64,000 bases of DNA from Hyphomicrobiales bacterium (GTDB taxonomy: Bacteria > Pseudomonadota > Alphaproteobacteria > Rhizobiales > Rhizobiaceae): NCBI GenBank assembly GCA_900466875.1, contig UBNQ01000009.1, positions 1 through 64,000 on the forward strand. Direction: 5' to 3'. Below the pieces are notes generated by a model. That model did not search any database. It saw nothing but the letters and a program-made list of their open reading frames with translations, and was not told the DNA's origin. The position numbers were made by a program, and so were the translations under genes. Of this stretch, positions 1 to 64,000 are shown in pieces. Position 1 is the first letter of the stretch. Each line of letters begins with the position of its first letter.

Positions 1-26
1 ACCCGACGTGTCCCGGCCGATCCTCG

Positions 27-47
27 TCCTCGGGTTTAACCCGAGGA
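27..47. repeat. 21-bp near-perfect palindrome upstream of the histidine kinase
   Basis: Two 10-base arms (TCCTCGGGTT and its exact complement) flank a single T, followed shortly by another CCCGAGGA half and a run of A. No T-run follows on either strand, so this does not look like a finished terminator. It could be an operator for the kinase gene starting at 237 or the tail structure of a gene left of the window. Nothing else is visible in 1-170. Confidence 0.4.
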
Positions 48-236
48 TCACCCGAGGAAAAAAACGCTCAAGCACCAAGGGCGGACTCCGCGCGAAGCCC
101 GGAAATTCCAGCCTTTCTTCACCTTGTGCCGAAATAGTCTGAAACAAGGCGATTTAATGCTTTAAAACGCTTGGAAGACAGGGGGCCTGCTCCATATAAA
201 GCACGCTTATTCCATCCTCATATGCTTGGTGACTTC

Positions 237-3173
237 ATGAACTATCAGGTCGTATCCGCCCATTGGCCGATTGGCGGAGGCGAAGCGGGGGAACTCGTAC
301 GCGGCTATGACTGGTCGAAGACCTCGCTCGGTCCGATCGCCGAATGGCCGTCGCATCTGAGGATCAAGGTCAACTCGATCGTCAACTCGCCCATTCCCCA
401 GGTGCTGATGTGGGGCGACGACCATGTGATGATCTACAATGACGGCTACATCGAGATCGCCGGAAACTACCATCCCCGCGCGCTCGGCGATACCGTGCAC
501 GGTATCTGGCCGGAAATCTGGGACTGGAACAGACAAATCCTCGACGCCGGGTTCCGCGGGGAAGTGCAATCCTTCCGCGACCAGGTGATGGTGCTGCACC
601 GGCACGGTGTGCCGGAAGACGTGATCTTCGACCTGTTCTACACGCCGATCTATGCCGAAAGCGGCAAGGTCGACGGCGTTCTCTGTACGGTGCTTGAAAA
701 CACCGAGAAGGTGAGAGCCCTCAACGCCCTGGCCGAAAGCCGCGAGGAGCTGGCCCGGCTCACCAATGCCTTGCCGATCCTGGTCGGCTTCATCGACCGT
801 GACGGCATCTATCGCTTTGCCAATGAAGGCTATCGCGAATGGTTCGGGCTCCCCGGTGCCGACGTGATCGGAAAACATGTCGCCGATATTGTCGGGCAGG
901 ATTATTACAAGACCCGCGTCCCGTTCATCAACAAGGCGTTTTCCGGCGAAGCGATCATCAGCGACACGGTGATCCGCCGGCCGGACGGACAAAGCCGCGC
1001 GGCGGAAGTCCGCTACGTGCCGCGGCGCACGGCCAGGGACGAGATCGACGGCATCTATGTGCTGATCATCGATATCGAGACCCGCAAACAGTCAGAAAAC
1101 GCGCTTGCCCGCAGCAACGACCGTTTCCGCGCGGCCGTCAACGCCATCCATGGCGTGCTGTGGACCAATACGGCCGATGGCCGCATGCTGGGCGAACAGG
1201 CCGGCTGGGCCGCGCTCACCGGCCAGAGTTTCGAGGAATACCAGAATTACGGCTGGTCGGACGCCGTGCACCCCGATGACCGCGCCGGTTCCGTCGCCAG
1301 CTGGCAGGCGGCCGTCGCTTCGAAATCGACCTATATCTGGGAACACCGGATCCGACGCCATGACGGCGTCTACCGCACCTTCTCCATCCGTGGCGTGCCG
1401 ATCATCGGCGCGAACGGCGAGATCGAGGAATGGGTCGGCGTCCATACCGACATCACCGAGCAGCGCGCAGCCGAATCAAGCCTGCAGGAACATGCCAGCA
1501 ATCTGGAGCGGCAGGTGCGCCACCGCATGCGCGCCGAAGAACAGCTCAAGCAGCTCAACGAAGGCCTGGAAGCGCGCGTGGAGGCCGAGATCGCCGAACG
1601 ACGGCTGGCCGAGCGGGCGCTGCAACAGGCGCAGAAGATGGAATCGATCGGCCAGCTGACCGGCGGCGTGGCGCATGACTTCAACAACCTGCTGCAGGTC
1701 GTGGCTGGCAATCTGCAGCTTCTCGCCAAGGACATTTCCGGCAACGAGACTGCCGAGCGACGTGTCGGCAATGCGCTTGCCGGCGTCAACCGCGGCGCCA
1801 AGCTCGCGAGCCAGCTGCTCGCCTTCGGCCGCCGCCAGGCGCTGGAACCGCGGGTCATCAATATCAGCCGCTTCATCGCCGGCATGGACGATCTTCTGCG
1901 GCGCTCGCTGGGCGAGGCCGTGGAAGTGGAGGTCATTGCCAGCGGCGGCCTCTGGAATACCTATGCCGATCCGACGCAGGTTGAGAATGCGCTCCTCAAT
2001 CTCGCCATCAATGCCCGTGACGCCATGGAAGGCTCCGGCAAGTTGACGATCGAGGTGGGCAATGCCTTTCTCGATCAGGATTATGCCCGTGCCCATGCGG
2101 AAGTCGCGGCCGGTCAATATGTCCTTCTCGCGGTCACAGATACTGGTTCCGGCATGACGCCCGAAGTGCTGGAAAAAGTGTTCGAGCCCTTTTTCTCGAC
2201 CAAGCCGGAAGGCAAGGGAACCGGGCTGGGCCTCTCCATGGTCTACGGTTTCGTCAAGCAGTCCGGCGGCCATGTGAAGATCTATAGCGAGATTGGCCAG
2301 GGCACGACGGTCAAGGTCTACCTCCCCCGCTCGGTTGCCGACGAGGACCGCGAGGTCGTCATCCAGGGTGGTCCGGTCGTCGGTGGCACGGAGACGGTGC
2401 TGGTCGTCGAGGATGACGAGCAGGTCCGCAATACCGTGATCGAGACTCTGACGGATCTCGGTTATCGGGTGCTGTCGGCCAAGGATGCCCAGGCGGGCCT
2501 CAACGTGGTCGATAGCGGCATTCCGATCGATGTGATCTTCACCGACGTCGTGATGCCCGGCCCGATGAAAAGCCGCGAAATGGCGCGCCGCGCCAAGGAG
2601 CGCCTGCCCAATCTCGCAGTGCTGTTTACATCAGGTTATACGGAAAACTCGATCGTGCATGGCGGCATTCTCGATGTCGGCGTCGAGCTACTGTCGAAAC
2701 CCTATACCCGCGAGGCGCTGGCACGGCGCATTCGTCACGTGATCGCAAACCAGAAACAGGTGGAGCAGTCGACGGCGCCAAGACCCGCGGCGTCGGAATC
2801 GGACGTGCCGAGCTTACCAGTGGCGCTGAAGATATTGCTGGTCGAAGACGACTTTCTCATCCGCAGCAACACCGCCGAAATCCTGATGGAATTCGGCCAT
2901 GAGGTGATCGAGGCCGCGAGCGGACAGGAAGCCTTGCAGGAATTGGCGAGTGCCGACATCGACCTGCTGCTCACCGATATCGGCCTGCCGGATATCGGCG
3001 GCGGAGAGTTGGTGCAGCGGGCGATCGCCATGAAGCCGGAGCTTGCCGTCGTTTTCGCCACCGGTGAAAATCACAAGCCCGAAGGCGCTCCGCAGCAGGC
3101 CGGCCTGCTGCGCAAGCCCTATAACGAGCAGGATATCGCAAGGGCGATCGAAAGTGTCACGGCCGGGCTATAA
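237..3173 (+). CDS. PAS-domain hybrid sensor histidine kinase with two receiver domains
   Basis: Predicted cytosolic sensor kinase of 978 aa. Visible in order: an N-terminal PAS-like region (about 20-170), two further PAS/PAC segments (about 175-420, the second with the common HPDDR element), a charged coiled coil (about 420-465), a HisKA dimerisation box with the phosphoacceptor in GGVAHDFNN (His480), a HATPase domain with the N-box (LAINARDAM) and glycine boxes (DTGSGM, GTGLGLS), then two receivers with phospho-aspartates near 770 (FTDVVMPG) and 914 (LTDIGLPD). No membrane segment is seen. The frame opens upstream at a TTG (171), but ATG 237 gives the usual N-terminus of such kinases and is chosen; ATG 222 is an alternative. 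No response regulator or output gene lies beside it, so the signal and target are unknown. The first receiver reads GPMKS after the Asp loop, a slight departure from canonical. Confidence 0.9.
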   Translation: MNYQVVSAHWPIGGGEAGELVRGYDWSKTSLGPIAEWPSHLRIKVNSIVNSPIPQVLMWGDDHVMIYNDGYIEIAGNYHPRALGDTVHGIWPEIWDWNRQILDAGFRGEVQSFRDQVMVLHRHGVPEDVIFDLFYTPIYAESGKVDGVLCTVLENTEKVRALNALAESREELARLTNALPILVGFIDRDGIYRFANEGYREWFGLPGADVIGKHVADIVGQDYYKTRVPFINKAFSGEAIISDTVIRRPDGQSRAAEVRYVPRRTARDEIDGIYVLIIDIETRKQSENALARSNDRFRAAVNAIHGVLWTNTADGRMLGEQAGWAALTGQSFEEYQNYGWSDAVHPDDRAGSVASWQAAVASKSTYIWEHRIRRHDGVYRTFSIRGVPIIGANGEIEEWVGVHTDITEQRAAESSLQEHASNLERQVRHRMRAEEQLKQLNEGLEARVEAEIAERRLAERALQQAQKMESIGQLTGGVAHDFNNLLQVVAGNLQLLAKDISGNETAERRVGNALAGVNRGAKLASQLLAFGRRQALEPRVINISRFIAGMDDLLRRSLGEAVEVEVIASGGLWNTYADPTQVENALLNLAINARDAMEGSGKLTIEVGNAFLDQDYARAHAEVAAGQYVLLAVTDTGSGMTPEVLEKVFEPFFSTKPEGKGTGLGLSMVYGFVKQSGGHVKIYSEIGQGTTVKVYLPRSVADEDREVVIQGGPVVGGTETVLVVEDDEQVRNTVIETLTDLGYRVLSAKDAQAGLNVVDSGIPIDVIFTDVVMPGPMKSREMARRAKERLPNLAVLFTSGYTENSIVHGGILDVGVELLSKPYTREALARRIRHVIANQKQVEQSTAPRPAASESDVPSLPVALKILLVEDDFLIRSNTAEILMEFGHEVIEAASGQEALQELASADIDLLLTDIGLPDIGGGELVQRAIAMKPELAVVFATGENHKPEGAPQQAGLLRKPYNEQDIARAIESVTAGL

Positions 3174-3193
3174 AGCTTGGCTCCCGGTCCCGG

Positions 3194-3433
3194 TCAATGG
3201 CCGGGACGCGGCATATCCGACGGGGTGATCCATACCCGTCCGTCAAACGCGACTTCGCCATGATCGAGCTTGCGGCTTGCGATCGTCTCGATCAGGCCGA
3301 GCTTCGAGCGGACATTTCCGATGCGGCTGTCATTGACCACGCAGACAGCGTGGCAGGCTGCATCCTCCTGCATCAGAAGCAGCGTATGATGAGCATTGTC
3401 GAGGATTTTTCCGGGCAGTGTCTGGAGCGTCAT
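3194..3433 (-). CDS. small conserved-type hypothetical protein
   Basis: A 79-aa protein of unknown function, convergent with the kinase gene and ending 20 bases from its stop. It is preferred over the overlapping plus-strand frame because AAGGAGAA lies 4-5 bases before its ATG. The sequence has no signal peptide or membrane segment. The middle contains two closely spaced cysteines (AACHAVCVV), and the C-terminal half has the look of a small beta-rich domain (GEVAFDGRVWITPSD). No family is recognised. Confidence 0.6.
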   Translation of the reverse strand: MTLQTLPGKILDNAHHTLLLMQEDAACHAVCVVNDSRIGNVRSKLGLIETIASRKLDHGEVAFDGRVWITPSDMPRPGH

Positions 3434-3681
3434 GCTCTTCTCCTTGCCGATGGCTTTTAAACGATCGCCATAACGACGGTCCGCGGCAAGACTCCCTCAA
3501 CAAGGTTAACGAAGGATTAAGATTGCAGCCGGGCAGCACCCAGGACGTGCATTGGCAGTCAAAGTAAAAACCCTGCGTAGCGATCAACAACTTCCTGTAT
3601 TATCAGTAAGTTAACCCAGATAGTTTATTTCGACTACAATTCATGCAGTAACCCACCTCTCATACTTGAGGATTACAAAAT
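3434..3681. other. divergent intergenic region
   Basis: 248 bases between the small minus-strand gene and the chemoreceptor. It is more A/T-rich toward the chemoreceptor (about 3590-3680), where its promoter presumably lies, but no clear sigma70 or sigma54 box stands out by eye. Confidence 0.4.
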
Positions 3682-5469
3682 ATGTTTCCGTTCCAATCCA
3701 GTTCAGATCAAGTTCTCAGCGCCCTCGATCTTTCAATGGCGATCATCGAATTCGATTTGGAAGGGCGCATCATCAAGGCCAACAAGAATTTCTGCGATCT
3801 GATGGGCTATCAGCCTCAGGAAATCATCGGCAAACATCACAGCCTGTTTGTCGAAACCAAATACGCAAAATCACAGGACTACACGACTTTCTGGAACGCG
3901 TTGCGCAAGGGCCAATTCTTCTCAAGCGATTTCAAGCGGATTGCCAAGGGCGACCGGGAAGTCTTCATCCGAGGCAACTACAATCCGGTCAAGAACAGCA
4001 GCGGCAAGGTCATCAAGGTGATCAAGTTCGCTAACGACATTACAGAGTCGAAGCTGCACGCGCTCGACAGCGCTGCCAAGATCGATGCCATCTCCCGCGC
4101 CCAGGCGACAATCGAATTCAGCACCGACGGCACGATCATCGGTGCCAACGAGAACTTCCTGTCGACACTCGGTTACAGCCTCAACGAAATTGTCGGCCGG
4201 CATCACCGCATGTTCGTCGACCAGACCTATTCCGCGTCTTCCGATTATGCGCGGTTCTGGGAACGGCTTTTGTCGGGCGAGTTCGTCGCCGGCGAGTTTA
4301 CCCGTGTCGGCAAGGGCGGGCGCAACGTCTTTATCCAGGCATCCTATAACCCCGTATTCGACGATGCCGGTCGCGTCATCAAGGTCGTCAAGTTCGCGAC
4401 CGACGTGACGCAACGGGTGGAAAACGTCGAACGGCTGGCGTCCTGTCTGACCAATATGGCGGATGGCGATCTGTCCCAGACGATCGGTACCCCGTTCATC
4501 GCCTCACTGGAAAAGCTGCGCGTCGATTTCAATACCGCATCCGCCAAACTGCGCGATGCCATGGCAATGGTTGCGGACAATGCCCGGGCGATTGCTTCCA
4601 GCTCCAGCGAAGTCCGCGTCGCGGCCGACGATCTGGCACAGCGGACGGAACGCCAGGCGGCTTCGGTCGAAGAAACGGCAGCGGCTCTCGAAGAAATCAC
4701 CACGACCGTCAAGGATTCCAGCAGGCGGGCGGAAGAGTCGGGTACGCTCGTCAACCGTGCCAAGGCGGATGCGGAGCGCTCGGGCGAGATCGTTCGCGAG
4801 GCGATCCGGGCCATGGACTCGATCGACAGCTCGTCCCGCGAAATTTCCAACATCATCGGCGTCATCGACGAGATCGCCTTCCAGACCAACCTGCTTGCCC
4901 TCAACGCCGGCGTCGAGGCCGCGCGTGCCGGTGAAGCCGGCAAGGGCTTTGCGGTCGTGGCGCAGGAAGTGCGCGAACTGGCGCAGCGTTCGGCCGGCGC
5001 TGCCAAGGAAATCAAGGCACTGATCACGACCTCCGGCCATCACGTGGCAAGCGGCGTCGATCTGGTCAGCAAGACCGGCACTGCGCTGCAGGAAATCGGC
5101 GGACAAGTGCACCGGATCAATTCCGATATCATGTCGATTATCGAAGCTTCCCGCGAACAATCGCTGGCGCTCGGTAATATCAACCATGCGATCAACGAGG
5201 TCGATCAGGGCACGCAGCAGAATGCTGCCATGGTAGAACAGCAGACCGCCGCAAGCCGCAGCCTTGCCCATGAATCGCAGGCGCTGTTTGCACTGCTCGA
5301 ACAGTTCCGCTTCAGCCAGGGTGCCGGACACGCGGCCATCCAGGCACCTTCTCCAGTTCCGGCATCGGCCGCCATGCGATCCGCGCCCAAACCCAGCCGC
5401 GCGCCGGCACAGTTCCGCACTGCGGGATCGGCTGCTCTTGCGGTGGATCCGGGCTGGGAGAATTTCTGA
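3682..5469 (+). CDS. soluble PAS-PAS methyl-accepting chemotaxis protein
   Basis: A 595-aa chemoreceptor with no transmembrane segment, so a cytosolic sensor feeding CheA/CheW. Two homologous PAS/PAC modules (about 10-120 and 130-245) both contain the G-x-HH motif after the core and end in IKVIKFAND / IKVVKFATD. A HAMP-like linker follows (about 250-300), then the methyl-accepting helical hairpin, with the signalling tip at about 396-430 (FQTNLLALNAGVEAARAG). The last five residues, GWENF, fit the x-W-x-x-F tether that binds CheR methyltransferase in other receptors. The arrangement resembles Sinorhizobium McpY-type soluble receptors. The tandem PAS pair suggests sensing of redox or energy state via a cofactor, but no specific ligand residue can be named. 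It is followed by a strong terminator and appears monocistronic. Confidence 0.93.
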   Translation: MFPFQSSSDQVLSALDLSMAIIEFDLEGRIIKANKNFCDLMGYQPQEIIGKHHSLFVETKYAKSQDYTTFWNALRKGQFFSSDFKRIAKGDREVFIRGNYNPVKNSSGKVIKVIKFANDITESKLHALDSAAKIDAISRAQATIEFSTDGTIIGANENFLSTLGYSLNEIVGRHHRMFVDQTYSASSDYARFWERLLSGEFVAGEFTRVGKGGRNVFIQASYNPVFDDAGRVIKVVKFATDVTQRVENVERLASCLTNMADGDLSQTIGTPFIASLEKLRVDFNTASAKLRDAMAMVADNARAIASSSSEVRVAADDLAQRTERQAASVEETAAALEEITTTVKDSSRRAEESGTLVNRAKADAERSGEIVREAIRAMDSIDSSSREISNIIGVIDEIAFQTNLLALNAGVEAARAGEAGKGFAVVAQEVRELAQRSAGAAKEIKALITTSGHHVASGVDLVSKTGTALQEIGGQVHRINSDIMSIIEASREQSLALGNINHAINEVDQGTQQNAAMVEQQTAASRSLAHESQALFALLEQFRFSQGAGHAAIQAPSPVPASAAMRSAPKPSRAPAQFRTAGSAALAVDPGWENF

Positions 5470-5518
5470 GCCCATGCCGGGCAGCAGCAGCCTCAACCCA
5501 TTTCTGCTCTGAAACGAC

Positions 5519-5551
5519 AAAGCCGCCCGTTCGATGAACGGGCGGCTTTTT
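5519..5551 (+). terminator. Rho-independent terminator after the chemoreceptor gene
   Basis: An 11-base G/C-rich stem, AGCCGCCCGTT with its complement, around a short GAT-containing loop is followed by a T run. The A run on the other side means it could also serve the minus-strand gene ending at 5580. Confidence 0.9.
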
Positions 5552-5579
5552 GGTCTGTTCGGTTATGCGCTAACGGCTG

Positions 5580-5885
5580 TTAGCCGCCATTGCCACCCGT
5601 TGCCGGTGCGGCCGGAGCAGGCGTAGCCGGGGCCGGGGCCGCGGGCGCCGGAGTTGCCGGAGCGGGCGTTGCCGGGGCTGGAGCAGCCGGCGTTGCCGGC
5701 TGGGTCGTCGAGGACGTCGTCGTCGCATCGGTGGGGGCGCTACCCATTTGCGACCAGACGAATGCGCCCACGACGATCACGGCGAGGACAGCAACCCAGC
5801 CCATCCATGATGAGCTGCTACGAGGTGCCGGGGTCGGCGTGCGCAGATCGGGACGGTTTTCATTCGGATTGGGATCATAAGCCAT
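5580..5885 (-). CDS. membrane-anchored Ala/Pro-rich hypothetical protein
   Basis: A 101-aa protein: a short cytosolic N-terminus (MAYDPNPNENRPDLR), one membrane segment (about 30-50, WMGWVAVLAVIVVGAFVW) and a C-terminal tail made almost entirely of Ala, Pro and Thr in repeating PATPAP / PAAPAP units ending in GGNGG. The frame is open 48 codons upstream, but AGGAGG lies just before the ATG at 5885, which fixes the start. Low-complexity tails of this kind are common in periplasm-spanning or cell-wall-proximal proteins; no function is recognised. The repeat units are prone to length change, so the tail length may vary between strains. Confidence 0.75.
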   Translation of the reverse strand: MAYDPNPNENRPDLRTPTPAPRSSSSWMGWVAVLAVIVVGAFVWSQMGSAPTDATTTSSTTQPATPAAPAPATPAPATPAPAAPAPATPAPAAPATGGNGG

Positions 5886-6080
5886 TTCGTTTCCTCCTTT
5901 TCCAGCCAATAAAATGCGCGTTACCGGGATTTGTTCCGTAGCGGGGCATTTCTGTCGCAGGAGGCAGCTGGCGATGTGACCTCGAACAAGGCTCCTGGGG
6001 CCGCGACCTTCTTGTGCCCACCTCGGCAAGAGGCGCTATAGTGGTGACTTCGATCCATAAGGGAAGGCGAGACGTTCTGC

Positions 6081-7283
6081 ATGACCAAACCTCGTATCGG
6101 CATTATCGGACTCGGGCGCATGGGACGCGCCATGGCGGCGCGGCTGGCGTCGAGCGGTTTTCCCGTCACCGGCTGGAACCGCAGCGGTATTCCGGAGGAA
6201 TTCTGCGGGACATGCACTGCGGCCACGGATATCCCCGCCCTTGCGGGAGGCTCGGACATCATTATCCTTGCGCTTCTGGATGACGCTGCCGTGCATGCGG
6301 TGGCCGCATATCTGGCAACGCTTGATCTTTCCGGCAAGCTGATCGTCGACACGAGTACGGTGAGCCCGCTCACGCTCGCGAGCCACCAGGCGGCGATAGA
6401 GCAGAAGGGAGGCTTCTTGCTGGATGCCCCCATATCCGGCGGACCGGAGACACTGCTCGCCGGAAAGTCGGGGTTCTATATCGGCGGACGGGAAGAGGAT
6501 TTTCACCGTTTCCGTCCGGTGGCGGAAATGCTTTCCGACCGTATCCACCATGTCGGCGCGCTGGGCCACGGTGCGGCTTCCAAGCTGATCAACAACATGA
6601 TGCTGACCGGCCTTTGGGAAAGCCTGAAGGAAGCACTGCAGCTCGGCGCAAGGGCCGGTCTTTCCCGTGACAGGATGATCGACGTGCTGTCCGGCAGTCC
6701 CGCGGCAAGCCCCGCCATGAAAGGCCGCCTGCCCGTCGTGCTGGGCGAGACGGATCATGTCGGCTTCCCGGTGTCGGGCGTAGTCAAGGATGTTAGCGTG
6801 GTGCGCGATTACGCCGCGCATCTCGGCGTGGCCATTCCCGCCATGCAGGCCGCGCTGGCGAGCTTCGAGAATGCGGCCGGTGCCGGCTTTGCCGATGCCG
6901 ACCTCGCGACGATGGTGAAGCTTGCCCTGGACGACGCCACGCAAGGCAATATGCCAAGCACGGCCACCAGATCACCCGGCAAGCCTCATATCGCCATCCT
7001 TTATTGCACCCAGTGCAACTGGCTGCTCAGGGCAGGCTGGATGGCGCAGGAGCTGCTGCAAACTTTCGGCGACACACTCGGGGAGGTCGGCCTCATTCCG
7101 GGCACCGGCGGCGCGTTCGAGATTCGCCTCGATGGAACTCTTCTATGGGAGCGCAAGCGGGATGGCGGCTTTCCGGGTCCCAAGGAGCTGAAACAGCGGG
7201 TTCGCGACGTGATCGACCCCGATCGCGATCTCGGCCACCTGGATCGCCAGCCCACCAAAATCGGGGCCGAAAAGCCGGCTTGA
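6081..7283 (+). CDS. 3-hydroxyisobutyrate-dehydrogenase-like protein fused to a SelT/SelW/SelH (Rdx) domain
   Basis: A 400-aa two-part protein. Residues 1-290 are a beta-hydroxyacid dehydrogenase: NAD(P) Rossmann motif GLGRMG near residue 10, substrate-loop DAPISGGPE, and the catalytic Lys168 in ASKLINN. Such enzymes reduce or oxidise small hydroxyacids or semialdehydes; the substrate is not predictable here. After a short Ser/Thr/Pro linker, residues 302-392 match the thioredoxin-like Rdx family, with YCTQCNW carrying Cys309 and Cys312 (the position where selenoproteins have Cys-x-x-Sec) and the late G-x-FPxPKELK segment. Rdx proteins are normally free-standing proteins of about 90-100 aa. 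An internal ATG precedes the Rdx part, so independent translation is conceivable. The fusion suggests a redox partner acting on, or regulating, the dehydrogenase. The next feature is tRNA-Leu. Confidence 0.85.
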   Translation: MTKPRIGIIGLGRMGRAMAARLASSGFPVTGWNRSGIPEEFCGTCTAATDIPALAGGSDIIILALLDDAAVHAVAAYLATLDLSGKLIVDTSTVSPLTLASHQAAIEQKGGFLLDAPISGGPETLLAGKSGFYIGGREEDFHRFRPVAEMLSDRIHHVGALGHGAASKLINNMMLTGLWESLKEALQLGARAGLSRDRMIDVLSGSPAASPAMKGRLPVVLGETDHVGFPVSGVVKDVSVVRDYAAHLGVAIPAMQAALASFENAAGAGFADADLATMVKLALDDATQGNMPSTATRSPGKPHIAILYCTQCNWLLRAGWMAQELLQTFGDTLGEVGLIPGTGGAFEIRLDGTLLWERKRDGGFPGPKELKQRVRDVIDPDRDLGHLDRQPTKIGAEKPA

Positions 7284-7375
7284 GACCATTGCCCAAAACT
7301 TTTTTGGCAACTGACACAGAAACTTCAAAAAGCCGGTTGACAGGAAGGAGCCACCCCCGTACATCGCTCTCCGTC

Positions 7376-7462
7376 GCCCAGATGGCGGAATTGGTAGACG
7401 CGCCAGCTTCAGGTGCTGGTACCCGAAAGGGTGTGGAGGTTCGAGTCCTCTTCTGGGCACCA
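7376..7462 (+). tRNA. tRNA-Leu (CAG)
   Basis: The cloverleaf is readable: acceptor arms GCCCAGA/TCTGGGC, a long variable arm as expected for Leu, anticodon CAG in the loop TTCAGGT, T arm GGTTCGAGTCC and an encoded CCA end. The 3' end is the integration target of the element that follows and is kept intact by it. Confidence 0.97.
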
Positions 7463-7475
7463 TTCCCATTGTTTA
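7447..7475 (+). repeat. left attachment site (attL), 29-bp direct repeat
   Basis: The 3' end of tRNA-Leu plus 13 bases downstream is repeated exactly at 15393-15421. Identity stops abruptly on both sides, as expected for a site-specific recombination core. Confidence 0.93.
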
Positions 7476-7516
7476 AAGTTGAACATTTTCAATGTTCTCA
7501 GGATGTTAGCCTTCCC

Positions 7517-7549
7517 ACCGGTACACAAACCGGTACAAGGGAAGGTACA
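7517..7549 (+). promoter_or_regulatory. 12-bp-period direct repeats before the integrase
   Basis: ACCGGTACA occurs at 7517 and 7529, and a weaker copy (GAAGGTACA) at 7541, exactly 12 bases apart, ending against the integrase start codon. The last copy overlaps the ribosome-binding GGAAGG. Such spacing puts copies on nearly the same DNA face and fits arm-type integrase binding sites or a repressor operator. Confidence 0.45.
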
Positions 7550-7551
7550 TT

Positions 7552-8964
7552 ATGGGGCTTGTGTTGAAGTACGTCCAAGAGCCATCGGCGAGCCGAAGGC
7601 AGTACCGATATCGGCGCAGAGTTCCCGACGATCTCCAGTCCATAGCAGGCAAGAAAGAGCTGATCGCCACCCTCGGTGACAGCCCAAAAGAGGCCCTCAA
7701 AGCCTACCCTAGCATCCATGCAGGATTTGAGGAGGAGCTTGCCCTTGCGCGCAAGACATTGGCCGCTGAAAGAGCCAAGCGCCCCTTCGCCGAACTCTCC
7801 GATCGCGAGCGTTATGACATGCTCCTCAGCCGACTGAGGGAGTTGGGGGTTGACGATCCAGAAGCGGTTGCCAGCGATGACGATCAGTCTTTCCAGCGCG
7901 AGATGATCGCCGAAGGCATTGCCGCGCGATACCCACATAACGACGAGACGGGAAACCCGATCATCACCGACAAGGCGGATGCGTTCCTCATTCAGTCGCT
8001 CATGTCGAAGGCACCGCCAAAGCCGTCCCCATCGCTGGACGATGCGGTCAAGCTCTACCTGAAGGATAAAGTGGCTGGCAGCGCGTTTGACGTGAAGAAG
8101 AACACGCAGCGCGTTGAGCGCGTCATCTCGCGGCTGAAGCGGGCGCTGGGCAAGACCCCGCAAGTCGATAAAATCACACGTGACGATGCCCGCAAGGTCA
8201 GAGATCACCTGCTCGGTCTTGGCAGCTTGACACCAGCGTCGGTGCGCCGAGAGCTGAACATCGTCAAAGCAATCATCAACCATGCGATCACCGAGTTCGA
8301 GCTGGGCGGCTGCAACAATCCGTTCCGGAAGCTGGACATCGCGGGTCTCGACGAAGAGAACGAGGCCGACAAGCGCCATCCGTTCCCTGCAGATATGCTT
8401 ATCGAGGTCAGGAACCATATCCTCTCAACCGTAAACCCCGAACTCCAACTCATCTGGCGCTTGCTGGAAGGAACGGGCTGCCGAATGGCCGAGGTCTCCG
8501 GCCTGCGGGTGGATGACGTGACAATCATCGGCGATACGCCAAACATCCGGGTCACGTGGCATGAGGATCGACGCATCAAGACGAAGACATCGAAGCGTCA
8601 CGTCCCTCTAGTCGGCGATGCCCTAGCAGCAGCGGTTGAGGCCTTGGCTGCGGCTGATGCGGGCCCAATGGTATTCAGCCGTTACAGTGACGAGAACGGC
8701 CCCACTAACGTCTCCAAGGCGCTCATGGACCGTGTGAGGGAGATCACCGATAACTCGCGGCTGGTTGTTCACTCGCTACGCCACAACATTAAGGACAGGC
8801 TGCTGCTGGCAGGGGTCGCGGAACTGGACCAGAATATCATCCTCGGGCACTCGCTCGGCGGGGTCGGCAACCGGACCTATGGCGGCGAACAGGCAAAGCT
8901 GGTGGTGACGACGGCGGCGATGAAAAAGGCGTTTGGACTAGCTGAAGAACGCGACGCTAACTGA
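7552..8964 (+). CDS. tyrosine-type site-specific integrase
   Basis: A 470-aa phage-type integrase that inserts and excises the surrounding element at tRNA-Leu. The N-terminal part (about 1-40) resembles the short basic region found in rhizobial/phage integrases of this size. A SAM-like core-binding domain lies at about 160-270. The C-terminal catalytic domain shows the expected residues: Arg311 (GTGCRMAE), a Lys near 345-348 in the beta hairpin, His407-x-x-Arg410 (HSLRHN), His433 (LGHSLGG) and the nucleophile Tyr443 (NRTYGG). The start codon is preceded by AAGGGAAGG at good spacing and by three period-12 repeats. The gene lies 90 bases inside the attL repeat, as is typical. It appears intact, so the element may still excise. 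Confidence 0.96.
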   Translation: MGLVLKYVQEPSASRRQYRYRRRVPDDLQSIAGKKELIATLGDSPKEALKAYPSIHAGFEEELALARKTLAAERAKRPFAELSDRERYDMLLSRLRELGVDDPEAVASDDDQSFQREMIAEGIAARYPHNDETGNPIITDKADAFLIQSLMSKAPPKPSPSLDDAVKLYLKDKVAGSAFDVKKNTQRVERVISRLKRALGKTPQVDKITRDDARKVRDHLLGLGSLTPASVRRELNIVKAIINHAITEFELGGCNNPFRKLDIAGLDEENEADKRHPFPADMLIEVRNHILSTVNPELQLIWRLLEGTGCRMAEVSGLRVDDVTIIGDTPNIRVTWHEDRRIKTKTSKRHVPLVGDALAAAVEALAAADAGPMVFSRYSDENGPTNVSKALMDRVREITDNSRLVVHSLRHNIKDRLLLAGVAELDQNIILGHSLGGVGNRTYGGEQAKLVVTTAAMKKAFGLAEERDAN

Positions 8965-9090
8965 CGCTTAGAACTCAAGACAGCTTACAACCGGCCTGAA
9001 GTCGCCCCTGTTGGTGCCGTGTAGCCGGACACCGAGTCACGCTGGCATTTTTTCCCGAAGCACCCCATAGTCGTTGCGGGGGACTTCTAT

Positions 9091-12000
9091 ATGAACAGAC
9101 TGACAAAGCTTGAAATTCAGAGTGCGTTGCTGGCTGGACGAGCGCTGGTCTGGACCAATGCAGCTGGGAAACGTGAGACGATCGAGCTGAAGAGCCCGAT
9201 ACAGCGACGCCTTCTTGCCTACATACTTCATTCCGCAGTTCGAGAACCAAAGGGGTTGCCCGAGGTTTTTGTCGCAGGCCTATCCTCGACCTACGCGAGT
9301 AGTGGCGATCCAGCTAACAACGCTGGCGGCTCCTCATCAGTCATGCCATCCGGGCCTTGGAGGCTGCAGAGAATGGAGACGGAAGGTTTCGGGGGCCTCA
9401 ACATCTCTGGAGGCCCCAAATTCTCGTATGACTTTGATGGCAGCAGCCTGTTGCTTCAAGGGCCTAACGGTAGCGGCAAGTCGTCCATCGTTGGCGCAGT
9501 GCTTTGGGCCATGACAGGAGAACGTCCTCGTGACCAAGCCACTTCACGCCTTGAAGAACCAGCCGAGGTATTTGACATTGAAAACCGTACTATAGGCAGC
9601 TGGCCTCCCATCGCCTGCTACCCTGATCGGCGAGCCGGGCTTTCGACTGCACCCAAGGTGCGCGTCACGCTGACTTTCGTCGACGCCCACGGGACACTGG
9701 CTCAGGTGGAGCGACGCCTAGAAGACGGACAGGTTCAAAGCTCTAGAGACCCTTCCCTCGCCATCCCAGACGTTTTGATCGAAACCGGCCTGCTGATGCC
9801 TTCCCGAATGGCCCAAATCCGTTTTGAAAAGGGCCAGACTCCGCTAACTCAAGCTGTGCAGTCCCTTACTGGTCTTGATGACCTTGTCGATGTCGGGCTT
9901 CTAGCAGAAGGTCTCTGTCACAAGGGCCGTGAATACCTTTCCGTTAACGAGAAGCAGCTTCAACAACATAAGGCGTTATTTGTAGCCGCGCTCAACGAGG
10001 CCGAGCGTGCCATCAAGCCGACAGGCGAAACCATCGGTGCCTTTCAACCAAAGGACACCGATGCGGCAGACGGGCCGTTTGCCGAGTTAGGCAAGACGCT
10101 ACGCGCGCGTGCCGCTGAGTTAACGCAGGTTGTCGGTGATGATCTTGTCGCTGGCCTCGATCTAACCAACGCCAAAGTACAGCTCGACGTTGCCGGAGCG
10201 ATCACGATGGCGAAGGACAGCGTCACAGCTGGCCTCGACGACTTGCCGACCTGGAAGACACTTTCAACATTTGACACGGCGTTCACGGGAGACGTTAGAC
10301 AGCAGCTCAATGCGGCAGTGTGTAACGCTGAAGCCGCTCTTGAGGAGGCAATCGCTCTTGATCAGCGGGCTCAACGCGACACGCGTTTACAGCTCAAGGC
10401 GTTGGGCGCCCATTGGCATGAGACACATGCCACCTCCGCTGAGCTGACGAATTGCCCGCTTTGCGAGAAACTAATTGATGACCTGTCGCTTAAGGCGGAA
10501 ATGGAAGCGTTACGTCGAGCCGGTAGTGCAGCGAGACGCCAATTTGTCGACAACCTGAATGCCATAAGAGCGGCGCTCATCACAGCAGTGCCCTCCACTG
10601 TCACACCCAGACTCACCGCTCTTGCGACCCTCACGCCCCGCCAGTCATTGATTGACGAACTTGAGGCCCGTCTGGTGAAAAAAGCTGTCATCAAGAACGC
10701 TCTAGGAACTTTCACTACGCTGGTCACGGAAGCTATTGCGATGGCACCGAAGGCTGAGTTGCCGTTACCAGATCGAACAACATCGACTGTAGAGCAAACC
10801 GGAGAGCTGCGAGAGCTGATCGCCTCGGTGCGTCGATTACTAGCTTTGGATCAATGGCACGGCGAAAATGCATCAGCGTGGCGAGAATGGTGGAGGCAGA
10901 CGGCATTCACTGTGTCAGAGGGGCCACTTGGAGGCGACGTTGAAGATCGGGACCGTCCGAAACAAGAAACGCTGTCCCAACATCTAAGCCGCCTCTCAGC
11001 CGCGATCAGCGAGGCTGCACCCTATCGTGCTGCGGCAGACGCTCTTGGTAGAGCTTGGAGAAGCGGCCGGGATGCGAGCCACTTTCAGAAAATTCAGGAT
11101 GAACGTGAGGCCATCGCTAGCCATCTTGCTCCATTAAAATCGCTTGGCGGACTGGCCGAAACTCAGGCACGGTTAGCGATCGATAGCTTATCTGAAGAGA
11201 TCGGAACCATACTGCAGCGCATGCACCTATCCGCCAGACTCGCCTTCAAAGGAGCAAGCTTACGGCGACGGGTAGGGCTGCAGGTTCACGGTGGCTTTGC
11301 CAATGACTTCAAGATCGACGCCACTCTTGTGGCTAACACGTCATGGCTCCGAGCGGTGCTATGGGCATTCCTTTTTGCGCTGCGCAAGGAGGCTGTGAAG
11401 CAGCTTGGCAGCGACCCCCTTCCCCTTCTCGTCTTCGATGACCCTCAAGCAACCTTTGACTCTGAACATCGACGACGGTGGGGGATGGAAATAGCTGCAC
11501 TTCAGCAGCATACGATACCGGCGCAGGTTTTGCTTGCGACCCACGATGAGATTTTTCTCGAGTTGATAAAAAATCTTGATGGAATAGCAGGACGAGAAGC
11601 TATCATTGTCTCGGCCGGACCTGAGCTTGGACATATCGGGCTATTTGAGGGCGCCGCGCTCGAACGTGGATGGGTCAAGACAAAGGCGGACAACACCCCA
11701 AGCGCAGCGCAGGATTACATTAGCAGCGTGCGGGTTTACATCGAAGGTCTGCTGCGGCTTATGCTTCGAGGCGAAAGTGCAGGCGTGGCTTCGAGTATCA
11801 ACGGCTTCACGATAGGAGATTCTCGAACGAAAATTCGCGAACTGCGCACGAAGATGCTTGCGCCTTGGGATAAATCAGAATTCAACACTCTCCTCGCTCC
11901 GCTTGACAGCGGTATAGGAGCCATCAAGTCGCTGGAGATGTCGCACCACTCGGGCCGCAGCCACCTCACCATGGCTGATGCCATCGACGTTGAAAATCAT

Positions 12001-12930
12001 TGGAGAGTGAAACTTGAGCCCGCGCTGAGGCGCGCTTTCAGTCTTGCACGTGATTATTTCCAGCTCCACGGTGGCTTGCACCCGCTCCGCGCTTCGGAAC
12101 CAGAGTGCGCGCTCCCTGAAGGGTATCAAGAAAAGGTCAAGAGCTTTCGTTTTCGAATGCTTGGTCGCGCTGCAGCGCTGACTGGCGGTCTAGTGGCGGA
12201 CGGACGCGTAGACCTGAACTTTACAGATACGAGCTCCGGCCAGTTGGTTCTTGGGCGCCACTTTGCCTTCCGCCTTGGCGCGCCAACACTCGAACCCGTC
12301 GCCCGAAAAGGCGATATATTATTGGTACGCGAGATCGGCGAACCTACACCTAAGTCACTTGTTGTTGCTCGTAGCGAAGATCGAGTAGTAGCCCGTCGCT
12401 TCGAGATCGCTGACAACCATAGCAACATTGCCGTTCTTACGGCTCATTCAGTTAATCCCAGACAGATAGCTCAACCAATTGTTGTCACAAAATCAACTCT
12501 TCACCTACACAAGGTCGTCGGAGTGTTATTTGAAGATCAACCTAGCGTCAGCGACGTTGAGGAAGAGGTTTTAGATTGTGGGGGCGAAGCGGTCCTTCGC
12601 CGCTATACGACAAACGTCAAGGGCTTGGTCGAGGTCTCGGGCCAGAGCGCTGAGCCCATTGCGCTGAACGGGCAGATGCTCATGATTGGAGAGCCTTTAT
12701 CCCCGGACGATGCACTTGCTCGATTCGATGGCCGCCCTGTTATAGCCGGTGACGGAGACGAAAATCGCTACTTTAAGCGGCTGCGGCGCGGCACTGCGAG
12801 CACCGTTGTGCTCGAAAGCCTAGAGATCAGTGGGGACTTCCCACCGGTAGTTCTCACGCACCAGACGGGCCGCACCACCGATCTCAAGGAAGTTTGGCCC
12901 GTGCATGGCATACTCTTCGAGCGCCCCTAA
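9091..12930 (+). CDS. Rad50/SbcC-like ABC ATPase fused to two tandem LexA/UmuD (S24)-like domains
   Basis: 1279 aa. Residues 1-110 are an unrecognised N-terminal region. The ABC ATPase then shows Walker A GPNGSGKS (124-131), long helical arms with a central CPLC (455-458) that resembles the Rad50 zinc hook, a weak signature (NTSWLRAVLWAF, Ser751), Walker B LLVFDDPQATFD (779-790) and an H-loop LLATHDE (814-820). A helical region follows (about 860-1030). From about 1040 the sequence reads like the S24 peptidase fold twice. Copy 1 (about 1045-1147) has KGDILLV, VVARSEDRVVARRF and HKVVGVLFE, but Thr1066 and Arg1102 sit at the Ser/Lys dyad positions. Copy 2 (about 1165-1279) has SGQSAEPIAL with Ser1186, YFKRLRR with Lys1229 and WPVHGILFE; the 43-residue spacing equals that in lambda CI. 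ATP-dependent DNA sensing coupled to autoproteolysis is inferred, not shown. I know no characterised protein with this architecture. Confidence 0.85.
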   Translation: MNRLTKLEIQSALLAGRALVWTNAAGKRETIELKSPIQRRLLAYILHSAVREPKGLPEVFVAGLSSTYASSGDPANNAGGSSSVMPSGPWRLQRMETEGFGGLNISGGPKFSYDFDGSSLLLQGPNGSGKSSIVGAVLWAMTGERPRDQATSRLEEPAEVFDIENRTIGSWPPIACYPDRRAGLSTAPKVRVTLTFVDAHGTLAQVERRLEDGQVQSSRDPSLAIPDVLIETGLLMPSRMAQIRFEKGQTPLTQAVQSLTGLDDLVDVGLLAEGLCHKGREYLSVNEKQLQQHKALFVAALNEAERAIKPTGETIGAFQPKDTDAADGPFAELGKTLRARAAELTQVVGDDLVAGLDLTNAKVQLDVAGAITMAKDSVTAGLDDLPTWKTLSTFDTAFTGDVRQQLNAAVCNAEAALEEAIALDQRAQRDTRLQLKALGAHWHETHATSAELTNCPLCEKLIDDLSLKAEMEALRRAGSAARRQFVDNLNAIRAALITAVPSTVTPRLTALATLTPRQSLIDELEARLVKKAVIKNALGTFTTLVTEAIAMAPKAELPLPDRTTSTVEQTGELRELIASVRRLLALDQWHGENASAWREWWRQTAFTVSEGPLGGDVEDRDRPKQETLSQHLSRLSAAISEAAPYRAAADALGRAWRSGRDASHFQKIQDEREAIASHLAPLKSLGGLAETQARLAIDSLSEEIGTILQRMHLSARLAFKGASLRRRVGLQVHGGFANDFKIDATLVANTSWLRAVLWAFLFALRKEAVKQLGSDPLPLLVFDDPQATFDSEHRRRWGMEIAALQQHTIPAQVLLATHDEIFLELIKNLDGIAGREAIIVSAGPELGHIGLFEGAALERGWVKTKADNTPSAAQDYISSVRVYIEGLLRLMLRGESAGVASSINGFTIGDSRTKIRELRTKMLAPWDKSEFNTLLAPLDSGIGAIKSLEMSHHSGRSHLTMADAIDVENHWRVKLEPALRRAFSLARDYFQLHGGLHPLRASEPECALPEGYQEKVKSFRFRMLGRAAALTGGLVADGRVDLNFTDTSSGQLVLGRHFAFRLGAPTLEPVARKGDILLVREIGEPTPKSLVVARSEDRVVARRFEIADNHSNIAVLTAHSVNPRQIAQPIVVTKSTLHLHKVVGVLFEDQPSVSDVEEEVLDCGGEAVLRRYTTNVKGLVEVSGQSAEPIALNGQMLMIGEPLSPDDALARFDGRPVIAGDGDENRYFKRLRRGTASTVVLESLEISGDFPPVVLTHQTGRTTDLKEVWPVHGILFERP

Positions 12931-13128
12931 TCGCAGATCGATTACCCCTCACATATAGAAGAAGGAGGCTGCGGCGATTGCCACACCCTTTAGGATAGAG
13001 CCGCTCTGACGGGCGTCTCGGCCCTTCCTCGTGCCGTGTCGATCGCCACGCACACCACCTAGAACCACGCGCTCACGCGACCCGATAGCCGGGAGTTGGT
13101 TCAACCGCTCACGTTCGTCTCAGCCTCA

Positions 13129-13163
13129 ACCCCGATGATCAGATCGATTGCCGGGGTCTTTTT
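13129..13163 (+). terminator. possible weak terminator between ATPase and ParB-like genes
   Basis: Six-base arms ACCCCG/CGGGGT with a 17-base loop containing a GATC-rich inverted repeat, followed by CTTTTT. The stem is short for its loop, so a regulatory hairpin is equally possible. It is the only notable structure in 12931-13200. Confidence 0.3.
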
Positions 13164-13200
13164 CTGCCGTGCTGGTGACGGACGATCACAACAAGAACCT

Positions 13201-14154
13201 ATGACGAGAACGAAGATGAAAGAACCCAACAACACAACGCCCTCCTCACCGGCTCAGGAAGCCGACTGCAGCCTTCCGCATGATCTGAAGGCGCTGACGT
13301 TCAGCAGGGCGCTGGACGCTCTCAGGCAGGCCCAGAAAGCCACTACCAAGCTCGGTGACGAACCGAACCGTCTACCGATCTCACAGCTCGACGAGCTGCC
13401 GAAGGTGTTCCAGATCAGGAGCGCCGAAGTGGACGATCGGCATGTCAGCGATCTGCTCAAGGCCCTGAACATCCACGGCGCGCTCGATCCAATCATGGTC
13501 TGGCGATGCGGTGGCCGAAACTTCGTGGTGGATGGTCATCACCGGATTGCCGCCTATCGGCTCTGGCGGAAGTCCAAGGAGCTGCCTGTCGTCTTCTTCA
13601 AGGGCACCGTCGATGAGGCCATCGAACATGCCGAGGCCGTCAACGGTAAGGCGAGCCTTGGCATCACGTACGAGGAGCGATCGAACTATGCTTGGAAGCT
13701 GGTGGTCCATGCCGAGCTTCTTGGCAAGTTGTCCAAGGCGCAGCTCGTCAGGCGAGCCAACATCGCCAAGGGCACGATCGATAACATGCGAGCCGCCTTC
13801 GCAATCTTGGGCGAGCGAGCCGTTAGCCTGCCGAGTTGGCGAGATGCGATGACGGAGTGGAAGAGGGGCCTGCAGGATGGAGATCAGGAATTCGATGAAA
13901 GCTGGCAGGAGGCGGAAGCCATGAAGATCGTCGATCGGCTGGGCAAGGAGTTCGGCAAGCGCCTTGCCAAGAGGCCGGAGATCGCGGCCAAAGCCTTTAG
14001 CCATCTCCTCGGCAGGAAATCCCGAGATGTCGCGGTTTTGATGCTGGAGGAGGAGGGCCTCACACCCATACTGCGCGATGAAGATGGCAATGAGATCGAT
14101 GATCTGGATAGCTACGAGCGGCCCCTTCGCGAGCCGACAGAAATCCCGTTCTGA
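13201..14154 (+). CDS. ParB/Srx-like N-terminal domain protein
   Basis: A 317-aa protein with a ParB-type nuclease/CTPase-fold domain: the LDELPKVFQIR entry strand, LKALNIHGALDPIMVW, and the hallmark VDGHHRIAAYR in place of the usual GERR-type motif. A helix-turn-helix-like segment follows (LSKAQLVRRANIAKGTIDNM, about 200-220), then a basic helical tail. No ParA ATPase is encoded nearby, so classical partition is unlikely. Orphan ParB-like proteins in integrative elements are commonly DNA-binding regulators or stabilisers. The open frame extends back to 13096, but that part has no ribosome site; ATG 13201 (MTRTKMK) is used, with 13216 as an alternative. It ends 57 bases before a strong terminator. 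Confidence 0.8.
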   Translation: MTRTKMKEPNNTTPSSPAQEADCSLPHDLKALTFSRALDALRQAQKATTKLGDEPNRLPISQLDELPKVFQIRSAEVDDRHVSDLLKALNIHGALDPIMVWRCGGRNFVVDGHHRIAAYRLWRKSKELPVVFFKGTVDEAIEHAEAVNGKASLGITYEERSNYAWKLVVHAELLGKLSKAQLVRRANIAKGTIDNMRAAFAILGERAVSLPSWRDAMTEWKRGLQDGDQEFDESWQEAEAMKIVDRLGKEFGKRLAKRPEIAAKAFSHLLGRKSRDVAVLMLEEEGLTPILRDEDGNEIDDLDSYERPLREPTEIPF

Positions 14155-14210
14155 CCCCTTCCCTGCCCACTGCTCAGGTGCCCATTTTGGGCAGGTGACA
14201 GACACGATTG

Positions 14211-14266
14211 CGGCCTTGGCCCTTCTCTTCAATTGCGAGGGGCGGGCCGAGGTCGGGCATTTTTTT
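14211..14266 (+). terminator. terminator after the ParB-like gene
   Basis: A 12-base stem, CGGCCTTGGCCC with GGGCCGAGGTCG (two G-T pairs), a 21-base loop and a run of seven T. It separates the first three island genes from the resolvase unit. A second small hairpin (TGCCCA-TTT-TGGGCA) lies just upstream at about 14179-14193. Confidence 0.7.
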
Positions 14267-14411
14267 GGCGGAAAATTCCGAGAGGCCAATCAGATATAAG
14301 GCTAGGGCCGGTTCCCCCCGTGCCCCGGCTTACCCCTGCACTCGGGAGCCATCGTGACCGCCCCCAACCATGCTTGTCGAATTGAGTAAGCCGCTGTCTG
14401 CGATGTCAGCA

Positions 14412-14524
14412 TGTCCGATAGGGCATACCATAGCGGACAAGACACCAAATACTCTCATCGTGTCCGATAGGGTTGACATCGTTCTTTCGTACACATATCC
14501 ATTCGGACATAATCCTATCGGACA
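14412..14524 (+). other. three-subsite res site for the serine resolvase
   Basis: A TGTCCGATAGGG-like half-site recurs in a layout matching Tn3/gamma-delta res. Site I (14412-14439, 28 bp) has inverted arms TGTCCGATAGGG and CCATAGCGGACA around CATA, with AT at the crossover centre. After 21 bp comes site II (14461-14494, 34 bp), starting TGTCCGATAGGG with a weaker right arm TTTCGTACA. After 5 bp comes site III (14500-14524, 25 bp), ending CCTATCGGACA. The 28/34/25 lengths and 113-bp total are those of the family (about 114 bp). Confidence 0.75.
14473..14501 (+). promoter_or_regulatory. resolvase promoter embedded in the res site
   Basis: TTGACA (14473-14478), a 17-base spacer and TATCCA (14496-14501) form a sigma70-type promoter within subsites II and III, so resolvase binding would repress its own gene, as for tnpR of Tn3-type elements. 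Confidence 0.55.
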
Positions 14525-14537
14525 ATCGGAGCAACCC

Positions 14538-15173
14538 TTGGCAACCTTCCTATACGCTCGCGTCTCTACCTCTGAGCAGACCCTCGACCACCAGAAGACC
14601 CAGGCCGAGAAGGCTGGCTTTCACTTCGACCACGTCATCGCTGATCAGGGTGTATCAGGTGTGTCGGTCTTGATGAGGGACCGCCCGGAAGGCAAGCGCC
14701 TCTTTGACATGCTGCGAGCTGGCGACACGCTGGTCGTTCGGTGGGTCGATCGCCTTGGCCGAAACTATGCGGACGTGACCGACACCATTCGAGAGTTCAT
14801 GAGACGCGGCGTTGTGGTCAAGACGGTGATCAACAACATGACTTTCGATGGCTCGACATCTGACCCCATGCAGATGGCGGTGAGAGATGCGATGATCAGC
14901 TTCATGGCCGCATCCGCGCAGGCGCAGGTCGAAGCCACGAAGGAAGCCCAGAAGGCTGCTATCGAGGCCCTGAAGGCGAAAGACGACGGCGCGTATAAGG
15001 GCCGCAAGCCCAGCTTCACGCGAGCCGCATACGAGACGGTGGTCAACCTGCTTGGCAAGAACGCAAGCGTGTCAGAGATCGCCCAGGCATCAGGCATCAG
15101 CCGTCAGACGGTCTACAGGATCAAGGAGAACCCAGCGGCAGCGGAGAAGGCATTGGCACTGTGGTCGCTATAA
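14538..15173 (+). CDS. serine recombinase (resolvase/invertase family)
   Basis: A 211-aa resolvase. The catalytic domain begins with LYARVSTSEQTLDHQ, whose Ser in RVST is the nucleophile, followed by the GVSG and VRWVDRLGRN motifs that carry the conserved active-site Asp/Arg residues. The E-helix region is at about 100-135. A C-terminal helix-turn-helix (SVSEIAQASGISRQTVYRIK) binds DNA. The open frame reaches back to 14370 but runs through the res site. A TTG at 14538 preceded by CGGAG at the right distance starts exactly at the family N-terminus and is chosen. Together with its res site it probably resolves dimers or cointegrates of the excised element. No transposase is present, so a Tn3 transposon is not supported. 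Confidence 0.93.
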   Translation: MATFLYARVSTSEQTLDHQKTQAEKAGFHFDHVIADQGVSGVSVLMRDRPEGKRLFDMLRAGDTLVVRWVDRLGRNYADVTDTIREFMRRGVVVKTVINNMTFDGSTSDPMQMAVRDAMISFMAASAQAQVEATKEAQKAAIEALKAKDDGAYKGRKPSFTRAAYETVVNLLGKNASVSEIAQASGISRQTVYRIKENPAAAEKALALWSL

Positions 15174-15392
15174 CGATCTGGCTGAATTTCTGATCGTCGG
15201 TTTGCCTTACCCCGATAATGTCTTTTCGGCCTGCCTGTGGCCAGCCCTCAGCGGCCCCAAGATTTCCGGTACACAGAACCGCCACCGCGTGGTACACACG
15301 CCCCACAGTGCCGGTGAGGAAGCCATCTCGCAAGGCATTGAAAACGTGACGCTTTAAGACACAGAGATGATGCCCTCGGCAAGCTCGGCTCG

Positions 15393-15421
15393 CCTCTTCT
15401 GGGCACCATTCCCATTGTTTA
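15393..15421 (+). repeat. right attachment site (attR), 29-bp direct repeat
   Basis: Exact copy of 7447-7475 (the tRNA-Leu 3' end and flank). It marks the far end of the island. The 220 bases before it (15174-15392) hold no gene I can support. Confidence 0.93.
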
Positions 15422-15433
15422 TGCTTAGTAATT

Positions 15434-15461
15434 GGCCCGCTTGCGGGCCTTTACTGTTTTT
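15434..15461 (+). terminator. hairpin terminator just outside attR
   Basis: A 7-base stem GGCCCGC/GCGGGCC with a two-base loop is followed by TTTACTGTTTTT. It starts 13 bases after attR; before insertion it would have stood right behind tRNA-Leu and is best read as that gene's displaced terminator. Confidence 0.75.
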
Positions 15462-15545
15462 GGGATTTGCACGACAAGCCGTGTATTTTGGCTCCTGGAT
15501 CAAGTGATTTCCGAGCCCTGCCGACCCACTATTCGCAGGTCGATT

Positions 15546-15914
15546 TCATTCGGGGAGATGGCGCGGATTGAGGCCCGGGACCCATTGGTTGTTGGGCAGG
15601 CTTGTGCCGGTATAGGTGACACCGTTCGGCGTTTCGCAGCGGTAGACCTGAACGGGAAGATCATCCAGAATGCTGCCGCGGAACCGGCGGCGCGGTTCAG
15701 ACGTGTAGCCGACGCCGGTGGTGCAGCGATAACCGTCCTCGATCTCCGCCTTCACCCGCTCCTCCTCCGGGACGACACCGGGAAGATCCTTGAAATAGGT
15801 TTTCATCGAAGAGCCGAATGCATCTCCATCGGCGGCGAAGACCACCGACGGCACGGCCGCGAGGATGAGCACGACCAGCATCGTTGCGGGCAATATCCAT
15901 GCACCTTTGAGCAT
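15546..15914 (-). CDS. small secreted hypothetical protein
   Basis: About 122 aa, starting at the ATG at 15914 with GGAG upstream; an ATG at 15929 (MEFSQ) is also possible. It has an N-terminal signal peptide (ILPATMLVVLILAAVPSVVFAADG, cleavage likely after AFA/FAA) and a mature domain of about 95 aa with two cysteines (YRCTTG and VYRCETPNG) that could form a disulfide in the periplasm. The C-terminal half reads GVTYTGTSLPNNQWVPGLN. No family is recognised. The frame continues upstream only through the RIME repeat, so longer starts are rejected. Confidence 0.65.
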   Translation of the reverse strand: MLKGAWILPATMLVVLILAAVPSVVFAADGDAFGSSMKTYFKDLPGVVPEEERVKAEIEDGYRCTTGVGYTSEPRRRFRGSILDDLPVQVYRCETPNGVTYTGTSLPNNQWVPGLNPRHLPE

Positions 15915-15951
15915 CTGGCTAAACTCCATGCCTCGGACTGCTGTTTCATTC

Positions 15952-16053
15952 AGAGCGCTTCCGCCTTTCTCCGAAACGCGAAACCGCTCCATCTCTTTGT
16001 TTCTACGCAATTCCGGACGCAAAACCGGTGTCCACTTTTGCTGGAATTGCTCC
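15952..16053. repeat. RIME-like rhizobial intergenic mosaic element
   Basis: Two neighbouring imperfect palindromes: one bounded by AGAGCG/CGCTC (about 15953-15990), the other by GCAATTCC/GGAATTGC (about 16006-16051) with a GGAC..CCGGTGTCC core. This is the familiar two-palindrome repeat scattered between genes in Rhizobium and relatives. It would form strong hairpins in RNA on either strand. Confidence 0.7.
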
Positions 16054-16147
16054 AAAGATAAGTGCAGGCGCTCGCCGATGCCATGAAGGGAAGGCCAACA
16101 TTCTCGTGATGATGGGGCGATAGTCATGGATATGTGCCCTGCCTGCC

Positions 16148-16993
16148 TCAGACGATGCGGCGATAGCCGGTCGGCTGCTCGTAGAGCCATCCGATGCGCT
16201 TGACCGCCGCTTCGAAATTCTCTCTCGCCACGGTCATCGTGTGGCCGTTCGCGTGCAACAGCGTCTCTTCGTCTTCCATGATGCCGACATGGCCCTTCCA
16301 GAAGACGAGATCGCCGCGGCGAAGCTCCTCGCGTCCGATCGCGTTGCCCAACGACGCCTGCATGTCGGAATCGCGGGGAGCCTTTTTACCGACCATCATC
16401 AGCGCCAGCTGGACGAGGCCGGAGCAGTCGATGCCGAAGCCTGAGCGTCCGCCCCACAAATAAGGCGTTTCGATAAATGTCGTTGCGACGGCGACGTAGT
16501 CATTGGCGATTGCGTTTTCCACCGGCAGGCAATGGGCGGCGATGACGGCGCCGCCATCCGCCAGCAGGAAGTAGCGGGTGCCGCGGGTCTCGGCGTCACC
16601 TATGACGGTCACGAGGCTGCCCATGGACAGACTGCCGAGCGGCGGCTTGCGCAACTCGGCTTCCGGATAAATGAAGGTCCGCACAGCAGTGATCCTGTGT
16701 GTCGGCTCGGCAGCGGGGCCGATCATGTCTTCCGGCAGGTAACCGACATAACCATCTTCATCCGCCTGCACCCAGGCAAACCCGTTTGCACGGTCGAAGA
16801 CCCGCAGGCTTTCTCCGCGCAAAAGCTGGGTATCGATGCCGCGCCCAAGATCGGGGAACGGGCGCAAGGCGGCAACGTCGGCGATAACGGTGGCGGGTTC
16901 ACCCCTGACGAAGCGGGCCGCTTCCACATGGCCTTTCAGCGCCTCTGCTGCGAGGTCCGGCCGGAAGGCATTGAGACGTCTGTCCAGTTCCAT
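16148..16993 (-). CDS. NlpC/P60 family cell-wall hydrolase with SH3-like domains
   Basis: 281 aa. The N-terminal two thirds hold SH3-type substrate-targeting segments (about 40-100, GFAWVQADEDGYVGYLP; about 100-160). The C-terminal NlpC/P60 peptidase has the catalytic Cys in GIDCSGLVQ, His in KGHVGIM and the third polar residue in LLHANGH. It should cut peptidoglycan peptides, typically the gamma-D-Glu-diaminopimelate bond. No clear signal peptide is visible, so it may act on recycled muropeptides in the cytosol or be exported by another route. A GTG at 17008 overlaps the MarR stop, but ATG 16993 has AAGGAC at ideal spacing and is chosen. It follows marR directly, so the two are co-transcribed. 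Confidence 0.88.
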   Translation of the reverse strand: MELDRRLNAFRPDLAAEALKGHVEAARFVRGEPATVIADVAALRPFPDLGRGIDTQLLRGESLRVFDRANGFAWVQADEDGYVGYLPEDMIGPAAEPTHRITAVRTFIYPEAELRKPPLGSLSMGSLVTVIGDAETRGTRYFLLADGGAVIAAHCLPVENAIANDYVAVATTFIETPYLWGGRSGFGIDCSGLVQLALMMVGKKAPRDSDMQASLGNAIGREELRRGDLVFWKGHVGIMEDEETLLHANGHTMTVARENFEAAVKRIGWLYEQPTGYRRIV

Positions 16994-17004
16994 GGTCTTG
17001 TCCT

Positions 17005-17355
17005 TCACAAGATGGCGCGCCCTGCTTCGCGAATGATCAGGTCGCCGAGCTTTTCCAGATAGAGTGCGCCGCCGACGGTTCGTTTTATCACGACATTGCG
17101 CCGATCGCGATCATCCCGCACACGATCGACGAGGCCGAATTCGCCCATCCTGTCGAGTGCACGGGTGATGACGGGCTTGGTGACGCCAAGCGTCTCCGCA
17201 AGCCCCCGTACCGTATGCGGCGGAGGCACGAGATAGATCTGCAGCAGGATCGCCATCTGCCGCAGCGTCAGGTCGGGCGCTTCTCCCCTCACCTCTTCCA
17301 GTGAGACGCGATGCCACAGGCCAAGTGCATCCGTCGCGGTCAATTCGATCGGCAT
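17005..17355 (-). CDS. MarR-family transcriptional regulator
   Basis: A 116-aa winged-helix protein: helices 1-2 with LTLRQMAILLQIYL, recognition region VRGLAETLGVTKPVITRALDRM (about 55-75), wing with VRDDRDRRNVVIKRT, and a C-terminal dimer helix. It is slightly short for MarR (usually 135-160 aa), with truncated terminal helices. Its start codon is inside a perfect 13-bp inverted repeat, with an 18-bp palindrome just upstream, suggesting autoregulation. The downstream partner is the NlpC/P60 hydrolase, so cell-wall or peptide-related signals are plausible; the ligand is unknown. Confidence 0.85.
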   Translation of the reverse strand: MPIELTATDALGLWHRVSLEEVRGEAPDLTLRQMAILLQIYLVPPPHTVRGLAETLGVTKPVITRALDRMGEFGLVDRVRDDRDRRNVVIKRTVGGALYLEKLGDLIIREAGRAIL

Positions 17356-17383
17356 CCGGTTCCTCCAAAACGGATGCCGATCG
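17346..17383 (-). promoter_or_regulatory. hairpin enclosing the marR start codon
   Basis: A perfect 13-base inverted repeat (CGATCGGCATCCG at 17346-17358 and its complement at 17371-17383) has a 12-base loop that contains the GGAGG ribosome site. The AUG (17353-17355) lies in the stem. It could limit translation of marR or act as a large DNA operator. Confidence 0.55.
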
Positions 17384-17400
17384 TAACGTCAAACCGTTAC
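17383..17400. promoter_or_regulatory. 18-bp palindrome, probable MarR operator
   Basis: GTAACG-TCAAAC-CGTTAC: perfect 6-base arms with a 6-base spacer, about 30 bases before the marR start. Size and placement fit a MarR dimer site. Confidence 0.5.
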
Positions 17401-17411
17401 CGGTCTGTTTT

Positions 17412-18812
17412 TCATTTTCCGGCTTCGGCCCTGTCACGGATGACGCGGTAGAGCGCGCGGATGGCGAAAGCTTCGCCGCCCACCGGAGCATGCGGCTTTT
17501 CGGACGGGTTCCAGCCATAGATGTCGAGATGGACCCAGCTCGGCGACGCGGTGACGAAGCGCTTGAGGAACAGGGCTGCGTTGATCGACCCGGCCATGCC
17601 GCCCGAGGGTGCGTTGGTGATGTCGGCTGCGCGGGTACGAAGATCCTTGTCGTAGCCCATCCAGAGCGGCATGCGCCAGACGGGATCGGCAGCCTCTTTC
17701 GCCGCCAGCGACAACCTGGACGCAAGCGCCTCATCGTCGGTGAAGAAGGGCGCCAGTTCTGGCCCCAGCGCAACGCGTGCGGCACCGGTCAGCGTTGCCA
17801 TGTCGATCAGAAGATCGGGCGGCGTTTCATCCGCATAGGCGAGCGCGTCTGCAAGCACCAGGCGGCCTTCGGCATCGGTATTGTCGATCTGGACGGTGAT
17901 GCCCTTGCGGCTCCTGTAGATATCGCCGGGGCGGAAGGAATTTCCGGCGACAGAATTCTCGACGGCCGGGACGAGGACGGTCAGGTCGACGGCCAAGCCC
18001 GCATCCATGATCATCAGCGCAAGGCCCATGACATTGGCGGCCCCGCCCATGTCCTTCTTCATCAGCGCCATGCCGGTCGCAGTCTTGAGGTCCAGGCCGC
18101 CCGTATCGAAACAGACACCCTTGCCGACCAGCGTGATCTTCGGATTGCCCTTCGTGCCCCAGCGCATTTCGAGCAGGCGGGGTGCCACGGCGCTTGCCCG
18201 GCCGACCGTGTGGATCAGCGGAAAGTTCTTTTCCAGGAGATCGTTGCCGACGAGCGACATGACGGTTGCGCCGTAATGTTCGCCAAGGGCGCGGAAGGCC
18301 GCTTCCAGATCATCCGGCCCCATGTCGTTGGTCGGGGTGTTGATGAGATCACGTGCCAGCAGAATGCCGGCAAGCTGCCGTTCGATATCGTCCGCATCTG
18401 CGCCGGCGGGAACGGCCAGCCGTGCATCCCTCGCCTTTTCCGATTTGTATTTGGCAAAGGAATAGCTGCCGAGGCCGAAACCGAGGGCGAGATGATCGGC
18501 GGCGATAGCTGTGGTCTCGATAGACCAGTCGCCGGGTGGCAGGAGTTTTGCGAGCTTTCCCGTCAGGAAGGGCGCGTCTGTCGGATCGCTGCCGAGGCCA
18601 AAGAGGACGCAGGAGACGGAGCCACCCTCGCCGGGAACGGCAAGAACGGAGCCGCTATCTGCCTTGAACCCTGCAGCCTTTGCCCAGGCGACGGCATCGG
18701 GAGGCAGCGTGCCGCCGTCCAGATCGGCCGGGGTAACCGCCGTCACCGGCTTGGTGACGGCACCGGCGGGTGCGAAAAACGAGGGGCGATGGATATGCTG
18801 GAAAGGCGTCAT
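17412..18812 (-). CDS. M17 leucyl-aminopeptidase-family protein
   Basis: A 466-aa metallo-aminopeptidase that removes N-terminal residues from peptides in the cytosol. The C-terminal catalytic domain has the family motifs: the Lys in VGKGVCFDTGGL near 230, KKDMGGAA, and the signature NTDAEGRLVLADALAY that supplies metal-binding Asp/Glu residues. The N-terminal domain is shorter than in E. coli PepA (503 aa) and matches the alphaproteobacterial short form. It lies just upstream of marR on the same strand (57 bases apart) and may share a transcript with it. The start at ATG 18812 lacks a strong ribosome site, but no better candidate precedes the conserved part. Confidence 0.9.
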   Translation of the reverse strand: MTPFQHIHRPSFFAPAGAVTKPVTAVTPADLDGGTLPPDAVAWAKAAGFKADSGSVLAVPGEGGSVSCVLFGLGSDPTDAPFLTGKLAKLLPPGDWSIETTAIAADHLALGFGLGSYSFAKYKSEKARDARLAVPAGADADDIERQLAGILLARDLINTPTNDMGPDDLEAAFRALGEHYGATVMSLVGNDLLEKNFPLIHTVGRASAVAPRLLEMRWGTKGNPKITLVGKGVCFDTGGLDLKTATGMALMKKDMGGAANVMGLALMIMDAGLAVDLTVLVPAVENSVAGNSFRPGDIYRSRKGITVQIDNTDAEGRLVLADALAYADETPPDLLIDMATLTGAARVALGPELAPFFTDDEALASRLSLAAKEAADPVWRMPLWMGYDKDLRTRAADITNAPSGGMAGSINAALFLKRFVTASPSWVHLDIYGWNPSEKPHAPVGGEAFAIRALYRVIRDRAEAGK

Positions 18813-18941
18813 GGCGGCTTTGATAACCTTCAGGAATCATTGGTCTTAACAGTTCGTTAGGGTTAACAGTTTATTGCTTCATGGGAAATGCGCCACTTCT
18901 TATTGCCTTGACAGACGGCAGGGTAACGGATCGACGAGACC

Positions 18942-19790
18942 ATGATGACTGCAGCAAAGATGCCCTCCCCGCGCTCATCCACTTCGCGCTCGTCCGTGGC
19001 CAAAGCCACGATCCTGATCTGCCTCGCGATGGCCGTGACCGGCTGCAACACCACGAAACCTGACAGGATGGCAACCGGCTCGGTTCCAAAAGTTTCATCC
19101 GCTCCGCTGGACGGCATGAATGCGGGTGAACTCGCCGAGACGGAACGGGCGATCGGCGCAGCCTATGTGAAGGACCCGAAAAATCGCGATGTCGGGCTAC
19201 GTTATGCCACAGTGCTCGGCATGACGGGCAAGCATACCCAGGCGCTCGCGGTGATGCAGCAGGTGGCAATCTCCAATCCGAGCGACCGGCAGGTGCTGGC
19301 AGCCTATGGAAAGGCCCAGGCGGCAGCCGGCCAGCTCGAACAGGCACTCGGCACGATCGGCCGCGCCCAGACCCCCGATCACCCGGACTGGCGGCTGATG
19401 TCGGCCGAAGGCGCCGTGCTCGACCAGCTCGGACGTTCCAGCGAAGCCCGGCAGAAATACCGCATGGCGCTGCAGACCCAGCCCAACGAACCGAGCATCA
19501 TGTCCAATCTCGGCATGTCCTACGTTCTTTCGGGCGACCTGAAGACGGCTGAGACCTATATGCGCAACGCGGCGCAGCAGCCGGCAGCCGACAGCCGCGT
19601 AAGGCAGAACCTGGCGCTGGTGGTTGGCCTGCAGGGACGCTTTTCCGAAGCCGAGACGATTGCCCGCAAGGAGCTTTCGCAGAGCCAGGCGGACACCAAC
19701 GTGACCTATCTGCGCTCGATGCTGACCCAGCAGAATTCCTGGGCAAAGCTTGCCGACAAGGACAAGCCGGCAAAATCGGCGGTGAATTGA
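18942..19790 (+). CDS. tadD: TadD-like TPR lipoprotein of the Flp pilus system
   Basis: 282 aa with a lipoprotein signal (ILICLAMAVTGC, lipobox Cys near 35) and about four tetratricopeptide repeats (70-250), including YGKAQAAAGQLEQALGTI, EGAVLDQLGRSSEARQKY and LGMSYVLSGDLKTAETY. TadD proteins are outer-membrane pilotins that help the secretin assemble. It stands alone on the plus strand, next to but opposite the main pilus operon, and is divergent from the aminopeptidase gene. The two ATG codons at 18942 and 18945 are equivalent choices. Confidence 0.88.
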   Translation: MMTAAKMPSPRSSTSRSSVAKATILICLAMAVTGCNTTKPDRMATGSVPKVSSAPLDGMNAGELAETERAIGAAYVKDPKNRDVGLRYATVLGMTGKHTQALAVMQQVAISNPSDRQVLAAYGKAQAAAGQLEQALGTIGRAQTPDHPDWRLMSAEGAVLDQLGRSSEARQKYRMALQTQPNEPSIMSNLGMSYVLSGDLKTAETYMRNAAQQPAADSRVRQNLALVVGLQGRFSEAETIARKELSQSQADTNVTYLRSMLTQQNSWAKLADKDKPAKSAVN

Positions 19791-19850
19791 TTTCCCTCGG
19801 CAACGGGCTTCAACGCGAACAGCCTGTCAGTCTGCGCGGGATTTAATCCT

Positions 19851-20285
19851 TCACTCTTCCGCTAAAAATTTCAGCACGCCGGCGCGGCCGGACTTGCCGG
19901 CGACGACGCCGTCCGACGGATGCGATATGCCGTCGTTGACGATCACCGAGGCGAAGTCGAATGGGCTGATGCCTTCGAGGCACGCGACGTTCACGCCGTA
20001 CTGGTTCGGGTTCGATCGCCGCTGGTGGTGGGTGTAGATGCCGCAGACGGAACAGAAATAATGTTTCGCCGTCTTGGTGTTGAATTGATAGAGGGTCAGC
20101 GTCTCTTCGCCCGAGACAATCCGGATATCGTCGAGATTTGCCGTCACCGCGATGGCACCGCGCATCCTGCAATAGGAGCAGGTGCAACGCCGCGCGCTGC
20201 GCAGGCCGTGCGCCAGTCTTACATGGAACCGCACGGTGCCGCAGTGGCAGGCGCCGTCAAGCTCGTCGATATCCTCGTTCAGCAT
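19851..20285 (-). CDS. GFA-family (CENP-V/Gfa domain) zinc protein
   Basis: 144 aa of the glutathione-dependent formaldehyde-activating fold. Zinc ligands are visible as CHCGTVRF near the N-terminus, CTCSYCRMRG, and FCSVCGIYTHHQ. Despite the family name, most members have unknown substrates and may detoxify aldehydes through glutathione adducts. The ATG at 20285 has GGAGG seven bases upstream and is preferred to the GTG at 20288. It separates tadD from the main pilus operon and has no obvious link to it. Confidence 0.88.
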   Translation of the reverse strand: MLNEDIDELDGACHCGTVRFHVRLAHGLRSARRCTCSYCRMRGAIAVTANLDDIRIVSGEETLTLYQFNTKTAKHYFCSVCGIYTHHQRRSNPNQYGVNVACLEGISPFDFASVIVNDGISHPSDGVVAGKSGRAGVLKFLAEE

Positions 20286-20335
20286 CACATATCCTCCGGT
20301 CGGGAAGGTCGATTCATACCCGAACGTGGCAGGTA

Positions 20336-21310
20336 TTAGAACCTGTCGGAAACCTGGATACCGGCCGGGCCGAGGATGACGGCGACGAGAACCGGGAGAA
20401 AGAACAGGATCATGGGCACGGTCAGCTTGGGCGGCAGGGCTGCAGCCTTCTTTTCCGCCTCGTTCATGCGTTCGTCACGGCTTTCCTGGGCCAGAACGCG
20501 CAATGCCTGCGATACCGGCGTACCGTAACGATCGGCCTGGATGAGAGCCTGCACGACCGAGCGGACGATATCGAGCTGGGTTCGGGTTCCGAGGTTTTCC
20601 AGCGCGGTGCGGCGATCCTGCAGGAAGGAGAGTTCCGCCGTCGTCAGTGCCAGCTCTTCCGCCAGCTCCGGCGAAGACGTGCCGATTTCCTCGGCCGCAC
20701 GACGCATGGCGGCCTCGATGGAATTGCCGGATTCGACGCAGATCAGCATCAGATCCAGTGCGTCTGGCCACGCCCTCTTGATCGACTTCTGGCGCTTGCC
20801 GACCTTGTTGGAGACGTAGATGTTGGGCGCATAGAAACCGAGATAGGCAAAGCCGACCACCGCCAGGATGCGAATGCCCATGGGCCTGGATTCCAGATTT
20901 CCGAGAACGAAAACCCACACGCCTGCGAGAATAAGGAAGAGGAAAGGCAGAAGGAAACGCGCAACGAGAAACATGTTGAGCGCGTTCTGTGTCCTCAGGC
21001 CCGCGGAACGCAGCTTGTTGACCGTGCCTTCGTCAACCAGTGCCTGACGCAGGTTGAAGCGCTCCACGATCTGGCGGACCGACTGGTTGTTCTGGGTGCG
21101 CAGGCTTGCCTTGCCTTCGGTGCTCATGCGCGCCCGTTCGCGGGCTCGCATCTGTTCCCGTTCGGTGGAAACCGCCTTCATGCGCTTGTCGAGATCACCA
21201 CGCTCCATGAAAGGCGCCGCCAGCGAATAGAGCGTCGCAAAAACGGCGAGCGCCACCAGGATGGCGAAGAGCATGGTTGGTTCGGTAATGGCTGCAGCGA
21301 GATCTTTCAC
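20336..21310 (-). CDS. tadC: TadC inner-membrane platform protein
   Basis: A 324-aa T2SS-F-domain protein with hydrophobic segments near the N-terminus (MLFAILVALAVFATLYSL), two at about 115-160 and one at the end (VPMILFFLPVLVAVILGP). The F domain lies at about 175-290. Together with TadB it forms the platform on which the CpaF ATPase extrudes Flp pilin. The GTG at 21310 (VKDLAAAI) with GAGG upstream is chosen; a longer frame start at 21388 would run into tadB. It is the last gene of the minus-strand operon. Confidence 0.92.
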   Translation of the reverse strand: MKDLAAAITEPTMLFAILVALAVFATLYSLAAPFMERGDLDKRMKAVSTEREQMRARERARMSTEGKASLRTQNNQSVRQIVERFNLRQALVDEGTVNKLRSAGLRTQNALNMFLVARFLLPFLFLILAGVWVFVLGNLESRPMGIRILAVVGFAYLGFYAPNIYVSNKVGKRQKSIKRAWPDALDLMLICVESGNSIEAAMRRAAEEIGTSSPELAEELALTTAELSFLQDRRTALENLGTRTQLDIVRSVVQALIQADRYGTPVSQALRVLAQESRDERMNEAEKKAAALPPKLTVPMILFFLPVLVAVILGPAGIQVSDRF

Positions 21311-21320
21311 CGCGCGTTCC

Positions 21321-22334
21321 TCATATCTCGAAATTGACCATGTTGCGCATGACCACGATGCCGATCGACATCCACACGCCCGAGACAAGCATGATGATGT
21401 GGCCGCGCGGGTCGGTGAACAGGATCATCATGTATTGCGGCGAGGTGAGGTAAACGAGCGTGGCGACGATGAAAGGCAAGGCGCCGATGATGACCGCGGA
21501 AGCCTTGGCCTCCATCGACAGCGCGCTCACCTTGGCCTTCATCTTGCGGCGCTCACGCAGCACCTTGGCGAGATTGCCGAGCGCCTCGGAGAGGTTGCCG
21601 CCGGCCTGGCTCTGGATGGCGATGACGATGGCGAAAAAGCTGACTTCGGAAAGCGGCATCGTCTGCAGCATGCGCTCGCAGGCTTCCGGCACGCTGAGAC
21701 CGATCTTCTGGGATTCGATGACGCGCTGGAATTCCCGTTTGACCGGCTCGCGCCCGTCGGAGGCAATCAGCCGGATCGCATCGTTGAGCGGCAGGCCGGA
21801 CTTGATCGAGCGAACCATGACATCCAGCGCATTGGGTAGTTCCTCGAGAAACTTGTTGCGCCGGCGCTTGATCAGGAAACCGACAATCCATCGCGGCAGG
21901 CCAAGAGCAAAAACGAAACCTGCACCGAGCGAGGCAAACAGCGGCATGCCGATGATCAGCGCGGCAAGGAAAGCGAGCATGCCGAGGCCGGCGGAGAACA
22001 GATAGAAACGACCCATCGTCAGCGACAGGCCGGTTTGCGCCACACGCGATTTCAGGCTCGTGTCAGCGATGTATCTGGTTTTCTCCTGCTGCTTCTTTTC
22101 CAGATCCTTGAGGGAATCCTGCAGGGATTTTCGGCGTTTTGTGAGTTCCTGAACGCGGTCGCGCGCAGCCTTGGCCTTGCCTGTGTCGCTTTCGGCAGCT
22201 TTCACCCGTGTCAGCCGGGCACCGGCCTTCTTTTCCGTTTCCATGCGCGAAAACAAAAAGGCATAGGCGACCGCGGCCGCCGAAACGGCAGCCAGCAGCA
22301 CGATCAACAACATGGTCACATCAAGCCCGAACAT
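21321..22334 (-). CDS. tadB: TadB inner-membrane platform protein
   Basis: 337 aa. It has an N-terminal membrane helix (VTMLLIVLLAAVSAAAVAYAFLF), a charged coiled-coil stretch (about 45-90), two further helices (about 108-150), an F domain (KFLEELPNALDVMVRSIKSG through GGNLSEALGNLAKVL) and terminal helices. It partners TadC as the heterodimeric platform. The short gap of 10 bases to tadC and the 21-base gap from cpaF indicate one transcript. Confidence 0.93.
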   Translation of the reverse strand: MFGLDVTMLLIVLLAAVSAAAVAYAFLFSRMETEKKAGARLTRVKAAESDTGKAKAARDRVQELTKRRKSLQDSLKDLEKKQQEKTRYIADTSLKSRVAQTGLSLTMGRFYLFSAGLGMLAFLAALIIGMPLFASLGAGFVFALGLPRWIVGFLIKRRRNKFLEELPNALDVMVRSIKSGLPLNDAIRLIASDGREPVKREFQRVIESQKIGLSVPEACERMLQTMPLSEVSFFAIVIAIQSQAGGNLSEALGNLAKVLRERRKMKAKVSALSMEAKASAVIIGALPFIVATLVYLTSPQYMMILFTDPRGHIIMLVSGVWMSIGIVVMRNMVNFEI

Positions 22335-22355
22335 GCGAACCGCCTCTCAGCTTTC

Positions 22356-23849
22356 TCAATCCGCATCCGTTTCCATGGCGTCAAGTGCTGCCGAAAGACG
22401 GCGCTCCTCGCCAAAATAACGGACGCGATCCCAGAAATTCGGCTTGACGATGCCGGTGGAGAGATGCCGACCGACGATCTTCCCGTTGGCATCCTCGCCC
22501 TGTATTTCGTAGCGCATCAGATCCTGGGTGATGATGACGTCGCCTTCCATACCCATCACCTCGGTGATCTGGGTGATGCGGCGCGAACCGTCGCGAAGGC
22601 GGGCAGCCTGGACGATGACATCGACCGATCCGGAAATGATCTCGCGCACCGTCTTGGCCGGCAGCGTGTAACCGCCCATGGCGATCATCGATTCCATACG
22701 GCTCAGGCATTCGCGCGGCGTGTTGGAGTGGATCGTGCCCATGGAGCCGTCGTGGCCGGTGTTCATCGCCTGCAGAAGGTCGAAGACTTCCGGTCCGCGC
22801 ACTTCGCCGACGATGATGCGTTCTGGGCGCATACGCAGGCAGTTCTTGACCAGATCGCGCATGGTGATCTCGCCCTCGCCTTCGATATTCGGCGGGCGGG
22901 TTTCCAGACGCACGACATGCGGCTGCTGCAGCTGCAGTTCGGCCGTATCCTCGCAGGTGATGACGCGCTCATCTCGATCGATATAGTTGGTCAGGCAATT
23001 CAGGAGTGTCGTCTTGCCCGAACCGGTACCGCCGGAAATGACGATGTTGCAGCGGACACGGCCGATGATCTGAAGCAGGACCGCGCCTTCCGGCGTGATC
23101 GCGCCGAATTTGACCAGCTGGTCGAGGGTCAGCTTATCCTTCTTGAACTTTCGGATGGTGAGTGCCGGGCCATCGAGCGAGAGCGGCGGGGCGATGACGT
23201 TGACACGCGAACCATCCGGCAGGCGCGCGTCGCAGATCGGCGAGCTTTCGTCGACACGCCTGCCCACCTGGCTGACGATGCGCTGGCAGATGGACAGAAG
23301 CTGGGCATTGTCGCGGAAACGGATTTCCGATTCGATCGTCTTGCCTGCGACTTCGATGAAGGTCTGGCCGGCACCGTTGACCATGATGTCGGCGATATCG
23401 TCGCGAGCGAGCAGCGGCTCCAGCGGGCCATAACCCAGAACGTCGTTGCAGATGTCGTCGAGCAGTTCCTCCTGCTCGGAAATCGACATCGCGAAATTCT
23501 TGATGGTGATGATGTCGTTGACGATATCGCGAATTTCTTCGCGCGCGCTCTCGTTATCGAGCTTGGCAAGCTGCGACAGGTCAATCGTGTCGATGAGCGC
23601 GGCAAAGACCTGGCTCTTGGTATCGTAATACTGATCGGTGCGTGCCGGACGCCTTTTCGCAGGGGCAGCCGGCGAAAGCGGCGGCGGCGTCACGGGTTCA
23701 CGCGGAGCAGCATTCTCTGCCGGAGCATCGGGACGGACAGACGTCTCCGGCCGGGCCGGTGCGGCAGGCGCGGGCGTCAATTGCGGCGCAGGCGGCGATA
23801 TGACACCGCCTCCCTTTCCAAACCCGTCGTTTCCGCGTTTTCCAAACAT
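22356..23849 (-). CDS. cpaF: CpaF/TadA pilus assembly ATPase
   Basis: A 497-aa secretion-superfamily ATPase that powers Flp pilus assembly at the inner membrane. The first 90 residues are Pro/Ala-rich and disordered. An all-alpha N-domain precedes the catalytic core with Walker [14 protein letters not shown], an Asp box ([10 protein letters not shown]), Walker B ([15 protein letters not shown]) and a His box ([12 protein letters not shown]). Both pilus assembly and, in some species, retraction use this single ATPase. The start at 23849 gives MFGKRGNDG. Confidence 0.96.
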
Positions 23850-23882
23850 GCTTCTTAAGACCTAACTGTCACGTAGCGTGGT

Positions 23883-25175
23883 TTACTTGCGCCCCAGCAT
23901 GCCGAGCATCTTGCCGAGACCACCTTTTTTCGCCTTCTTGACTGCAATGCGTCCGGTGACGACATGGGCGATCTGCGAGAAGGTTTCTGCGATCGGAGAC
24001 TTGGCGTCGATTTCCGAGATCATCCGGCCGCTATTGGCAGCGTTGCCGAAAAGGGCGGAATCGAACGGCAGAATGGCGATCGGCTCGATCTCCAGCGGCT
24101 CGGTGAAATCGGACGGGCTGATCTCCGGACGCTTCGGCATACCCACCTGATTGAGGATGAGATGCGGGGCGCGATCATTCGGCCTGAGCTTTTTCAGCGC
24201 ATCCAGGATGTTCTTGGTATTGCGCAGGTTGGCGAGGTCGGGGGCGGCGCAGATGACAACCTCGTCGGCATCGGCGAGAACCGACGTCGTCCATTCGTTC
24301 CAGGCATGCGGTATGTCGAGAACCGCGACCGGTGCGCTGCGCTGCAGGATCTCGATGACCGGCTGAAATGCGCGACCGTCGAAATCGTAGGACCGGTCGA
24401 GAAGCGACGGGGATGCGAGAAGCGACAGGTGTTCGGAGCATTTCGTCAAAAGGCGATCCAGAAACACCTCGTCGAGGCGCTCGGGCGCAAAAACTGCCTC
24501 GGAGATGCCCTGCATCGGGTCCTGATCGAAATCGATATTCGCGGTGCCGAACGGCAGATCGAGATCGGCAAGGATGGTTTCGGTGGAAAACAGGCTCGAT
24601 ATGCCGAAGGCGCAATTGTGCGCGATCGTCGAGGCGCCGACGCCACCCTTGGCGCCGATGAAGGCGATCGACTTGCCCAGCGGCTCGGCATCCGGATCGA
24701 CGAAGATGGCCGAGATCGCCGCCATCATGTCGACCATCGGAACGGGCGCGACCAGATATTCGGAAATGCCGTTGCGCACCAGCTCGCGATAAAGCGCGAT
24801 ATCGTTGTAGCGGCCGATGACGATGACGCGGGTGGAGGGATCGCAGACTTCGGCCAGCGGTGCCAGTTCGGACAGAAGGTTGCGCGGCTCGGCCGCCGTC
24901 TCGAGAACGATCAGGTTCGGCGTCGGCGAAGACGCGTACATGTTGGCGGCGGCCGTCGTTCCGCCACTCGTCACGCGCAGATTGACCTTCGCCATGCGCC
25001 GGTCGCGCGACATCTTGTCGACCATGCGCTGGACGCCCTCGCTTTCGCAGAAGGCATGGATGGAGATGCGCGGCAGCGGCCGCACGGCCTCAAGATCGAG
25101 ACCCGACGGATGATCCTCGGCATCTTCGGCTAGAGACGGCTGGCCATTCACATCGTATTGAACAGTGCTGATCAT
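23883..25175 (-). CDS. cpaE: CpaE/TadZ pilus localisation protein
   Basis: 430 aa: an atypical receiver-like N-domain (about 30-150, lacking a clear phosphorylation pocket) and a ParA/MinD-type ATPase domain. The deviant P-loop reads GAKGGVGAST, keeping the signature Lys but with Ala where the second Lys is normally found. The later motifs include DLDLPFGTANIDFD. TadZ/CpaE positions the pilus machine at a cell pole. The altered P-loop suggests weak or no ATP hydrolysis, as discussed for some TadZ proteins. Confidence 0.92.
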   Translation of the reverse strand: MISTVQYDVNGQPSLAEDAEDHPSGLDLEAVRPLPRISIHAFCESEGVQRMVDKMSRDRRMAKVNLRVTSGGTTAAANMYASSPTPNLIVLETAAEPRNLLSELAPLAEVCDPSTRVIVIGRYNDIALYRELVRNGISEYLVAPVPMVDMMAAISAIFVDPDAEPLGKSIAFIGAKGGVGASTIAHNCAFGISSLFSTETILADLDLPFGTANIDFDQDPMQGISEAVFAPERLDEVFLDRLLTKCSEHLSLLASPSLLDRSYDFDGRAFQPVIEILQRSAPVAVLDIPHAWNEWTTSVLADADEVVICAAPDLANLRNTKNILDALKKLRPNDRAPHLILNQVGMPKRPEISPSDFTEPLEIEPIAILPFDSALFGNAANSGRMISEIDAKSPIAETFSQIAHVVTGRIAVKKAKKGGLGKMLGMLGRK

Positions 25176-25205
25176 CGCATCAGGCTCCGGAACCGTTACG
25201 CGTCA

Positions 25206-25892
25206 TCATTCGTCCATGTCCTTCAGCTCGGTGAACGACTCGCGATAACGCTCCATGACCTCACCGCGTTGCGTTCCATCCGGCGGCGTCATGCGGCGCG
25301 GACCGAGAAGATCGTTGGGATTGGCGATCTGGGCCGCAAGGTTGTTCTGGTTGGCGCAACCGAAATTGTAATAATTCTTGTTGTTTTGAATATTGAGCGT
25401 CATGTCCGCCGGCCACGTGCCGCATTGATCGGTCTTTGCTGCAATCGCCACATAGGTCAGGCGGATGGGCGCCGATTCACCGAACTCGGACGGGAAATGC
25501 GCCTGCAGAATCTTCTGGGCAGGGACGCCCATCTTCACCATCAAACGACGAACGGAAGAGGCCGCGGATGACGCTGCGCCTTCATTGGCCGACCCCCGCG
25601 GGGTGAGAATCTGGATGATGCCGGATGAGGAACGACGATATTCCGCAACGAACCCGGCAATCACTTCCGACTGGCCATTCGTCAGCCCGGTATCGCCGGC
25701 CGCAACCGGGATGTCGATCTTCTTTTCCGCTTCGCCGACGACGATCGGATGACGGGTGCGATAATCATCGGGAAGCGAGCCTGTCGTCATGCTGTCCTTG
25801 CCGGCACAGGAAGACAGCAGCGCCGCAGCGCCGATTACGAGCGCTGCCGAAAGGCGGCCCGTCGAATATCGTGTTGTCTTTCTCGGATCCAT
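25206..25892 (-). CDS. cpaD: CpaD pilus assembly lipoprotein
   Basis: A 228-aa CpaD-family outer-membrane or periplasmic lipoprotein: signal peptide with lipobox ALLSSCAG, then a periplasmic domain with the conserved C-terminal FGCANQNNLAAQIANPNDLLGPR. The frame also has an ATG at 25955 overlapping the cpaC stop (ATGA). That start would give a 38-residue n-region, so ATG 25892, preceded by AGGAAAGG, is preferred; translation may still be coupled. Confidence 0.9.
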   Translation of the reverse strand: MDPRKTTRYSTGRLSAALVIGAAALLSSCAGKDSMTTGSLPDDYRTRHPIVVGEAEKKIDIPVAAGDTGLTNGQSEVIAGFVAEYRRSSSGIIQILTPRGSANEGAASSAASSVRRLMVKMGVPAQKILQAHFPSEFGESAPIRLTYVAIAAKTDQCGTWPADMTLNIQNNKNYYNFGCANQNNLAAQIANPNDLLGPRRMTPPDGTQRGEVMERYRESFTELKDMDE

Positions 25893-25951
25893 GGATGGAT
25901 GCCTTTCCTGCGAGCGGCTGCCGCCGAGGTTTTCGAGTTGAGCTTGGCTGG

Positions 25952-27433
25952 TCATTTGTAGATGAACCCGACATTGCCCTGATACGGCGCCGGTGGCGGG
26001 GACGCCTCCTTGCGGCCGTAAATCTTGTTGACCCGGCCGAGGAAGACACTTTCTGCATCACTGGCGGGCTGGAAATTGTCATCCGGACGCGAGAGCTCGT
26101 TGCGGTTGACGGGGCGGACCAGATAGGGCGTCGCTATGATAACCAGTTCGGTCTCGCTGCGCTCGTAGGTCTTTGCCCGAAACAGCGCGCCGACGAGAGG
26201 AACCTTGGACGCGCCTGGCGTGCCCTTCATGCTCTGCTGAATATCGTCGCGGATCAGGCCTGCCAGGGCAAGCGAACCACCGGAGGGCAGCTCGACGGTC
26301 GTCTCGGCGTCGCGCTTACGATATTCGGCAGCGGACGTCGTGAGAACAGGTTCGGAAACCCGTGTCTGAATTCTGAGGCTGATGCGGCCGGAGGACAGCA
26401 CGGTCGGCGTAAAGGCGAGCGAGATGCCGTACTCATAGGGCGTGACGGTCGTTACACCATCGACGCCAGTCGTGGTGTAAAGGCGTTCGCCGCCGGAATT
26501 GAACGTCGCCGACTGTCCGGAAATCGCCGTCAAGGTCGGTTCGGCCAGGGTGCGGATTGCATCGGCCTGTTCCAGCGCGCTCAAAGCAGTCTCGATACCG
26601 AGCTTGCCGATCTGTCCTGCAATCGTGCCGTTAAGGCCGGCAGAACCTGCACCGACGGTCAGAATGTCGAGACCGTTGCGGGACGTGCCCTGACGGGTAA
26701 ACGTATTGTCAAAACCGAGCTGTTTCAGAACCTCGCGGCGGATTTCCGCCACCGTGATCTTCAGCGTCACCTGATCCTCGCCCTCGACCGACAGAAGGTT
26801 GACGATCTGGGAGGTCTGCCGGCCCTCGGCGAAAATTGCGGAATCTCCGCCGTTATTGCCGCTCGTCGCGGTGATTTCGCGCGTGGTCGCTTCACCACCC
26901 TTGAGGAAGGCGCCGGCGAGCTGGGCGGCCTTGGCCGAATCCTGCGGAGTGCGCACCGTGCCGGAGAGCACGATGTTGTCGGAGACGATTTCGACCTTGA
27001 CGTTCGAATCGGGCAGGAAACGACGGAGATTGGCCTCAAGGCCGGAAATATCGCGTTCGATCTCCACGTCGAGGGTCACGATCTCCTCGCCGCCCGGACC
27101 GAACACGAAGATATTCGTCTGACCGACCGTCTTGCCGAAAAGGTAGATGCGGCGCGACGTGCGGGTGACTGCGTCGGCCATCGACGGATCGGCAACCAGG
27201 ATATCGTGGGCATCGGTCGGAAGGTCGATGACGAGGGCCTTGTTCAGACCGATCGTCAGCCGTCGCTTGGCTCCGACACCGCCCTGCGCGATGCGGATAA
27301 CTCCGCTATCGGCGGCGGTGGCGGCCGGAACTGTCAGGAAGGATGGCGCAAAGCTGCCCGGGATACCGGCAAAGGCCAGGCAGAAAGCCAGGCCGGTCGA
27401 TACGGTTGCGCGGGTCTTGCGTTTCAAAGTCAT
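25952..27433 (-). CDS. cpaC: CpaC/RcpA outer-membrane secretin
   Basis: 493 aa with an N-terminal signal peptide. A CpaC-type N-domain (LTIGLNKALVIDLP..ILVADPSMADAV) and a BON-like segment (NIVLSGTVRTPQDS) come before the secretin domain ending in SKVPLVGALFRAKTY and ELVIIATPYLVRPV. It forms the outer-membrane channel for the Flp pilus. The frame opens at a TTG (27439) but ATG 27433 follows GGAG and is chosen. It shares its N-domain with the separate small protein at 29560. Confidence 0.95.
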   Translation of the reverse strand: MTLKRKTRATVSTGLAFCLAFAGIPGSFAPSFLTVPAATAADSGVIRIAQGGVGAKRRLTIGLNKALVIDLPTDAHDILVADPSMADAVTRTSRRIYLFGKTVGQTNIFVFGPGGEEIVTLDVEIERDISGLEANLRRFLPDSNVKVEIVSDNIVLSGTVRTPQDSAKAAQLAGAFLKGGEATTREITATSGNNGGDSAIFAEGRQTSQIVNLLSVEGEDQVTLKITVAEIRREVLKQLGFDNTFTRQGTSRNGLDILTVGAGSAGLNGTIAGQIGKLGIETALSALEQADAIRTLAEPTLTAISGQSATFNSGGERLYTTTGVDGVTTVTPYEYGISLAFTPTVLSSGRISLRIQTRVSEPVLTTSAAEYRKRDAETTVELPSGGSLALAGLIRDDIQQSMKGTPGASKVPLVGALFRAKTYERSETELVIIATPYLVRPVNRNELSRPDDNFQPASDAESVFLGRVNKIYGRKEASPPPAPYQGNVGFIYK

Positions 27434-27448
27434 CACCAATCGCTCCGT

Positions 27449-28255
27449 TCAGTTCGCCTGTGTCGAGCCGGTGATGATCGATCCCGACTTGATAACCTGG
27501 ATGTCCGCCTTGCCGCCCCCATGCAGAAGGTAGTCCGCGCCTTGCGTGTCTGCTTCCTGTGCGTCCGCAACCGACCGCAAGGCGAGCGTCAGGCGCTCCG
27601 CCATCTGCTGTGCAACGGCGATGACCTTGGCCTGATCCGGCGTGAGTTCGAGGGTTGCGGTCGTACCGACGACGGATTTGCTGCCATCCGGCGCTTCCTG
27701 GATGTTCTGGTCGATCGCCAGCACGCGCACGTTATTCAGGACGTTTTCGGTGACATAGCCCCCGCCGGCATCCTTGTTCTGGCGAACCATGATGACATCG
27801 ACGCGGTCATTGGGGAGCACGAAGCCGCCGGCGCCCGTGGCAACGGAAATTTCGGTGGCGACCGCACGCTTGCCGGAGGGCAGGAGCGAGGACATGATGC
27901 GGCTGGAGGAGTCCGCCACCTTTTCGGCTCTCAGGGGCTCACCCTTGAAAATCGGGAAGCGGACGACGGAGCCTTCAAGCTCCTTGATGGCATCCGGGCG
28001 TGCTTCGCTGGTGATGAAGCCCTCGGCCACACCGCCGCGCGGCCAATCCAGCCATTCGAGCGACTTGTCGTTCAAACGGCTGCCGACCGGCAGGTTATCG
28101 GCCGAGACGAGAACGCTGATCGTCGGTTCCTTGACGACAGTTTCCACCAGCTGCGGCGCCTGCGGGCCGGACATGTTCATGGCCAGCAGACCGGCAAGGC
28201 CTGCAGCCACGACAGCCACCGTCAGGATGATGATACGAGCGGGCTTCATTGCCAT
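27449..28255 (-). CDS. cpaB: CpaB/RcpC periplasmic pilus assembly protein
   Basis: 268 aa: N-terminal membrane anchor (IIILTVAVVAAGLAGLLAM), SAF domain (about 45-110, SVLVSADNLPVGSRLNDKSLEWLDWP) and an RcpC-like domain with ISVATGAGGFVLPNDRVDVIMV. It stabilises the secretin and may contact peptidoglycan. It is the first gene after a 113-base gap from cpaA that contains candidate CtrA motifs, so a promoter may lie there. Confidence 0.93.
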   Translation of the reverse strand: MAMKPARIIILTVAVVAAGLAGLLAMNMSGPQAPQLVETVVKEPTISVLVSADNLPVGSRLNDKSLEWLDWPRGGVAEGFITSEARPDAIKELEGSVVRFPIFKGEPLRAEKVADSSSRIMSSLLPSGKRAVATEISVATGAGGFVLPNDRVDVIMVRQNKDAGGGYVTENVLNNVRVLAIDQNIQEAPDGSKSVVGTTATLELTPDQAKVIAVAQQMAERLTLALRSVADAQEADTQGADYLLHGGGKADIQVIKSGSIITGSTQAN

Positions 28256-28308
28256 GTCCCAGAAGAATCCTTGATCTTCCCGACAGGATGGGCCGCAATG
28301 GTGTAATT

Positions 28309-28316
28309 ATGGTTAA
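28309..28316 (-). promoter_or_regulatory. CtrA-like TTAACCAT motif upstream of cpaB
   Basis: On the minus strand TTAACCAT stands about 55 bases before cpaB, and a near copy (TTAACCAG) lies about 20 bases further upstream. In alphaproteobacteria this octamer is one form of the CtrA site, and pilus genes are known CtrA targets. A short A/T motif can occur by chance. Confidence 0.3.
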
Positions 28317-28368
28317 TGAGAAGCTTATAATGCTGGTTAACGCAGTGTTGCGATAGGTATCAGCAGCT

Positions 28369-28890
28369 TCAGAACGCCTTGAGCGCCAGTATAGCGACGG
28401 GCGATTGAGAAAACGCGATCAGGCCGCCCAGGGCAATTGCAATGCCGTAAGGGATCTTTTTGCTTCCAACAACCGAAACGGGAAGCGGGATGCCGATCGA
28501 CAGAACAAGGTCTGCACGGGCGCGCAAAGCCAGAAAAAGCAGCGTCACCCCACCCCCGGCATAAGAAACCAGAACAAGAAAGGCGATCAGCGACTGGTCG
28601 AATCCGAACCAGAGGCTGGCTGCGGTTAGAAGCTTGGCGTCGCCGCCACCCATGACATTGGCAGCGAAGAGGGCAAAGCACACGGCAAACACGATGGAGG
28701 CTGCTGCGAGGCTCATGCCCAGATCAGCCAATGGTATGCCGACGAGAGGGGCCAGAACGACAAACGCCGCAACCAAAGCGAGCGAAAGCCGGTTGGAGAT
28801 TTTCATCGTCAAAAAGTCGCTCATCGCTGCAGCGGCGAGAGCGGCCGGAAAAGCCGCGAGCACAGATACGGCTGCGATGTCATTCAGCAT
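28369..28890 (-). CDS. cpaA: CpaA/TadV prepilin peptidase
   Basis: A 173-aa A24-family aspartic prepilin peptidase with about five membrane helices. The catalytic aspartates are seen in SDFLTMKISNR (first Asp) and in the GxGD-type motif MGGGDAKLL (second Asp). It lacks the cysteine-rich methylase domain of PilD, as usual for TadV. It cleaves the Flp pilin and TadE-like pseudopilins encoded beside it. ATG 28890 (MLNDIAAVS) is chosen over the upstream frame extension. Confidence 0.92.
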   Translation of the reverse strand: MLNDIAAVSVLAAFPAALAAAAMSDFLTMKISNRLSLALVAAFVVLAPLVGIPLADLGMSLAAASIVFAVCFALFAANVMGGGDAKLLTAASLWFGFDQSLIAFLVLVSYAGGGVTLLFLALRARADLVLSIGIPLPVSVVGSKKIPYGIAIALGGLIAFSQSPVAILALKAF

Positions 28891-28986
28891 GGAACGTTTC
28901 CCGATATCGCTGAAAAGGCTTAAAGCCGCCCGACGCGGGACGGCTTCAGCCATTGTCTTCAGTGCCGAACGACGGCGGACCGTATG

Positions 28987-29163
28987 TTAGCCGTTCGGGG
29001 TTTTAACCTTGTTGGAAATGTTAACGAACGCGTTGTTCAGCGTGTTGCCCAGCGTGCTTGCGCCGGCGATAATGGCAACGGAGATGAGGGCTGCGATCAG
29101 GCCATATTCAATGGCAGTTGCACCGGATTCATCTTTACGGAAACGAGCGAAAATCTTGGTCAT
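28987..29163 (-). CDS. Flp/Fap type IVb major pilin
   Basis: A 58-aa pilin: MTKIFARFRKDESGATAIEYG at the start, with the prepilin cleavage site at SG-ATAIEYG and the conserved Glu at mature position 5, followed by one hydrophobic helix (LIAALISVAIIAGASTLG) and a short polar tail ending KTPNG. It is the structural subunit of the Flp pilus, processed by the peptidase gene immediately downstream. GGAGAG lies before the ATG. The gap of about 96 bases to cpaA and high demand for pilin suggest a stronger separate transcript. Confidence 0.93.
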   Translation of the reverse strand: MTKIFARFRKDESGATAIEYGLIAALISVAIIAGASTLGNTLNNAFVNISNKVKTPNG

Positions 29164-29559
29164 GCGACTCTCCTACTCCACACAATTGTTGTTCAGCACT
29201 TACCGACAACTTTGTTTTCCGTTGCTCGGTTGAGGTGGAAACTACAGGCGGACGATTGCCAACCGCTTAAAAGGGAGCGTTACCAGATCGTTAATCGGGG
29301 CAGTTATGAGCGCTTTGGTAAATAGATCCTGACGGAAATGCAGTGCTTTTTTCAGTATCTGCTAGACGCTAGCACGGCTCAATGAAGTACATATAATTCA
29401 GTTAGTTAATTGCAGCCGCAGGGTCCGGCATAGCTATTTTGGCGAGAAATGACGAAAGTTAAGGCAGGGTATGACCGCCTATCCGGCCATGCTTAAGGCT
29501 TCATTCACCAATCGGCGTCATCTTCTGTTCATATCGAAATCCGCTCCAAGGACCTTGAA
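29164..29559. other. intergenic region upstream of the pilin gene
   Basis: 396 A/T-richer bases between divergent pilus genes; it must hold the pilin promoter and that of the gene at 29560. Several TTAA-containing stretches are present, but no full TTAA-N7-TTAA pair. No open reading frame here is convincing. Confidence 0.5.
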
Positions 29560-29967
29560 ATGGCGCTGCGTCTTGTACTGGTCGCCTTCACGCTTGCCTC
29601 CAGCCTTCTTGCCACCGGCGCTTCTGCTGCCGATAACGGACAGGACATCCTGCGCGTGTTCATGAATCAGGCACGCGTGCTGAAGCTCGACCGGCCGGTC
29701 GCAAAGGTCATCGTCGGCAATTCGGAAGTGGCGGATGCGACAGTCGCGGATTCCACGACGATCGTTCTGACCGGCCGCAGCTTCGGCACCACCAATCTCG
29801 TGCTTCTCGACCAGGACGGCAATGCGATTGCCGACGAGCGTGTTCTCGTTTCCATCGACGAGGGCAATACCGTGCGGGTGTTCAAGCAGACGGAGCGTAC
29901 CGTGCTTTCCTGCACGCCGAACTGCGAGCAGCACGCCGAAACCGGTACAGCCAACAAGACGCCGTGA
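29560..29967 (+). CDS. small periplasmic protein with CpaC-type N-terminal domain
   Basis: 135 aa: cleavable signal peptide (ending GASAAD) and a single domain of about 95 aa homologous to the N-domain of pilus secretins (VLKLDRPVAKVIVGNSEVADATVADSTTIVLTGRSFGTTNLVLLD). The tail holds two cysteines (SCTPNC). Free-standing copies next to tad loci are usual in rhizobia; a role as a secretin accessory or plug is plausible but unproven. It is divergent from the pilin gene. Confidence 0.85.
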   Translation: MALRLVLVAFTLASSLLATGASAADNGQDILRVFMNQARVLKLDRPVAKVIVGNSEVADATVADSTTIVLTGRSFGTTNLVLLDQDGNAIADERVLVSIDEGNTVRVFKQTERTVLSCTPNCEQHAETGTANKTP

Positions 29968-30089
29968 TCACCGGAAAATGAACCAATTTGCATCAGTGGG
30001 GAAACGGATTTTCAACACTCGTTGATTATGGTCGGTAATCGCTTTCTCCGCCCAGGCGGACAGGAAGAGATGCATAGGATCATTCGCCA

Positions 30090-30686
30090 ATGGCCGGCTC
30101 GACTTCGCCGAACGTTAAAAAATCCGGCTTGAAGAGGCTTTTCCGCTCCAAAGACGGGGCGGCCGCGATCGAATTCGCACTGCTCGCCATCCCGTATTTC
30201 CTGATCGTTTTCGCCATCGTCGAAACGTTCGTCGCCTATACTGCCGAGCAATTGGTCGCCAACGCCGTCGACACGATGGGCCGCAAGCTGCGAACCGGCA
30301 ACATTACCTACAATCATACGACAACGACGAACAACAAGAGCCAGGTCGAGTTCCGAAGACTGTTCTGCGGCGAGATCTCGATCCTCATCCAGTGCAGCGA
30401 AGCCGAGATCAATAGCCCAAGCAAGCTTTATCTGGACGCAAAGCCCTATACGAACTTCTCCGACATGCCGACGACGGTGCCGATGGCAGGCGGCGATTTG
30501 AGTACGACAGGCCTCGGTTTTGCGCCGGGCGGTCCGGGTACGAGAAACATGCTGCGCGCCTATTACAAGTGGGACATCACGACCGACCTGCTGCGGCCGT
30601 ATATTTCCAACATCCGTCCGACCAGCGGATCCAATTACTTCCTGATCGTGGAAACCTCTGCCTTCAAGAACGAGGAATATCCATGA
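30090..30686 (+). CDS. TadE-family pseudopilin
   Basis: 198 aa. The N-terminus carries the TadE motif SKDGAAAIEFALLAIPYFLIVFAIVE, with the prepilin-type cleavage G-AAAIEF and one membrane helix (about 25-48), then a periplasmic domain with two cysteines (LFCGEISILIQCSE). TadE-like pseudopilins are cleaved by TadV and support pilus assembly. Its stop overlaps the next start (ATGA), so the pair is translationally coupled. Confidence 0.9.
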   Translation: MAGSTSPNVKKSGLKRLFRSKDGAAAIEFALLAIPYFLIVFAIVETFVAYTAEQLVANAVDTMGRKLRTGNITYNHTTTTNNKSQVEFRRLFCGEISILIQCSEAEINSPSKLYLDAKPYTNFSDMPTTVPMAGGDLSTTGLGFAPGGPGTRNMLRAYYKWDITTDLLRPYISNIRPTSGSNYFLIVETSAFKNEEYP

Positions 30687-31276
30687 TCGGGGCAAAGCTG
30701 CGAAAGATATTCTCGGGCTTGCCACTGACCGCTCAGTTTCGGCGTTTCGGGCCGGATGTTCGCGGGATAGGCGGCGTGGAGTTCGCGCTGATCGCGCCGC
30801 TTCTGCTGTTCCTCTATATCACCTCCTTCGAGCTGACGATCGGGCTCAGCGTCTCGAAGCGCGTGACCCGCACGGCAAGCACGATCGCGGACCTGGTGAC
30901 GCAACAGTCCAAGGTCACCACAAGCGACCTGCAACAGATGACCAGCGTCGCCAACGCCATTTTCACGCCTTACAAACCGCAGAACCTGAAGATCAAGATT
31001 ACCGGTGTGACCCTTGACGCCTCCGGCAATCCCACCGCTGCCTGGTCCTGGGCGCAGGACGGCAGCCGCCCTTACGCCAACAATTCCTCGGTCAACGTGC
31101 CGACCGACATGCGTGCGGCCAGCACGTTTCTGGTGCGGGCGGAAGTTTCGGTCACGCACCAATTGCTGATGTTCATGCCGGGACTGATGCCGAGCAGTCT
31201 GCAGACCATCACGCTGAACCGGGAGTTCTATTATCGCCAGCGTGTCGGCACCAGCATCACCTGCGACGGGTGCTGA
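30683..31276 (+). CDS. TadE/TadG-like pilus assembly protein
   Basis: A 197-aa second pseudopilin-like protein: IGGVEFALIAPLLLFLYITSFELT as the TadE-type N-terminal helix (about 30-55) and a periplasmic domain ending in a CDGC motif at the very C-terminus. It has no von Willebrand domain, so it is not a full TadG. The start at 30683 is set by the ATGA overlap; the longer open frame upstream lies inside the previous gene. Confidence 0.88.
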   Translation: MIGAKLRKIFSGLPLTAQFRRFGPDVRGIGGVEFALIAPLLLFLYITSFELTIGLSVSKRVTRTASTIADLVTQQSKVTTSDLQQMTSVANAIFTPYKPQNLKIKITGVTLDASGNPTAAWSWAQDGSRPYANNSSVNVPTDMRAASTFLVRAEVSVTHQLLMFMPGLMPSSLQTITLNREFYYRQRVGTSITCDGC

Positions 31277-31411
31277 GGCTTCGCGAATATTACGACTTCC
31301 CTACCCAACTGACCTGCGAGACCTTTGCCAACCGCTCCAGCGGACTATATGTTTGGCGATTCAGTTCGATCACGGGATCGGACAAGACGGCATTCAGATC
31401 ACCGGTGACAG

Positions 31412-32632
31412 ATGGCGCGAGCCTTTCTCTTCGTACTTGATTCCTTCGGCGTCGGCGGCGCGCGCGACGCAGCCGATTACGGCGACCTGGGATCCAACAC
31501 GCTTGGCCATATCGCGGAATTCTGCGCGGCCGGAGCCGCCGACAGGGCTGGCCTGAGGCAGGGACCGCTGAAGCTTCCCAACATGACCTCGCTCGGGCTG
31601 ATGGATATCGCCAAGATGGCGAGCGGCAATTATCCCGCCGGCATGCCGCTTCCCGAACGGCTGTTCGGCCTTTATGGCGCCGCCAGCGAGCGCTCGAACG
31701 GCAAGGACACGCCCTCCGGCCATTGGGAGATCGCCGGAACACCGGTGATGTTAAACTGGGGTTATTTTCCGACGGAAGGCGACGCATTCTCTGCTGAACT
31801 GGTGGAGGCGATCTGCCGGGATGGCGAAATCCCAGGCATTCTTGGCAACTGCCATGCTTCGGGGACCGAGATCATCGAGCGGCTCGGCGAAGAGCATATC
31901 AGAACGGGAAAGCCGATCTGCTACACGTCGAGCGACAGCGTGTTTCAGATCGCAGCACACGAGACGCATTTCGGCCTCGACCGGCTGATCGCGCTTTGCC
32001 ATGTGGTGCGCGGACTGCTCGATCCCTTGAATATCGGGCGCGTGATCGCGCGGCCCTTTACCGGGGAGACGGCGGCTCGTTTCGAGCGCACCGGCAATCG
32101 GCGCGATTTTTCCGTGCCGCCGCCGGAGCCGACATTGCTCGACAGGCTGGTGGAAGCCGGCCGCAGCGTTCACGCCGTCGGCAAGGTGGGCGATATCTTT
32201 GCGAATCAGGGTATTTCGCGCGTCATCAAGGCAAACGGCAATGCGGCGCTGACCGCCGCAACGCTGACCGCCATGGACGAGGCAGCCGATGGCGATCTCG
32301 TCTTCACCAATTTCGTCGATTTCGACATGATCTACGGCCATCGCCGCGATGTGCCCGGTTATGCCGCAGCACTTGAAGCCTTCGATCTCAGCCTGCCGGA
32401 TATCCATCGGCGGCTGAAGCCCGGCGACCTCGTCATCCTGACCGCAGATCACGGCTGCGACCCGACCTGGCGCGGCACGGACCATACCCGCGAGCGCGTG
32501 CCGATCATGGCTTTCGGCCCCGGCATCCGCACCCGTTCGATCGGGGTCCGCTCGTCCTATGCCGATATCGGCGAGACCGTGGCGGCGCATCTGAGCATTC
32601 CTGCGGGCCGACATGGATGGAGCTTTCTGTGA
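31412..32632 (+). CDS. deoB: phosphopentomutase
   Basis: 406 aa of the alkaline-phosphatase superfamily. It interconverts (deoxy)ribose-1- and 5-phosphate in nucleoside breakdown. Metal-binding and phospho-Thr motifs are visible: [14 protein letters not shown] (first Asp), [10 protein letters not shown] (phosphorylated Thr), and the late [18 protein letters not shown]. It leads the deoB-add-upp cluster and overlaps add by four bases. Confidence 0.96.
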
Positions 32633-33609
32633 CGCAACGCCTGCTGAAAGCCGAGATTCATTGCCATATCGAAGGCGCCGCACCACCGGCTGTGACGGAA
32701 GTGCAGGCGCGCAAATACGGTGTCGACACAAGCGCTTTCCTGCGCGACGGCGCTTATCAATGGCGGGACTTTTCGGAATTTCTCGTCGCCTATGATGCGG
32801 TGGCCGCGCTGTTTCGGACGGAAGAAGACTATGCGCTTCTGACCGAGGCCTATCTGACGGAACTCGCGTCGATTAACACGATCTACAGCGAGATCATCGT
32901 CTCGCCCGATCATGGTGACCGGATCGGGCTGGGTGCGGATGCCTATCTTGCCGGAATATGCGACGGGATCTTTGCCGCTAAAGAAAAGACCGGCATCGAG
33001 GCGCGGATCATCGTCACCGGCGAGCGGCATTTCGGGCCTGACCGCGTCGTGGCCGCCGCCGAATACGCTGCGCGGGCGAAAAATCCGCTGGTGACCGGTT
33101 TCAACATGGCGGGCGAGGAGCGCATGGGGCGGGTGGCAGATTATGCGCGCGCCTTCGATATCGCTCGTGATGCAGGACTGGGTCTTACCATCCATGCCGG
33201 CGAGGTCTGCGGTCCGTTCAGCGTGACGGATGCGCTGGACCTGGTGAAACCCGCCCGCATCGGCCATGGCGTCAGGGCGATCGAAGATGAAGCGCTGGTG
33301 GCGCGGCTGGCCGAGCTCGGCACGGTGCTGGAAGTCTGCCCCGGCTCGAACATCGCGCTCGGCGTTTTTGCCGATTTCGGCAGCCATCCGTTGAAGCGGC
33401 TGAAAGCGGCCGGCGTGAAGGTCTGCATCAATTCGGACGACCCGCCGTTTTTCGACACGTCGCTTGCCCGCGAATACGAGATTGCCTCGCAGGTGATGGG
33501 AATGAGCGACGCGGAAATCAACGAGATGACCCGGACGGCGCTTGAAGCCGCATTTGTGGACGACAAGACAAAAACACGCTTGCTGGAGCGCTTCGACGCG
33601 CAAACTTGA
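32629..33609 (+). CDS. add: adenosine deaminase
   Basis: 326 aa. It converts (deoxy)adenosine to (deoxy)inosine, feeding purine nucleoside phosphorylase encoded at 37211. Zinc-site motifs: [11 protein letters not shown] (HxH), the His in LTIHAGE with the catalytic Glu, GHGVRA, and INSDDPPFF with the metal-binding Asp. The GTG at 32629 overlaps the deoB stop and has GGAG upstream, so it is preferred over the ATG at 32617. Confidence 0.95.
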
Positions 33610-33708
33610 GGTTCAGGCTGGGGATCATGCAGGCAGCACGATCTCGCCACTTGCAGAACAGGACGTTTTTCGAAAAAGAAGAGACAAGCAACGAAAAGGA
33701 AAAAGGTC

Positions 33709-34338
33709 ATGGACGGCGTCACAGTCATCAATCATCCGCTGGTGCAGCACAAGCTGACGATCATGCGCAAGAAGGCGACGTCGACTGCCGGTTTCCGCAG
33801 GCTGCTGCGGGAAATCTCGATGCTGCTCTGCTACGAGGTGACCCGCGATCTCGAACTGACGCTGGAAACGATCGAGACGCCGATCACCGAAATGCAGTCG
33901 CCGGTCGTGGAAGGCAAGAAGCTGGTCTTCGTTTCCATCCTGCGCGCCGGCAACGGTCTTCTGGAAGGCATGCTGGAACTGGTGCCTTCGGCCCGTGTCT
34001 CGCATATCGGCCTTTACCGCGATCATGACACGCTGCAGCCGGTGGAATATTACTTCAAGGCGCCGGACGATCTGGACGAACGCCTGATGATCGTCGTCGA
34101 TCCGATGCTGGCGACCGGCAATTCGGCGATCGCCGCAATCCAGAAGCTCAAGGAGCGTGGCGCGAAGAATATCCGCTTCCTCTGCCTGCTGGCCGCACCG
34201 GAAGGCATCAAGAATTTCCAGGACGCCCATCCGGACGTGAAGATCTATACCGCGTCGATCGACAGCCATCTCAACGAGAAGGGTTATATCGTTCCCGGTC
34301 TCGGCGATGCCGGCGACCGTATGTATGGCACGAAGTAA
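33709..34338 (+). CDS. upp: uracil phosphoribosyltransferase
   Basis: 209 aa. It forms UMP from uracil and PRPP, a pyrimidine salvage step. Visible are the PRPP loop [15 protein letters not shown], the flexible-loop region [14 protein letters not shown] and the uracil-binding tail [17 protein letters not shown]. Length is standard (208-209). It is followed by a strong terminator, which ends the deoB-add-upp unit. Confidence 0.97.
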
Positions 34339-34372
34339 AGACTTCAGGATTTCCTAACCAATGATGAAGAAG

Positions 34373-34404
34373 GCGGCCGGCCCGAAAGGGCAAGGCCGCT
34401 TTTT
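34373..34404 (+). terminator. Rho-independent terminator after upp
   Basis: Stem GCGGCC/GGCCGC, with an inner GGCCC..GGGC pairing, followed by TTTTT. Confidence 0.85.
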
Positions 34405-34455
34405 CGTAACCATTGCGGCCTAGCATGTCCCTCCAAAACCCAAGGGACCGCGACC

Positions 34456-35004
34456 ATGCTTCTTCGCACCTCCATCTTCGCAGCCGTCGCCGTCTTGCTG
34501 GCGACACAGATCCCTGCGCTAATCGAGAGGATGGATCAGCCGGCACAGCAACAGCCGGCGGCGAAGGCGCCCTCCCCCGCACCTACTTCTTCCCCCTCTG
34601 CCACTCCCGCGCCGCAGGCGGCATCGCTCACACCGGGGACGATGGTTCTGAATGCGGATGGGCGCGGCCATTTCATCGGCAGCTTCCGGCTGAATGGGAA
34701 GTCCGTGAACGGCCTCGTCGATACTGGCGCTTCCATGGTCGCGATCAACGAACGCACGGCGCGCATGCTGGGTTATGGCGCGAACAGCCTCGACTTCCGC
34801 TACCGCATGCAGACGGCCAACGGGCAGACCGAGGCTGCGCATATCGTGCTCGACCGTGTGGAGATCGGCAATGTGCGGGTTCGCGATGTCGATGCCATGG
34901 TGCTGCGGGACGAGGCGCTTGCCGACACCCTGGTCGGCATGAGTTTTCTGACCAAGCTGAAATCCTACCAGGTCAAGGGTGGCAGCCTGACGCTTGCCAA
35001 CTGA
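34456..35004 (+). CDS. retropepsin-like clan AA aspartic protease (TIGR02281 type)
   Basis: 182 aa: N-terminal membrane anchor or signal (RTSIFAAVAVLLATQIPALI), Pro/Ala/Ser linker (30-62) and a retroviral-type aspartic protease domain with the active-site triad GLVDTGASMVAINE and the flap and dimer regions to VGMSFLTKLKSYQVKGGSLTL. Such bacterial proteins act as dimers in the periplasm; their substrates are mostly unknown. It lies between the plus- and minus-strand nucleoside genes, convergent with deoA (9-base gap), with no evident functional link. Confidence 0.88.
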   Translation: MLLRTSIFAAVAVLLATQIPALIERMDQPAQQQPAAKAPSPAPTSSPSATPAPQAASLTPGTMVLNADGRGHFIGSFRLNGKSVNGLVDTGASMVAINERTARMLGYGANSLDFRYRMQTANGQTEAAHIVLDRVEIGNVRVRDVDAMVLRDEALADTLVGMSFLTKLKSYQVKGGSLTLAN

Positions 35005-35013
35005 TATTTGCCT

Positions 35014-36324
35014 TCACCCGATCCGTTCAATGACCACCGGAGACGCCAGCGGCGCGTTCGCGTCTATACGGTAGCTTGCGAGCAAGGCCTGACCTGCGCG
35101 ATCGGCCTGTTCCCGGGATGCGGCGTGAACGCGCGCGATCGGTTGGCCTCTCTCTATCGCGGAACCCAACGGAAGAATGCGGTCGAAGCCGACGCTGTGA
35201 TCGATCGTGTCGGAGGTCTGACGGCGCCCTCCTCCCATATCCACGACGGCAAGGCCCGTAGCGCGGGCATCGCAGGCGGCGAGATAGCCACCGGCCGGGG
35301 CGGTCACATCCAGGATGACCCGGGCATGCGGCAGATAGGTTTGCGGGCGCTCGCAGAAATCGGCGGGACCGCCGAGCGCATGGACCATGCGGGCGAAGGT
35401 TTCCATGGCCTGCCCGGACGAGAGCACTGACCGCGCCATGTTTTCGCCCTCGGCAAGGTTTGGGACGAGGCCCGCTTGGACCAGCATTTCCGCCACTTCC
35501 GCCAGCACGATGGTCTCAAGCCGCGTGCCCGCCTTGTGGCGGGCGAGGAAATGCACGCAATTTGCCACTTCCAGCGCGTTGCCGGCAGCATCGGCCAGCG
35601 GCTGGTTCATGTCGGTAATCAGGGCTACGGTCGGCACGCCTGCGCCATTGGCGACATCGACGAGCGAGCGGGCCAGAACGCGGGCTTCAGCGATATCCTG
35701 CATGAAGGCACCGCTGCCGACCTTGACGTCCATCAGCAGCGTCTGCAGGCCGGCGGCCAGCTTTTTCGACAGGATGGAGGCGGTGATCAGCGGCACGGAT
35801 TCGACCGTCGCCGTCACATCGCGGATGGCATAGAGACGTCGGTCCGCGGGCGCGAGATTCGAGGTCTGGCCGACGATGGCGCAGCCGACATCCTTCACTA
35901 CATTAGAGAAACGCGCCTGGTCAGGCGCGATGTCATAACCCGGGATGGATTGCAGCTTGTCCAGCGTGCCGCCGGTATGACCAAGGCCACGGCCGGAAAT
36001 CATCGGGACGGCCAGACCGCAAGCGGCAGCGATGGGTGCGAGCATGAGCGAGACATTGTCGCCAACACCGCCGGTCGAATGCTTGTCGGCAATGGGACGG
36101 TCGATTTCGCTCCATTTCAGGACAGAGCCCGAATCGCGCATGGCAAGTGTCAACGCCACCGTCTCATTGCGGGACATGTCCCGAAAAAATACAGCCATGG
36201 CAAAGGCGGCGGCCTGAGCCTCCGAGACGGCGCCGTTCGTGACGCCGGCAACGAAGGCCGTGATCTCTTCGTTCGAAAGACCATGGCCGTCGCGCTTTCG
36301 GCGAATGATTTCCTGCGGCAGCAT
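35014..36324 (-). CDS. deoA: thymidine phosphorylase
   Basis: 436 aa. It splits thymidine (and deoxyuridine) to base and deoxyribose-1-phosphate. The family signature [20 protein letters not shown] is present, with phosphate-site residues in [14 protein letters not shown]. Length matches E. coli DeoA (440). It follows deoC by nine bases, in an operon with pnp and cdd. Confidence 0.96.
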
Positions 36325-36333
36325 GCCGTGCCG

Positions 36334-37104
36334 TCAATAGCCGGCAGCGGCGCGCGGCGCAGTCGTTCCGCCCAGAACCGCCAGGATATCGTCGAGCAGG
36401 CTGGAGGCGCCGAACCGGAAGGTCGAGGGCATGACCCAATTCGGCCCCAGAATGCTTTCGGCAAGCCTCAGATAGAGGTCTGCATCCGCAACCGTGGAAA
36501 CTCCACCCGCCGGCTTGAAGCCAACCTTGGCCTTGGACTCGCGGATCGCCCGCAGCATGATATCGGCGGCTTCCAGCGTTGCGTTGACAGAGACCTTGCC
36601 GGTCGAGGTCTTGATGAAATCGGCTCCGGCGGCAATCGCCAGTTCGGAAGCACGCTTGACCAGCGCCATATCCTTCAACTCGCCGGTCTCGAGAATGACC
36701 TTGAGGGTGGATTGCGAGCAGGCGGCGCGAACGGCCTGGACCATCGTCGTGACGGCCGCTTCATCACCGGCGATGAAGGCCTTGTAGGGGATGACGAGGT
36801 CGATCTCGTCGGCTCCGTCCTCGACGGCCTTGCGGGTTTCCTCGACCACATCGGCCACGGCGAGATCACCGGAGGGGAAGTTGACGACGGTCGCAATGCG
36901 CACCGGATGGCCGGCACCGAGGACCTGCCGGGCATGAGCGACAAAGCGCGGCCAGATGCAGATCGCAGCGCTGTTGCCATAGGGCGTCTGGGCGCGCAGG
37001 CACAGGTTTTCGATCGCGGCATTGTCGCAATCGTCACGCAGGTTCGTCAGGTCGAGAAGAGACAGGGCAAATGCCGCAGCCTCGCGCGGGCTCTGCAGTT
37101 CCAT
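36334..37104 (-). CDS. deoC: deoxyribose-phosphate aldolase
   Basis: A 256-aa class I aldolase cleaving deoxyribose-5-phosphate to acetaldehyde and glyceraldehyde-3-phosphate. The Schiff-base Lys lies in FIKTSTGK and the second active Lys in VGFKPAGGV. The ATG at 37104 follows GGAGG and is chosen over the longer frame. Confidence 0.95.
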   Translation of the reverse strand: MELQSPREAAAFALSLLDLTNLRDDCDNAAIENLCLRAQTPYGNSAAICIWPRFVAHARQVLGAGHPVRIATVVNFPSGDLAVADVVEETRKAVEDGADEIDLVIPYKAFIAGDEAAVTTMVQAVRAACSQSTLKVILETGELKDMALVKRASELAIAAGADFIKTSTGKVSVNATLEAADIMLRAIRESKAKVGFKPAGGVSTVADADLYLRLAESILGPNWVMPSTFRFGASSLLDDILAVLGGTTAPRAAAGY

Positions 37105-37210
37105 GGTGTCCTCCGGTGTGGATTGAAGTGCAAGTTTTAGCGTTGAACCGATTTGATTCAACCCGCATAGGTCGCGAAATGTGGTATCTTGCCGCTAGTG
37201 CCTTGATAAG

Positions 37211-38008
37211 TCAGGCATCGCGGCTGAGCATTTCATGCAGGACTGCGGCGAGCCGGGCGCCGCCGACCGGGGCCATGTCCTTGGTTTCCTCGTGGCTGAG
37301 TTCGGCGCCGGTCATGCCGGCCCCATAATTGGTGACAACCGAGGCGGCGGCAACCTTGAGCCCGAAATAACGGGCGAGGATGACTTCCGGCACGGTGGAC
37401 ATGCCGACGGCATCGGCGCCCAGCGTGCGCGCCATGCGGATTTCCGCCGGCGTTTCGAAGCTCGGACCGGAGAACCACATGTAGACGCCCTGATATAGCG
37501 TCACACCGGCGCGGATCGCAGCGTTGCGCATCTTCAACGCCAGATCGTCGTCATAGGCGCTGGTCATGCCGACGAAACGGCGATCGCCGTGTTCGCCGAT
37601 CAGCGGGTTCATGCCGGAATAGTTGATATGGTCGGTGATCTGCATGACCGAACCGGGCGGCATGTCTTCGCGTACCGAACCGGCCGAATTGGTGAGGATC
37701 AGCGACTGAACGCCGAGGCCCTTCAGCACCTGAAGGGGAATGCGCATGGCCTTGGGATCGCCATGCTCATAATAATGCGCGCGGCCGGAAAGCATGATGA
37801 CCGGCTGGCTGCCGAGATAACCCGCCACCAGTTCTCCCGCATGGCCGGTGACGCCGCTGACCGGAAAACCTTCGAGGTCCCGGTAGGAAATGCGGATTTG
37901 GTCCGTCACGCCTTCCACCAGCGAGCCCAAGCCGGAACCCAGCACGATCGCCACGCGCGGCACGAGGCCATCCAGCCGTTCGACCAGCAGATCGGTTACC
38001 GTCGTCAT
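37211..38008 (-). CDS. purine nucleoside phosphorylase (trimeric PNP type)
   Basis: 265 aa of the low-molecular-mass PNP family. The phosphate site includes VLGSGLG and SGRAHYYE; the base site includes LTNSAGSV, FSGPSFETPAEIRM and VVTNYGAGM. It cleaves (deoxy)inosine and guanosine. ATG 38008 overlaps the cdd stop by four bases, so the pair is translationally coupled; the long upstream frame is a shadow of cdd. Confidence 0.94.
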   Translation of the reverse strand: MTTVTDLLVERLDGLVPRVAIVLGSGLGSLVEGVTDQIRISYRDLEGFPVSGVTGHAGELVAGYLGSQPVIMLSGRAHYYEHGDPKAMRIPLQVLKGLGVQSLILTNSAGSVREDMPPGSVMQITDHINYSGMNPLIGEHGDRRFVGMTSAYDDDLALKMRNAAIRAGVTLYQGVYMWFSGPSFETPAEIRMARTLGADAVGMSTVPEVILARYFGLKVAAASVVTNYGAGMTGAELSHEETKDMAPVGGARLAAVLHEMLSRDA

Positions 38009-38397
38009 CTGATGACATCCGTTTCGAAAGCATAGGGAAGCAGCTCGGCCATGGTCACAGTCTTGGCCACACCAACCTCGTTGCAGAGATGGATGCGGGT
38101 ATCGGCCGAGGCGAATTCCGAGATTTTTTGCCGGCAGCCGCCGCACGGCGTGCAGAGCGGCAGCTTTTCGGCGATCACCGCTAGCTCGACGATCTTCTTT
38201 CCACCGCCCATGACCATGGCGCCGATCGCCGTCGGTTCGGCGCACCAGCCCTGGGGGAATGACAGGTTCTCGATATTGGCACCGAGATAGATTTTTCCGT
38301 CATCGGCGCGCAGAGCCACGCCGACCGGGAACTTGGAATAGGGTGCGTGAGCCTTGGTCATCGCGTCGCGGGCGGCTTCGAACAGTTCGTGAGACAT
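38005..38397 (-). CDS. cdd: cytidine deaminase
   Basis: A 130-aa homotetrameric-type enzyme that deaminates (deoxy)cytidine. Zinc ligands and the catalytic Glu are in WCAEPTA and PCGGCRQ. It starts three bases after the permease stop, directly behind the nucleoside transporter genes, so imported nucleosides meet their catabolic enzymes from the same operon. Confidence 0.95.
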   Translation of the reverse strand: MSHELFEAARDAMTKAHAPYSKFPVGVALRADDGKIYLGANIENLSFPQGWCAEPTAIGAMVMGGGKKIVELAVIAEKLPLCTPCGGCRQKISEFASADTRIHLCNEVGVAKTVTMAELLPYAFETDVIR

Positions 38398-38400
38398 ATC

Positions 38401-39372
38401 TCAACGCTCCTTGGTATAGGCAACGCCGCCGGCCTTGGGCGGGCGGGCGACGCCGATGAAGCCGGCCAGCAGCACGCAGGTGAGGATATAGGGCAGCGCC
38501 TGGAAAATCTGCACCGGAACCTCGCCGATCATCGGGATAGACTTGCCCTGCATGAAATTGGCGAAGGCATCGAGGAAACCGAAAAGCAGGCAGGCGAACA
38601 TGACCGGCACCGGCTTCCACTTGGCGAAGATCAGCGCGGCGAGTGCGATATAGCCCTTGCCGGCCGACATGTTGTTGATGAAGGCGGCGGACTGGGCGAT
38701 CGACAGATAGGTGCCGGCAAAACCAGCAAGGAAGCCGGTGACGATCAGCGCGCGGTAGCGCAGCCAGACGACCGACACACCGGCCGTATCGACGGCGCCC
38801 GGATTTTCACCCACGGCGCGAAGGCGCAGGCCGAAGCGGGTGCGATAGAGAACCCACCAGGAGAGCGGCACCATGAGGAAAGCGATATAGGTGAGGATAT
38901 TGTTGCCGGAAATGACGTTGGCATAAAGCGGGCCGATGATCGGTACATCGCGCATCATTTCGGCGCCCGGCAGGACGATGCCGGAGAAACGGCCTTCCGG
39001 AGGCACCTGCCCCGTGCGGCCACCCTGGTTGAACCAGGCGGTACCGAGCACGATGGTCAGGCCTGCCGCGATGAAATTCAGCGCCACGCCGGAGACGATC
39101 TGGTTGCCGCGATTGGTGATCGAGGCAAAGCCGTGCAGCATGGAGAAGATGATCGAGACGAAAATACCGGCGCCAAGCCCCGCCCAGGCATTGCCCGTCC
39201 AGTAGGCGGCACAGGCCGCGGCGAAGGCGGATGCCAGCATCTTGCCTTCGAGGCCGATATCGAAAATGCCGGCGCGCTCGGAGAAAAGGCCTGCGAGTGC
39301 GGTGAACAACAGCGGGATGGACAGGCGGATCGCCGAACCGAGAATGCTGACGAAGGTGTCGAAATATTCCAT
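38401..39372 (-). CDS. nucleoside ABC transporter permease (second subunit)
   Basis: A 323-aa BPD_transp_2-family permease with about nine hydrophobic helices, including PLLFTALAGLFSERAGIFDIGLEG, which carries the ATPase-contact EGxM loop. It pairs with the permease at 39375, two bases upstream. ATG 39372 (MEYFDTFVSILG) is used; the longer frame is a shadow. Confidence 0.92.
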   Translation of the reverse strand: MEYFDTFVSILGSAIRLSIPLLFTALAGLFSERAGIFDIGLEGKMLASAFAAACAAYWTGNAWAGLGAGIFVSIIFSMLHGFASITNRGNQIVSGVALNFIAAGLTIVLGTAWFNQGGRTGQVPPEGRFSGIVLPGAEMMRDVPIIGPLYANVISGNNILTYIAFLMVPLSWWVLYRTRFGLRLRAVGENPGAVDTAGVSVVWLRYRALIVTGFLAGFAGTYLSIAQSAAFINNMSAGKGYIALAALIFAKWKPVPVMFACLLFGFLDAFANFMQGKSIPMIGEVPVQIFQALPYILTCVLLAGFIGVARPPKAGGVAYTKER

Positions 39373-39374
39373 GG

Positions 39375-40478
39375 CTATTTCCCCGTCGCCGTCTGATAGA
39401 GCCGCACCATGGCCGGGCGCAGCATATATTCCAGCGCGCCGGCAAAAAAGATGACGAGGCCCTGGATGACCACGATCATGTCGCGGGTGATGTTCGGCAT
39501 CTCGAAGGAAAGATCGGCGCCGCCCTGATAGAGGATGCCGAACAGGATCGCCGCGAGGACGATACCGACCGGATGGCTTCGTCCCATCAGCGAAACGGCA
39601 ATGCCGACAAAACCCGCACCGGCGACGAATTCCACCTGCAGACGGGCCGAGGCACCCATGACCGCATTGAGCGACATCATGCCGGCAAGGCCGCCTGAAA
39701 TCAGCATGGCGATGATGACGGTACGGACATAAGGAATGCCGGCGTAAACGGCAGCCGTCGGGCTGATGCCGAGCGTTCGCATCTCGTAACCCAGCTTGGT
39801 GCGCCAGATCAGCAGCCAGACGAGATAACACATCACCAATGCGATGATGAAGGAGACGTTGAAGGGCGCCGGGCCGAGCTTCAGGCCGAACAGCGCCATA
39901 AGCCAATCGAGCTTGGGAAGCTGCCCGCCCGCAAGAAACGTGCGGGTTTCCGGCGCCATCTTGCCGGGAACGATGAACACGTTCACTAGCAGGTACACCA
40001 TCAGGGCTGCGCCGATGAAATTGAACATGATGGTGGTGATGACGATATGGCTGCCCCGCTTGGCCTGCAGCCAGGCGGGGATGAAGGCCCATGCAGCGCC
40101 GAAGAGAGCCGCGCCGACAACGGCGAAGGGCATGGTGACGTACCACGGCACGTAATGATCGAGCGACAGCGCAACCAGAGCCGCGCCCAGACCGCCGACA
40201 TAGGCCTGGCCTTCGGAACCGATATTGAACAGGCCGGCATGGAAGGCGACGGCAACGGAAAGGCCGGTGAAGATGAAGCTCGTGGCGTAAAACAGAGTGA
40301 AGCCGATCGCATCACCGCGACCGAGCGCGCCCTGGATGAGGAAGTTCAGCGCTTCGAGCGGATTTTCACCGATTGCCCAGACGACCAGTCCGGAAAACAG
40401 GAATGCCAGGATGAGGTTCAACAGCGGGATGACGCCGTAATTGATCCAGGCTGGCAGTGGGACCGAAGCCGTGCTCAT
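39375..40478 (-). CDS. nucleoside ABC transporter permease (first subunit)
   Basis: A 367-aa inner-membrane permease with 8-10 helices and the conserved AFHAGLFNIGSEGQAYVGG coupling segment. It forms a heterodimer with the next gene product. The family (YufP/NupP-like) imports purine and pyrimidine nucleosides with a BMP-type binding protein, consistent with the adjoining catabolic genes. Confidence 0.92.
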   Translation of the reverse strand: MSTASVPLPAWINYGVIPLLNLILAFLFSGLVVWAIGENPLEALNFLIQGALGRGDAIGFTLFYATSFIFTGLSVAVAFHAGLFNIGSEGQAYVGGLGAALVALSLDHYVPWYVTMPFAVVGAALFGAAWAFIPAWLQAKRGSHIVITTIMFNFIGAALMVYLLVNVFIVPGKMAPETRTFLAGGQLPKLDWLMALFGLKLGPAPFNVSFIIALVMCYLVWLLIWRTKLGYEMRTLGISPTAAVYAGIPYVRTVIIAMLISGGLAGMMSLNAVMGASARLQVEFVAGAGFVGIAVSLMGRSHPVGIVLAAILFGILYQGGADLSFEMPNITRDMIVVIQGLVIFFAGALEYMLRPAMVRLYQTATGK

Positions 40479-40557
40479 GCGCCCCTCCCCTTCCGCCCGG
40501 TTCCGATCCGTGCTTCGTTCATCCCATACTCCGAAATCTTCTTGTATGCCGAGATCG

Positions 40558-42084
40558 TCACGCTGCGATCCCCGCCATCATCAGGCCAAGCGTCTGTTCA
40601 TCCGCATCCGAGGTCTTTTCGCCGACGACCTTGCCGGCGAACATGACGAGGATGCGATCCGACAACGAGCGGATCTCATCGAGTTCGACCGAAACCAGAA
40701 GCACAGCCTTGCCGGCACCGCGCATTTCGATGATGCGCCGGTGAATGAATTCGATCGCGCCGATATCGACGCCGCGGGTCGGCTGGCCGACCAGGAGCAT
40801 TTTCGGATCACGCTCGATTTCGCGCGCCACGACGATCTTCTGCTGGTTGCCACCGGAAAAATTGGCGGTCTTCAGCCGCGCGTTGGGCGGGCGGATATCG
40901 TATTTTTCGATCTGCTCCTCGGCGCTTTTGCGGACAGCATCGAGATCCAGCATCGAACCGCGCCCATAACGCGGGTCGTGGTGATAACCGAGGATGGAAT
41001 TTTCATATTCCTCGAATTTCAGTACCAGCCCCATATGATGCCGGTCTTCGGGAATATGCGCGAGGCCGAGCTGGCGCAGAGCTGCGGGATCGGCGGCGCC
41101 CACCGGCTTGCCATCGATCAAGATTTCACCCGAGACAGGCTTGCGGATGCCAGCCAATGCCTCGAGCAGCTCCGACTGGCCGTTGCCGGCAACGCCGGCG
41201 ATGCCGACGATCTCGCCGGCTCTTACATCGAAGGACACGTCGTCGACCATGGTGACGCCGCGGCCGTCCTTCACCGTCAGGTTCTTCACCGACAGAAGCA
41301 CCGGGCCGGGATTGGCGTCGCCCTTTTCGACCCGCAGCAGCACGCGGCGGCCGACCATCAGTTCGGCGAGTTCGGTAACCGTGGTTTCGGCAGTCTTGCG
41401 GGTCGCGACCATCTCGCCGCGGCGCATGACGGATACCGTGTCGGTGATCGCCATGATCTCGCGCAGCTTGTGGGTGATGAGGATGATCGTCTTGCCCTGA
41501 TCGCGCAGGACCTGAAGGATGCGGAACAAATGATCGGCTTCCGCCGGGGTCAACACGCCCGTCGGCTCGTCGAGGATCAGAATATCGGCGCCGCGATACA
41601 GCGCCTTCAGAATTTCGACGCGCTGCTGGTTGCCTACCGGCAGTTCCTCGATCAGCGCATCCGGGTCGACGTCCAGACCGTAATCCGTCTCCAGCCGCTT
41701 CAGCTCCTTGCGCGCACCGGCCACGCCCTTGGCAAGCAACTGCCCGCCTTCGGCGCCCAGCATGACGTTTTCGAGCACGGTGAAGTTTTCGACCAGCATG
41801 AAATGCTGGTGGACCATGCCGATGCCAGCCGCGATGGCGGCCTGGCTGTCGCGGATCGTGACGGGCCTGCCTTGGATACGGATTTCGCCCTCGTCGGCAT
41901 GGTAGAAGCCGTAAAGGATCGACATCAGCGTCGACTTGCCGGCACCGTTTTCACCGATGATCCCGTGGATGGACCCCTTGCCGACGGAAAGGTTGATATT
42001 CTTGTTCGCATGGACCGTTCCGAACTTCTTGTCGATGCCGACAAGCTCGATGGCGGGCTCATTCGCTGAAGACTGAAGGTTCAA
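40558..42084 (-). CDS. nucleoside ABC transporter ATPase (two NBDs)
   Basis: About 508 aa with two fused ABC domains. The first has an intact Walker A (GENGAGKST) and Walker B (LILDEPT), with a modified signature (LPVGNQQRVEI). The second lacks a Walker A Lys (AGVAGNGQSEL) but has FSGGNQQK and a LLVGQPTRGVD Walker B region, as is usual in RbsA/YufO-type proteins. No ATG fits: the open frame begins with a TTG inside the T-run of the upstream terminator (42111). TTG 42084, with AAGG upstream, is my preferred start. Confidence 0.9.
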   Translation of the reverse strand: MNLQSSANEPAIELVGIDKKFGTVHANKNINLSVGKGSIHGIIGENGAGKSTLMSILYGFYHADEGEIRIQGRPVTIRDSQAAIAAGIGMVHQHFMLVENFTVLENVMLGAEGGQLLAKGVAGARKELKRLETDYGLDVDPDALIEELPVGNQQRVEILKALYRGADILILDEPTGVLTPAEADHLFRILQVLRDQGKTIILITHKLREIMAITDTVSVMRRGEMVATRKTAETTVTELAELMVGRRVLLRVEKGDANPGPVLLSVKNLTVKDGRGVTMVDDVSFDVRAGEIVGIAGVAGNGQSELLEALAGIRKPVSGEILIDGKPVGAADPAALRQLGLAHIPEDRHHMGLVLKFEEYENSILGYHHDPRYGRGSMLDLDAVRKSAEEQIEKYDIRPPNARLKTANFSGGNQQKIVVAREIERDPKMLLVGQPTRGVDIGAIEFIHRRIIEMRGAGKAVLLVSVELDEIRSLSDRILVMFAGKVVGEKTSDADEQTLGLMMAGIAA

Positions 42085-42109
42085 TGGCTCGACCTTGATC
42101 TCTATATGC

Positions 42110-42144
42110 AAAAAGGGCGCATGACGGTTTCCGCCATGCGCCCC
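42110..42144 (-). terminator. terminator or attenuator between the BMP and ATPase genes
   Basis: On the minus strand a 13-base stem (GGGCGCATGGCGG with one mismatch) has an AAA loop and is followed by TTTTT. It lies directly between the binding-protein gene and its ATPase; partial read-through would give the usual excess of binding protein. Confidence 0.88.
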
Positions 42145-42157
42145 TTCGATCCTTGAC

Positions 42158-43150
42158 TCACATCGGGCAGGAATTGTCCGTCATGTAGTCATGCACCTTG
42201 ACGGTGCCGGCAACGATATCGGCCTTGGCCTTGTCGAGCGCGGTCTGCATTTCCGGCGTGATCAGAGCCTTGTTGCTGTCGTCGATTGCAGCGACGACAC
42301 CGCCGTCCTTGATGCCGTTCGACTGGACACCAGCGGTGAACTTGTCTTCCGCAGTATCCTTGTAGGCATTGTAGACGGCCAGATCGACGCGCTTGACCAT
42401 GGAGGTCAGAACCGAACCGGGATGGACATGGTTCTGGTTGCTATCGACGCCGATCGAAAGCTTCTTGTTGTCGGCAGCCGTCTGCAGCACGCCCAGGCCC
42501 GATGCACCAGCTGCCGCGTAGATCACGTCAGCGCCCTGATCGATCTGGTTCTTGGTGAGTTCACCGGCACGAACCGGATCGTTCCAGGCCGCACCCGTGG
42601 TGCCGACCATGTTCTGGAAAACCTGCATATCGGCCTTCACAGACTTGGCGCCCTGAACGTAGCCACAGCCGAACTTGCGGATCAGCGGGATATCCATGCC
42701 GCCAACGAAGCCGACCTTGCCGGTCTTGGAGGCCATGCCGGCGAGAAGGCCAACGAGATAGGAGCCTTCCGCTTCGTTGTAAACGACCGAACGTACATTC
42801 GGGAGATCGACCACCGAGTCGACGATAACGAATTTGGTATCCGGGAATTCACCGGCAACCTTCTCCATGGCCGAGGTCCAGGCGAAGGAAACGGCGATGA
42901 CCGGGTTATAACCACGGCTCGCAAAGTTGCGGATCGCCTGCTCGCCCTGCGTATCGCTGGTCGGCTCGAAATCGCGGTATTCGGTGCCGGTTTCCTTCTT
43001 GTACATCTCGGCGCCGGCATAGGCGGCCTCATTGAAGGATTTATCGAACTTGCCACCGGTGCCATAGACAAGCGCCGGCTTGATCTCGGCGGCCAGCGCT
43101 GTCGTCGACATCGCAGCCACGGCAAGAAGGCTCAAAAGGGTTTTCTTCAT
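42158..43150 (-). CDS. BMP-family nucleoside-binding lipoprotein/periplasmic protein
   Basis: A 330-aa solute-binding protein of the PnrA/Med family. It has a signal peptide (LLSLLAVAAMSTTALAAE) and family motifs GGKFDKSFNEAAYAGAE, GYNPVIAVSF and VGFVGGMDIPLIRKF. No lipobox Cys is seen, so it is soluble in the periplasm. It delivers nucleosides to the permease pair. ATG 43150 begins MKKTLLSLL; longer frames lack a ribosome site. Confidence 0.94.
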   Translation of the reverse strand: MKKTLLSLLAVAAMSTTALAAEIKPALVYGTGGKFDKSFNEAAYAGAEMYKKETGTEYRDFEPTSDTQGEQAIRNFASRGYNPVIAVSFAWTSAMEKVAGEFPDTKFVIVDSVVDLPNVRSVVYNEAEGSYLVGLLAGMASKTGKVGFVGGMDIPLIRKFGCGYVQGAKSVKADMQVFQNMVGTTGAAWNDPVRAGELTKNQIDQGADVIYAAAGASGLGVLQTAADNKKLSIGVDSNQNHVHPGSVLTSMVKRVDLAVYNAYKDTAEDKFTAGVQSNGIKDGGVVAAIDDSNKALITPEMQTALDKAKADIVAGTVKVHDYMTDNSCPM

Positions 43151-43331
43151 GGTGCAGCCCTGTTTTTTTAAGTTTATGTCCTCCCGCGGGTCCGGCAAGC
43201 CGACGCCATGCGGTTACCGCCCCCTCTTCGAAGGCTTGGCTATACCTACTCTTGCATGTGCGCCAGAAAAATTCACCAGATTTTTTTCATCCGATAAAAA
43301 CGCCTATCCCTTTGGCAGCCTGCATGAATTT

Positions 43332-43357
43332 GCCGCGGACCTGCACAAATCCGCGGC
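43332..43357. terminator. GC-rich hairpin downstream of msrA
   Basis: Perfect 8-base arms GCCGCGGA/TCCGCGGC with a 10-base loop. It sits 25 bases after the msrA stop on the minus strand; the following bases are AAATTC, not a T-run, so terminator function is uncertain. Confidence 0.4.
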
Positions 43358-43381
43358 GTTCGAAATTACATGATCGCAGGC

Positions 43382-44041
43382 TCAAGCCGCCTGGCCGACC
43401 GGGCAGGAAACACCCGTGCCCTTGAGGCCGCAGTAACCAGCCGGATTCTTGGCGAGATACTGCTGGTGATAGTCTTCCGCGTAATAGAATGTGGGCACGG
43501 GCGCGAGTTCCGTGGTGATCGGCGTATCGCGGCCGGCCTTGGTGAGCGCATCCTGGAAGACATCCAGCGCCCCGCGCGCCTGCTCGGCCTGATCTTCACT
43601 GGTCGTGTAGATGGCCGAACGATAGGTCGTTCCGATATCGTTGCCCTGTCGCATGCCCTGGGTCGGATCGTGCTCCTCGAAGAACACCTTCAGCAGCTGG
43701 CGATAGGAGATGACCTTCGGATCGAAGACGACCTTGACGATCTCGGCATGGCCGGTGAGACCGGTCGTCGTTTCATGATAGGTCGGATTGGGTGTCAGGC
43801 CGCCGGCGTAACCGACCGCGGTGACGTAAACGCCCGGCATTTTCCAGAACAGGCGCTCGGCACCCCAGAAGCAGCCCATGCCGAAATAGGCAATCTCCAG
43901 GCCTTCCGGATAAGGCCCATCGAGCGCCTTGCCATTGACGAAATGGGTCTCGGACGTCGGGATCGCGTCCGGCCTTCCAGGCAGAGCCGCCTCCGACGAG
44001 GGCATTACAGTCTTCTTGTTGAATATCTCATTCAGGAACAT
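43382..44041 (-). CDS. msrA: peptide methionine-S-sulfoxide reductase A
   Basis: A 219-aa enzyme repairing oxidised methionine (S-epimer) in proteins. The nucleophile Cys is in [10 protein letters not shown]. Resolving cysteines are near the C-terminus ([14 protein letters not shown]), so regeneration is via thioredoxin. ATG 44041 has GGAGG upstream. The long N-terminal leader (about 45 aa) before the core matches rhizobial MsrA of E. coli type. Confidence 0.95.
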
Positions 44042-44100
44042 TTTCTGCCTCCACATGCGGCGACATTCATTTTCAGCTCCGGCCCGGCGCGACTTTCGGT

Positions 44101-44427
44101 TCAGGCTGAGAAACGCCCGGCAAAGGAGCTTCTCCTGTAGCCCAACATCCAGAACAGCAACGCCAGGACCAGGAATACGACACCGGCCGGCTGCGCCAGA
44201 ACCGGCGCCACATAGGGTCGCCATATATCTGCGCTCATATAGTCATCGGCCGACAGTTCTGCCAGTGTCAGACTTTCCGGATCGAGATTGAGCCAGGCAT
44301 TGCCGAGACTGGTCAGCACCACATCGGACGAGGAAACCGACTGGATCGCATCAATCGTGCCGACGAGTACCGCCGCTGCCAGCGCCGCAAAGCTCAGAAA
44401 ATGGAACAATGTCCGCAATGGAGTCAT
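44101..44427 (-). CDS. small two-helix membrane protein, hypothetical
   Basis: 108 aa with helices at about 5-27 ([22 protein letters not shown]) and 75-97 ([19 protein letters not shown]), separated by an acidic periplasmic loop. No family is recognised with confidence. It is 59 bases before msrA on the same strand and may be co-expressed. The start at 44427 follows GGGAAAGGAACC. Confidence 0.7.
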
Positions 44428-44558
44428 CGCGCGGGTTCCTTTCCCTCGGCACTGATTTTCCAGGCGACAGGATAGCGTCGTAGCGGACAAGTGGCAACGC
44501 AGACAAAGCCTTTTGGCGTCGTGCCATTCTGACAAGAACTTGTTATTGGGGGATAAAA

Positions 44559-44633
44559 TGGTGCTGCTAGAGAGATTTGAACTCTCGGCCTCTCCCTTAC
44601 CAAGGGAGTGCTCTACCCCTGAGCTATAGCAGC
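44559..44633 (-). tRNA. tRNA-Thr (GGT)
   Basis: Reading the minus strand: acceptor GCTGCTA/TAGCAGC, D arm GCTCAGGGGTAGAGC, anticodon stem CTCCC/GGGAG with loop TTGGTAA (anticodon GGT), T arm GAGAGTTCAAATCTCTC, and encoded CCA. Confidence 0.96.
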
Positions 44634-44851
44634 ATCTGAGCGGCGCGGTTGATCCCGCGTCGTTGGTGAGCGGCCTATTGCCATAGGTTCATGATGAGCG
44701 CAAGCGGCAATTCAACTATTTTGTTCATAACGGTGACGGCCACAAGGGAGCATCGACAGAGACGAAACCCGTAATTGCGCCGAGGATCCGCTCCGGAAAC
44801 CGTTGGACGGCAGGGCGGCAAAGCCGCCCCACCAAGTGCTCAGCCTGATGT
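44634..44851. other. intergenic region between tRNA-Thr and MFS gene
   Basis: 218 bases without a supported gene. A GGCGGC-AAA-GCCGCC hairpin lies at about 44815-44829, just past the MFS stop on the minus strand; no T-run follows. Confidence 0.4.
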
Positions 44852-46207
44852 TCAGCCGGGCTTGGCCGAAACCTCGACGCTGTCCAGCGTGCTGCTCAGC
44901 AGCAGCGCGAGGATCGTGCAGATCGCGCCCGAGATCAGGTAACCACCGATGAAGATGATGCCGAAATTACTGGCCAGTCCCAGAGCGACCAGCGGGGCAA
45001 AACCTGCTCCGATCAGCCATGCAAGGTCAGAGGTCAGCGCAGAGCCGGTATATCTGTAACCGGTGCTGAATCGCGACGAGACGGAACCGGAGGCCTGGCC
45101 GAAGGACAGGCCGAGGATGGCAAAGCCGAGAATGATGAAGGCTGCCTGCCCTGCCCCTCCGGCATCGAGAAGGAACGGTGCCGTGAAGCTGAAGACGGCG
45201 ATGATGAAAGCACCGATCAGCAGCTGGCGCCGACGACCGATCCGATCGGCAAGGAAGCCGGACAGCATGATGGTCGCAAAGCCACAGAGGGCTCCAACCA
45301 CCTGTACAAAAAGGAAGGGGCCAGCGGTCTGTCCGCCGAACAAGGTTACCCAGCTGAGCGGGAAAATCGTGACCAGATGGAACATCGCAAAGCTGGCAAG
45401 CGGTGCGAAAGCGCCGATGACGATATCAAAACCATGAAGCCTTATGACCTCGATTATCGGCTTGGCTTCGAGTTCATGATTGTCCATTGCCGTGCCGAAT
45501 TCATGCGAGGCGACGATACGCAGCCTTGCAAACAGGGCCACGACGTTGATCGCGAATGCGACGAAGAAGGGGAAACGCCAACCCCAATCGAGGAAATCGG
45601 CATCCGAGAGATTAACGACGAAATATCCGAAGAGGATGCTGGCCAGGGCAAAGCCGACCGGCGCCCCAAGCTGCGGAATCATCGCATAAAAACCTCGACG
45701 GTTCGGCGGAGCATTCATCGCCAGGAGCGAGGCCAGACCATCCCACGCGCCGCCAAGCGCAAAACCCTGGCCGAGCCGGAACAGCGCCAGAAGCGCCACG
45801 GACCACATGCCGATCGTCTCATACCCCGGAAGGAAGGCGATCGATGCCGTCGAGCCGCCCAGGATGAGCAAGGCCGTCGTCAGCTTCGTCCCACGGCCAA
45901 AAGTCCGGTCGATCCACATGAAGACAACCGAACCGACAGGTCTTGCCAGGAAGGCGAGCGAAAAGATGGCGAAAGAATAAAGCGTTGCAGTGACCGGATC
46001 CGGGGCGAAGGGGAAGACCAGCCGGGGAAAGACGAGCACGCAGCCCAGACCGAAAACAAAGAAATCGAAGAACTCGGATGTCCGGCCGATCACGACCCCG
46101 ATGGCGATGTTACCCGCCGAAATCGGCTTGTCGTCGTGAATATGTCTTGCATCCCGCTCCAGTGACGATGACGACGGACCCGTCGCCAGAATTGTTGCCT
46201 CTGCCAT
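44852..46207 (-). CDS. MFS transporter, metabolite:H+ symporter type
   Basis: A 451-aa major facilitator with 12 predicted helices. Family signs are RPVGSVVFMWIDRTFGR after helix 2, the RLGQGFALGGAWDG segment of helix 4, and LADRIGRRRQLL at the mid-loop repeat. The relatives transport dicarboxylates, sugars or betaines; the substrate cannot be assigned. It stands alone, divergent from cyoA. Confidence 0.88.
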   Translation of the reverse strand: MAEATILATGPSSSSLERDARHIHDDKPISAGNIAIGVVIGRTSEFFDFFVFGLGCVLVFPRLVFPFAPDPVTATLYSFAIFSLAFLARPVGSVVFMWIDRTFGRGTKLTTALLILGGSTASIAFLPGYETIGMWSVALLALFRLGQGFALGGAWDGLASLLAMNAPPNRRGFYAMIPQLGAPVGFALASILFGYFVVNLSDADFLDWGWRFPFFVAFAINVVALFARLRIVASHEFGTAMDNHELEAKPIIEVIRLHGFDIVIGAFAPLASFAMFHLVTIFPLSWVTLFGGQTAGPFLFVQVVGALCGFATIMLSGFLADRIGRRRQLLIGAFIIAVFSFTAPFLLDAGGAGQAAFIILGFAILGLSFGQASGSVSSRFSTGYRYTGSALTSDLAWLIGAGFAPLVALGLASNFGIIFIGGYLISGAICTILALLLSSTLDSVEVSAKPG

Positions 46208-46524
46208 GACTAACGTTCCTCCTTCGCGTCATTGCAACAATGAGTATGTTGGCCGGACTTGCTGTCAATCAAGATTTCAACCTCGAATTTGTGAAAATTC
46301 GAAAATTAGCAAATTTTGCCATAATCATCAGGTTCGGCGCCAAAAACACTGTCTTCCGTCAGGTTTATGGTCTAGATTGCGCGCCGCAGGGCCGCCCTCC
46401 ATCGAAATGGAGCAGGTGGTGATTTGTGGTGCGAAAAATTGTAGCACTGCGACGAAACACCTCATGGAGATCGGGGCGACGCTCCGATAGGCGAACTAGA
46501 TAAAAAGCAAATTTGAGCAGATCA
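46208..46524. other. divergent promoter region between the MFS gene and cyoA
   Basis: 317 bases, A/T-rich around 46280-46360 with several AAAATT/AATTTT-type tracts. No gene is supported, and I see no clear FNR, ArcA or other operator by eye. Confidence 0.4.
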
Positions 46525-47661
46525 ATGTCCCCAATCGTAAGGCGTCTTTGCCAGCTTTCCATCCTTCTCATCCTCCCGTTAATGGCAGGCTGCGACCTCG
46601 TGGTCATGTCTCCGTCGGGCGATATCGCGCAACAGCAGGCTGACCTCATCGTCGTGTCGACGGTGCTGATGCTACTGATCATCGTGCCGGTTCTTTTCCT
46701 GACCTTGTATTTCGCGTGGCACTACCGCCATTCGAACACCAAGGCCAAATACGACCCAGAATGGCACCATTCCACCCGTCTCGAAGTGGTGATCTGGTCG
46801 GCACCGCTGGCGATCATCATCGCGCTTGGCGCGATTACGTGGATCAGCACCCACAAGCTCGACCCGTTCCGTCCGCTCGATCGCATCGACGCGGAGCGCA
46901 GCATTCCAGAAGGCACGAAACCGCTTGAAGTTGAAGTGGTCGCGCTCGACTGGAAGTGGCTGTTCTTCTATCCGGAATACGGCATTGCCACCGTCAACGA
47001 GATGGCCGCGCCGATCGATCGCCCGATCACCTTCAAGATCACTTCATCCTCGGTTATGAACTCGTTCTACGTTCCCGCGCTTGCCGGCATGATCTACGCC
47101 ATGCCCGGCATGGAAACGAAGCTGCACGCGGTCATCAACAAGGAAGGCGTTTTCGACGGCTTCTCATCGAACTACAGCGGCGCCGGCTTCTCGCACATGC
47201 GCTTCAAGTTCCACAGCGTGAACCAGGAAGGCTTCGACGGCTGGATCGCCCGCGTAAAGCAGAACGGCACGGCGCTCAACCAGGACACCTACCTGAAGCT
47301 TGAAAAGCCGAGCGAGCGCGAACCGGTCCGTTATTACGCGACGGTTGCCGATGGGCTTTACCAGCGCGTGCTCAACATGTGTGCCGAAGAAGGCCGGATG
47401 TGCATGAACGAAATGATGCATATCGACATGATGGGCGGCGCCGGCGTGGAAAGCCACGAAAACCGGGAAAAGCTGCGCTACGACAATCGTCACCTGGAGC
47501 ACTATACCGCGGGCCACGGCCCTGCTCCTGCTGCCATCGGGGCAACTGTCCCGGCATCGGGCGTACCGGCCAGAAGCGACGAGGCTCCGCACCAGGGTGG
47601 TCATTCGACGCCTGAAACGAATAACGACGGGCCGGCGCCGGCCCAGCTCAACAACAATTGA
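46525..47661 (+). CDS. cyoA: cytochrome o ubiquinol oxidase subunit II
   Basis: 378 aa. It has a lipoprotein signal (LILPLMAGCDLVV), two membrane helices (to about 115) and a cupredoxin domain that lacks the CuA ligands, as expected for quinol rather than cytochrome c oxidases (DWKWLFFYPEYGIATVNEM; SSVMNSFYVPALAGMIYAMPGM). The Pro/Ala/His-rich C-terminal tail is longer than in E. coli. The frame opens at TTG 46513; ATG 46525 is chosen. First gene of cyoABCD. Confidence 0.95.
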   Translation: MSPIVRRLCQLSILLILPLMAGCDLVVMSPSGDIAQQQADLIVVSTVLMLLIIVPVLFLTLYFAWHYRHSNTKAKYDPEWHHSTRLEVVIWSAPLAIIIALGAITWISTHKLDPFRPLDRIDAERSIPEGTKPLEVEVVALDWKWLFFYPEYGIATVNEMAAPIDRPITFKITSSSVMNSFYVPALAGMIYAMPGMETKLHAVINKEGVFDGFSSNYSGAGFSHMRFKFHSVNQEGFDGWIARVKQNGTALNQDTYLKLEKPSEREPVRYYATVADGLYQRVLNMCAEEGRMCMNEMMHIDMMGGAGVESHENREKLRYDNRHLEHYTAGHGPAPAAIGATVPASGVPARSDEAPHQGGHSTPETNNDGPAPAQLNNN

Positions 47662-47705
47662 ACCTGGCGCTTTGCGTCGTATGACATCAATGAACGGGTT
47701 GTTCC

Positions 47706-49709
47706 ATGTTTTCTGATCCAGACCTCCTGAAGTTCATCTTCGGTCGGTTGACCCTCGAATCGATCCCCTATCACGAGCCCATTCTCGTCGCGACCTTCGG
47801 TGCCGTTGCACTGGGCGGCGTCGCGCTGTTGTGTCTTATCACCTACATGAAATGGTGGGGACCGCTGTGGCACGACTGGATTACCAGCATCGACCACAAG
47901 AAGATCGGTATCATGTACATCATCCTGGCAATCGTGATGCTGCTGCGCGGCTTCGCGGATGCCATCATGATGCGTATCCAGCAGGCAATCGCCTTCAACG
48001 GCAACGAGGGTTACCTCAACGCGCATCACTACGACCAGATCTTCACCGCCCATGGCGTGATCATGATCTTCTTCGTCGCGATGCCGTTCGTGACGGGTTT
48101 CATGAACTACGTCGTGCCGCTGCAGATCGGCGCACGCGACGTTTCCTTCCCGTTCCTCAACAACTTCTCGTTCTGGATGACCACTGCAGGCGCGATCATC
48201 ATCATGATCTCGCTGTTTGTCGGTGAATTCGCACGCACCGGCTGGCTGGCCTATCCGCCGCTTTCGGGCGCGGATTACAGCCCGGGCGTCGGTGTCGACT
48301 ACTATATCTGGGGCCTGCAGGTCGCGGGTGTCGGTACGACATTGTCAGGCATCAACCTGATCGCCACCATCGTCAAGATGCGCGCTCCAGGCATGTCCTT
48401 CATGAAGATGCCCGTCTTCACCTGGACTTCGCTCTGCACCAACATCCTGATCGTCGCCACCTTCCCGATCCTGACCGCAACGCTCGTTCTGTTGTCGCTC
48501 GACCGCTATGTCGGTACGAACTTCTTCACGAACGATCTCGGCGGCAACCCGATGATGTATGTCAACCTCATCTGGATCTGGGGCCATCCGGAAGTCTACA
48601 TCCTGATCCTGCCGGCCTTCGGCATCTTCTCCGAAGTGGTTGCAACCTTCTCCGGCAAGCGCCTGTTCGGCTACGCCTCGATGGTCTACGCCACCTGCGC
48701 GATCATGATCCTGTCCTACCTCGTGTGGCTGCACCACTTCTTCACGATGGGTTCGGGCGCTTCGGTCAATGCCTTCTTCGGCATCACCACGATGATCATT
48801 TCGATTCCGACAGGGGCGAAGATCTTCAACTGGCTGTTCACGATCTACCGTGGCCGCGTTCGTTACGAAGTTCCGATGCTGTGGACGCTCGGCTTCATGA
48901 TCACCTTCGTCATCGGCGGCATGACCGGCGTCATGCTGGCGGTTCCGCCGGCCGACTTCGTGCTGCACAACTCGCTGTTCCTGGTCGCGCACTTCCATAA
49001 CGTGATCATCGGCGGCGTGCTGTTCGGCCTGATGGCCGGCGTCACCTACTGGTTCCCGAAGGCCTTCGGTTACAAGCTCGATCCTTTCTGGGGCAAGATG
49101 AGCTTCTGGTTCTGGTTCGTCGGCTTCTACTTCGCCTTCATGCCGCTCTACGTGCTCGGCCTGATGGGCGTTACCCGCCGCATGTCGCAGTTCGAAGACC
49201 CTTCGCTGCAAATCTGGTTCATCATCGCGGCCGTCGGCGCCGGCATGATCGCCATCGGCATCCTGTCCTTCATCATCCAGCTCGTCGTCAGCTACATCAA
49301 GCGCGAGGAACTGAAGGATGAGACGGGCGATCCGTGGCATGGCCGTACTCTGGAATGGTCGACGTCTTCGCCGCCGCCGGAATACAACTTCGCCTTCACA
49401 CCGGTCGTTCACGATCATGACAGCTGGTACGACATGAAGAACCGCGGTTTCTCGCGTCCGCTTCAGGGCTTCAAGCCCATCCACATGCCGAAGAACACCG
49501 GCACGGGTGCAATCCTGGCAGCTCTCAACGTTGTCCTGGCATTCGCATTGATCTGGTACATCTGGTGGCTTGCGGCGGTATCCTTCGTTGCCATCATCGC
49601 GGTCGCGATCGGCCATACCTTCAACTACAAGCGTGACTTCTACATTCCGGCGGAAACCGTTTCGGCAGAAGAAGCCAAGCGAACCGAACTGCTGGCGAAG
49701 CAGGTGTGA
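47706..49709 (+). CDS. cyoB: cytochrome o ubiquinol oxidase subunit I
   Basis: 667 aa, about 15 helices, standard length. It is the catalytic subunit with low-spin heme, heme o and Cu[11 protein letters not shown] (heme His), [15 protein letters not shown] (cross-linked His-Tyr), the CuB pair in WLHHFFTMG and the heme ligands in [11 protein letters not shown]. It reduces O2 to water with ubiquinol and pumps protons. Confidence 0.98.
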
Positions 49710-49711
49710 CA

Positions 49712-50332
49712 ATGAGCAATATTCAGAGCCAATCTGCGGAACAGCCGCAATTCTACCTCGAGGAAGACCATCATCCGGAAGGCAGCACGAACCTCGGGTT
49801 CTGGCTGTATCTGATGAGCGACTGCCTCATCTTCGCGACGCTGTTCGCGACCTATGCCGTGCTCGGCCGCAACTATGCGGCCGGCCCTTCGCCGGCCGAC
49901 CTGTTCGACCTGAAGCTCGTGGCGATCAACACCGCCATGCTGCTTTTCTCGTCGATCACATACGGTTTCGCGATGCTGCAGATGGAACGCGGCGCCAAGC
50001 AGGAGACCCTGTTCTGGCTCGGCATTACCGGCCTTTTCGGCCTCGCCTTCCTGGGTATCGAACTCTATGAGTTCTATCACATGATCCATGAAGGCGCGAC
50101 GCCACAGCGTTCGGCCTTCCTGTCGGCCTTCTTCACGCTGGTCGGTACGCACGGTCTGCACGTGACCTTCGGCATCATCTGGCTGGTGACGCTGATGGTG
50201 CAGGTCTCCAAGCACGGCCTGATCCAGGAAAACCGCCGCCGCCTGATGTGCCTGTCGATGTTCTGGCACTTCCTCGACGTCGTCTGGATCGGCGTATTCT
50301 CTGTCGTCTATCTCATGGGAGTCGTCGGATGA
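49712..50332 (+). CDS. cyoC: cytochrome o ubiquinol oxidase subunit III
   Basis: 206 aa with five helices; typical LGFWLYLMSDCLIFATLFATY and HGLHVTFGIIWL. ATG 49712 is chosen; the GTG at 49706 overlaps the cyoB stop but adds only MT. The stop overlaps the cyoD start (ATGA). Confidence 0.96.
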   Translation: MSNIQSQSAEQPQFYLEEDHHPEGSTNLGFWLYLMSDCLIFATLFATYAVLGRNYAAGPSPADLFDLKLVAINTAMLLFSSITYGFAMLQMERGAKQETLFWLGITGLFGLAFLGIELYEFYHMIHEGATPQRSAFLSAFFTLVGTHGLHVTFGIIWLVTLMVQVSKHGLIQENRRRLMCLSMFWHFLDVVWIGVFSVVYLMGVVG

Positions 50333-50730
50333 CCACCAACTCCACCTCGCACGAAGATGCGCACGAAGCCCATCACGGCCATAGCCATGGCCATGAAGCC
50401 GGACACGGTTCGTTCAAGAGCTACATGACGGGCTTCGTCCTGTCGGTGATCCTGACGGCCATTCCCTTCTGGCTGGTCATGGGAGACGTGCTCGACAGCA
50501 AGGTTGCCACCATCGCAGCCATCATGATCATCGGCGCGATCCAGATCGTCGTCCACATGGTCTACTTCCTGCACATGAACACCAAGTCGGAAGGCGGATG
50601 GACGATGATGGCGCTGATTTTCACGGTCATTATCGTGGCGATCGCGCTGATCGGTTCGCTCTGGGTCATGCATCATCTCAACTCGAACATGATGGTCATG
50701 TCTCCGGAGATGATGAAGAACCTGCCTTGA
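50329..50730 (+). CDS. cyoD: cytochrome o ubiquinol oxidase subunit IV
   Basis: 133 aa with three helices and the FKSYMTGFVLSVILTAIPFWLV and HMVYFLHMN motifs. An unusual His-rich N-terminus (HEDAHEAHHGHSHGHEAGHG) may bind metal such as copper; E. coli CyoD has no such extension. The start is set by the four-base overlap with cyoC. Confidence 0.95.
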   Translation: MTTNSTSHEDAHEAHHGHSHGHEAGHGSFKSYMTGFVLSVILTAIPFWLVMGDVLDSKVATIAAIMIIGAIQIVVHMVYFLHMNTKSEGGWTMMALIFTVIIVAIALIGSLWVMHHLNSNMMVMSPEMMKNLP

Positions 50731-50789
50731 GGCCAACCTTGAGGCTACTGCATCCCAGGCCTGACGGACTGGCATACGCATTTTGAGAA

Positions 50790-51509
50790 ATGGAAACGCC
50801 CGTGAAATCATATCTTGGCTTTCGGGCGTTTCTGCTTTTTACGGCCCTCGTCTTCACAGCCCTCGGCCTCTGGCAGGTGCAGCGGCTCTTCTGGAAGCTT
50901 GACCTGATCGCCCGCGTGGATGCACGCGTCCATGCCGAAGCGGTCGCACCGCCGACGCAAGCCGAATGGCCGATGACAAAGCCCGAGGATGCCGAATATC
51001 GGCATGTGACGTTGAACGGCACCTTCGACAACTCCCGTGAAACGCTCGTTCAGGCGGTGACGGAAAGAGGGCCTGGCTTCTGGGTCCTCACACCACTCAC
51101 CCTGACCGACGGCCGAACCGTCTTGATCAATCGCGGCTTCGTGCCGCCGGACCGTCGTGATCCGGCATCGAGAGCCGAAGGGCAGCCTCAGGGGGAAATC
51201 TCCGTTACCGGACTGCTGCGCCTGAGTGAAGCTGAAGGGGCATTTCTCCGGAGCAACAATCCCACGGGGGGCAACTGGTATTCGCGCGACGTAGAGGCAA
51301 TCGGGGGCAGCAAGGGACTTGCCGATCTCGCGCCCTATTTCATCGATGCGGATGCAACGGCCAATGCCGGCGGTTATCCGGTCGGTGGCCTGACGGTCAT
51401 CCAGTTCCGAAACAGCCATGTCGTCTACGCGCTGACGTGGTTTTCTCTCGCGATCATGTCCTTCGCGGCCATGGTTCTCCTGCCGCGCTTTCTGCGCAAG
51501 GAGACCTGA
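50790..51509 (+). CDS. SURF1-family oxidase assembly protein
   Basis: A 239-aa membrane protein with N- and C-terminal helices (about 10-30 and 205-228) around a periplasmic domain. SURF1 marks are GLWQVQRLFWKLDLI, the RGPGFWVLTPL and VLINRGFVP motifs, and HVVYALTWFSLA. It inserts heme a/o into subunit I. Its position directly after cyoD (59-base gap) shows it serves this quinol oxidase. No cyoE (heme o synthase) is in the window. Confidence 0.93.
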   Translation: METPVKSYLGFRAFLLFTALVFTALGLWQVQRLFWKLDLIARVDARVHAEAVAPPTQAEWPMTKPEDAEYRHVTLNGTFDNSRETLVQAVTERGPGFWVLTPLTLTDGRTVLINRGFVPPDRRDPASRAEGQPQGEISVTGLLRLSEAEGAFLRSNNPTGGNWYSRDVEAIGGSKGLADLAPYFIDADATANAGGYPVGGLTVIQFRNSHVVYALTWFSLAIMSFAAMVLLPRFLRKET

Positions 51510-51656
51510 GGGCCGGTTTAAAGTCCGGCCGCAAGGCCGAGTTGCAACAACAACAGAATAATTTCCGTCCGATCTTGAACGGCACCCCTGCCGACACGAG
51601 ATGCCAATTTGTCGCAATGGGCGCCGGCCGCGCTCATTTCCCGGCCGGAATCAATC

Positions 51657-51678
51657 TTCGCTCCGGCAACGGAGCGAA
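51657..51678. other. 9-bp hairpin with GCAA tetraloop
   Basis: TTCGCTCCG-GCAA-CGGAGCGAA, perfect arms and a GNRA-type loop in the 269-base gap after SURF1. No T-run follows, so it may be a 3' RNA-stabilising end or part of the leader of the gene at 51779. Confidence 0.45.
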
Positions 51679-51778
51679 TGGATGAGCACTCGTTAAAACC
51701 CGGAAGACAGGCTATACAATGCCTAATGCAGCTTATCCGATGCCCGAGTTGATAACGCTGTCGCTTTGGTGAAGGCAT

Positions 51779-54502
51779 ATGCAGAAGACGCTGCTACGTT
51801 ACATATGGGAACATACAAAGCCGCAGCAGGTCTTCATCCTGCTGATCGTCGCCTTGTCGATGATCCCCTATTTCCTTGCCTTCGACCTTCCGAAACAGAT
51901 CATCAACGGGCCGATCCAAGGTCAGGGTTTCGAGGACCTGAGCGCTACCCAGAATTTCATGGCTCTTTCGCTCACCATACCGTTTATCGACTACACGTTT
52001 GGGTTCGGCGGCTTTCCGCTCGATCGCATGCAAACCCTGGTCGCCCTCAGCTGCGTCTTCCTGCTTCTGGTGATCATCAACGGCGCCTTCAAATATTACA
52101 TCAACACCTATAAGGGCCGGCTCGGCGAGCGGCTGCTGCGCCGCATCCGTTTCGAACTCGTCGACCGCGTCCTGCGTTTTCCGCCACGCCACGCGAAAAG
52201 CCTGAACGGTGCCGAGATCGCCAGCATGGTCAAGGACGAAGTGGAACCGTTCGGAGGTTTCACGGGAGATGCCTTCGTCCAGCCGGCGCTTCTGGGAGGC
52301 CAGGCGCTGGCCGCCCTGTTCTTCATCATCCTGCAGAATTTCTGGCTCGGAATGGTCGCCGCCTTCATGGTCGCGATCCAGGTCATTATCATTCCGAAAA
52401 TGCGCCGCAGGCTGATCGAGCTTGGACGTCAGCGACAGATCACGGCGCGCCGGCTGGCGGGCAAGGTCAACGAGGTGGTCGAGGGACTGGGCACGATCCA
52501 TGCCTATGACACGTCGAATTTCGAGCGCGCCGATGTGGCGAGCCGGCTCGGCGAAATCTACCGGATCCGCTACGATCTCTACCAGTGGAAGTTCCTGGTC
52601 AAATTCCTCAACAATTTCCTCTCCCAGGTCACGCCATTCCTGTTCTATCTCATCGGCGGCTACCTGACGCTGCGCGGCACGCTCGACGTCGGTCAGCTCG
52701 TGGCCGTCATCAACGCCTACAAGGATCTGCCGGGTCCGCTGAAGGAGCTGATCGACTGGGATCAGGCGCGCCAGGATGTGCAGGTGAAATACGAGCAGGT
52801 CTTCGAGAATTTCGAAGTCGAGGATCTCATCAATCCGGCCATTCACGCACTGGCAGCCGTATCGGCCCAGCCGAAGAGCGAAACGCTCCATGCCGTTTCC
52901 GTGTCTCTCAACGACGACAGCGGCGCAAAGGTTGTCGACCATGTGACGATGAAGATCGATCGCGGCGAAACGGTTGCACTGGTGGACCATACGGGCAGAG
53001 GCGCCGAAGCGATGGCGGAAGCCTTCGGCCGGGTCGCATGGCCCTCGAGCGGCCGGATCTGCCTCGGTGAGCAGGATATCCGGGAACTTCCCGAATCGAT
53101 CACCGGACGCCACATTTCCTACGTTTCCACCGAAAGCTATTTCTTCCACGGCAGCCTGAAGGATAACCTTCTTTACGGCCTGAAACATTCTCCGGTTAAG
53201 AAATACACGTATGAAGGCAAGGAGATGCGGCAACGGCTTTGGGAAATCCGTGAAGCGAAGAAAGCCGGCAATCCGCATCTCGATATCCGGGCGGGCTGGG
53301 TGGATTACAGCTACGCAGCGCTGGGCAACGGCGCCAAGGAGGACCTGCAAAAGTCGCTTCTGGCCGCGCTCGACGCGGTACAATTGACCGACGACGTGCT
53401 CGAGCTTGCGCTTCATTCGACGATCAATCCGGAAGAGGATCCGACATTTGCCGCGCAGGTTGTGGAGATGCGCCAGGCGCTGCGGACACGGATGAACGAA
53501 CTGGGCATGGAATCTCTCGTCATTCCGTTCGAACCGAATGGATATAATGCGCAGGCCACGGTTGCCGAAAATCTGCTGTTCGGGGCAACACTGGCGCCTC
53601 TGACGCCGGATAACGAGCTGCTGTCCAGCGAGCACTTCTACAACGCGCTCAACAAAGTGGGATTGCAGCGTGCATTCGTGGACATGGGACGGACGGTCGC
53701 CCGGAACCTCGTTGAAATCTTCGGAGGACTTCCGGCAGACCACCCCTTCTTCCGGCAGATTACATCGCTGTCAGCCGAAGACATCAGTTATTACCAGAGC
53801 CTGCTGCAGCGGAAAAACGAACCCAAGCCTGTCAATTTCCGGCTGTCGGACGCCGATAAGGCGTTCATCCGGCTCACGCTGGAATATATCGAACCCCGCT
53901 ACCGACTGGGTATTCTGACGAGCGAGCTGAAAGACAAGATCGTCGGGTCGCGCGAACTGTTTTATACCGAACTGCCGGCGCATCTGCGGGAACTTATCGA
54001 GCGCTACGACCCGGATAAATATGTCTCCGTCGCTAGCCTGCGTGAAAACATCGTGTTCGGAAAGCTGAGCAACAGCAACGCGGATGGCGTGGTTGAGCTT
54101 CGCACTCTGGCAGCCACCGTTTCCCGCGAACTCGGCTTTGCCGATCAGCTCCTAAAGGCTGGTCTTGATTACGATATTGGGGCCGGCGGGCGGCGCCTGA
54201 CACCCATCCAGCGGCGCAAGCTCAATCTTGCCCGCGCGTTGATTAGGCGCTCTGATTATTACGTGTTCAACAAGCCGCTTCCGGGGCTCGAAAAGCACAC
54301 CCAGGAGGAAATTGTACAAAACGTACTTGCATTTCTAGGCCAACAGGAGAATGATCCAGCTGTAATCTGGGTCTTGTCAAATATCTCTTTGTCACGTTTG
54401 TTTGACAAAGTCGTCATGTTTGACGCAGGCGCAATCCTCGAAGAAGGTTCATACGAGACCCTTGAACAGGAGAGCGGAACCTTCAAGGCTCTGGTGGCTT
54501 AG
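51779..54502 (+). CDS. ABC transporter-like protein with degenerate, expanded nucleotide-binding domain
   Basis: 907 aa. Residues 1-320 are an exporter-type transmembrane domain with about six helices. The NBD begins near 365, but its catalytic motifs are lost. Walker A reads VDHTGRGAEA (402-411, Ala409 for Lys), the signature LTPIQ (807-811) stands for LSGGQ, and Walker B reads YYVFNKPL (827-834, Asn and Lys for Asp-Glu). About 300 extra residues separate Walker A from the signature. They contain three Q-loop-like segments ending LKDNLLYG (460-467), VAENLLFG (595-602) and LRENIVFG (754-761), as if partial NBDs were strung together. The protein probably cannot hydrolyse ATP normally. The following gene encodes a cyclic-nucleotide-binding protein 31 bases away, so the two may act together. 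Substrate and role are unknown. Confidence 0.85.
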   Translation: MQKTLLRYIWEHTKPQQVFILLIVALSMIPYFLAFDLPKQIINGPIQGQGFEDLSATQNFMALSLTIPFIDYTFGFGGFPLDRMQTLVALSCVFLLLVIINGAFKYYINTYKGRLGERLLRRIRFELVDRVLRFPPRHAKSLNGAEIASMVKDEVEPFGGFTGDAFVQPALLGGQALAALFFIILQNFWLGMVAAFMVAIQVIIIPKMRRRLIELGRQRQITARRLAGKVNEVVEGLGTIHAYDTSNFERADVASRLGEIYRIRYDLYQWKFLVKFLNNFLSQVTPFLFYLIGGYLTLRGTLDVGQLVAVINAYKDLPGPLKELIDWDQARQDVQVKYEQVFENFEVEDLINPAIHALAAVSAQPKSETLHAVSVSLNDDSGAKVVDHVTMKIDRGETVALVDHTGRGAEAMAEAFGRVAWPSSGRICLGEQDIRELPESITGRHISYVSTESYFFHGSLKDNLLYGLKHSPVKKYTYEGKEMRQRLWEIREAKKAGNPHLDIRAGWVDYSYAALGNGAKEDLQKSLLAALDAVQLTDDVLELALHSTINPEEDPTFAAQVVEMRQALRTRMNELGMESLVIPFEPNGYNAQATVAENLLFGATLAPLTPDNELLSSEHFYNALNKVGLQRAFVDMGRTVARNLVEIFGGLPADHPFFRQITSLSAEDISYYQSLLQRKNEPKPVNFRLSDADKAFIRLTLEYIEPRYRLGILTSELKDKIVGSRELFYTELPAHLRELIERYDPDKYVSVASLRENIVFGKLSNSNADGVVELRTLAATVSRELGFADQLLKAGLDYDIGAGGRRLTPIQRRKLNLARALIRRSDYYVFNKPLPGLEKHTQEEIVQNVLAFLGQQENDPAVIWVLSNISLSRLFDKVVMFDAGAILEEGSYETLEQESGTFKALVA

Positions 54503-54533
54503 CCATCGATCCGACAGGAAAGGCGGAAGAGCG

Positions 54534-54989
54534 ATGTTGCTATGTGATGAAGTCCAGCTGCTGCGGAAGCTTCCGTATTTCGCGGAAGTGGATACGTGCA
54601 AGCTGAAGCTGCTCGCGTTCGCATCCGAACGCGTGACCTTCAAGGCTGGCCAACGGCTCTTCACTCAGGGCGACAGCGGAGATTCCGCTTACTTCATTCT
54701 CAGCGGTACGGTCGATTTCCTGGTCAACACTGCAGATGGCGCGGTGAAGGTGAGCGAACGCGGGGCGAATTCGATCGTCGGCGACATTTCGCTTCTCTGC
54801 GATGGACCGCGCAGCTCTACCGTTCAGGCCGCCGACGTGGTCGAAGCCTTGAAGATCAACAAGGATTACCTATTCCGGATCATGGACGATTGCCCAGGCA
54901 TGACCATGAAGATGACGCGCGCGCTTGCCGAACGGCTGCGCCTCACCTCTTCAGAACTGGACAAGGTCCGCGCCCTGCAAAAGGCCTGA
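54534..54989 (+). CDS. cyclic-nucleotide-binding-domain protein
   Basis: 151 aa consisting of one CRP-type cNMP-binding beta-barrel (about 10-120: LRKLPYFAEV, FTQGDSGDSAYFILSGTVDFLV, NSIVGDISLLCDGPRSSTVQA) with a C-terminal helix and no helix-turn-helix. It therefore senses a ligand without binding DNA and probably acts on a partner protein, the best candidate being the ABC-like protein just upstream. The phosphate-binding cassette has VGDISLLCDGPRSS, where the family Glu (GE) is Asp. ATG 54534 with GGAAGAG upstream is used. Confidence 0.88.
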   Translation: MLLCDEVQLLRKLPYFAEVDTCKLKLLAFASERVTFKAGQRLFTQGDSGDSAYFILSGTVDFLVNTADGAVKVSERGANSIVGDISLLCDGPRSSTVQAADVVEALKINKDYLFRIMDDCPGMTMKMTRALAERLRLTSSELDKVRALQKA

Positions 54990-55003
54990 TCCGGCTCACG
55001 CTT

Positions 55004-55486
55004 TCACAGCCTGCGATACATGAAATACCTGCCTTCGTTGACCGAAGGCAGTCGCGGAAGTTCGTTGAGTTGCGGATGGACCAGGGGGAGGCCGCTTATG
55101 GCGTAACCGCCGGACCGCAGCATCGCGGCAACCATCTGCGGCAGCCATGACAGCGTGATGGCATCCTTATCCGGATAACCCGTGCCAATATCTGCATGGA
55201 CGAGCGCCGCGCCGCTTCCGGCAAATTTCTGTCCTGTCTCGTTGATCTCGCCCGTGACGAAATCATCTTCATGCGGCGCAGCAGTACGATGCGCATTCAT
55301 TGCCCGATCGAATGCGATCACCCGCCGTTCAGGAAACAGTTCTCGCAGATGGCTGTAGGTTCGCCCGTTGCCGAGACCGACTTCCAGAACATCCCCCTCA
55401 GGCGGCAGACCCAGATCACGGCCGACATGGTTGAGGATATCGCGCTGGGCGGACATGCGATTAATGAATGTGTCGAGACGGCTCAT
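55004..55486 (-). CDS. class I SAM-dependent methyltransferase
   Basis: 160 aa with the SAM-binding motif VLEVGLGNGRTYSHL (about 34-48), FDRA at the acidic end of strand 2, and GYAISGLPLVHPQL later. The short form lacks a large substrate domain. It ends 14 bases after the cNMP protein (convergent) and follows the nucleotide-sugar dehydrogenase on the same strand, so its substrate may be a sugar or lipid. Confidence 0.8.
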   Translation of the reverse strand: MSRLDTFINRMSAQRDILNHVGRDLGLPPEGDVLEVGLGNGRTYSHLRELFPERRVIAFDRAMNAHRTAAPHEDDFVTGEINETGQKFAGSGAALVHADIGTGYPDKDAITLSWLPQMVAAMLRSGGYAISGLPLVHPQLNELPRLPSVNEGRYFMYRRL

Positions 55487-55501
55487 GCGCTTTCCGGCCC
55501 C

Positions 55502-56842
55502 TCAGGCTTTGACGATGGTATCGGCAGAAATTCCCCGACGGGCGAAAACGTTGCGCGTATCGACGATCAAGGGCGCAAAGCGGGATATAGCGTCATAATC
55601 AACATTGTCATGGTCGGTCGCGATTACCACCGCATCGAAGGATTTTAGCTCGCCCTCGTCCCATTCTATCGATCTGCGGCCTTTAAGTTCCGCATATTCC
55701 CGAGTCGAGGGGATTTCCGGAACATAGGGATCGAAATAGGCTGCCAATCCGCCGCGGCGCTCGATCAGTTCCATCAGGCGCAATGACGGGCTTTCGCGAA
55801 TATCGGGCACATTCTTTTTGTAGGCAAGACCGACCAGCAGTACCTTCGAGCGGCTGAGCGCCTTGCCGCTGCGGATGTCCAGTGCTTCCGCCAGCCGCGT
55901 CACGATATGGTGCGGCATCGCGGTATTGATCTCGCCGGCAAGCTCGATGAAACGGGTCGGCGTCTCGAATTCGCGGGATTTCCAGGTCAGGTAGAACGGA
56001 TCGATCGGGATGCAGTGACCACCGAGACCCGGCCCTGGATAAAAGGGCATGTAGCCGAAGGGCTTTGACTTGGCCGCGTCGATGACTTCCCACACATCGA
56101 TGCCCATGGCGTCGTAGACGAGCTTCAACTCGTTGACGAGGGCGATGTTGACGGCACGAAAAATGTTTTCCGTGAGTTTGACGGCTTCCGCTGTGGCGGT
56201 GGTCGAGACCGGCACGATGGTTTCGACCGTCGCGCCGTAAAAGGCCTGCATCAGGCCCGCAGCCGCTTCGCCATCACCGGCGACCACTTTCGGAATGCTA
56301 GCCGTGTGGAACTGACGGTTGCCGGGATCCTCGCGCTCGGGCGAATAACCGAGGAAGAAATCGGTGCCGGATTTCAGGCCGGTCTTTTCGAGGATCGGCC
56401 TCACCACCTCGTCGGTCGTGCCGGGATAGGTGGTTGATTCCAACACGATGAGCTGGCCCGGACGCAGGGTCCTGGCGATCGCTTCGGCGGTTTTGGCCAC
56501 ATAGGACAAGTCCGGATCGCGATGCGCCGTCAGCGGCGTCGGTACGCAGATCGCCACGATGTCGCATTCGGCCAAACGGTCGAAATCGCAGGTCGCGGCG
56601 AAACGACCGGCCTCGCATTCGGCCTTCAGCACATCGGTCGGAACCGCTTCGATATAGCTCTCGCGACGATCGATGAAGTCGATCTTGGAGGGATCGATGT
56701 CGAAACCGGTGACCGGAAAACCTGCCCGCGCAAAGGCCATCGCCAATGGCAACCCGACATATCCAAGCCCCACAACGCCGGCTGTGGCCGTGCGTGCGGT
56801 GATCTTCGCTTCGAGCGTCGAGGAAAGGGAGGTATCGGTCAT
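55502..56842 (-). CDS. UDP-sugar 6-dehydrogenase (WbpA/TviB type)
   Basis: 446 aa. NAD-binding VGLGYVGLPLAMAFARAGF, substrate-loop ESTTYPGTTDE, the central ALVNELKLVYDAMGIDVWEVIDAA, and GLGGHCIPIDPFYL. The catalytic Cys is the one in GGHCIP. Oxidises UDP-hexose or UDP-HexNAc to the uronic acid for surface polysaccharide. The motif set favours UDP-GlcNAc or UDP-ManNAc dehydrogenases over simple UDP-glucose dehydrogenase. Confidence 0.92.
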   Translation of the reverse strand: MTDTSLSSTLEAKITARTATAGVVGLGYVGLPLAMAFARAGFPVTGFDIDPSKIDFIDRRESYIEAVPTDVLKAECEAGRFAATCDFDRLAECDIVAICVPTPLTAHRDPDLSYVAKTAEAIARTLRPGQLIVLESTTYPGTTDEVVRPILEKTGLKSGTDFFLGYSPEREDPGNRQFHTASIPKVVAGDGEAAAGLMQAFYGATVETIVPVSTTATAEAVKLTENIFRAVNIALVNELKLVYDAMGIDVWEVIDAAKSKPFGYMPFYPGPGLGGHCIPIDPFYLTWKSREFETPTRFIELAGEINTAMPHHIVTRLAEALDIRSGKALSRSKVLLVGLAYKKNVPDIRESPSLRLMELIERRGGLAAYFDPYVPEIPSTREYAELKGRRSIEWDEGELKSFDAVVIATDHDNVDYDAISRFAPLIVDTRNVFARRGISADTIVKA

Positions 56843-56950
56843 GACGGGAGAAATCCTAGCGATGAGGCAGTGGCTGACAGTTGTGAGAGATGCGCCGACG
56901 TGTCAAGAGTGGTCACGGGGAGATGATCGAACGCGCATGATGCCAGGCCT

Positions 56951-58039
56951 ATGAAAATCCTGTTCTATTCGCCGCTGAAATCCCCCAATCATCCGGTTCC
57001 TTCAGGAGACAGGCTGATGGCGCGGCTTTTGGTCCACGCGCTTGAGAGCCTGGGGCACGAGGTCTCTATCGCGTCCGAGATGCGCAGTTTCATGCGCTCA
57101 GCCGAGATGCAGGACGCCTTCGAGGCGAATAAGGATGAGGCCGCCCGGGAGATCGAACGGATCGCAGCTGAGCATTCCGGCTCGTCGGCACCGGATGTGT
57201 GGTTCACCTATCATCCCTATTACAAGGCGCCCGATCTTCTCGGCCCGGCACTTGCGCGGCATTTCGGCATTCCGCTGATCAATGCGGAGGCCTCCTATTC
57301 GTCGCGCCGGAACATCGGCATGTGGCAAAAGTCGCAGGACATGCTGCTCGACAGCCTCAAGACTGCGGCAGTCAACCTGTGTTTCACCCGCCGGGACCGG
57401 GACGGATTGCAGGCGGCCGTGCCGGATGCCCGGCTTGAACTGATCGCTCCTTTCATCGACAGCGCACCCTATCTACAACGCACGCCGATGCCCGAGCCGG
57501 GGCGGCTCGTCACTGTGGCGATGATGCGGCCGGGCGACAAGCTTTCCAGCTATATGGCGCTGGCCGAAAGCCTGAGCCTCATCCGGCATCTGCCGTGGAC
57601 GCTTTCCATTGCCGGCGATGGGGAATGCCGGCAGGAAGTTGAGCAGGCTTTTGCAGCATTCGACCCCAAGCGGATAGAATGGCTGGGAGCCTTGCCTCAG
57701 GATGATATCGCCGAACTGATTTCGCGCGGTTGCCTGTTCGTCTGGCCGGGACACGGCGAAGCATACGGGCTTGCCTATCTGGAAGCGCAGGCCGCCGGAC
57801 TTCCGATCGTTGCCGAAGCGATCGCAGGCGTCCCGGAAGTCGTAGAACATGAAAGAACCGGCCTGCTGACGCCGCGGGGCGACAGACTTGCCTACGCGGA
57901 TGCGATCAGTCGCCTGCTGTCCGACAACATGACCAGAGTTCGCCTCGCCAGCGAGGCAAGGATTTTCGCGACCCGAGAGCGGTCGATCGGCGGCGCGGCG
58001 GAAAGCCTGCGCCGGATACTTGAGACTTACGTGAGATAA
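56951..58039 (+). CDS. GT4-like glycosyltransferase
   Basis: 362 aa with a GT-B fold: N-domain opening MKILFYSPLKSPNHPVPSGDRLMARLL and donor-binding C-domain motif EAYGLAYLEAQAAGLPIVAE with the EX7E glutamates, then GVPEVVEHERTGLL. Probably adds a sugar to a surface glycan. It is divergent from the dehydrogenase and runs four bases before the next gene, so the two are translationally linked. Confidence 0.9.
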   Translation: MKILFYSPLKSPNHPVPSGDRLMARLLVHALESLGHEVSIASEMRSFMRSAEMQDAFEANKDEAAREIERIAAEHSGSSAPDVWFTYHPYYKAPDLLGPALARHFGIPLINAEASYSSRRNIGMWQKSQDMLLDSLKTAAVNLCFTRRDRDGLQAAVPDARLELIAPFIDSAPYLQRTPMPEPGRLVTVAMMRPGDKLSSYMALAESLSLIRHLPWTLSIAGDGECRQEVEQAFAAFDPKRIEWLGALPQDDIAELISRGCLFVWPGHGEAYGLAYLEAQAAGLPIVAEAIAGVPEVVEHERTGLLTPRGDRLAYADAISRLLSDNMTRVRLASEARIFATRERSIGGAAESLRRILETYVR

Positions 58040-58043
58040 CCGA

Positions 58044-58784
58044 ATGAGCCGACAAAACTTCATCGATACGCTCGATGCCTATGCCAATGATGGCAAAGAG
58101 GTGCAACTCTGGCTGCGAGACGATGACGCCATCGAGCCGACCGCAGAGCTGTCAAAACTTCTCGACCTGTCGAAACGCTGGGATGCGCCGCTGACGATCG
58201 CTGCGATTCCTGCTCATACGACGGCAGCGCTGGCCAAGCTTATGGAAGAGCTGCGATTGATCTCCGTTGCTGTCCATGGCTGGGATCACGTCAACCATGC
58301 GCCGGCATTGGAGAAGAAACAGGAACTCGGCCTGCATCGTGGAGAGGACGTTGTGCTTGGCCTGCTGGCGGAAGGGTTGGAGCGGATCAAGACGCTGTTC
58401 GGCGATCGCGCCGTACCGTTGCTGGTGCCGCCATGGAACCGTATCGCGCAGCCTCTTCTCGACCGCCTGCCCGCGCTCGGATACGAGGCTCTGTCCGTCT
58501 TCGGGCCGGAACGGGCTGACGCGCCGGTTCGTCTGGTGAATACCCATGTCGACATCATCGACTGGAAGGGTACACGAGGCGGGCGTCCGATGGATGTTCT
58601 CTACGCTGAAGCTGCGGTCCGGCTGGAGGCCGGCACCACGCATGCAACAAATCTCGGAGTTCTCACCCACCATCTCGTGCATGACGATGCCGCCTGGGAG
58701 TTTCTCGACGACTTTTTCGCGGTAACTGCCCGGCATCCGGCCTGCCGGTGGGTTGCGGTTCGCGAACTGATGGGCAGCCGTTAA
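58044..58784 (+). CDS. polysaccharide-deacetylase-like protein
   Basis: 246 aa resembling the NodB/YdjC-type beta-barrel hydrolases: LWLRDDDAIEPT (acidic metal site), APLTIAAIPAHTT, AVHGWDHVNH with the two His, and LVPPWNRI. Other members remove N-acetyl groups from glycans or act on related sugars. Co-directional with the glycosyltransferase, it likely trims the same polymer. Confidence 0.78.
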   Translation: MSRQNFIDTLDAYANDGKEVQLWLRDDDAIEPTAELSKLLDLSKRWDAPLTIAAIPAHTTAALAKLMEELRLISVAVHGWDHVNHAPALEKKQELGLHRGEDVVLGLLAEGLERIKTLFGDRAVPLLVPPWNRIAQPLLDRLPALGYEALSVFGPERADAPVRLVNTHVDIIDWKGTRGGRPMDVLYAEAAVRLEAGTTHATNLGVLTHHLVHDDAAWEFLDDFFAVTARHPACRWVAVRELMGSR

Positions 58785-59731
58785 GACCAGGGCTTCCAGG
58801 CGATGAGCAGGCCTTCAGCATCGGCGGCCATAGCCTGAACGTCCAAAAGCGACGATCCGGCGAGGGCCGGTTCCGCGATGAACCCGGTGCCTGCAATGCT
58901 GACAGGACCGGAGCGGGCCACGATGGTGAAGATCAGCGGGCCGGTCGACCACCAGGCGGGGGCATCGCCCAGATCCTCGATCACCGAGGCAAGCCCGTCG
59001 CATAGTCTTGAAAAGACCGGATTGCCCGGCGGCGTCGCAATGAAGGAATTGGCGAAAAGCGTGCTCCCGGCGCCGGTGTTGCGCGGGGTCTCCTCGGCAA
59101 AGACGGAGAGCCCCGTCAGCGGCAGGAAATCGTGAAAGCTGCCGTGATTATTAGCCGGGTACCAATCACAGTCGAGGTAGATGCCGCCAAGGTCACGCAG
59201 GATCATGTAGCGGGCGACGTCCACCGCGCCGGGAAAATCGTCTTCCTGCAGCATATGTCCGAGCGCCTTGTGCCGATCATAACCATTTTCGGCAAGATCG
59301 GCCTCGCGCCACAGTCTATGATGATAGCCATTGGCCGCAGCATGCGCTGCCCAGGCATCAACGGTCGGAGGAACGGGTTTTGAGCCGAGCCATATCTGGT
59401 GGATGTATCGTGGAACCGGCACGCGCGACAGCTCGACCATCCTTATCCGCTCTTCCCGCGAAAAGACGCCGTATCGCGCAAGCGTCTCCGGTGGGGGAAC
59501 AAGGTGAAACTGGTAACCGATCCTGGCAATCGCGTCGCCTTCGGCTTTCGCCAGTTTCAGCATCGCCGATTGCAGCCGTCGCGGCAGGCCGAGCGCCGTC
59601 AGCGTATCGGCCTTGCCCAGTTTCTTTACCTGAATTTCCTGCAGAAGATTGCGTGCTTCTTCGAAGTGACCCGACCGGATCAACGTCTTCGCCTCGCCAA
59701 GCATCCTTTTGTAGTCTGGTTCGTTAATCAT
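58781..59731 (-). CDS. GT32-type glycosyltransferase (DXD sugar-binding)
   Basis: 316 aa. The capsular-type GT32 signature VPRYIHQIWLGSKPVPPTVDAW and the metal-binding GGIYLDCDWYPAN (DxD) identify the family. An N-terminal helical region (1-95) precedes it. Convergent with the deacetylase (four-base overlap). Adds a sugar, possibly mannose or galactose type, to a surface glycan; acceptor unknown. Confidence 0.85.
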   Translation of the reverse strand: MINEPDYKRMLGEAKTLIRSGHFEEARNLLQEIQVKKLGKADTLTALGLPRRLQSAMLKLAKAEGDAIARIGYQFHLVPPPETLARYGVFSREERIRMVELSRVPVPRYIHQIWLGSKPVPPTVDAWAAHAAANGYHHRLWREADLAENGYDRHKALGHMLQEDDFPGAVDVARYMILRDLGGIYLDCDWYPANNHGSFHDFLPLTGLSVFAEETPRNTGAGSTLFANSFIATPPGNPVFSRLCDGLASVIEDLGDAPAWWSTGPLIFTIVARSGPVSIAGTGFIAEPALAGSSLLDVQAMAADAEGLLIAWKPWS

Positions 59732-59910
59732 CGGCAGCTATCCGGCAAGCTTCATATGGCATGGACTATCATCATAGCTCTGCGCTACGTTCAATTCTGT
59801 TCCAGCGTCAACCTGATCAGGTGCCAAAAGATGCATTCCGACAAATCTGATTTTGCCGACATGCGAGAATGCGAAGTTTTCGTGCATGGCACCTTAGGAA
59901 AAACCGCCCG
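59732..59910. other. promoter region between GT32 and peptide-ABC operon
   Basis: 179 bases, divergent. No operator is visible; AGGA lies before the ATG at 59911. Confidence 0.4.
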
Positions 59911-61794
59911 ATGACGACATTTGTGCCCGATCTGCTGCGGATAGAAAATCTGAACGTGAGCTTTCCGGTTTTCGGCAGCAAAATTCAAGCCGTCAACAAT
60001 CTGAGCATGCGGATCAAGTCCGGCAAGGTTACCGCGCTGGTGGGAGAATCCGGATCCGGAAAATCGGTCATCGGCCGCACCATCGTCGGGATCGAAAGCC
60101 CGCTTGCATCGATCCAGGGCCGCGTCATGTTCAACGACCCCGCGAGCTCCGAGGGACCGGTCGACCTGCTTCAGTTGCCCCAGGACGGGCGGCAGATTCG
60201 CGCCATTCGCGGTAACCGGATCGGGATGATTTTTCAGGAGCCGATGACGTCGCTTTCGCCGCTGCACACTATCGGCAACCAGATCGACGAGGCCTTGCGG
60301 ATCCACGACGCGTCTTCGCCTGCCGAGCAGCGGGAGCGGATTGAAGAGACGCTTTCGCTTGTCGGCTTCAAGGATCCGGCAAAAGTCCACGGCATGTATC
60401 CGTTCGAGCTGTCCGGCGGGATGCGCCAGCGCGCGATGATCGCCATGGCGCTCGTCTGTCGCCCGGCCCTGCTGATCGCCGACGAGCCGACCACGGCGCT
60501 CGACGTGACGATCCAGGCGCAGATCCTGAAACTTCTGCGGGATCTGCAATCGCGCTTCAACATGGCGATGCTGCTGATCACCCATGACCTCGGCATCGTC
60601 ACCAACCTCGCTGACGAAGTGGTTGTTGCCTATCGCGGCGAGGTGATGGAAGCCGGCACCGTCGACGACATTTTTCGCCGCCCCGTGCACCCCTATCCGA
60701 AGGGCCTGATCTCGGCGATCCCGACTTTCGAAATGGAACGAGGCCAGCGCCTGAAGCCGTTGCGGGAGATTTCGGTCGATACGGCCAGTCTGATGGAAAC
60801 CGGTTACCTCAATTCCGGCGGCTCACGGACGATCCTGTCGGTCAATAATGTGAGCAAGTCGTTCAAGGCCAAGAAGAGAAAACTCGGCAGCCACGAAAGC
60901 AATGTGACGCTTGCCGTCGATGACGTGAGTTTCGACATCCGGCGTGGCGAAAGCCTGGGGCTTGTAGGCGAAAGCGGCTGTGGCAAGACCACCCTCAGCA
61001 AGATCCTGATGCGCGGGCTGACCGCAGACACGGGTTCGGTCGTCTTTGAAAGCGAGAAAGGGCCGATCGATGTCCTTTCCGCTCAAGGCGAAGAACTGGA
61101 TATGCTGCGCCAGCGCATACAGATGGTTTTTCAGGACCCGATCTCGTCCCTTTCCCCACGCATGACGGTCAGGGAAATCATCGGCGAAGGGCTGGAGATC
61201 CATGGCCGCGGTTCTCGCGCCACGCGGCTGGAGGCGGTTCGGCGTCTGCTGCGCACGATCGGTCTCGACGACAATGCGCTCAGCCGCTATCCGCACAGCT
61301 TTTCCGGCGGCCAGCGGCAACGGATCGGGATTGCCCGGGCTCTGGCGCTCGGGCCCGAGCTGATGATCTGCGATGAACCGGTCTCGGCGCTGGACGTCTC
61401 GATCCAGGCACAGATCCTCAACCTTTTGAAGGACCTCAAGCGGGACCTGGGCCTGACCTATCTGTTCATTTCACATAACCTTGCGGTGGTGAACTACATG
61501 GCAGACCGTGTTGCCGTGATGTATGCGGGGCGGATCGTCGAGATCGGCCCCTGCGAGATCATCATGCGCAACCCGACGCATCCCTATACCCGACGGTTAA
61601 TCGCAGCCGTGCCGATCCCCGATCTCGACCGACCGCTGAACCTCGACCAGCTCGACATTCCGAAAAAGCCGACACAGGACTGGAACCCGGCCTTCGTTCA
61701 GGACGCGGGCGAACGGCTGACGCAGATCGATCTCGGCGGCGGGCATTTCGTTCTCGCCAAGCCCCAGGCAAGCATCAGGGAGCTGCAGCCATGA
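59911..61794 (+). CDS. ABC transporter ATPase with two fused NBDs, peptide/nickel type
   Basis: A 627-aa cytosolic ATPase pairing OppD- and OppF-like halves. Half 1: [37 protein letters not shown]. Half 2: [37 protein letters not shown]. Both halves are intact and each ends in the OppD/F C-terminal region ([24 protein letters not shown]). It energises uptake of oligopeptides or similar solutes by the permease and binding protein that follow. ATG 59911 (MTTFVPDLL) is preferred to the frame start at 59869. Confidence 0.94.
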
Positions 61795-63695
61795 TGAAGC
61801 GCCGCACCATGCTGGGCCTGATGGCCAGCGCTCTCATACCCTTCCAGGCGCGGGCCGCCTTTACCGGCTCGGATTACCTCGCCGACGACATCAAGGCCGG
61901 CAAACTACGGGATGTTGCGGAGCGGCTGCCGCGCAATCCGCGCGTCGTCGATATCGCCGCAAAGAACCTTCAGCCTGGACGTCATGGCGGCGTGGTGCGC
62001 ATGCTGATCGGCGGCCAGCGCGACATCCGCCTCATGCCGATCAACAGCTATTCGCGGCTGGTCGGTTACGATGAGCACCTGAACCTTCAGGCCGACATTC
62101 TGGAAAGTTTCACGTCGGAGCAAGACCGGGTCTTCACCTTCACGCTCCGGGAAGGACATAAATGGTCGGACGGCTCACCGCTGACAACGGAGGATTTCCG
62201 TTACAGCTGGTACGACGTGATGAACAACAAGGAGCTTCATCGCGGCGGCATTCCGGTCGATCTGAGGGTCAACGGCAAAGGGCCGCGTTTCGAGGTCCTG
62301 GACGAGCGGACGGTACGATACAGCTGGGATGATCCCAATCCGGATTTTCTGGCGCAGCTGGCGAAACCTTCGCCGCTGGTGATCTATATGCCTTCGGCCT
62401 ATCTGAAGCAGTTTCACCCTCGTTACCAGAGCGCGGACAAGATTGCCGAGCTGTTGAAGACCTACAAGGCACAGGACTGGACCGATCTGCACCAGCGATT
62501 GTCGCGCACCGTGCGGCCCGAAAACCCTGCGCTGCCTACGCTCGACCCCTGGTATAACAGCACCAAACCACCGGCCGGACAGTTCGTGTTCCTGCGCAAT
62601 CCTTTCTTCCACCGTGTGGACGAAAACGGGCTGCAGCTACCCTATATCGATAAAATGGTGCTGAATATCAGTTCGCCGGATCTGATCGCCGCCAAGGCAG
62701 GATCGGGGGATAGCGACCTGCAATTCGCCAATGTCGATTTTTCCGATTACACATTCCTGAAGGCCGCCGAAAAGCGCTTGCCGATGACTGTCAATCTATG
62801 GAAGCGGACCCAAGGCTCGCGCGTGGCACTGGTTCCCAATCTCAATTGCAAAGACGAGGTCTGGCGCGGGCTGTTCCAGGATGTGCGGGTGAGAAGGGCT
62901 CTGTCTCTGGCGGTCGACCGCGAGGAGATCAACAAAGCGGTGTTTTTCGGCCTGGCGCATGAGGCGGGCAACGCGATCCTGCCAGACAGCCCGCTGTTCA
63001 AGCCGGAATACGAGCAGGCCTGGGCAAGCCACGATATCGAGATGGCCAACAGGCTGCTGGACGAGGCAGGCCTTGTGAATCGCGACGAGGACGGCCTGCG
63101 GCTTCTGCCCGACGGGCGCCCTGCAAAAATCATCATCGAAAGCGCCGGCGAAAGCACGTTTGAGAGTGACGTTTTGGAACTGATCACCGATCACTGGTCG
63201 AAGATCGGCATTGCGGTGTTCACCCGCGTGTCGCAGCGTGAAATCTTTCGCAAGCGGGTGATCGGCGGCGAGACGCTGATGTGCGTGTGGATGGGTCTCG
63301 ACAACGGCGTGCCTACTGCCGAAATGTCGCCCAACGAACTGGCGCCGACCTTTGACGACCAGATGCAATGGCCGGTCTGGGGCCTTCATTATCTTTCCGG
63401 CGGACGCGACGGCCACCCGCCGGATCTTGCCGAAGCCATCCAGCTTCTCGATCTGATGAAGGACTGGAAGACGGCGGGAACGCATGAAGAACGGGAAGCG
63501 ATCTGGCACTCGATGCTGACCATTTTCACGCAGAGCGTTTTTACCATCGGCATCATCAACCAGGCGCTGCAGCCTCTCGTCCATTCCTCGAAACTGCGAA
63601 ACATTCCCGAGAAAGCGCTGTTCGGCTACGATCCGACCTCGTTTCTCGGCGTCTATATGCCCGACACGTTCTGGTATGAGGAGGATCGCGTATGA
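61791..63695 (+). CDS. family 5 extracellular solute-binding protein
   Basis: 634 aa, large for the family. Tat-like or Sec signal (KRRTMLGLMASALIPFQARAAF, twin-Arg RR at the start), then the SBP_bac_5 core: GGVVRMLIGGQRDIRLM, HKWSDGSPLTTEDFRYSW and LSLAVDREEINKAVFFGLA. It collects peptides or other solutes for the adjoining transporter. It overlaps the ATPase stop by four bases and the permease start by four. Confidence 0.93.
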   Translation: MMKRRTMLGLMASALIPFQARAAFTGSDYLADDIKAGKLRDVAERLPRNPRVVDIAAKNLQPGRHGGVVRMLIGGQRDIRLMPINSYSRLVGYDEHLNLQADILESFTSEQDRVFTFTLREGHKWSDGSPLTTEDFRYSWYDVMNNKELHRGGIPVDLRVNGKGPRFEVLDERTVRYSWDDPNPDFLAQLAKPSPLVIYMPSAYLKQFHPRYQSADKIAELLKTYKAQDWTDLHQRLSRTVRPENPALPTLDPWYNSTKPPAGQFVFLRNPFFHRVDENGLQLPYIDKMVLNISSPDLIAAKAGSGDSDLQFANVDFSDYTFLKAAEKRLPMTVNLWKRTQGSRVALVPNLNCKDEVWRGLFQDVRVRRALSLAVDREEINKAVFFGLAHEAGNAILPDSPLFKPEYEQAWASHDIEMANRLLDEAGLVNRDEDGLRLLPDGRPAKIIIESAGESTFESDVLELITDHWSKIGIAVFTRVSQREIFRKRVIGGETLMCVWMGLDNGVPTAEMSPNELAPTFDDQMQWPVWGLHYLSGGRDGHPPDLAEAIQLLDLMKDWKTAGTHEEREAIWHSMLTIFTQSVFTIGIINQALQPLVHSSKLRNIPEKALFGYDPTSFLGVYMPDTFWYEEDRV

Positions 63696-64000
63696 TCCGC
63701 TATATTCTGTGGCGGATCCTCGTCATGATCCCGACGCTCATCATGATCTCGATGCTGGTCTTCACCATCATCGAGCTTCCGCCGGGCGACTATTTCGAAA
63801 GTTACGTCGCGGAAATGCGGGCGATCGGCGAACCGGCAGACCTGCAGGAAATCGAGGAACTGAGGGCCCGCTACGGTTTCGACCAGCCTTTGCCGATCCG
63901 CTATTTGCATTGGGTCGGCGGCATGATGGTCGGCGATTTTGGTTATTCCTTCGAATATCGCCTGCCCGTCTCGGATGTCGTCGGTGACCGGTTGTGGCTG
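63692..64000 (+). CDS. peptide-type ABC transporter permease, partial (cut by window end)
   Basis: The first 103 codons are present: IRYILWRILVMIPTLIMISM as the first helix, then FTIIELPPGDYFESYV and the cytosolic-loop element LRARYGFDQPLPIRYLHWVGGMM that precede further helices. It is of OppB/DppB type. The start overlaps the binding-protein stop (ATGA), so ATPase, binding protein and permease form one operon; a second permease is expected beyond the window. Confidence 0.9.
   Translation, partial: MIRYILWRILVMIPTLIMISMLVFTIIELPPGDYFESYVAEMRAIGEPADLQEIEELRARYGFDQPLPIRYLHWVGGMMVGDFGYSFEYRLPVSDVVGDRLWL

Follow-up and report, generated by a model that had tools for sequence, protein, structure and literature searches.

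What might a Rad50-like ATPase do when two LexA-type domains are fused to its C-terminus? The question is raised by a gene at 9091..12930 (+ strand) of the window, i.e. the whole 64,000-nucleotide stretch of Hyphomicrobiales DNA that was analysed. It is a single intact open reading frame of 1279 aa with an ATG start and no internal stops. An earlier note had recognised the ATPase and the tail and knew of no characterised system with such an architecture; likewise, the titles and abstract openings of the literature searched describe no fusion of S24 domains to a Rad50- or RloC-type ATPase. ABC ATPases in conflict systems are reportedly the subject of Krishnan et al. 2020. We consider the chances about even that the protein is a one-chain RNase, triggered by DNA ends and held in check by a self-cutting LexA-type tail.

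The gene, its island and its family

An integrase island of 7.9 kb sits in tRNA-Leu and has this gene as its main cargo; it spans 7447-15392 (7,946 bp) and is marked by 29-bp att repeats. The integration target is tRNA-Leu (CAG) at 7376..7462 (+ strand; ARAGORN, Rfam). Its 3' end contributes to attL (7447..7475), a direct repeat 100% identical to the second copy, attR (15393..15421); no strand is assigned to either. A tyrosine integrase with DUF6538 and Phage_integrase domains lies at 7552..8964 (+ strand; Pfam). In three of the four congener loci examined the site is empty, the right flank following directly after tRNA-Leu, and together with the att repeats this bears out the mobile island proposed in the earlier note. 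That note had also called the gene the only non-housekeeping cargo. The gene does lie in the island, but it is not alone there: a ParB_N-like/DUF6551-like gene (13096..14154, + strand; weak Pfam matches below the cut-offs) and a serine resolvase, whose domain begins at about residue 60 (14370..15173, + strand; Pfam Resolvase, 92 bits), are also aboard. A promoter scan of 8800-13300 found none against 2.0 expected. The exact pattern GAAC-N7-GAAC, which we take as the SOS box, occurs six times in the window, where 1.9 occurrences would be expected, and the sole match near the gene, at 10695, falls within the reading frame itself.

Among the 120 relatives listed, out of 211, 116 cover at least 93% of the query at 45-93% identity. 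Our main alignment holds 220 full-length sequences, query included, with identities to the query down to about 20%; 24 of the 240 homologues among the matches listed, at 1,220 aa or less, are left out of the 220-row counts. The closest-group alignment has 115 rows and leaves out 6 of 120. The chains of the family have a common order, namely an N-terminal domain, a Rad50/RecF-type ABC ATPase with a CPxC hook, a HEPN-like domain and two LexA/S24 domains, and 216 of the 220 rows carry every checked ATPase, hook, HEPN-like and S24 motif in this order. The recurrence of the domain order in single-chain, full-length relatives answers the possibility, raised beforehand, that two genes had been misjoined. 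Database names within the family are generic or conflicting: 'AAA family ATPase', 'ATP-binding protein', 'energy-coupling factor transporter ATP-binding protein EcfA2' and 'SOS-response transcriptional repressor LexA'.

The distribution is patchy (4 of 385 genomes of the class, own included), on islands and plasmids, and phage records gave no match to the gene. All-against-all BLASTP over 25 loci, some on short contigs, found no partner gene common to them. Serine recombinases occur near five of these loci and SbcD-like genes near four.

The ATPase-hook head and the HEPN-like domain

All features of the protein are encoded on the + strand. The N-terminal domain (residues 1-88; 9091..9354) contains R39, conserved at 97% or more over the 220 rows. 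It is followed by an ABC ATPase of the Rad50/SMC/RecF type with a helical hook insertion (residues 89-858; 9355..11664); at least one fifth of the PDB rows in the structure comparison span residues 88-858 only. Walker A, GPNGSGKSS (residues 124-132; 9460..9486), has K130 in 220/220 rows. The hook motif CPLC (residues 455-458; 10453..10464) has C455 in 220/220 and C458 in 219/220, and both cysteines are present in 115/115 rows of the closest group. A degenerate ANTSW (residues 748-752; 11332..11346; S751 in 220/220) is, by its position, presumably the ABC signature motif. Walker B, LLVFDDP (residues 779-785; 11425..11445), has D783 and D784 in 220/220 and lines up with FDDP in RloC-type proteins. 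Pfam places AAA_23 at residues 111-211 (34.4 bits, cut-off 27) and scores SMC_N at 36.7 bits, slightly below the cut-off of 40, and the full-length protein, searched against PDB sequences, returned weak SMC heads (best E 0.054). The Pfam matches, the Rad50-like head in the structure comparison and the conserved CPLC cysteines confirm the Rad50/SbcC-like ATPase with a central hook motif that had been proposed.

Between the ATPase and the tail, at residues ~841-992 (11611..12066), lies a predicted HEPN-like helical domain, absent from the earlier note and the likely effector. It carries R881-x3-E885 (11731..11745; both 220/220) and H952-H953 (11944..11949; 219/220 and 220/220). This R-x3-E ... 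H layout is that of the PrrC/RloC anticodon-nuclease triad, and we propose that H953 occupies the place of the RloC catalytic histidine. The equivalence of R881, E885 and H953 to the RloC triad, like the HEPN fold, is predicted from profiles and models. The Glu-His spacing is 67 in the query and 63-71 in 219/220 rows, against X36-52 in the RloC triad, and the His register and the VIA registers are mixed.

By sequence, the Pfam and PDB searches returned only chance-level rows for HEPN, and the HEPN part alone gave no significant match in direct comparison with the RloC profile. Over the ATPase C-lobe plus HEPN, L061-type proteins give the best profile match (E 1e-10), and R, E and HH line up in it. 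Profiles link the domain to a PF13166 clade of ABC-hook-HEPN proteins, which they connect in turn to RloC-type proteins (2 of the 120 listed left out of the comparison set, at 700 aa or less).

The query shares with RloC a split Rad50-like ABC head interrupted by a CXXC zinc hook (C455 and C458, with Walker A and B), a DDP Walker B and a C-terminal helical domain bearing an R-x3-E ... H triad, and neither has a fixed partner gene that was found. It differs in the wider triad spacing, in an added N-terminal domain of ~90 residues, in two added C-terminal LexA-type domains and in length (1279 aa against ~770 in L059). The query also lacks a PF13166 (AAA_13) match in a scan that allowed E up to 10; two of seven scanned relatives match this family at E 0.22 and 0.46, and the other five do not at E up to 1. 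The L061-type proteins (PF13166, PADLOC PDC-S06) resemble the query in the ATPase C-lobe and HEPN, whereas the eight aligned sequences, of 752-778 aa, end soon past the HEPN motifs and leave no room for an S24 tail.

The tandem S24 tail

Both C-terminal segments have predicted S24 folds, a point on which the earlier note had staked its reading. An AlphaFold2 model of residues 841-1279 (mean pLDDT 81, pTM 0.60) has LexA/UmuD'-like folds in both, and each segment aligns to the LexA profile above 60/60 column-shuffled controls; the motif and length filter left 15 of 24 LexA loci out of the comparison set. Pfam detects Peptidase_S24 at residues 1058-1113 (24.1 bits, cut-off 23.3). It misses the second domain in the query, and in the relative P0072 it finds two S24 stretches, the best of which, 1181-1252, corresponds to that second domain. 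A PDB sequence search with both domains alone returned only a spurious ribosomal S9 match (E 0.54).

The pair is unequal, a point missing from the earlier note. S24-1 (residues 1020-1146; 12148..12528) has lost its dyad: the serine place is Thr in 185, Gly in 23 and Ser in 12 of the 220 rows, and the lysine place is Arg (R1102) in 219/220. It has nevertheless kept a LexA-like cleavage loop, LGRAAALTGG (residues 1024-1033; 12160..12189), with an alanine, A1029, at the place of the P1 Ala. In hhalign, LGRAAA falls on MGRIAA of LexA. S24-2 (residues 1159-1279; 12565..12927), its fold supported by hhalign as well, retains the dyad of putative catalytic residues S1186 (12646..12648) and K1229 (12775..12777), aligned with the LexA Ser and Lys.

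Compared with LexA, UmuD and lambda CI, the query has the same fold, the Ser-Lys dyad in S24-2 and a GR-x-AA-like loop before S24-1. It differs in that the tandem domains divide the roles, the loop on the dead domain and the dyad on the live one, and in that the residue after the P1 Ala is Gly in 0/220 rows, against an Ala-Gly or Cys-Gly scissile bond. Cys1163-Gly was considered as a cleavage site in S24-2 and rejected: among the search groups A, B and C, Cys occurs in 112/115 rows of group A and is not the commonest residue in B and C. A transcriptional regulator, one of the roles suggested earlier, is unlikely: a Pfam scan of all 1279 aa, at E up to 10, turned up no helix-turn-helix. We assign the protein to none of RloC, LexA and Lamassu.

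A candidate self-cleaving nuclease and its alternatives

S24-1, next to S24-2, keeps a LexA-like loop, which points to self-cleavage. By analogy with RloC, the head would sense DNA ends or damaged DNA. Engagement of DNA, or of a RecA filament, would let the S24-2 active site cleave the loop of S24-1 close to A1029, either in cis or inside a hook-bridged dimer. The ATPase-HEPN part would thereby lose the S24 pair, and the freed nuclease would cleave tRNA or other RNA, arrest the cell and abort infection. By our choice of direction, cutting would turn the RNase on rather than off. More tentatively, at somewhat less than even likelihood, we consider the specific form of a self-cleaving zymogen, which would combine a Rad50-type DNA-end sensor with a split LexA latch and an RloC-like tRNase, dead S24-1 offering the A1029 loop for live S24-2 to cut. 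The sensing of DNA ends or damage wired to a LexA-type switch, as proposed earlier, remains plausible in its logic; what it missed was the HEPN-like domain, the likely effector. A possible defence role is suggested by some of the neighbourhoods and by the relationship to RloC.

The S24 pair could instead be a structural or dimerisation module on a large RloC-like RNase gated by the ATPase and hook alone. The dyad loss in S24-1 indicates that S24 folds can persist for structure, and RloC works without a protease (PMC3874168). We hold this to be unlikely, as S1186 (218/220) and K1229 (220/220) stay constant even between groups with 20-25% identity, in a domain that otherwise mostly varies, and A1029 of the loop, found in 220/220, also counts against a purely structural pair.

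It is improbable that live S24-2 is an effector protease acting on another host or invader protein after DNA sensing, with HEPN as an inactive scaffold. The intact dyad would fit, and Lamassu systems have predicted protease subunits as effectors (PMC10586767); however, conservation is equally strong in the HEPN triad and the protease dyad, and the LexA-like loop on neighbouring S24-1 points to self-cleavage. Slightly less credible is that the protein, instead of serving defence or acting as a toxic system, belongs to repair or a checkpoint as an SbcC-like, SOS-linked factor. A Rad50-type head would suit this, as would the SbcD-like gene near four of seven plasmid loci examined, whereas the patchy, island- and plasmid-borne distribution and the want of a common partner speak against it; the SbcD-like cluster is missing from the other 21 of 25 loci, some on short contigs, and Pfam finds no paired Mre11/SbcD gene among the other three island genes.

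Most doubtful is a single-chain Lamassu variant, an LmuB sensor with a fused tail effector: the query shares the Rad50/SMC-like head and hook with LmuB, its top PADLOC match (2.6e-12), and Lamassu LmuACB chains are among the top Foldseek rows, but the LmuB match is unspecific because RloC-type L059 and L061 match the same models (1.8e-17 and 6e-14), the query is one self-contained chain, neither this gene nor the other three island genes, all four tested, match LmuA or LmuC models (PADLOC, E up to 1), and its Walker B has the DDP of RloC-type proteins, against a Glu-to-Gln change general in LmuB (PMC10586767).

LexA-type self-cleavage is a switch of transcription or of polymerases, and RloC is a break-activated tRNase. 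If the one-chain, self-cutting RNase is real, an irreversible SOS-like proteolytic trigger would be placed directly on a toxic nuclease in the same chain, with labour split between tandem S24 domains, one supplying the substrate loop and the other the active site. Damage to DNA, or the processing of phage DNA, would then irreversibly free the nuclease, and an SOS-type switch would lead to translation arrest with neither a repressor nor a promoter in between.

An uninterrupted gene in a mobile island

The gene combining an ABC ATPase and its central hook with a HEPN-like domain and two S24 domains (S24-1 and S24-2) is an uninterrupted forward-strand ORF of 1279 residues at 9091-12930. A search of 5.8 billion proteins with this query gave 211 relatives, and among the 120 matches listed, 116 cover at least 93% of the query at 45-93% identity. 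A second search, seeded with L004, a relative on a plasmid, found 145 relatives, again with 120 listed. The listed proteins of both searches that exceed 1,220 aa, 216 of 240, were aligned with the query and three plasmid proteins, yielding 220 rows: 115 in group A (query included), 70 in B, 32 in C and 3 others, the groups being search groups rather than tree clades. Over the aligned residues, members of A are 45-72% identical to the query, those of B 21-24% and those of C 20-22%, and the complete motif set stands in the correct order in 216 rows. Judged from this coverage and order, the ATPase and the S24 tail are one gene, and the misjoin of two genes that the earlier note had named as a refuting finding is not seen.

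The gene is rare: at E 1e-20, 4 of the 385 genomes searched from its class carry it, its own included. Relatives occur on 13 plasmid records, and none was found in the phage records searched. Named genome contigs with relatives (15 loci, several partial) come from Alphaproteobacteria, Deltaproteobacteria/Syntrophaceae, Granulicella, Burkholderiaceae and an Actinomycetota MAG. A transposase-like ORF separates the two pieces of the Phyllobacterium copy (L003:9995-15087), and the copies at L013, L020 and L021 are broken into several ORFs, which may reflect decay or MAG errors.

The mobile island proposed earlier is borne out. It is 7,946 bp long and bounded by two identical 29-bp repeats, of which one (7447-7475) lies at the 3' end of tRNA-Leu(CAG) and the other is at 15393-15421. 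According to Pfam, the ATPase gene shares the island with a tyrosine integrase, a weakly ParB_N-like gene and a serine resolvase. At three of four congener loci (G398, G388 and G391) the site is empty, with an intact tRNA-Leu directly abutting the right flank; at the fourth (G423), ARAGORN found no tRNA. A dispersed repeat of ~100 bp (15952-16053) has many copies in the genome and also across congeners.

ATPase head and unequal S24 domains

Pfam assigns AAA_23 to the query, with SMC_N slightly below the cut-off. An AlphaFold2 model of residues 1-1010 (pLDDT 80, pTM 0.61) matches Rad50, SMC, MukB, Lamassu LmuACB and RecF chains. The Walker residues K130, D783 and D784 are each present in 220/220 rows, and the hook cysteines C455 and C458 in 220 and 219. 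The Rad50/SbcC-like ATPase with a central hook motif stands as first described. Residues 1-88 (9091-9354) form a separate, conserved N-terminal domain ahead of the ATPase; there is no room for such a domain in L059 and L061, two RloC-type proteins whose chains begin near their own Walker A.

Both tail domains were compared by hhalign with a 9-row LexA profile from relatives, and each alignment was better than 60/60 shuffles. For S24-2, VEVSGQSAEP...YFKRLRR falls onto LEVKGDSMIE...LKRFRR (E 4.8e-5, probability 68%); S1186 and K1229 are assigned as its dyad because they are set on their LexA counterparts, and they are retained in 218 and 220 of the 220 rows. For S24-1, RMLGRAAAL falls onto PVMGRIAAG, the cleavage loop of LexA, and T1066 occupies the Ser place (E 4.5e-4, probability 33%). 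Here the Lys place is Arg in 219/220 rows and the Ser place is Thr in 185, Gly in 23 and Ser in 12, while A1029 in the loop is Ala in all 220 and the next residue is Gly in none. No LexA-like loop was found ahead of S24-2. From the loss of one dyad and the conservation of the other and of A1029, S24-1 is predicted to be dead but to retain a substrate-like loop, and S24-2 to be live. Two S24-like domains are present as the earlier note had claimed, but they are not equals.

In 11 of 50 structural rows, a composite starting at model positions 173-181 (residues 1013-1021) and ending with S24-2 matches a single LexA/CI domain. Provided that no gap intervenes, A1029 coincides with the P1 Ala when counted from the start pairs of the LexA rows of E. 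coli and P. aeruginosa. Among four CI rows the register is exact in one and at most 2 residues off in the others; rows on S24-1 alone start in registers other than these. Judged from alignment end points rather than coordinates, these matches fit S24-2 cutting the S24-1 loop. A cut at 1029 would part the ATPase-HEPN portion from the S24 pair, since a low-confidence linker (995-1001, pLDDT <50) precedes the loop. The linker between the S24 domains carries a Cys-Gly-Gly-Glu-like motif (residues 1162-1166; 12574-12588), whose Cys1163 is kept in 112/115 group A members and does not feature among the residues common in groups B and C.

Neighbourhoods of the relatives

No partner gene common to 25 loci, some on short contigs, was found. 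Flanking genes include a type ISP R-M gene (L016), the PADLOC candidates PDC-M01A and PDC-S73 on either side (L015), a DNA methylase (L013), SIR2 (L012) and, at plasmid loci, Shedu, DUF3320 and AbiEii genes. PADLOC hits were obtained for 5 of 20 flanking proteins that we picked from 12 loci, one of the five being an ordinary NtrC-type regulator. In this hand-picked set, which does not measure the enrichment beside known defence genes that the earlier note proposed to look for, the neighbourhoods lean towards a defence role.

An SbcD-like exonuclease gene lies near the relative in 4 of 7 plasmid loci opened (L003, L004, L006 and L007), in L003 and L006 with an ATPase gene immediately next to the exonuclease gene; this is possibly an accessory pair or mere defence-island clustering. 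Five of the 25 family loci (L002, L009, L010, L016 and the window, 14370-15173) have serine-recombinase-like genes nearby, those of L002, L010 and L016 being large, upstream and on the opposite strand.

Relation to known systems and a putative latch

The query is not classed as Lamassu, since no LmuA was found among the island genes, nor as a LexA repressor, since Pfam found no HTH in it. RloC comes closest, sharing the layout of head, hook and HEPN-like domain, but the query is not filed there because it has no PF13166 match and the spacing of its predicted triad exceeds the RloC range. No published description of this architecture was found in the literature searched, as judged by titles and abstract openings.

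RloC is described (PMC3874168) as both sensor and effector, its nuclease being activated and sustained by linear DNA and, in cells, activated by break inducers. By analogy, the RloC-like head-hook-HEPN logic together with the LexA-type tail suggests that the query works like an RloC bearing a LexA-type latch, namely the S24 pair. We infer the trigger, the direction (whether the cut means on or off) and an RNA target: engagement of DNA, or else a RecA filament, would place the loop of S24-1 in the active site of S24-2, and the resulting cut would release the S24 pair and may thereby free the predicted RNase.
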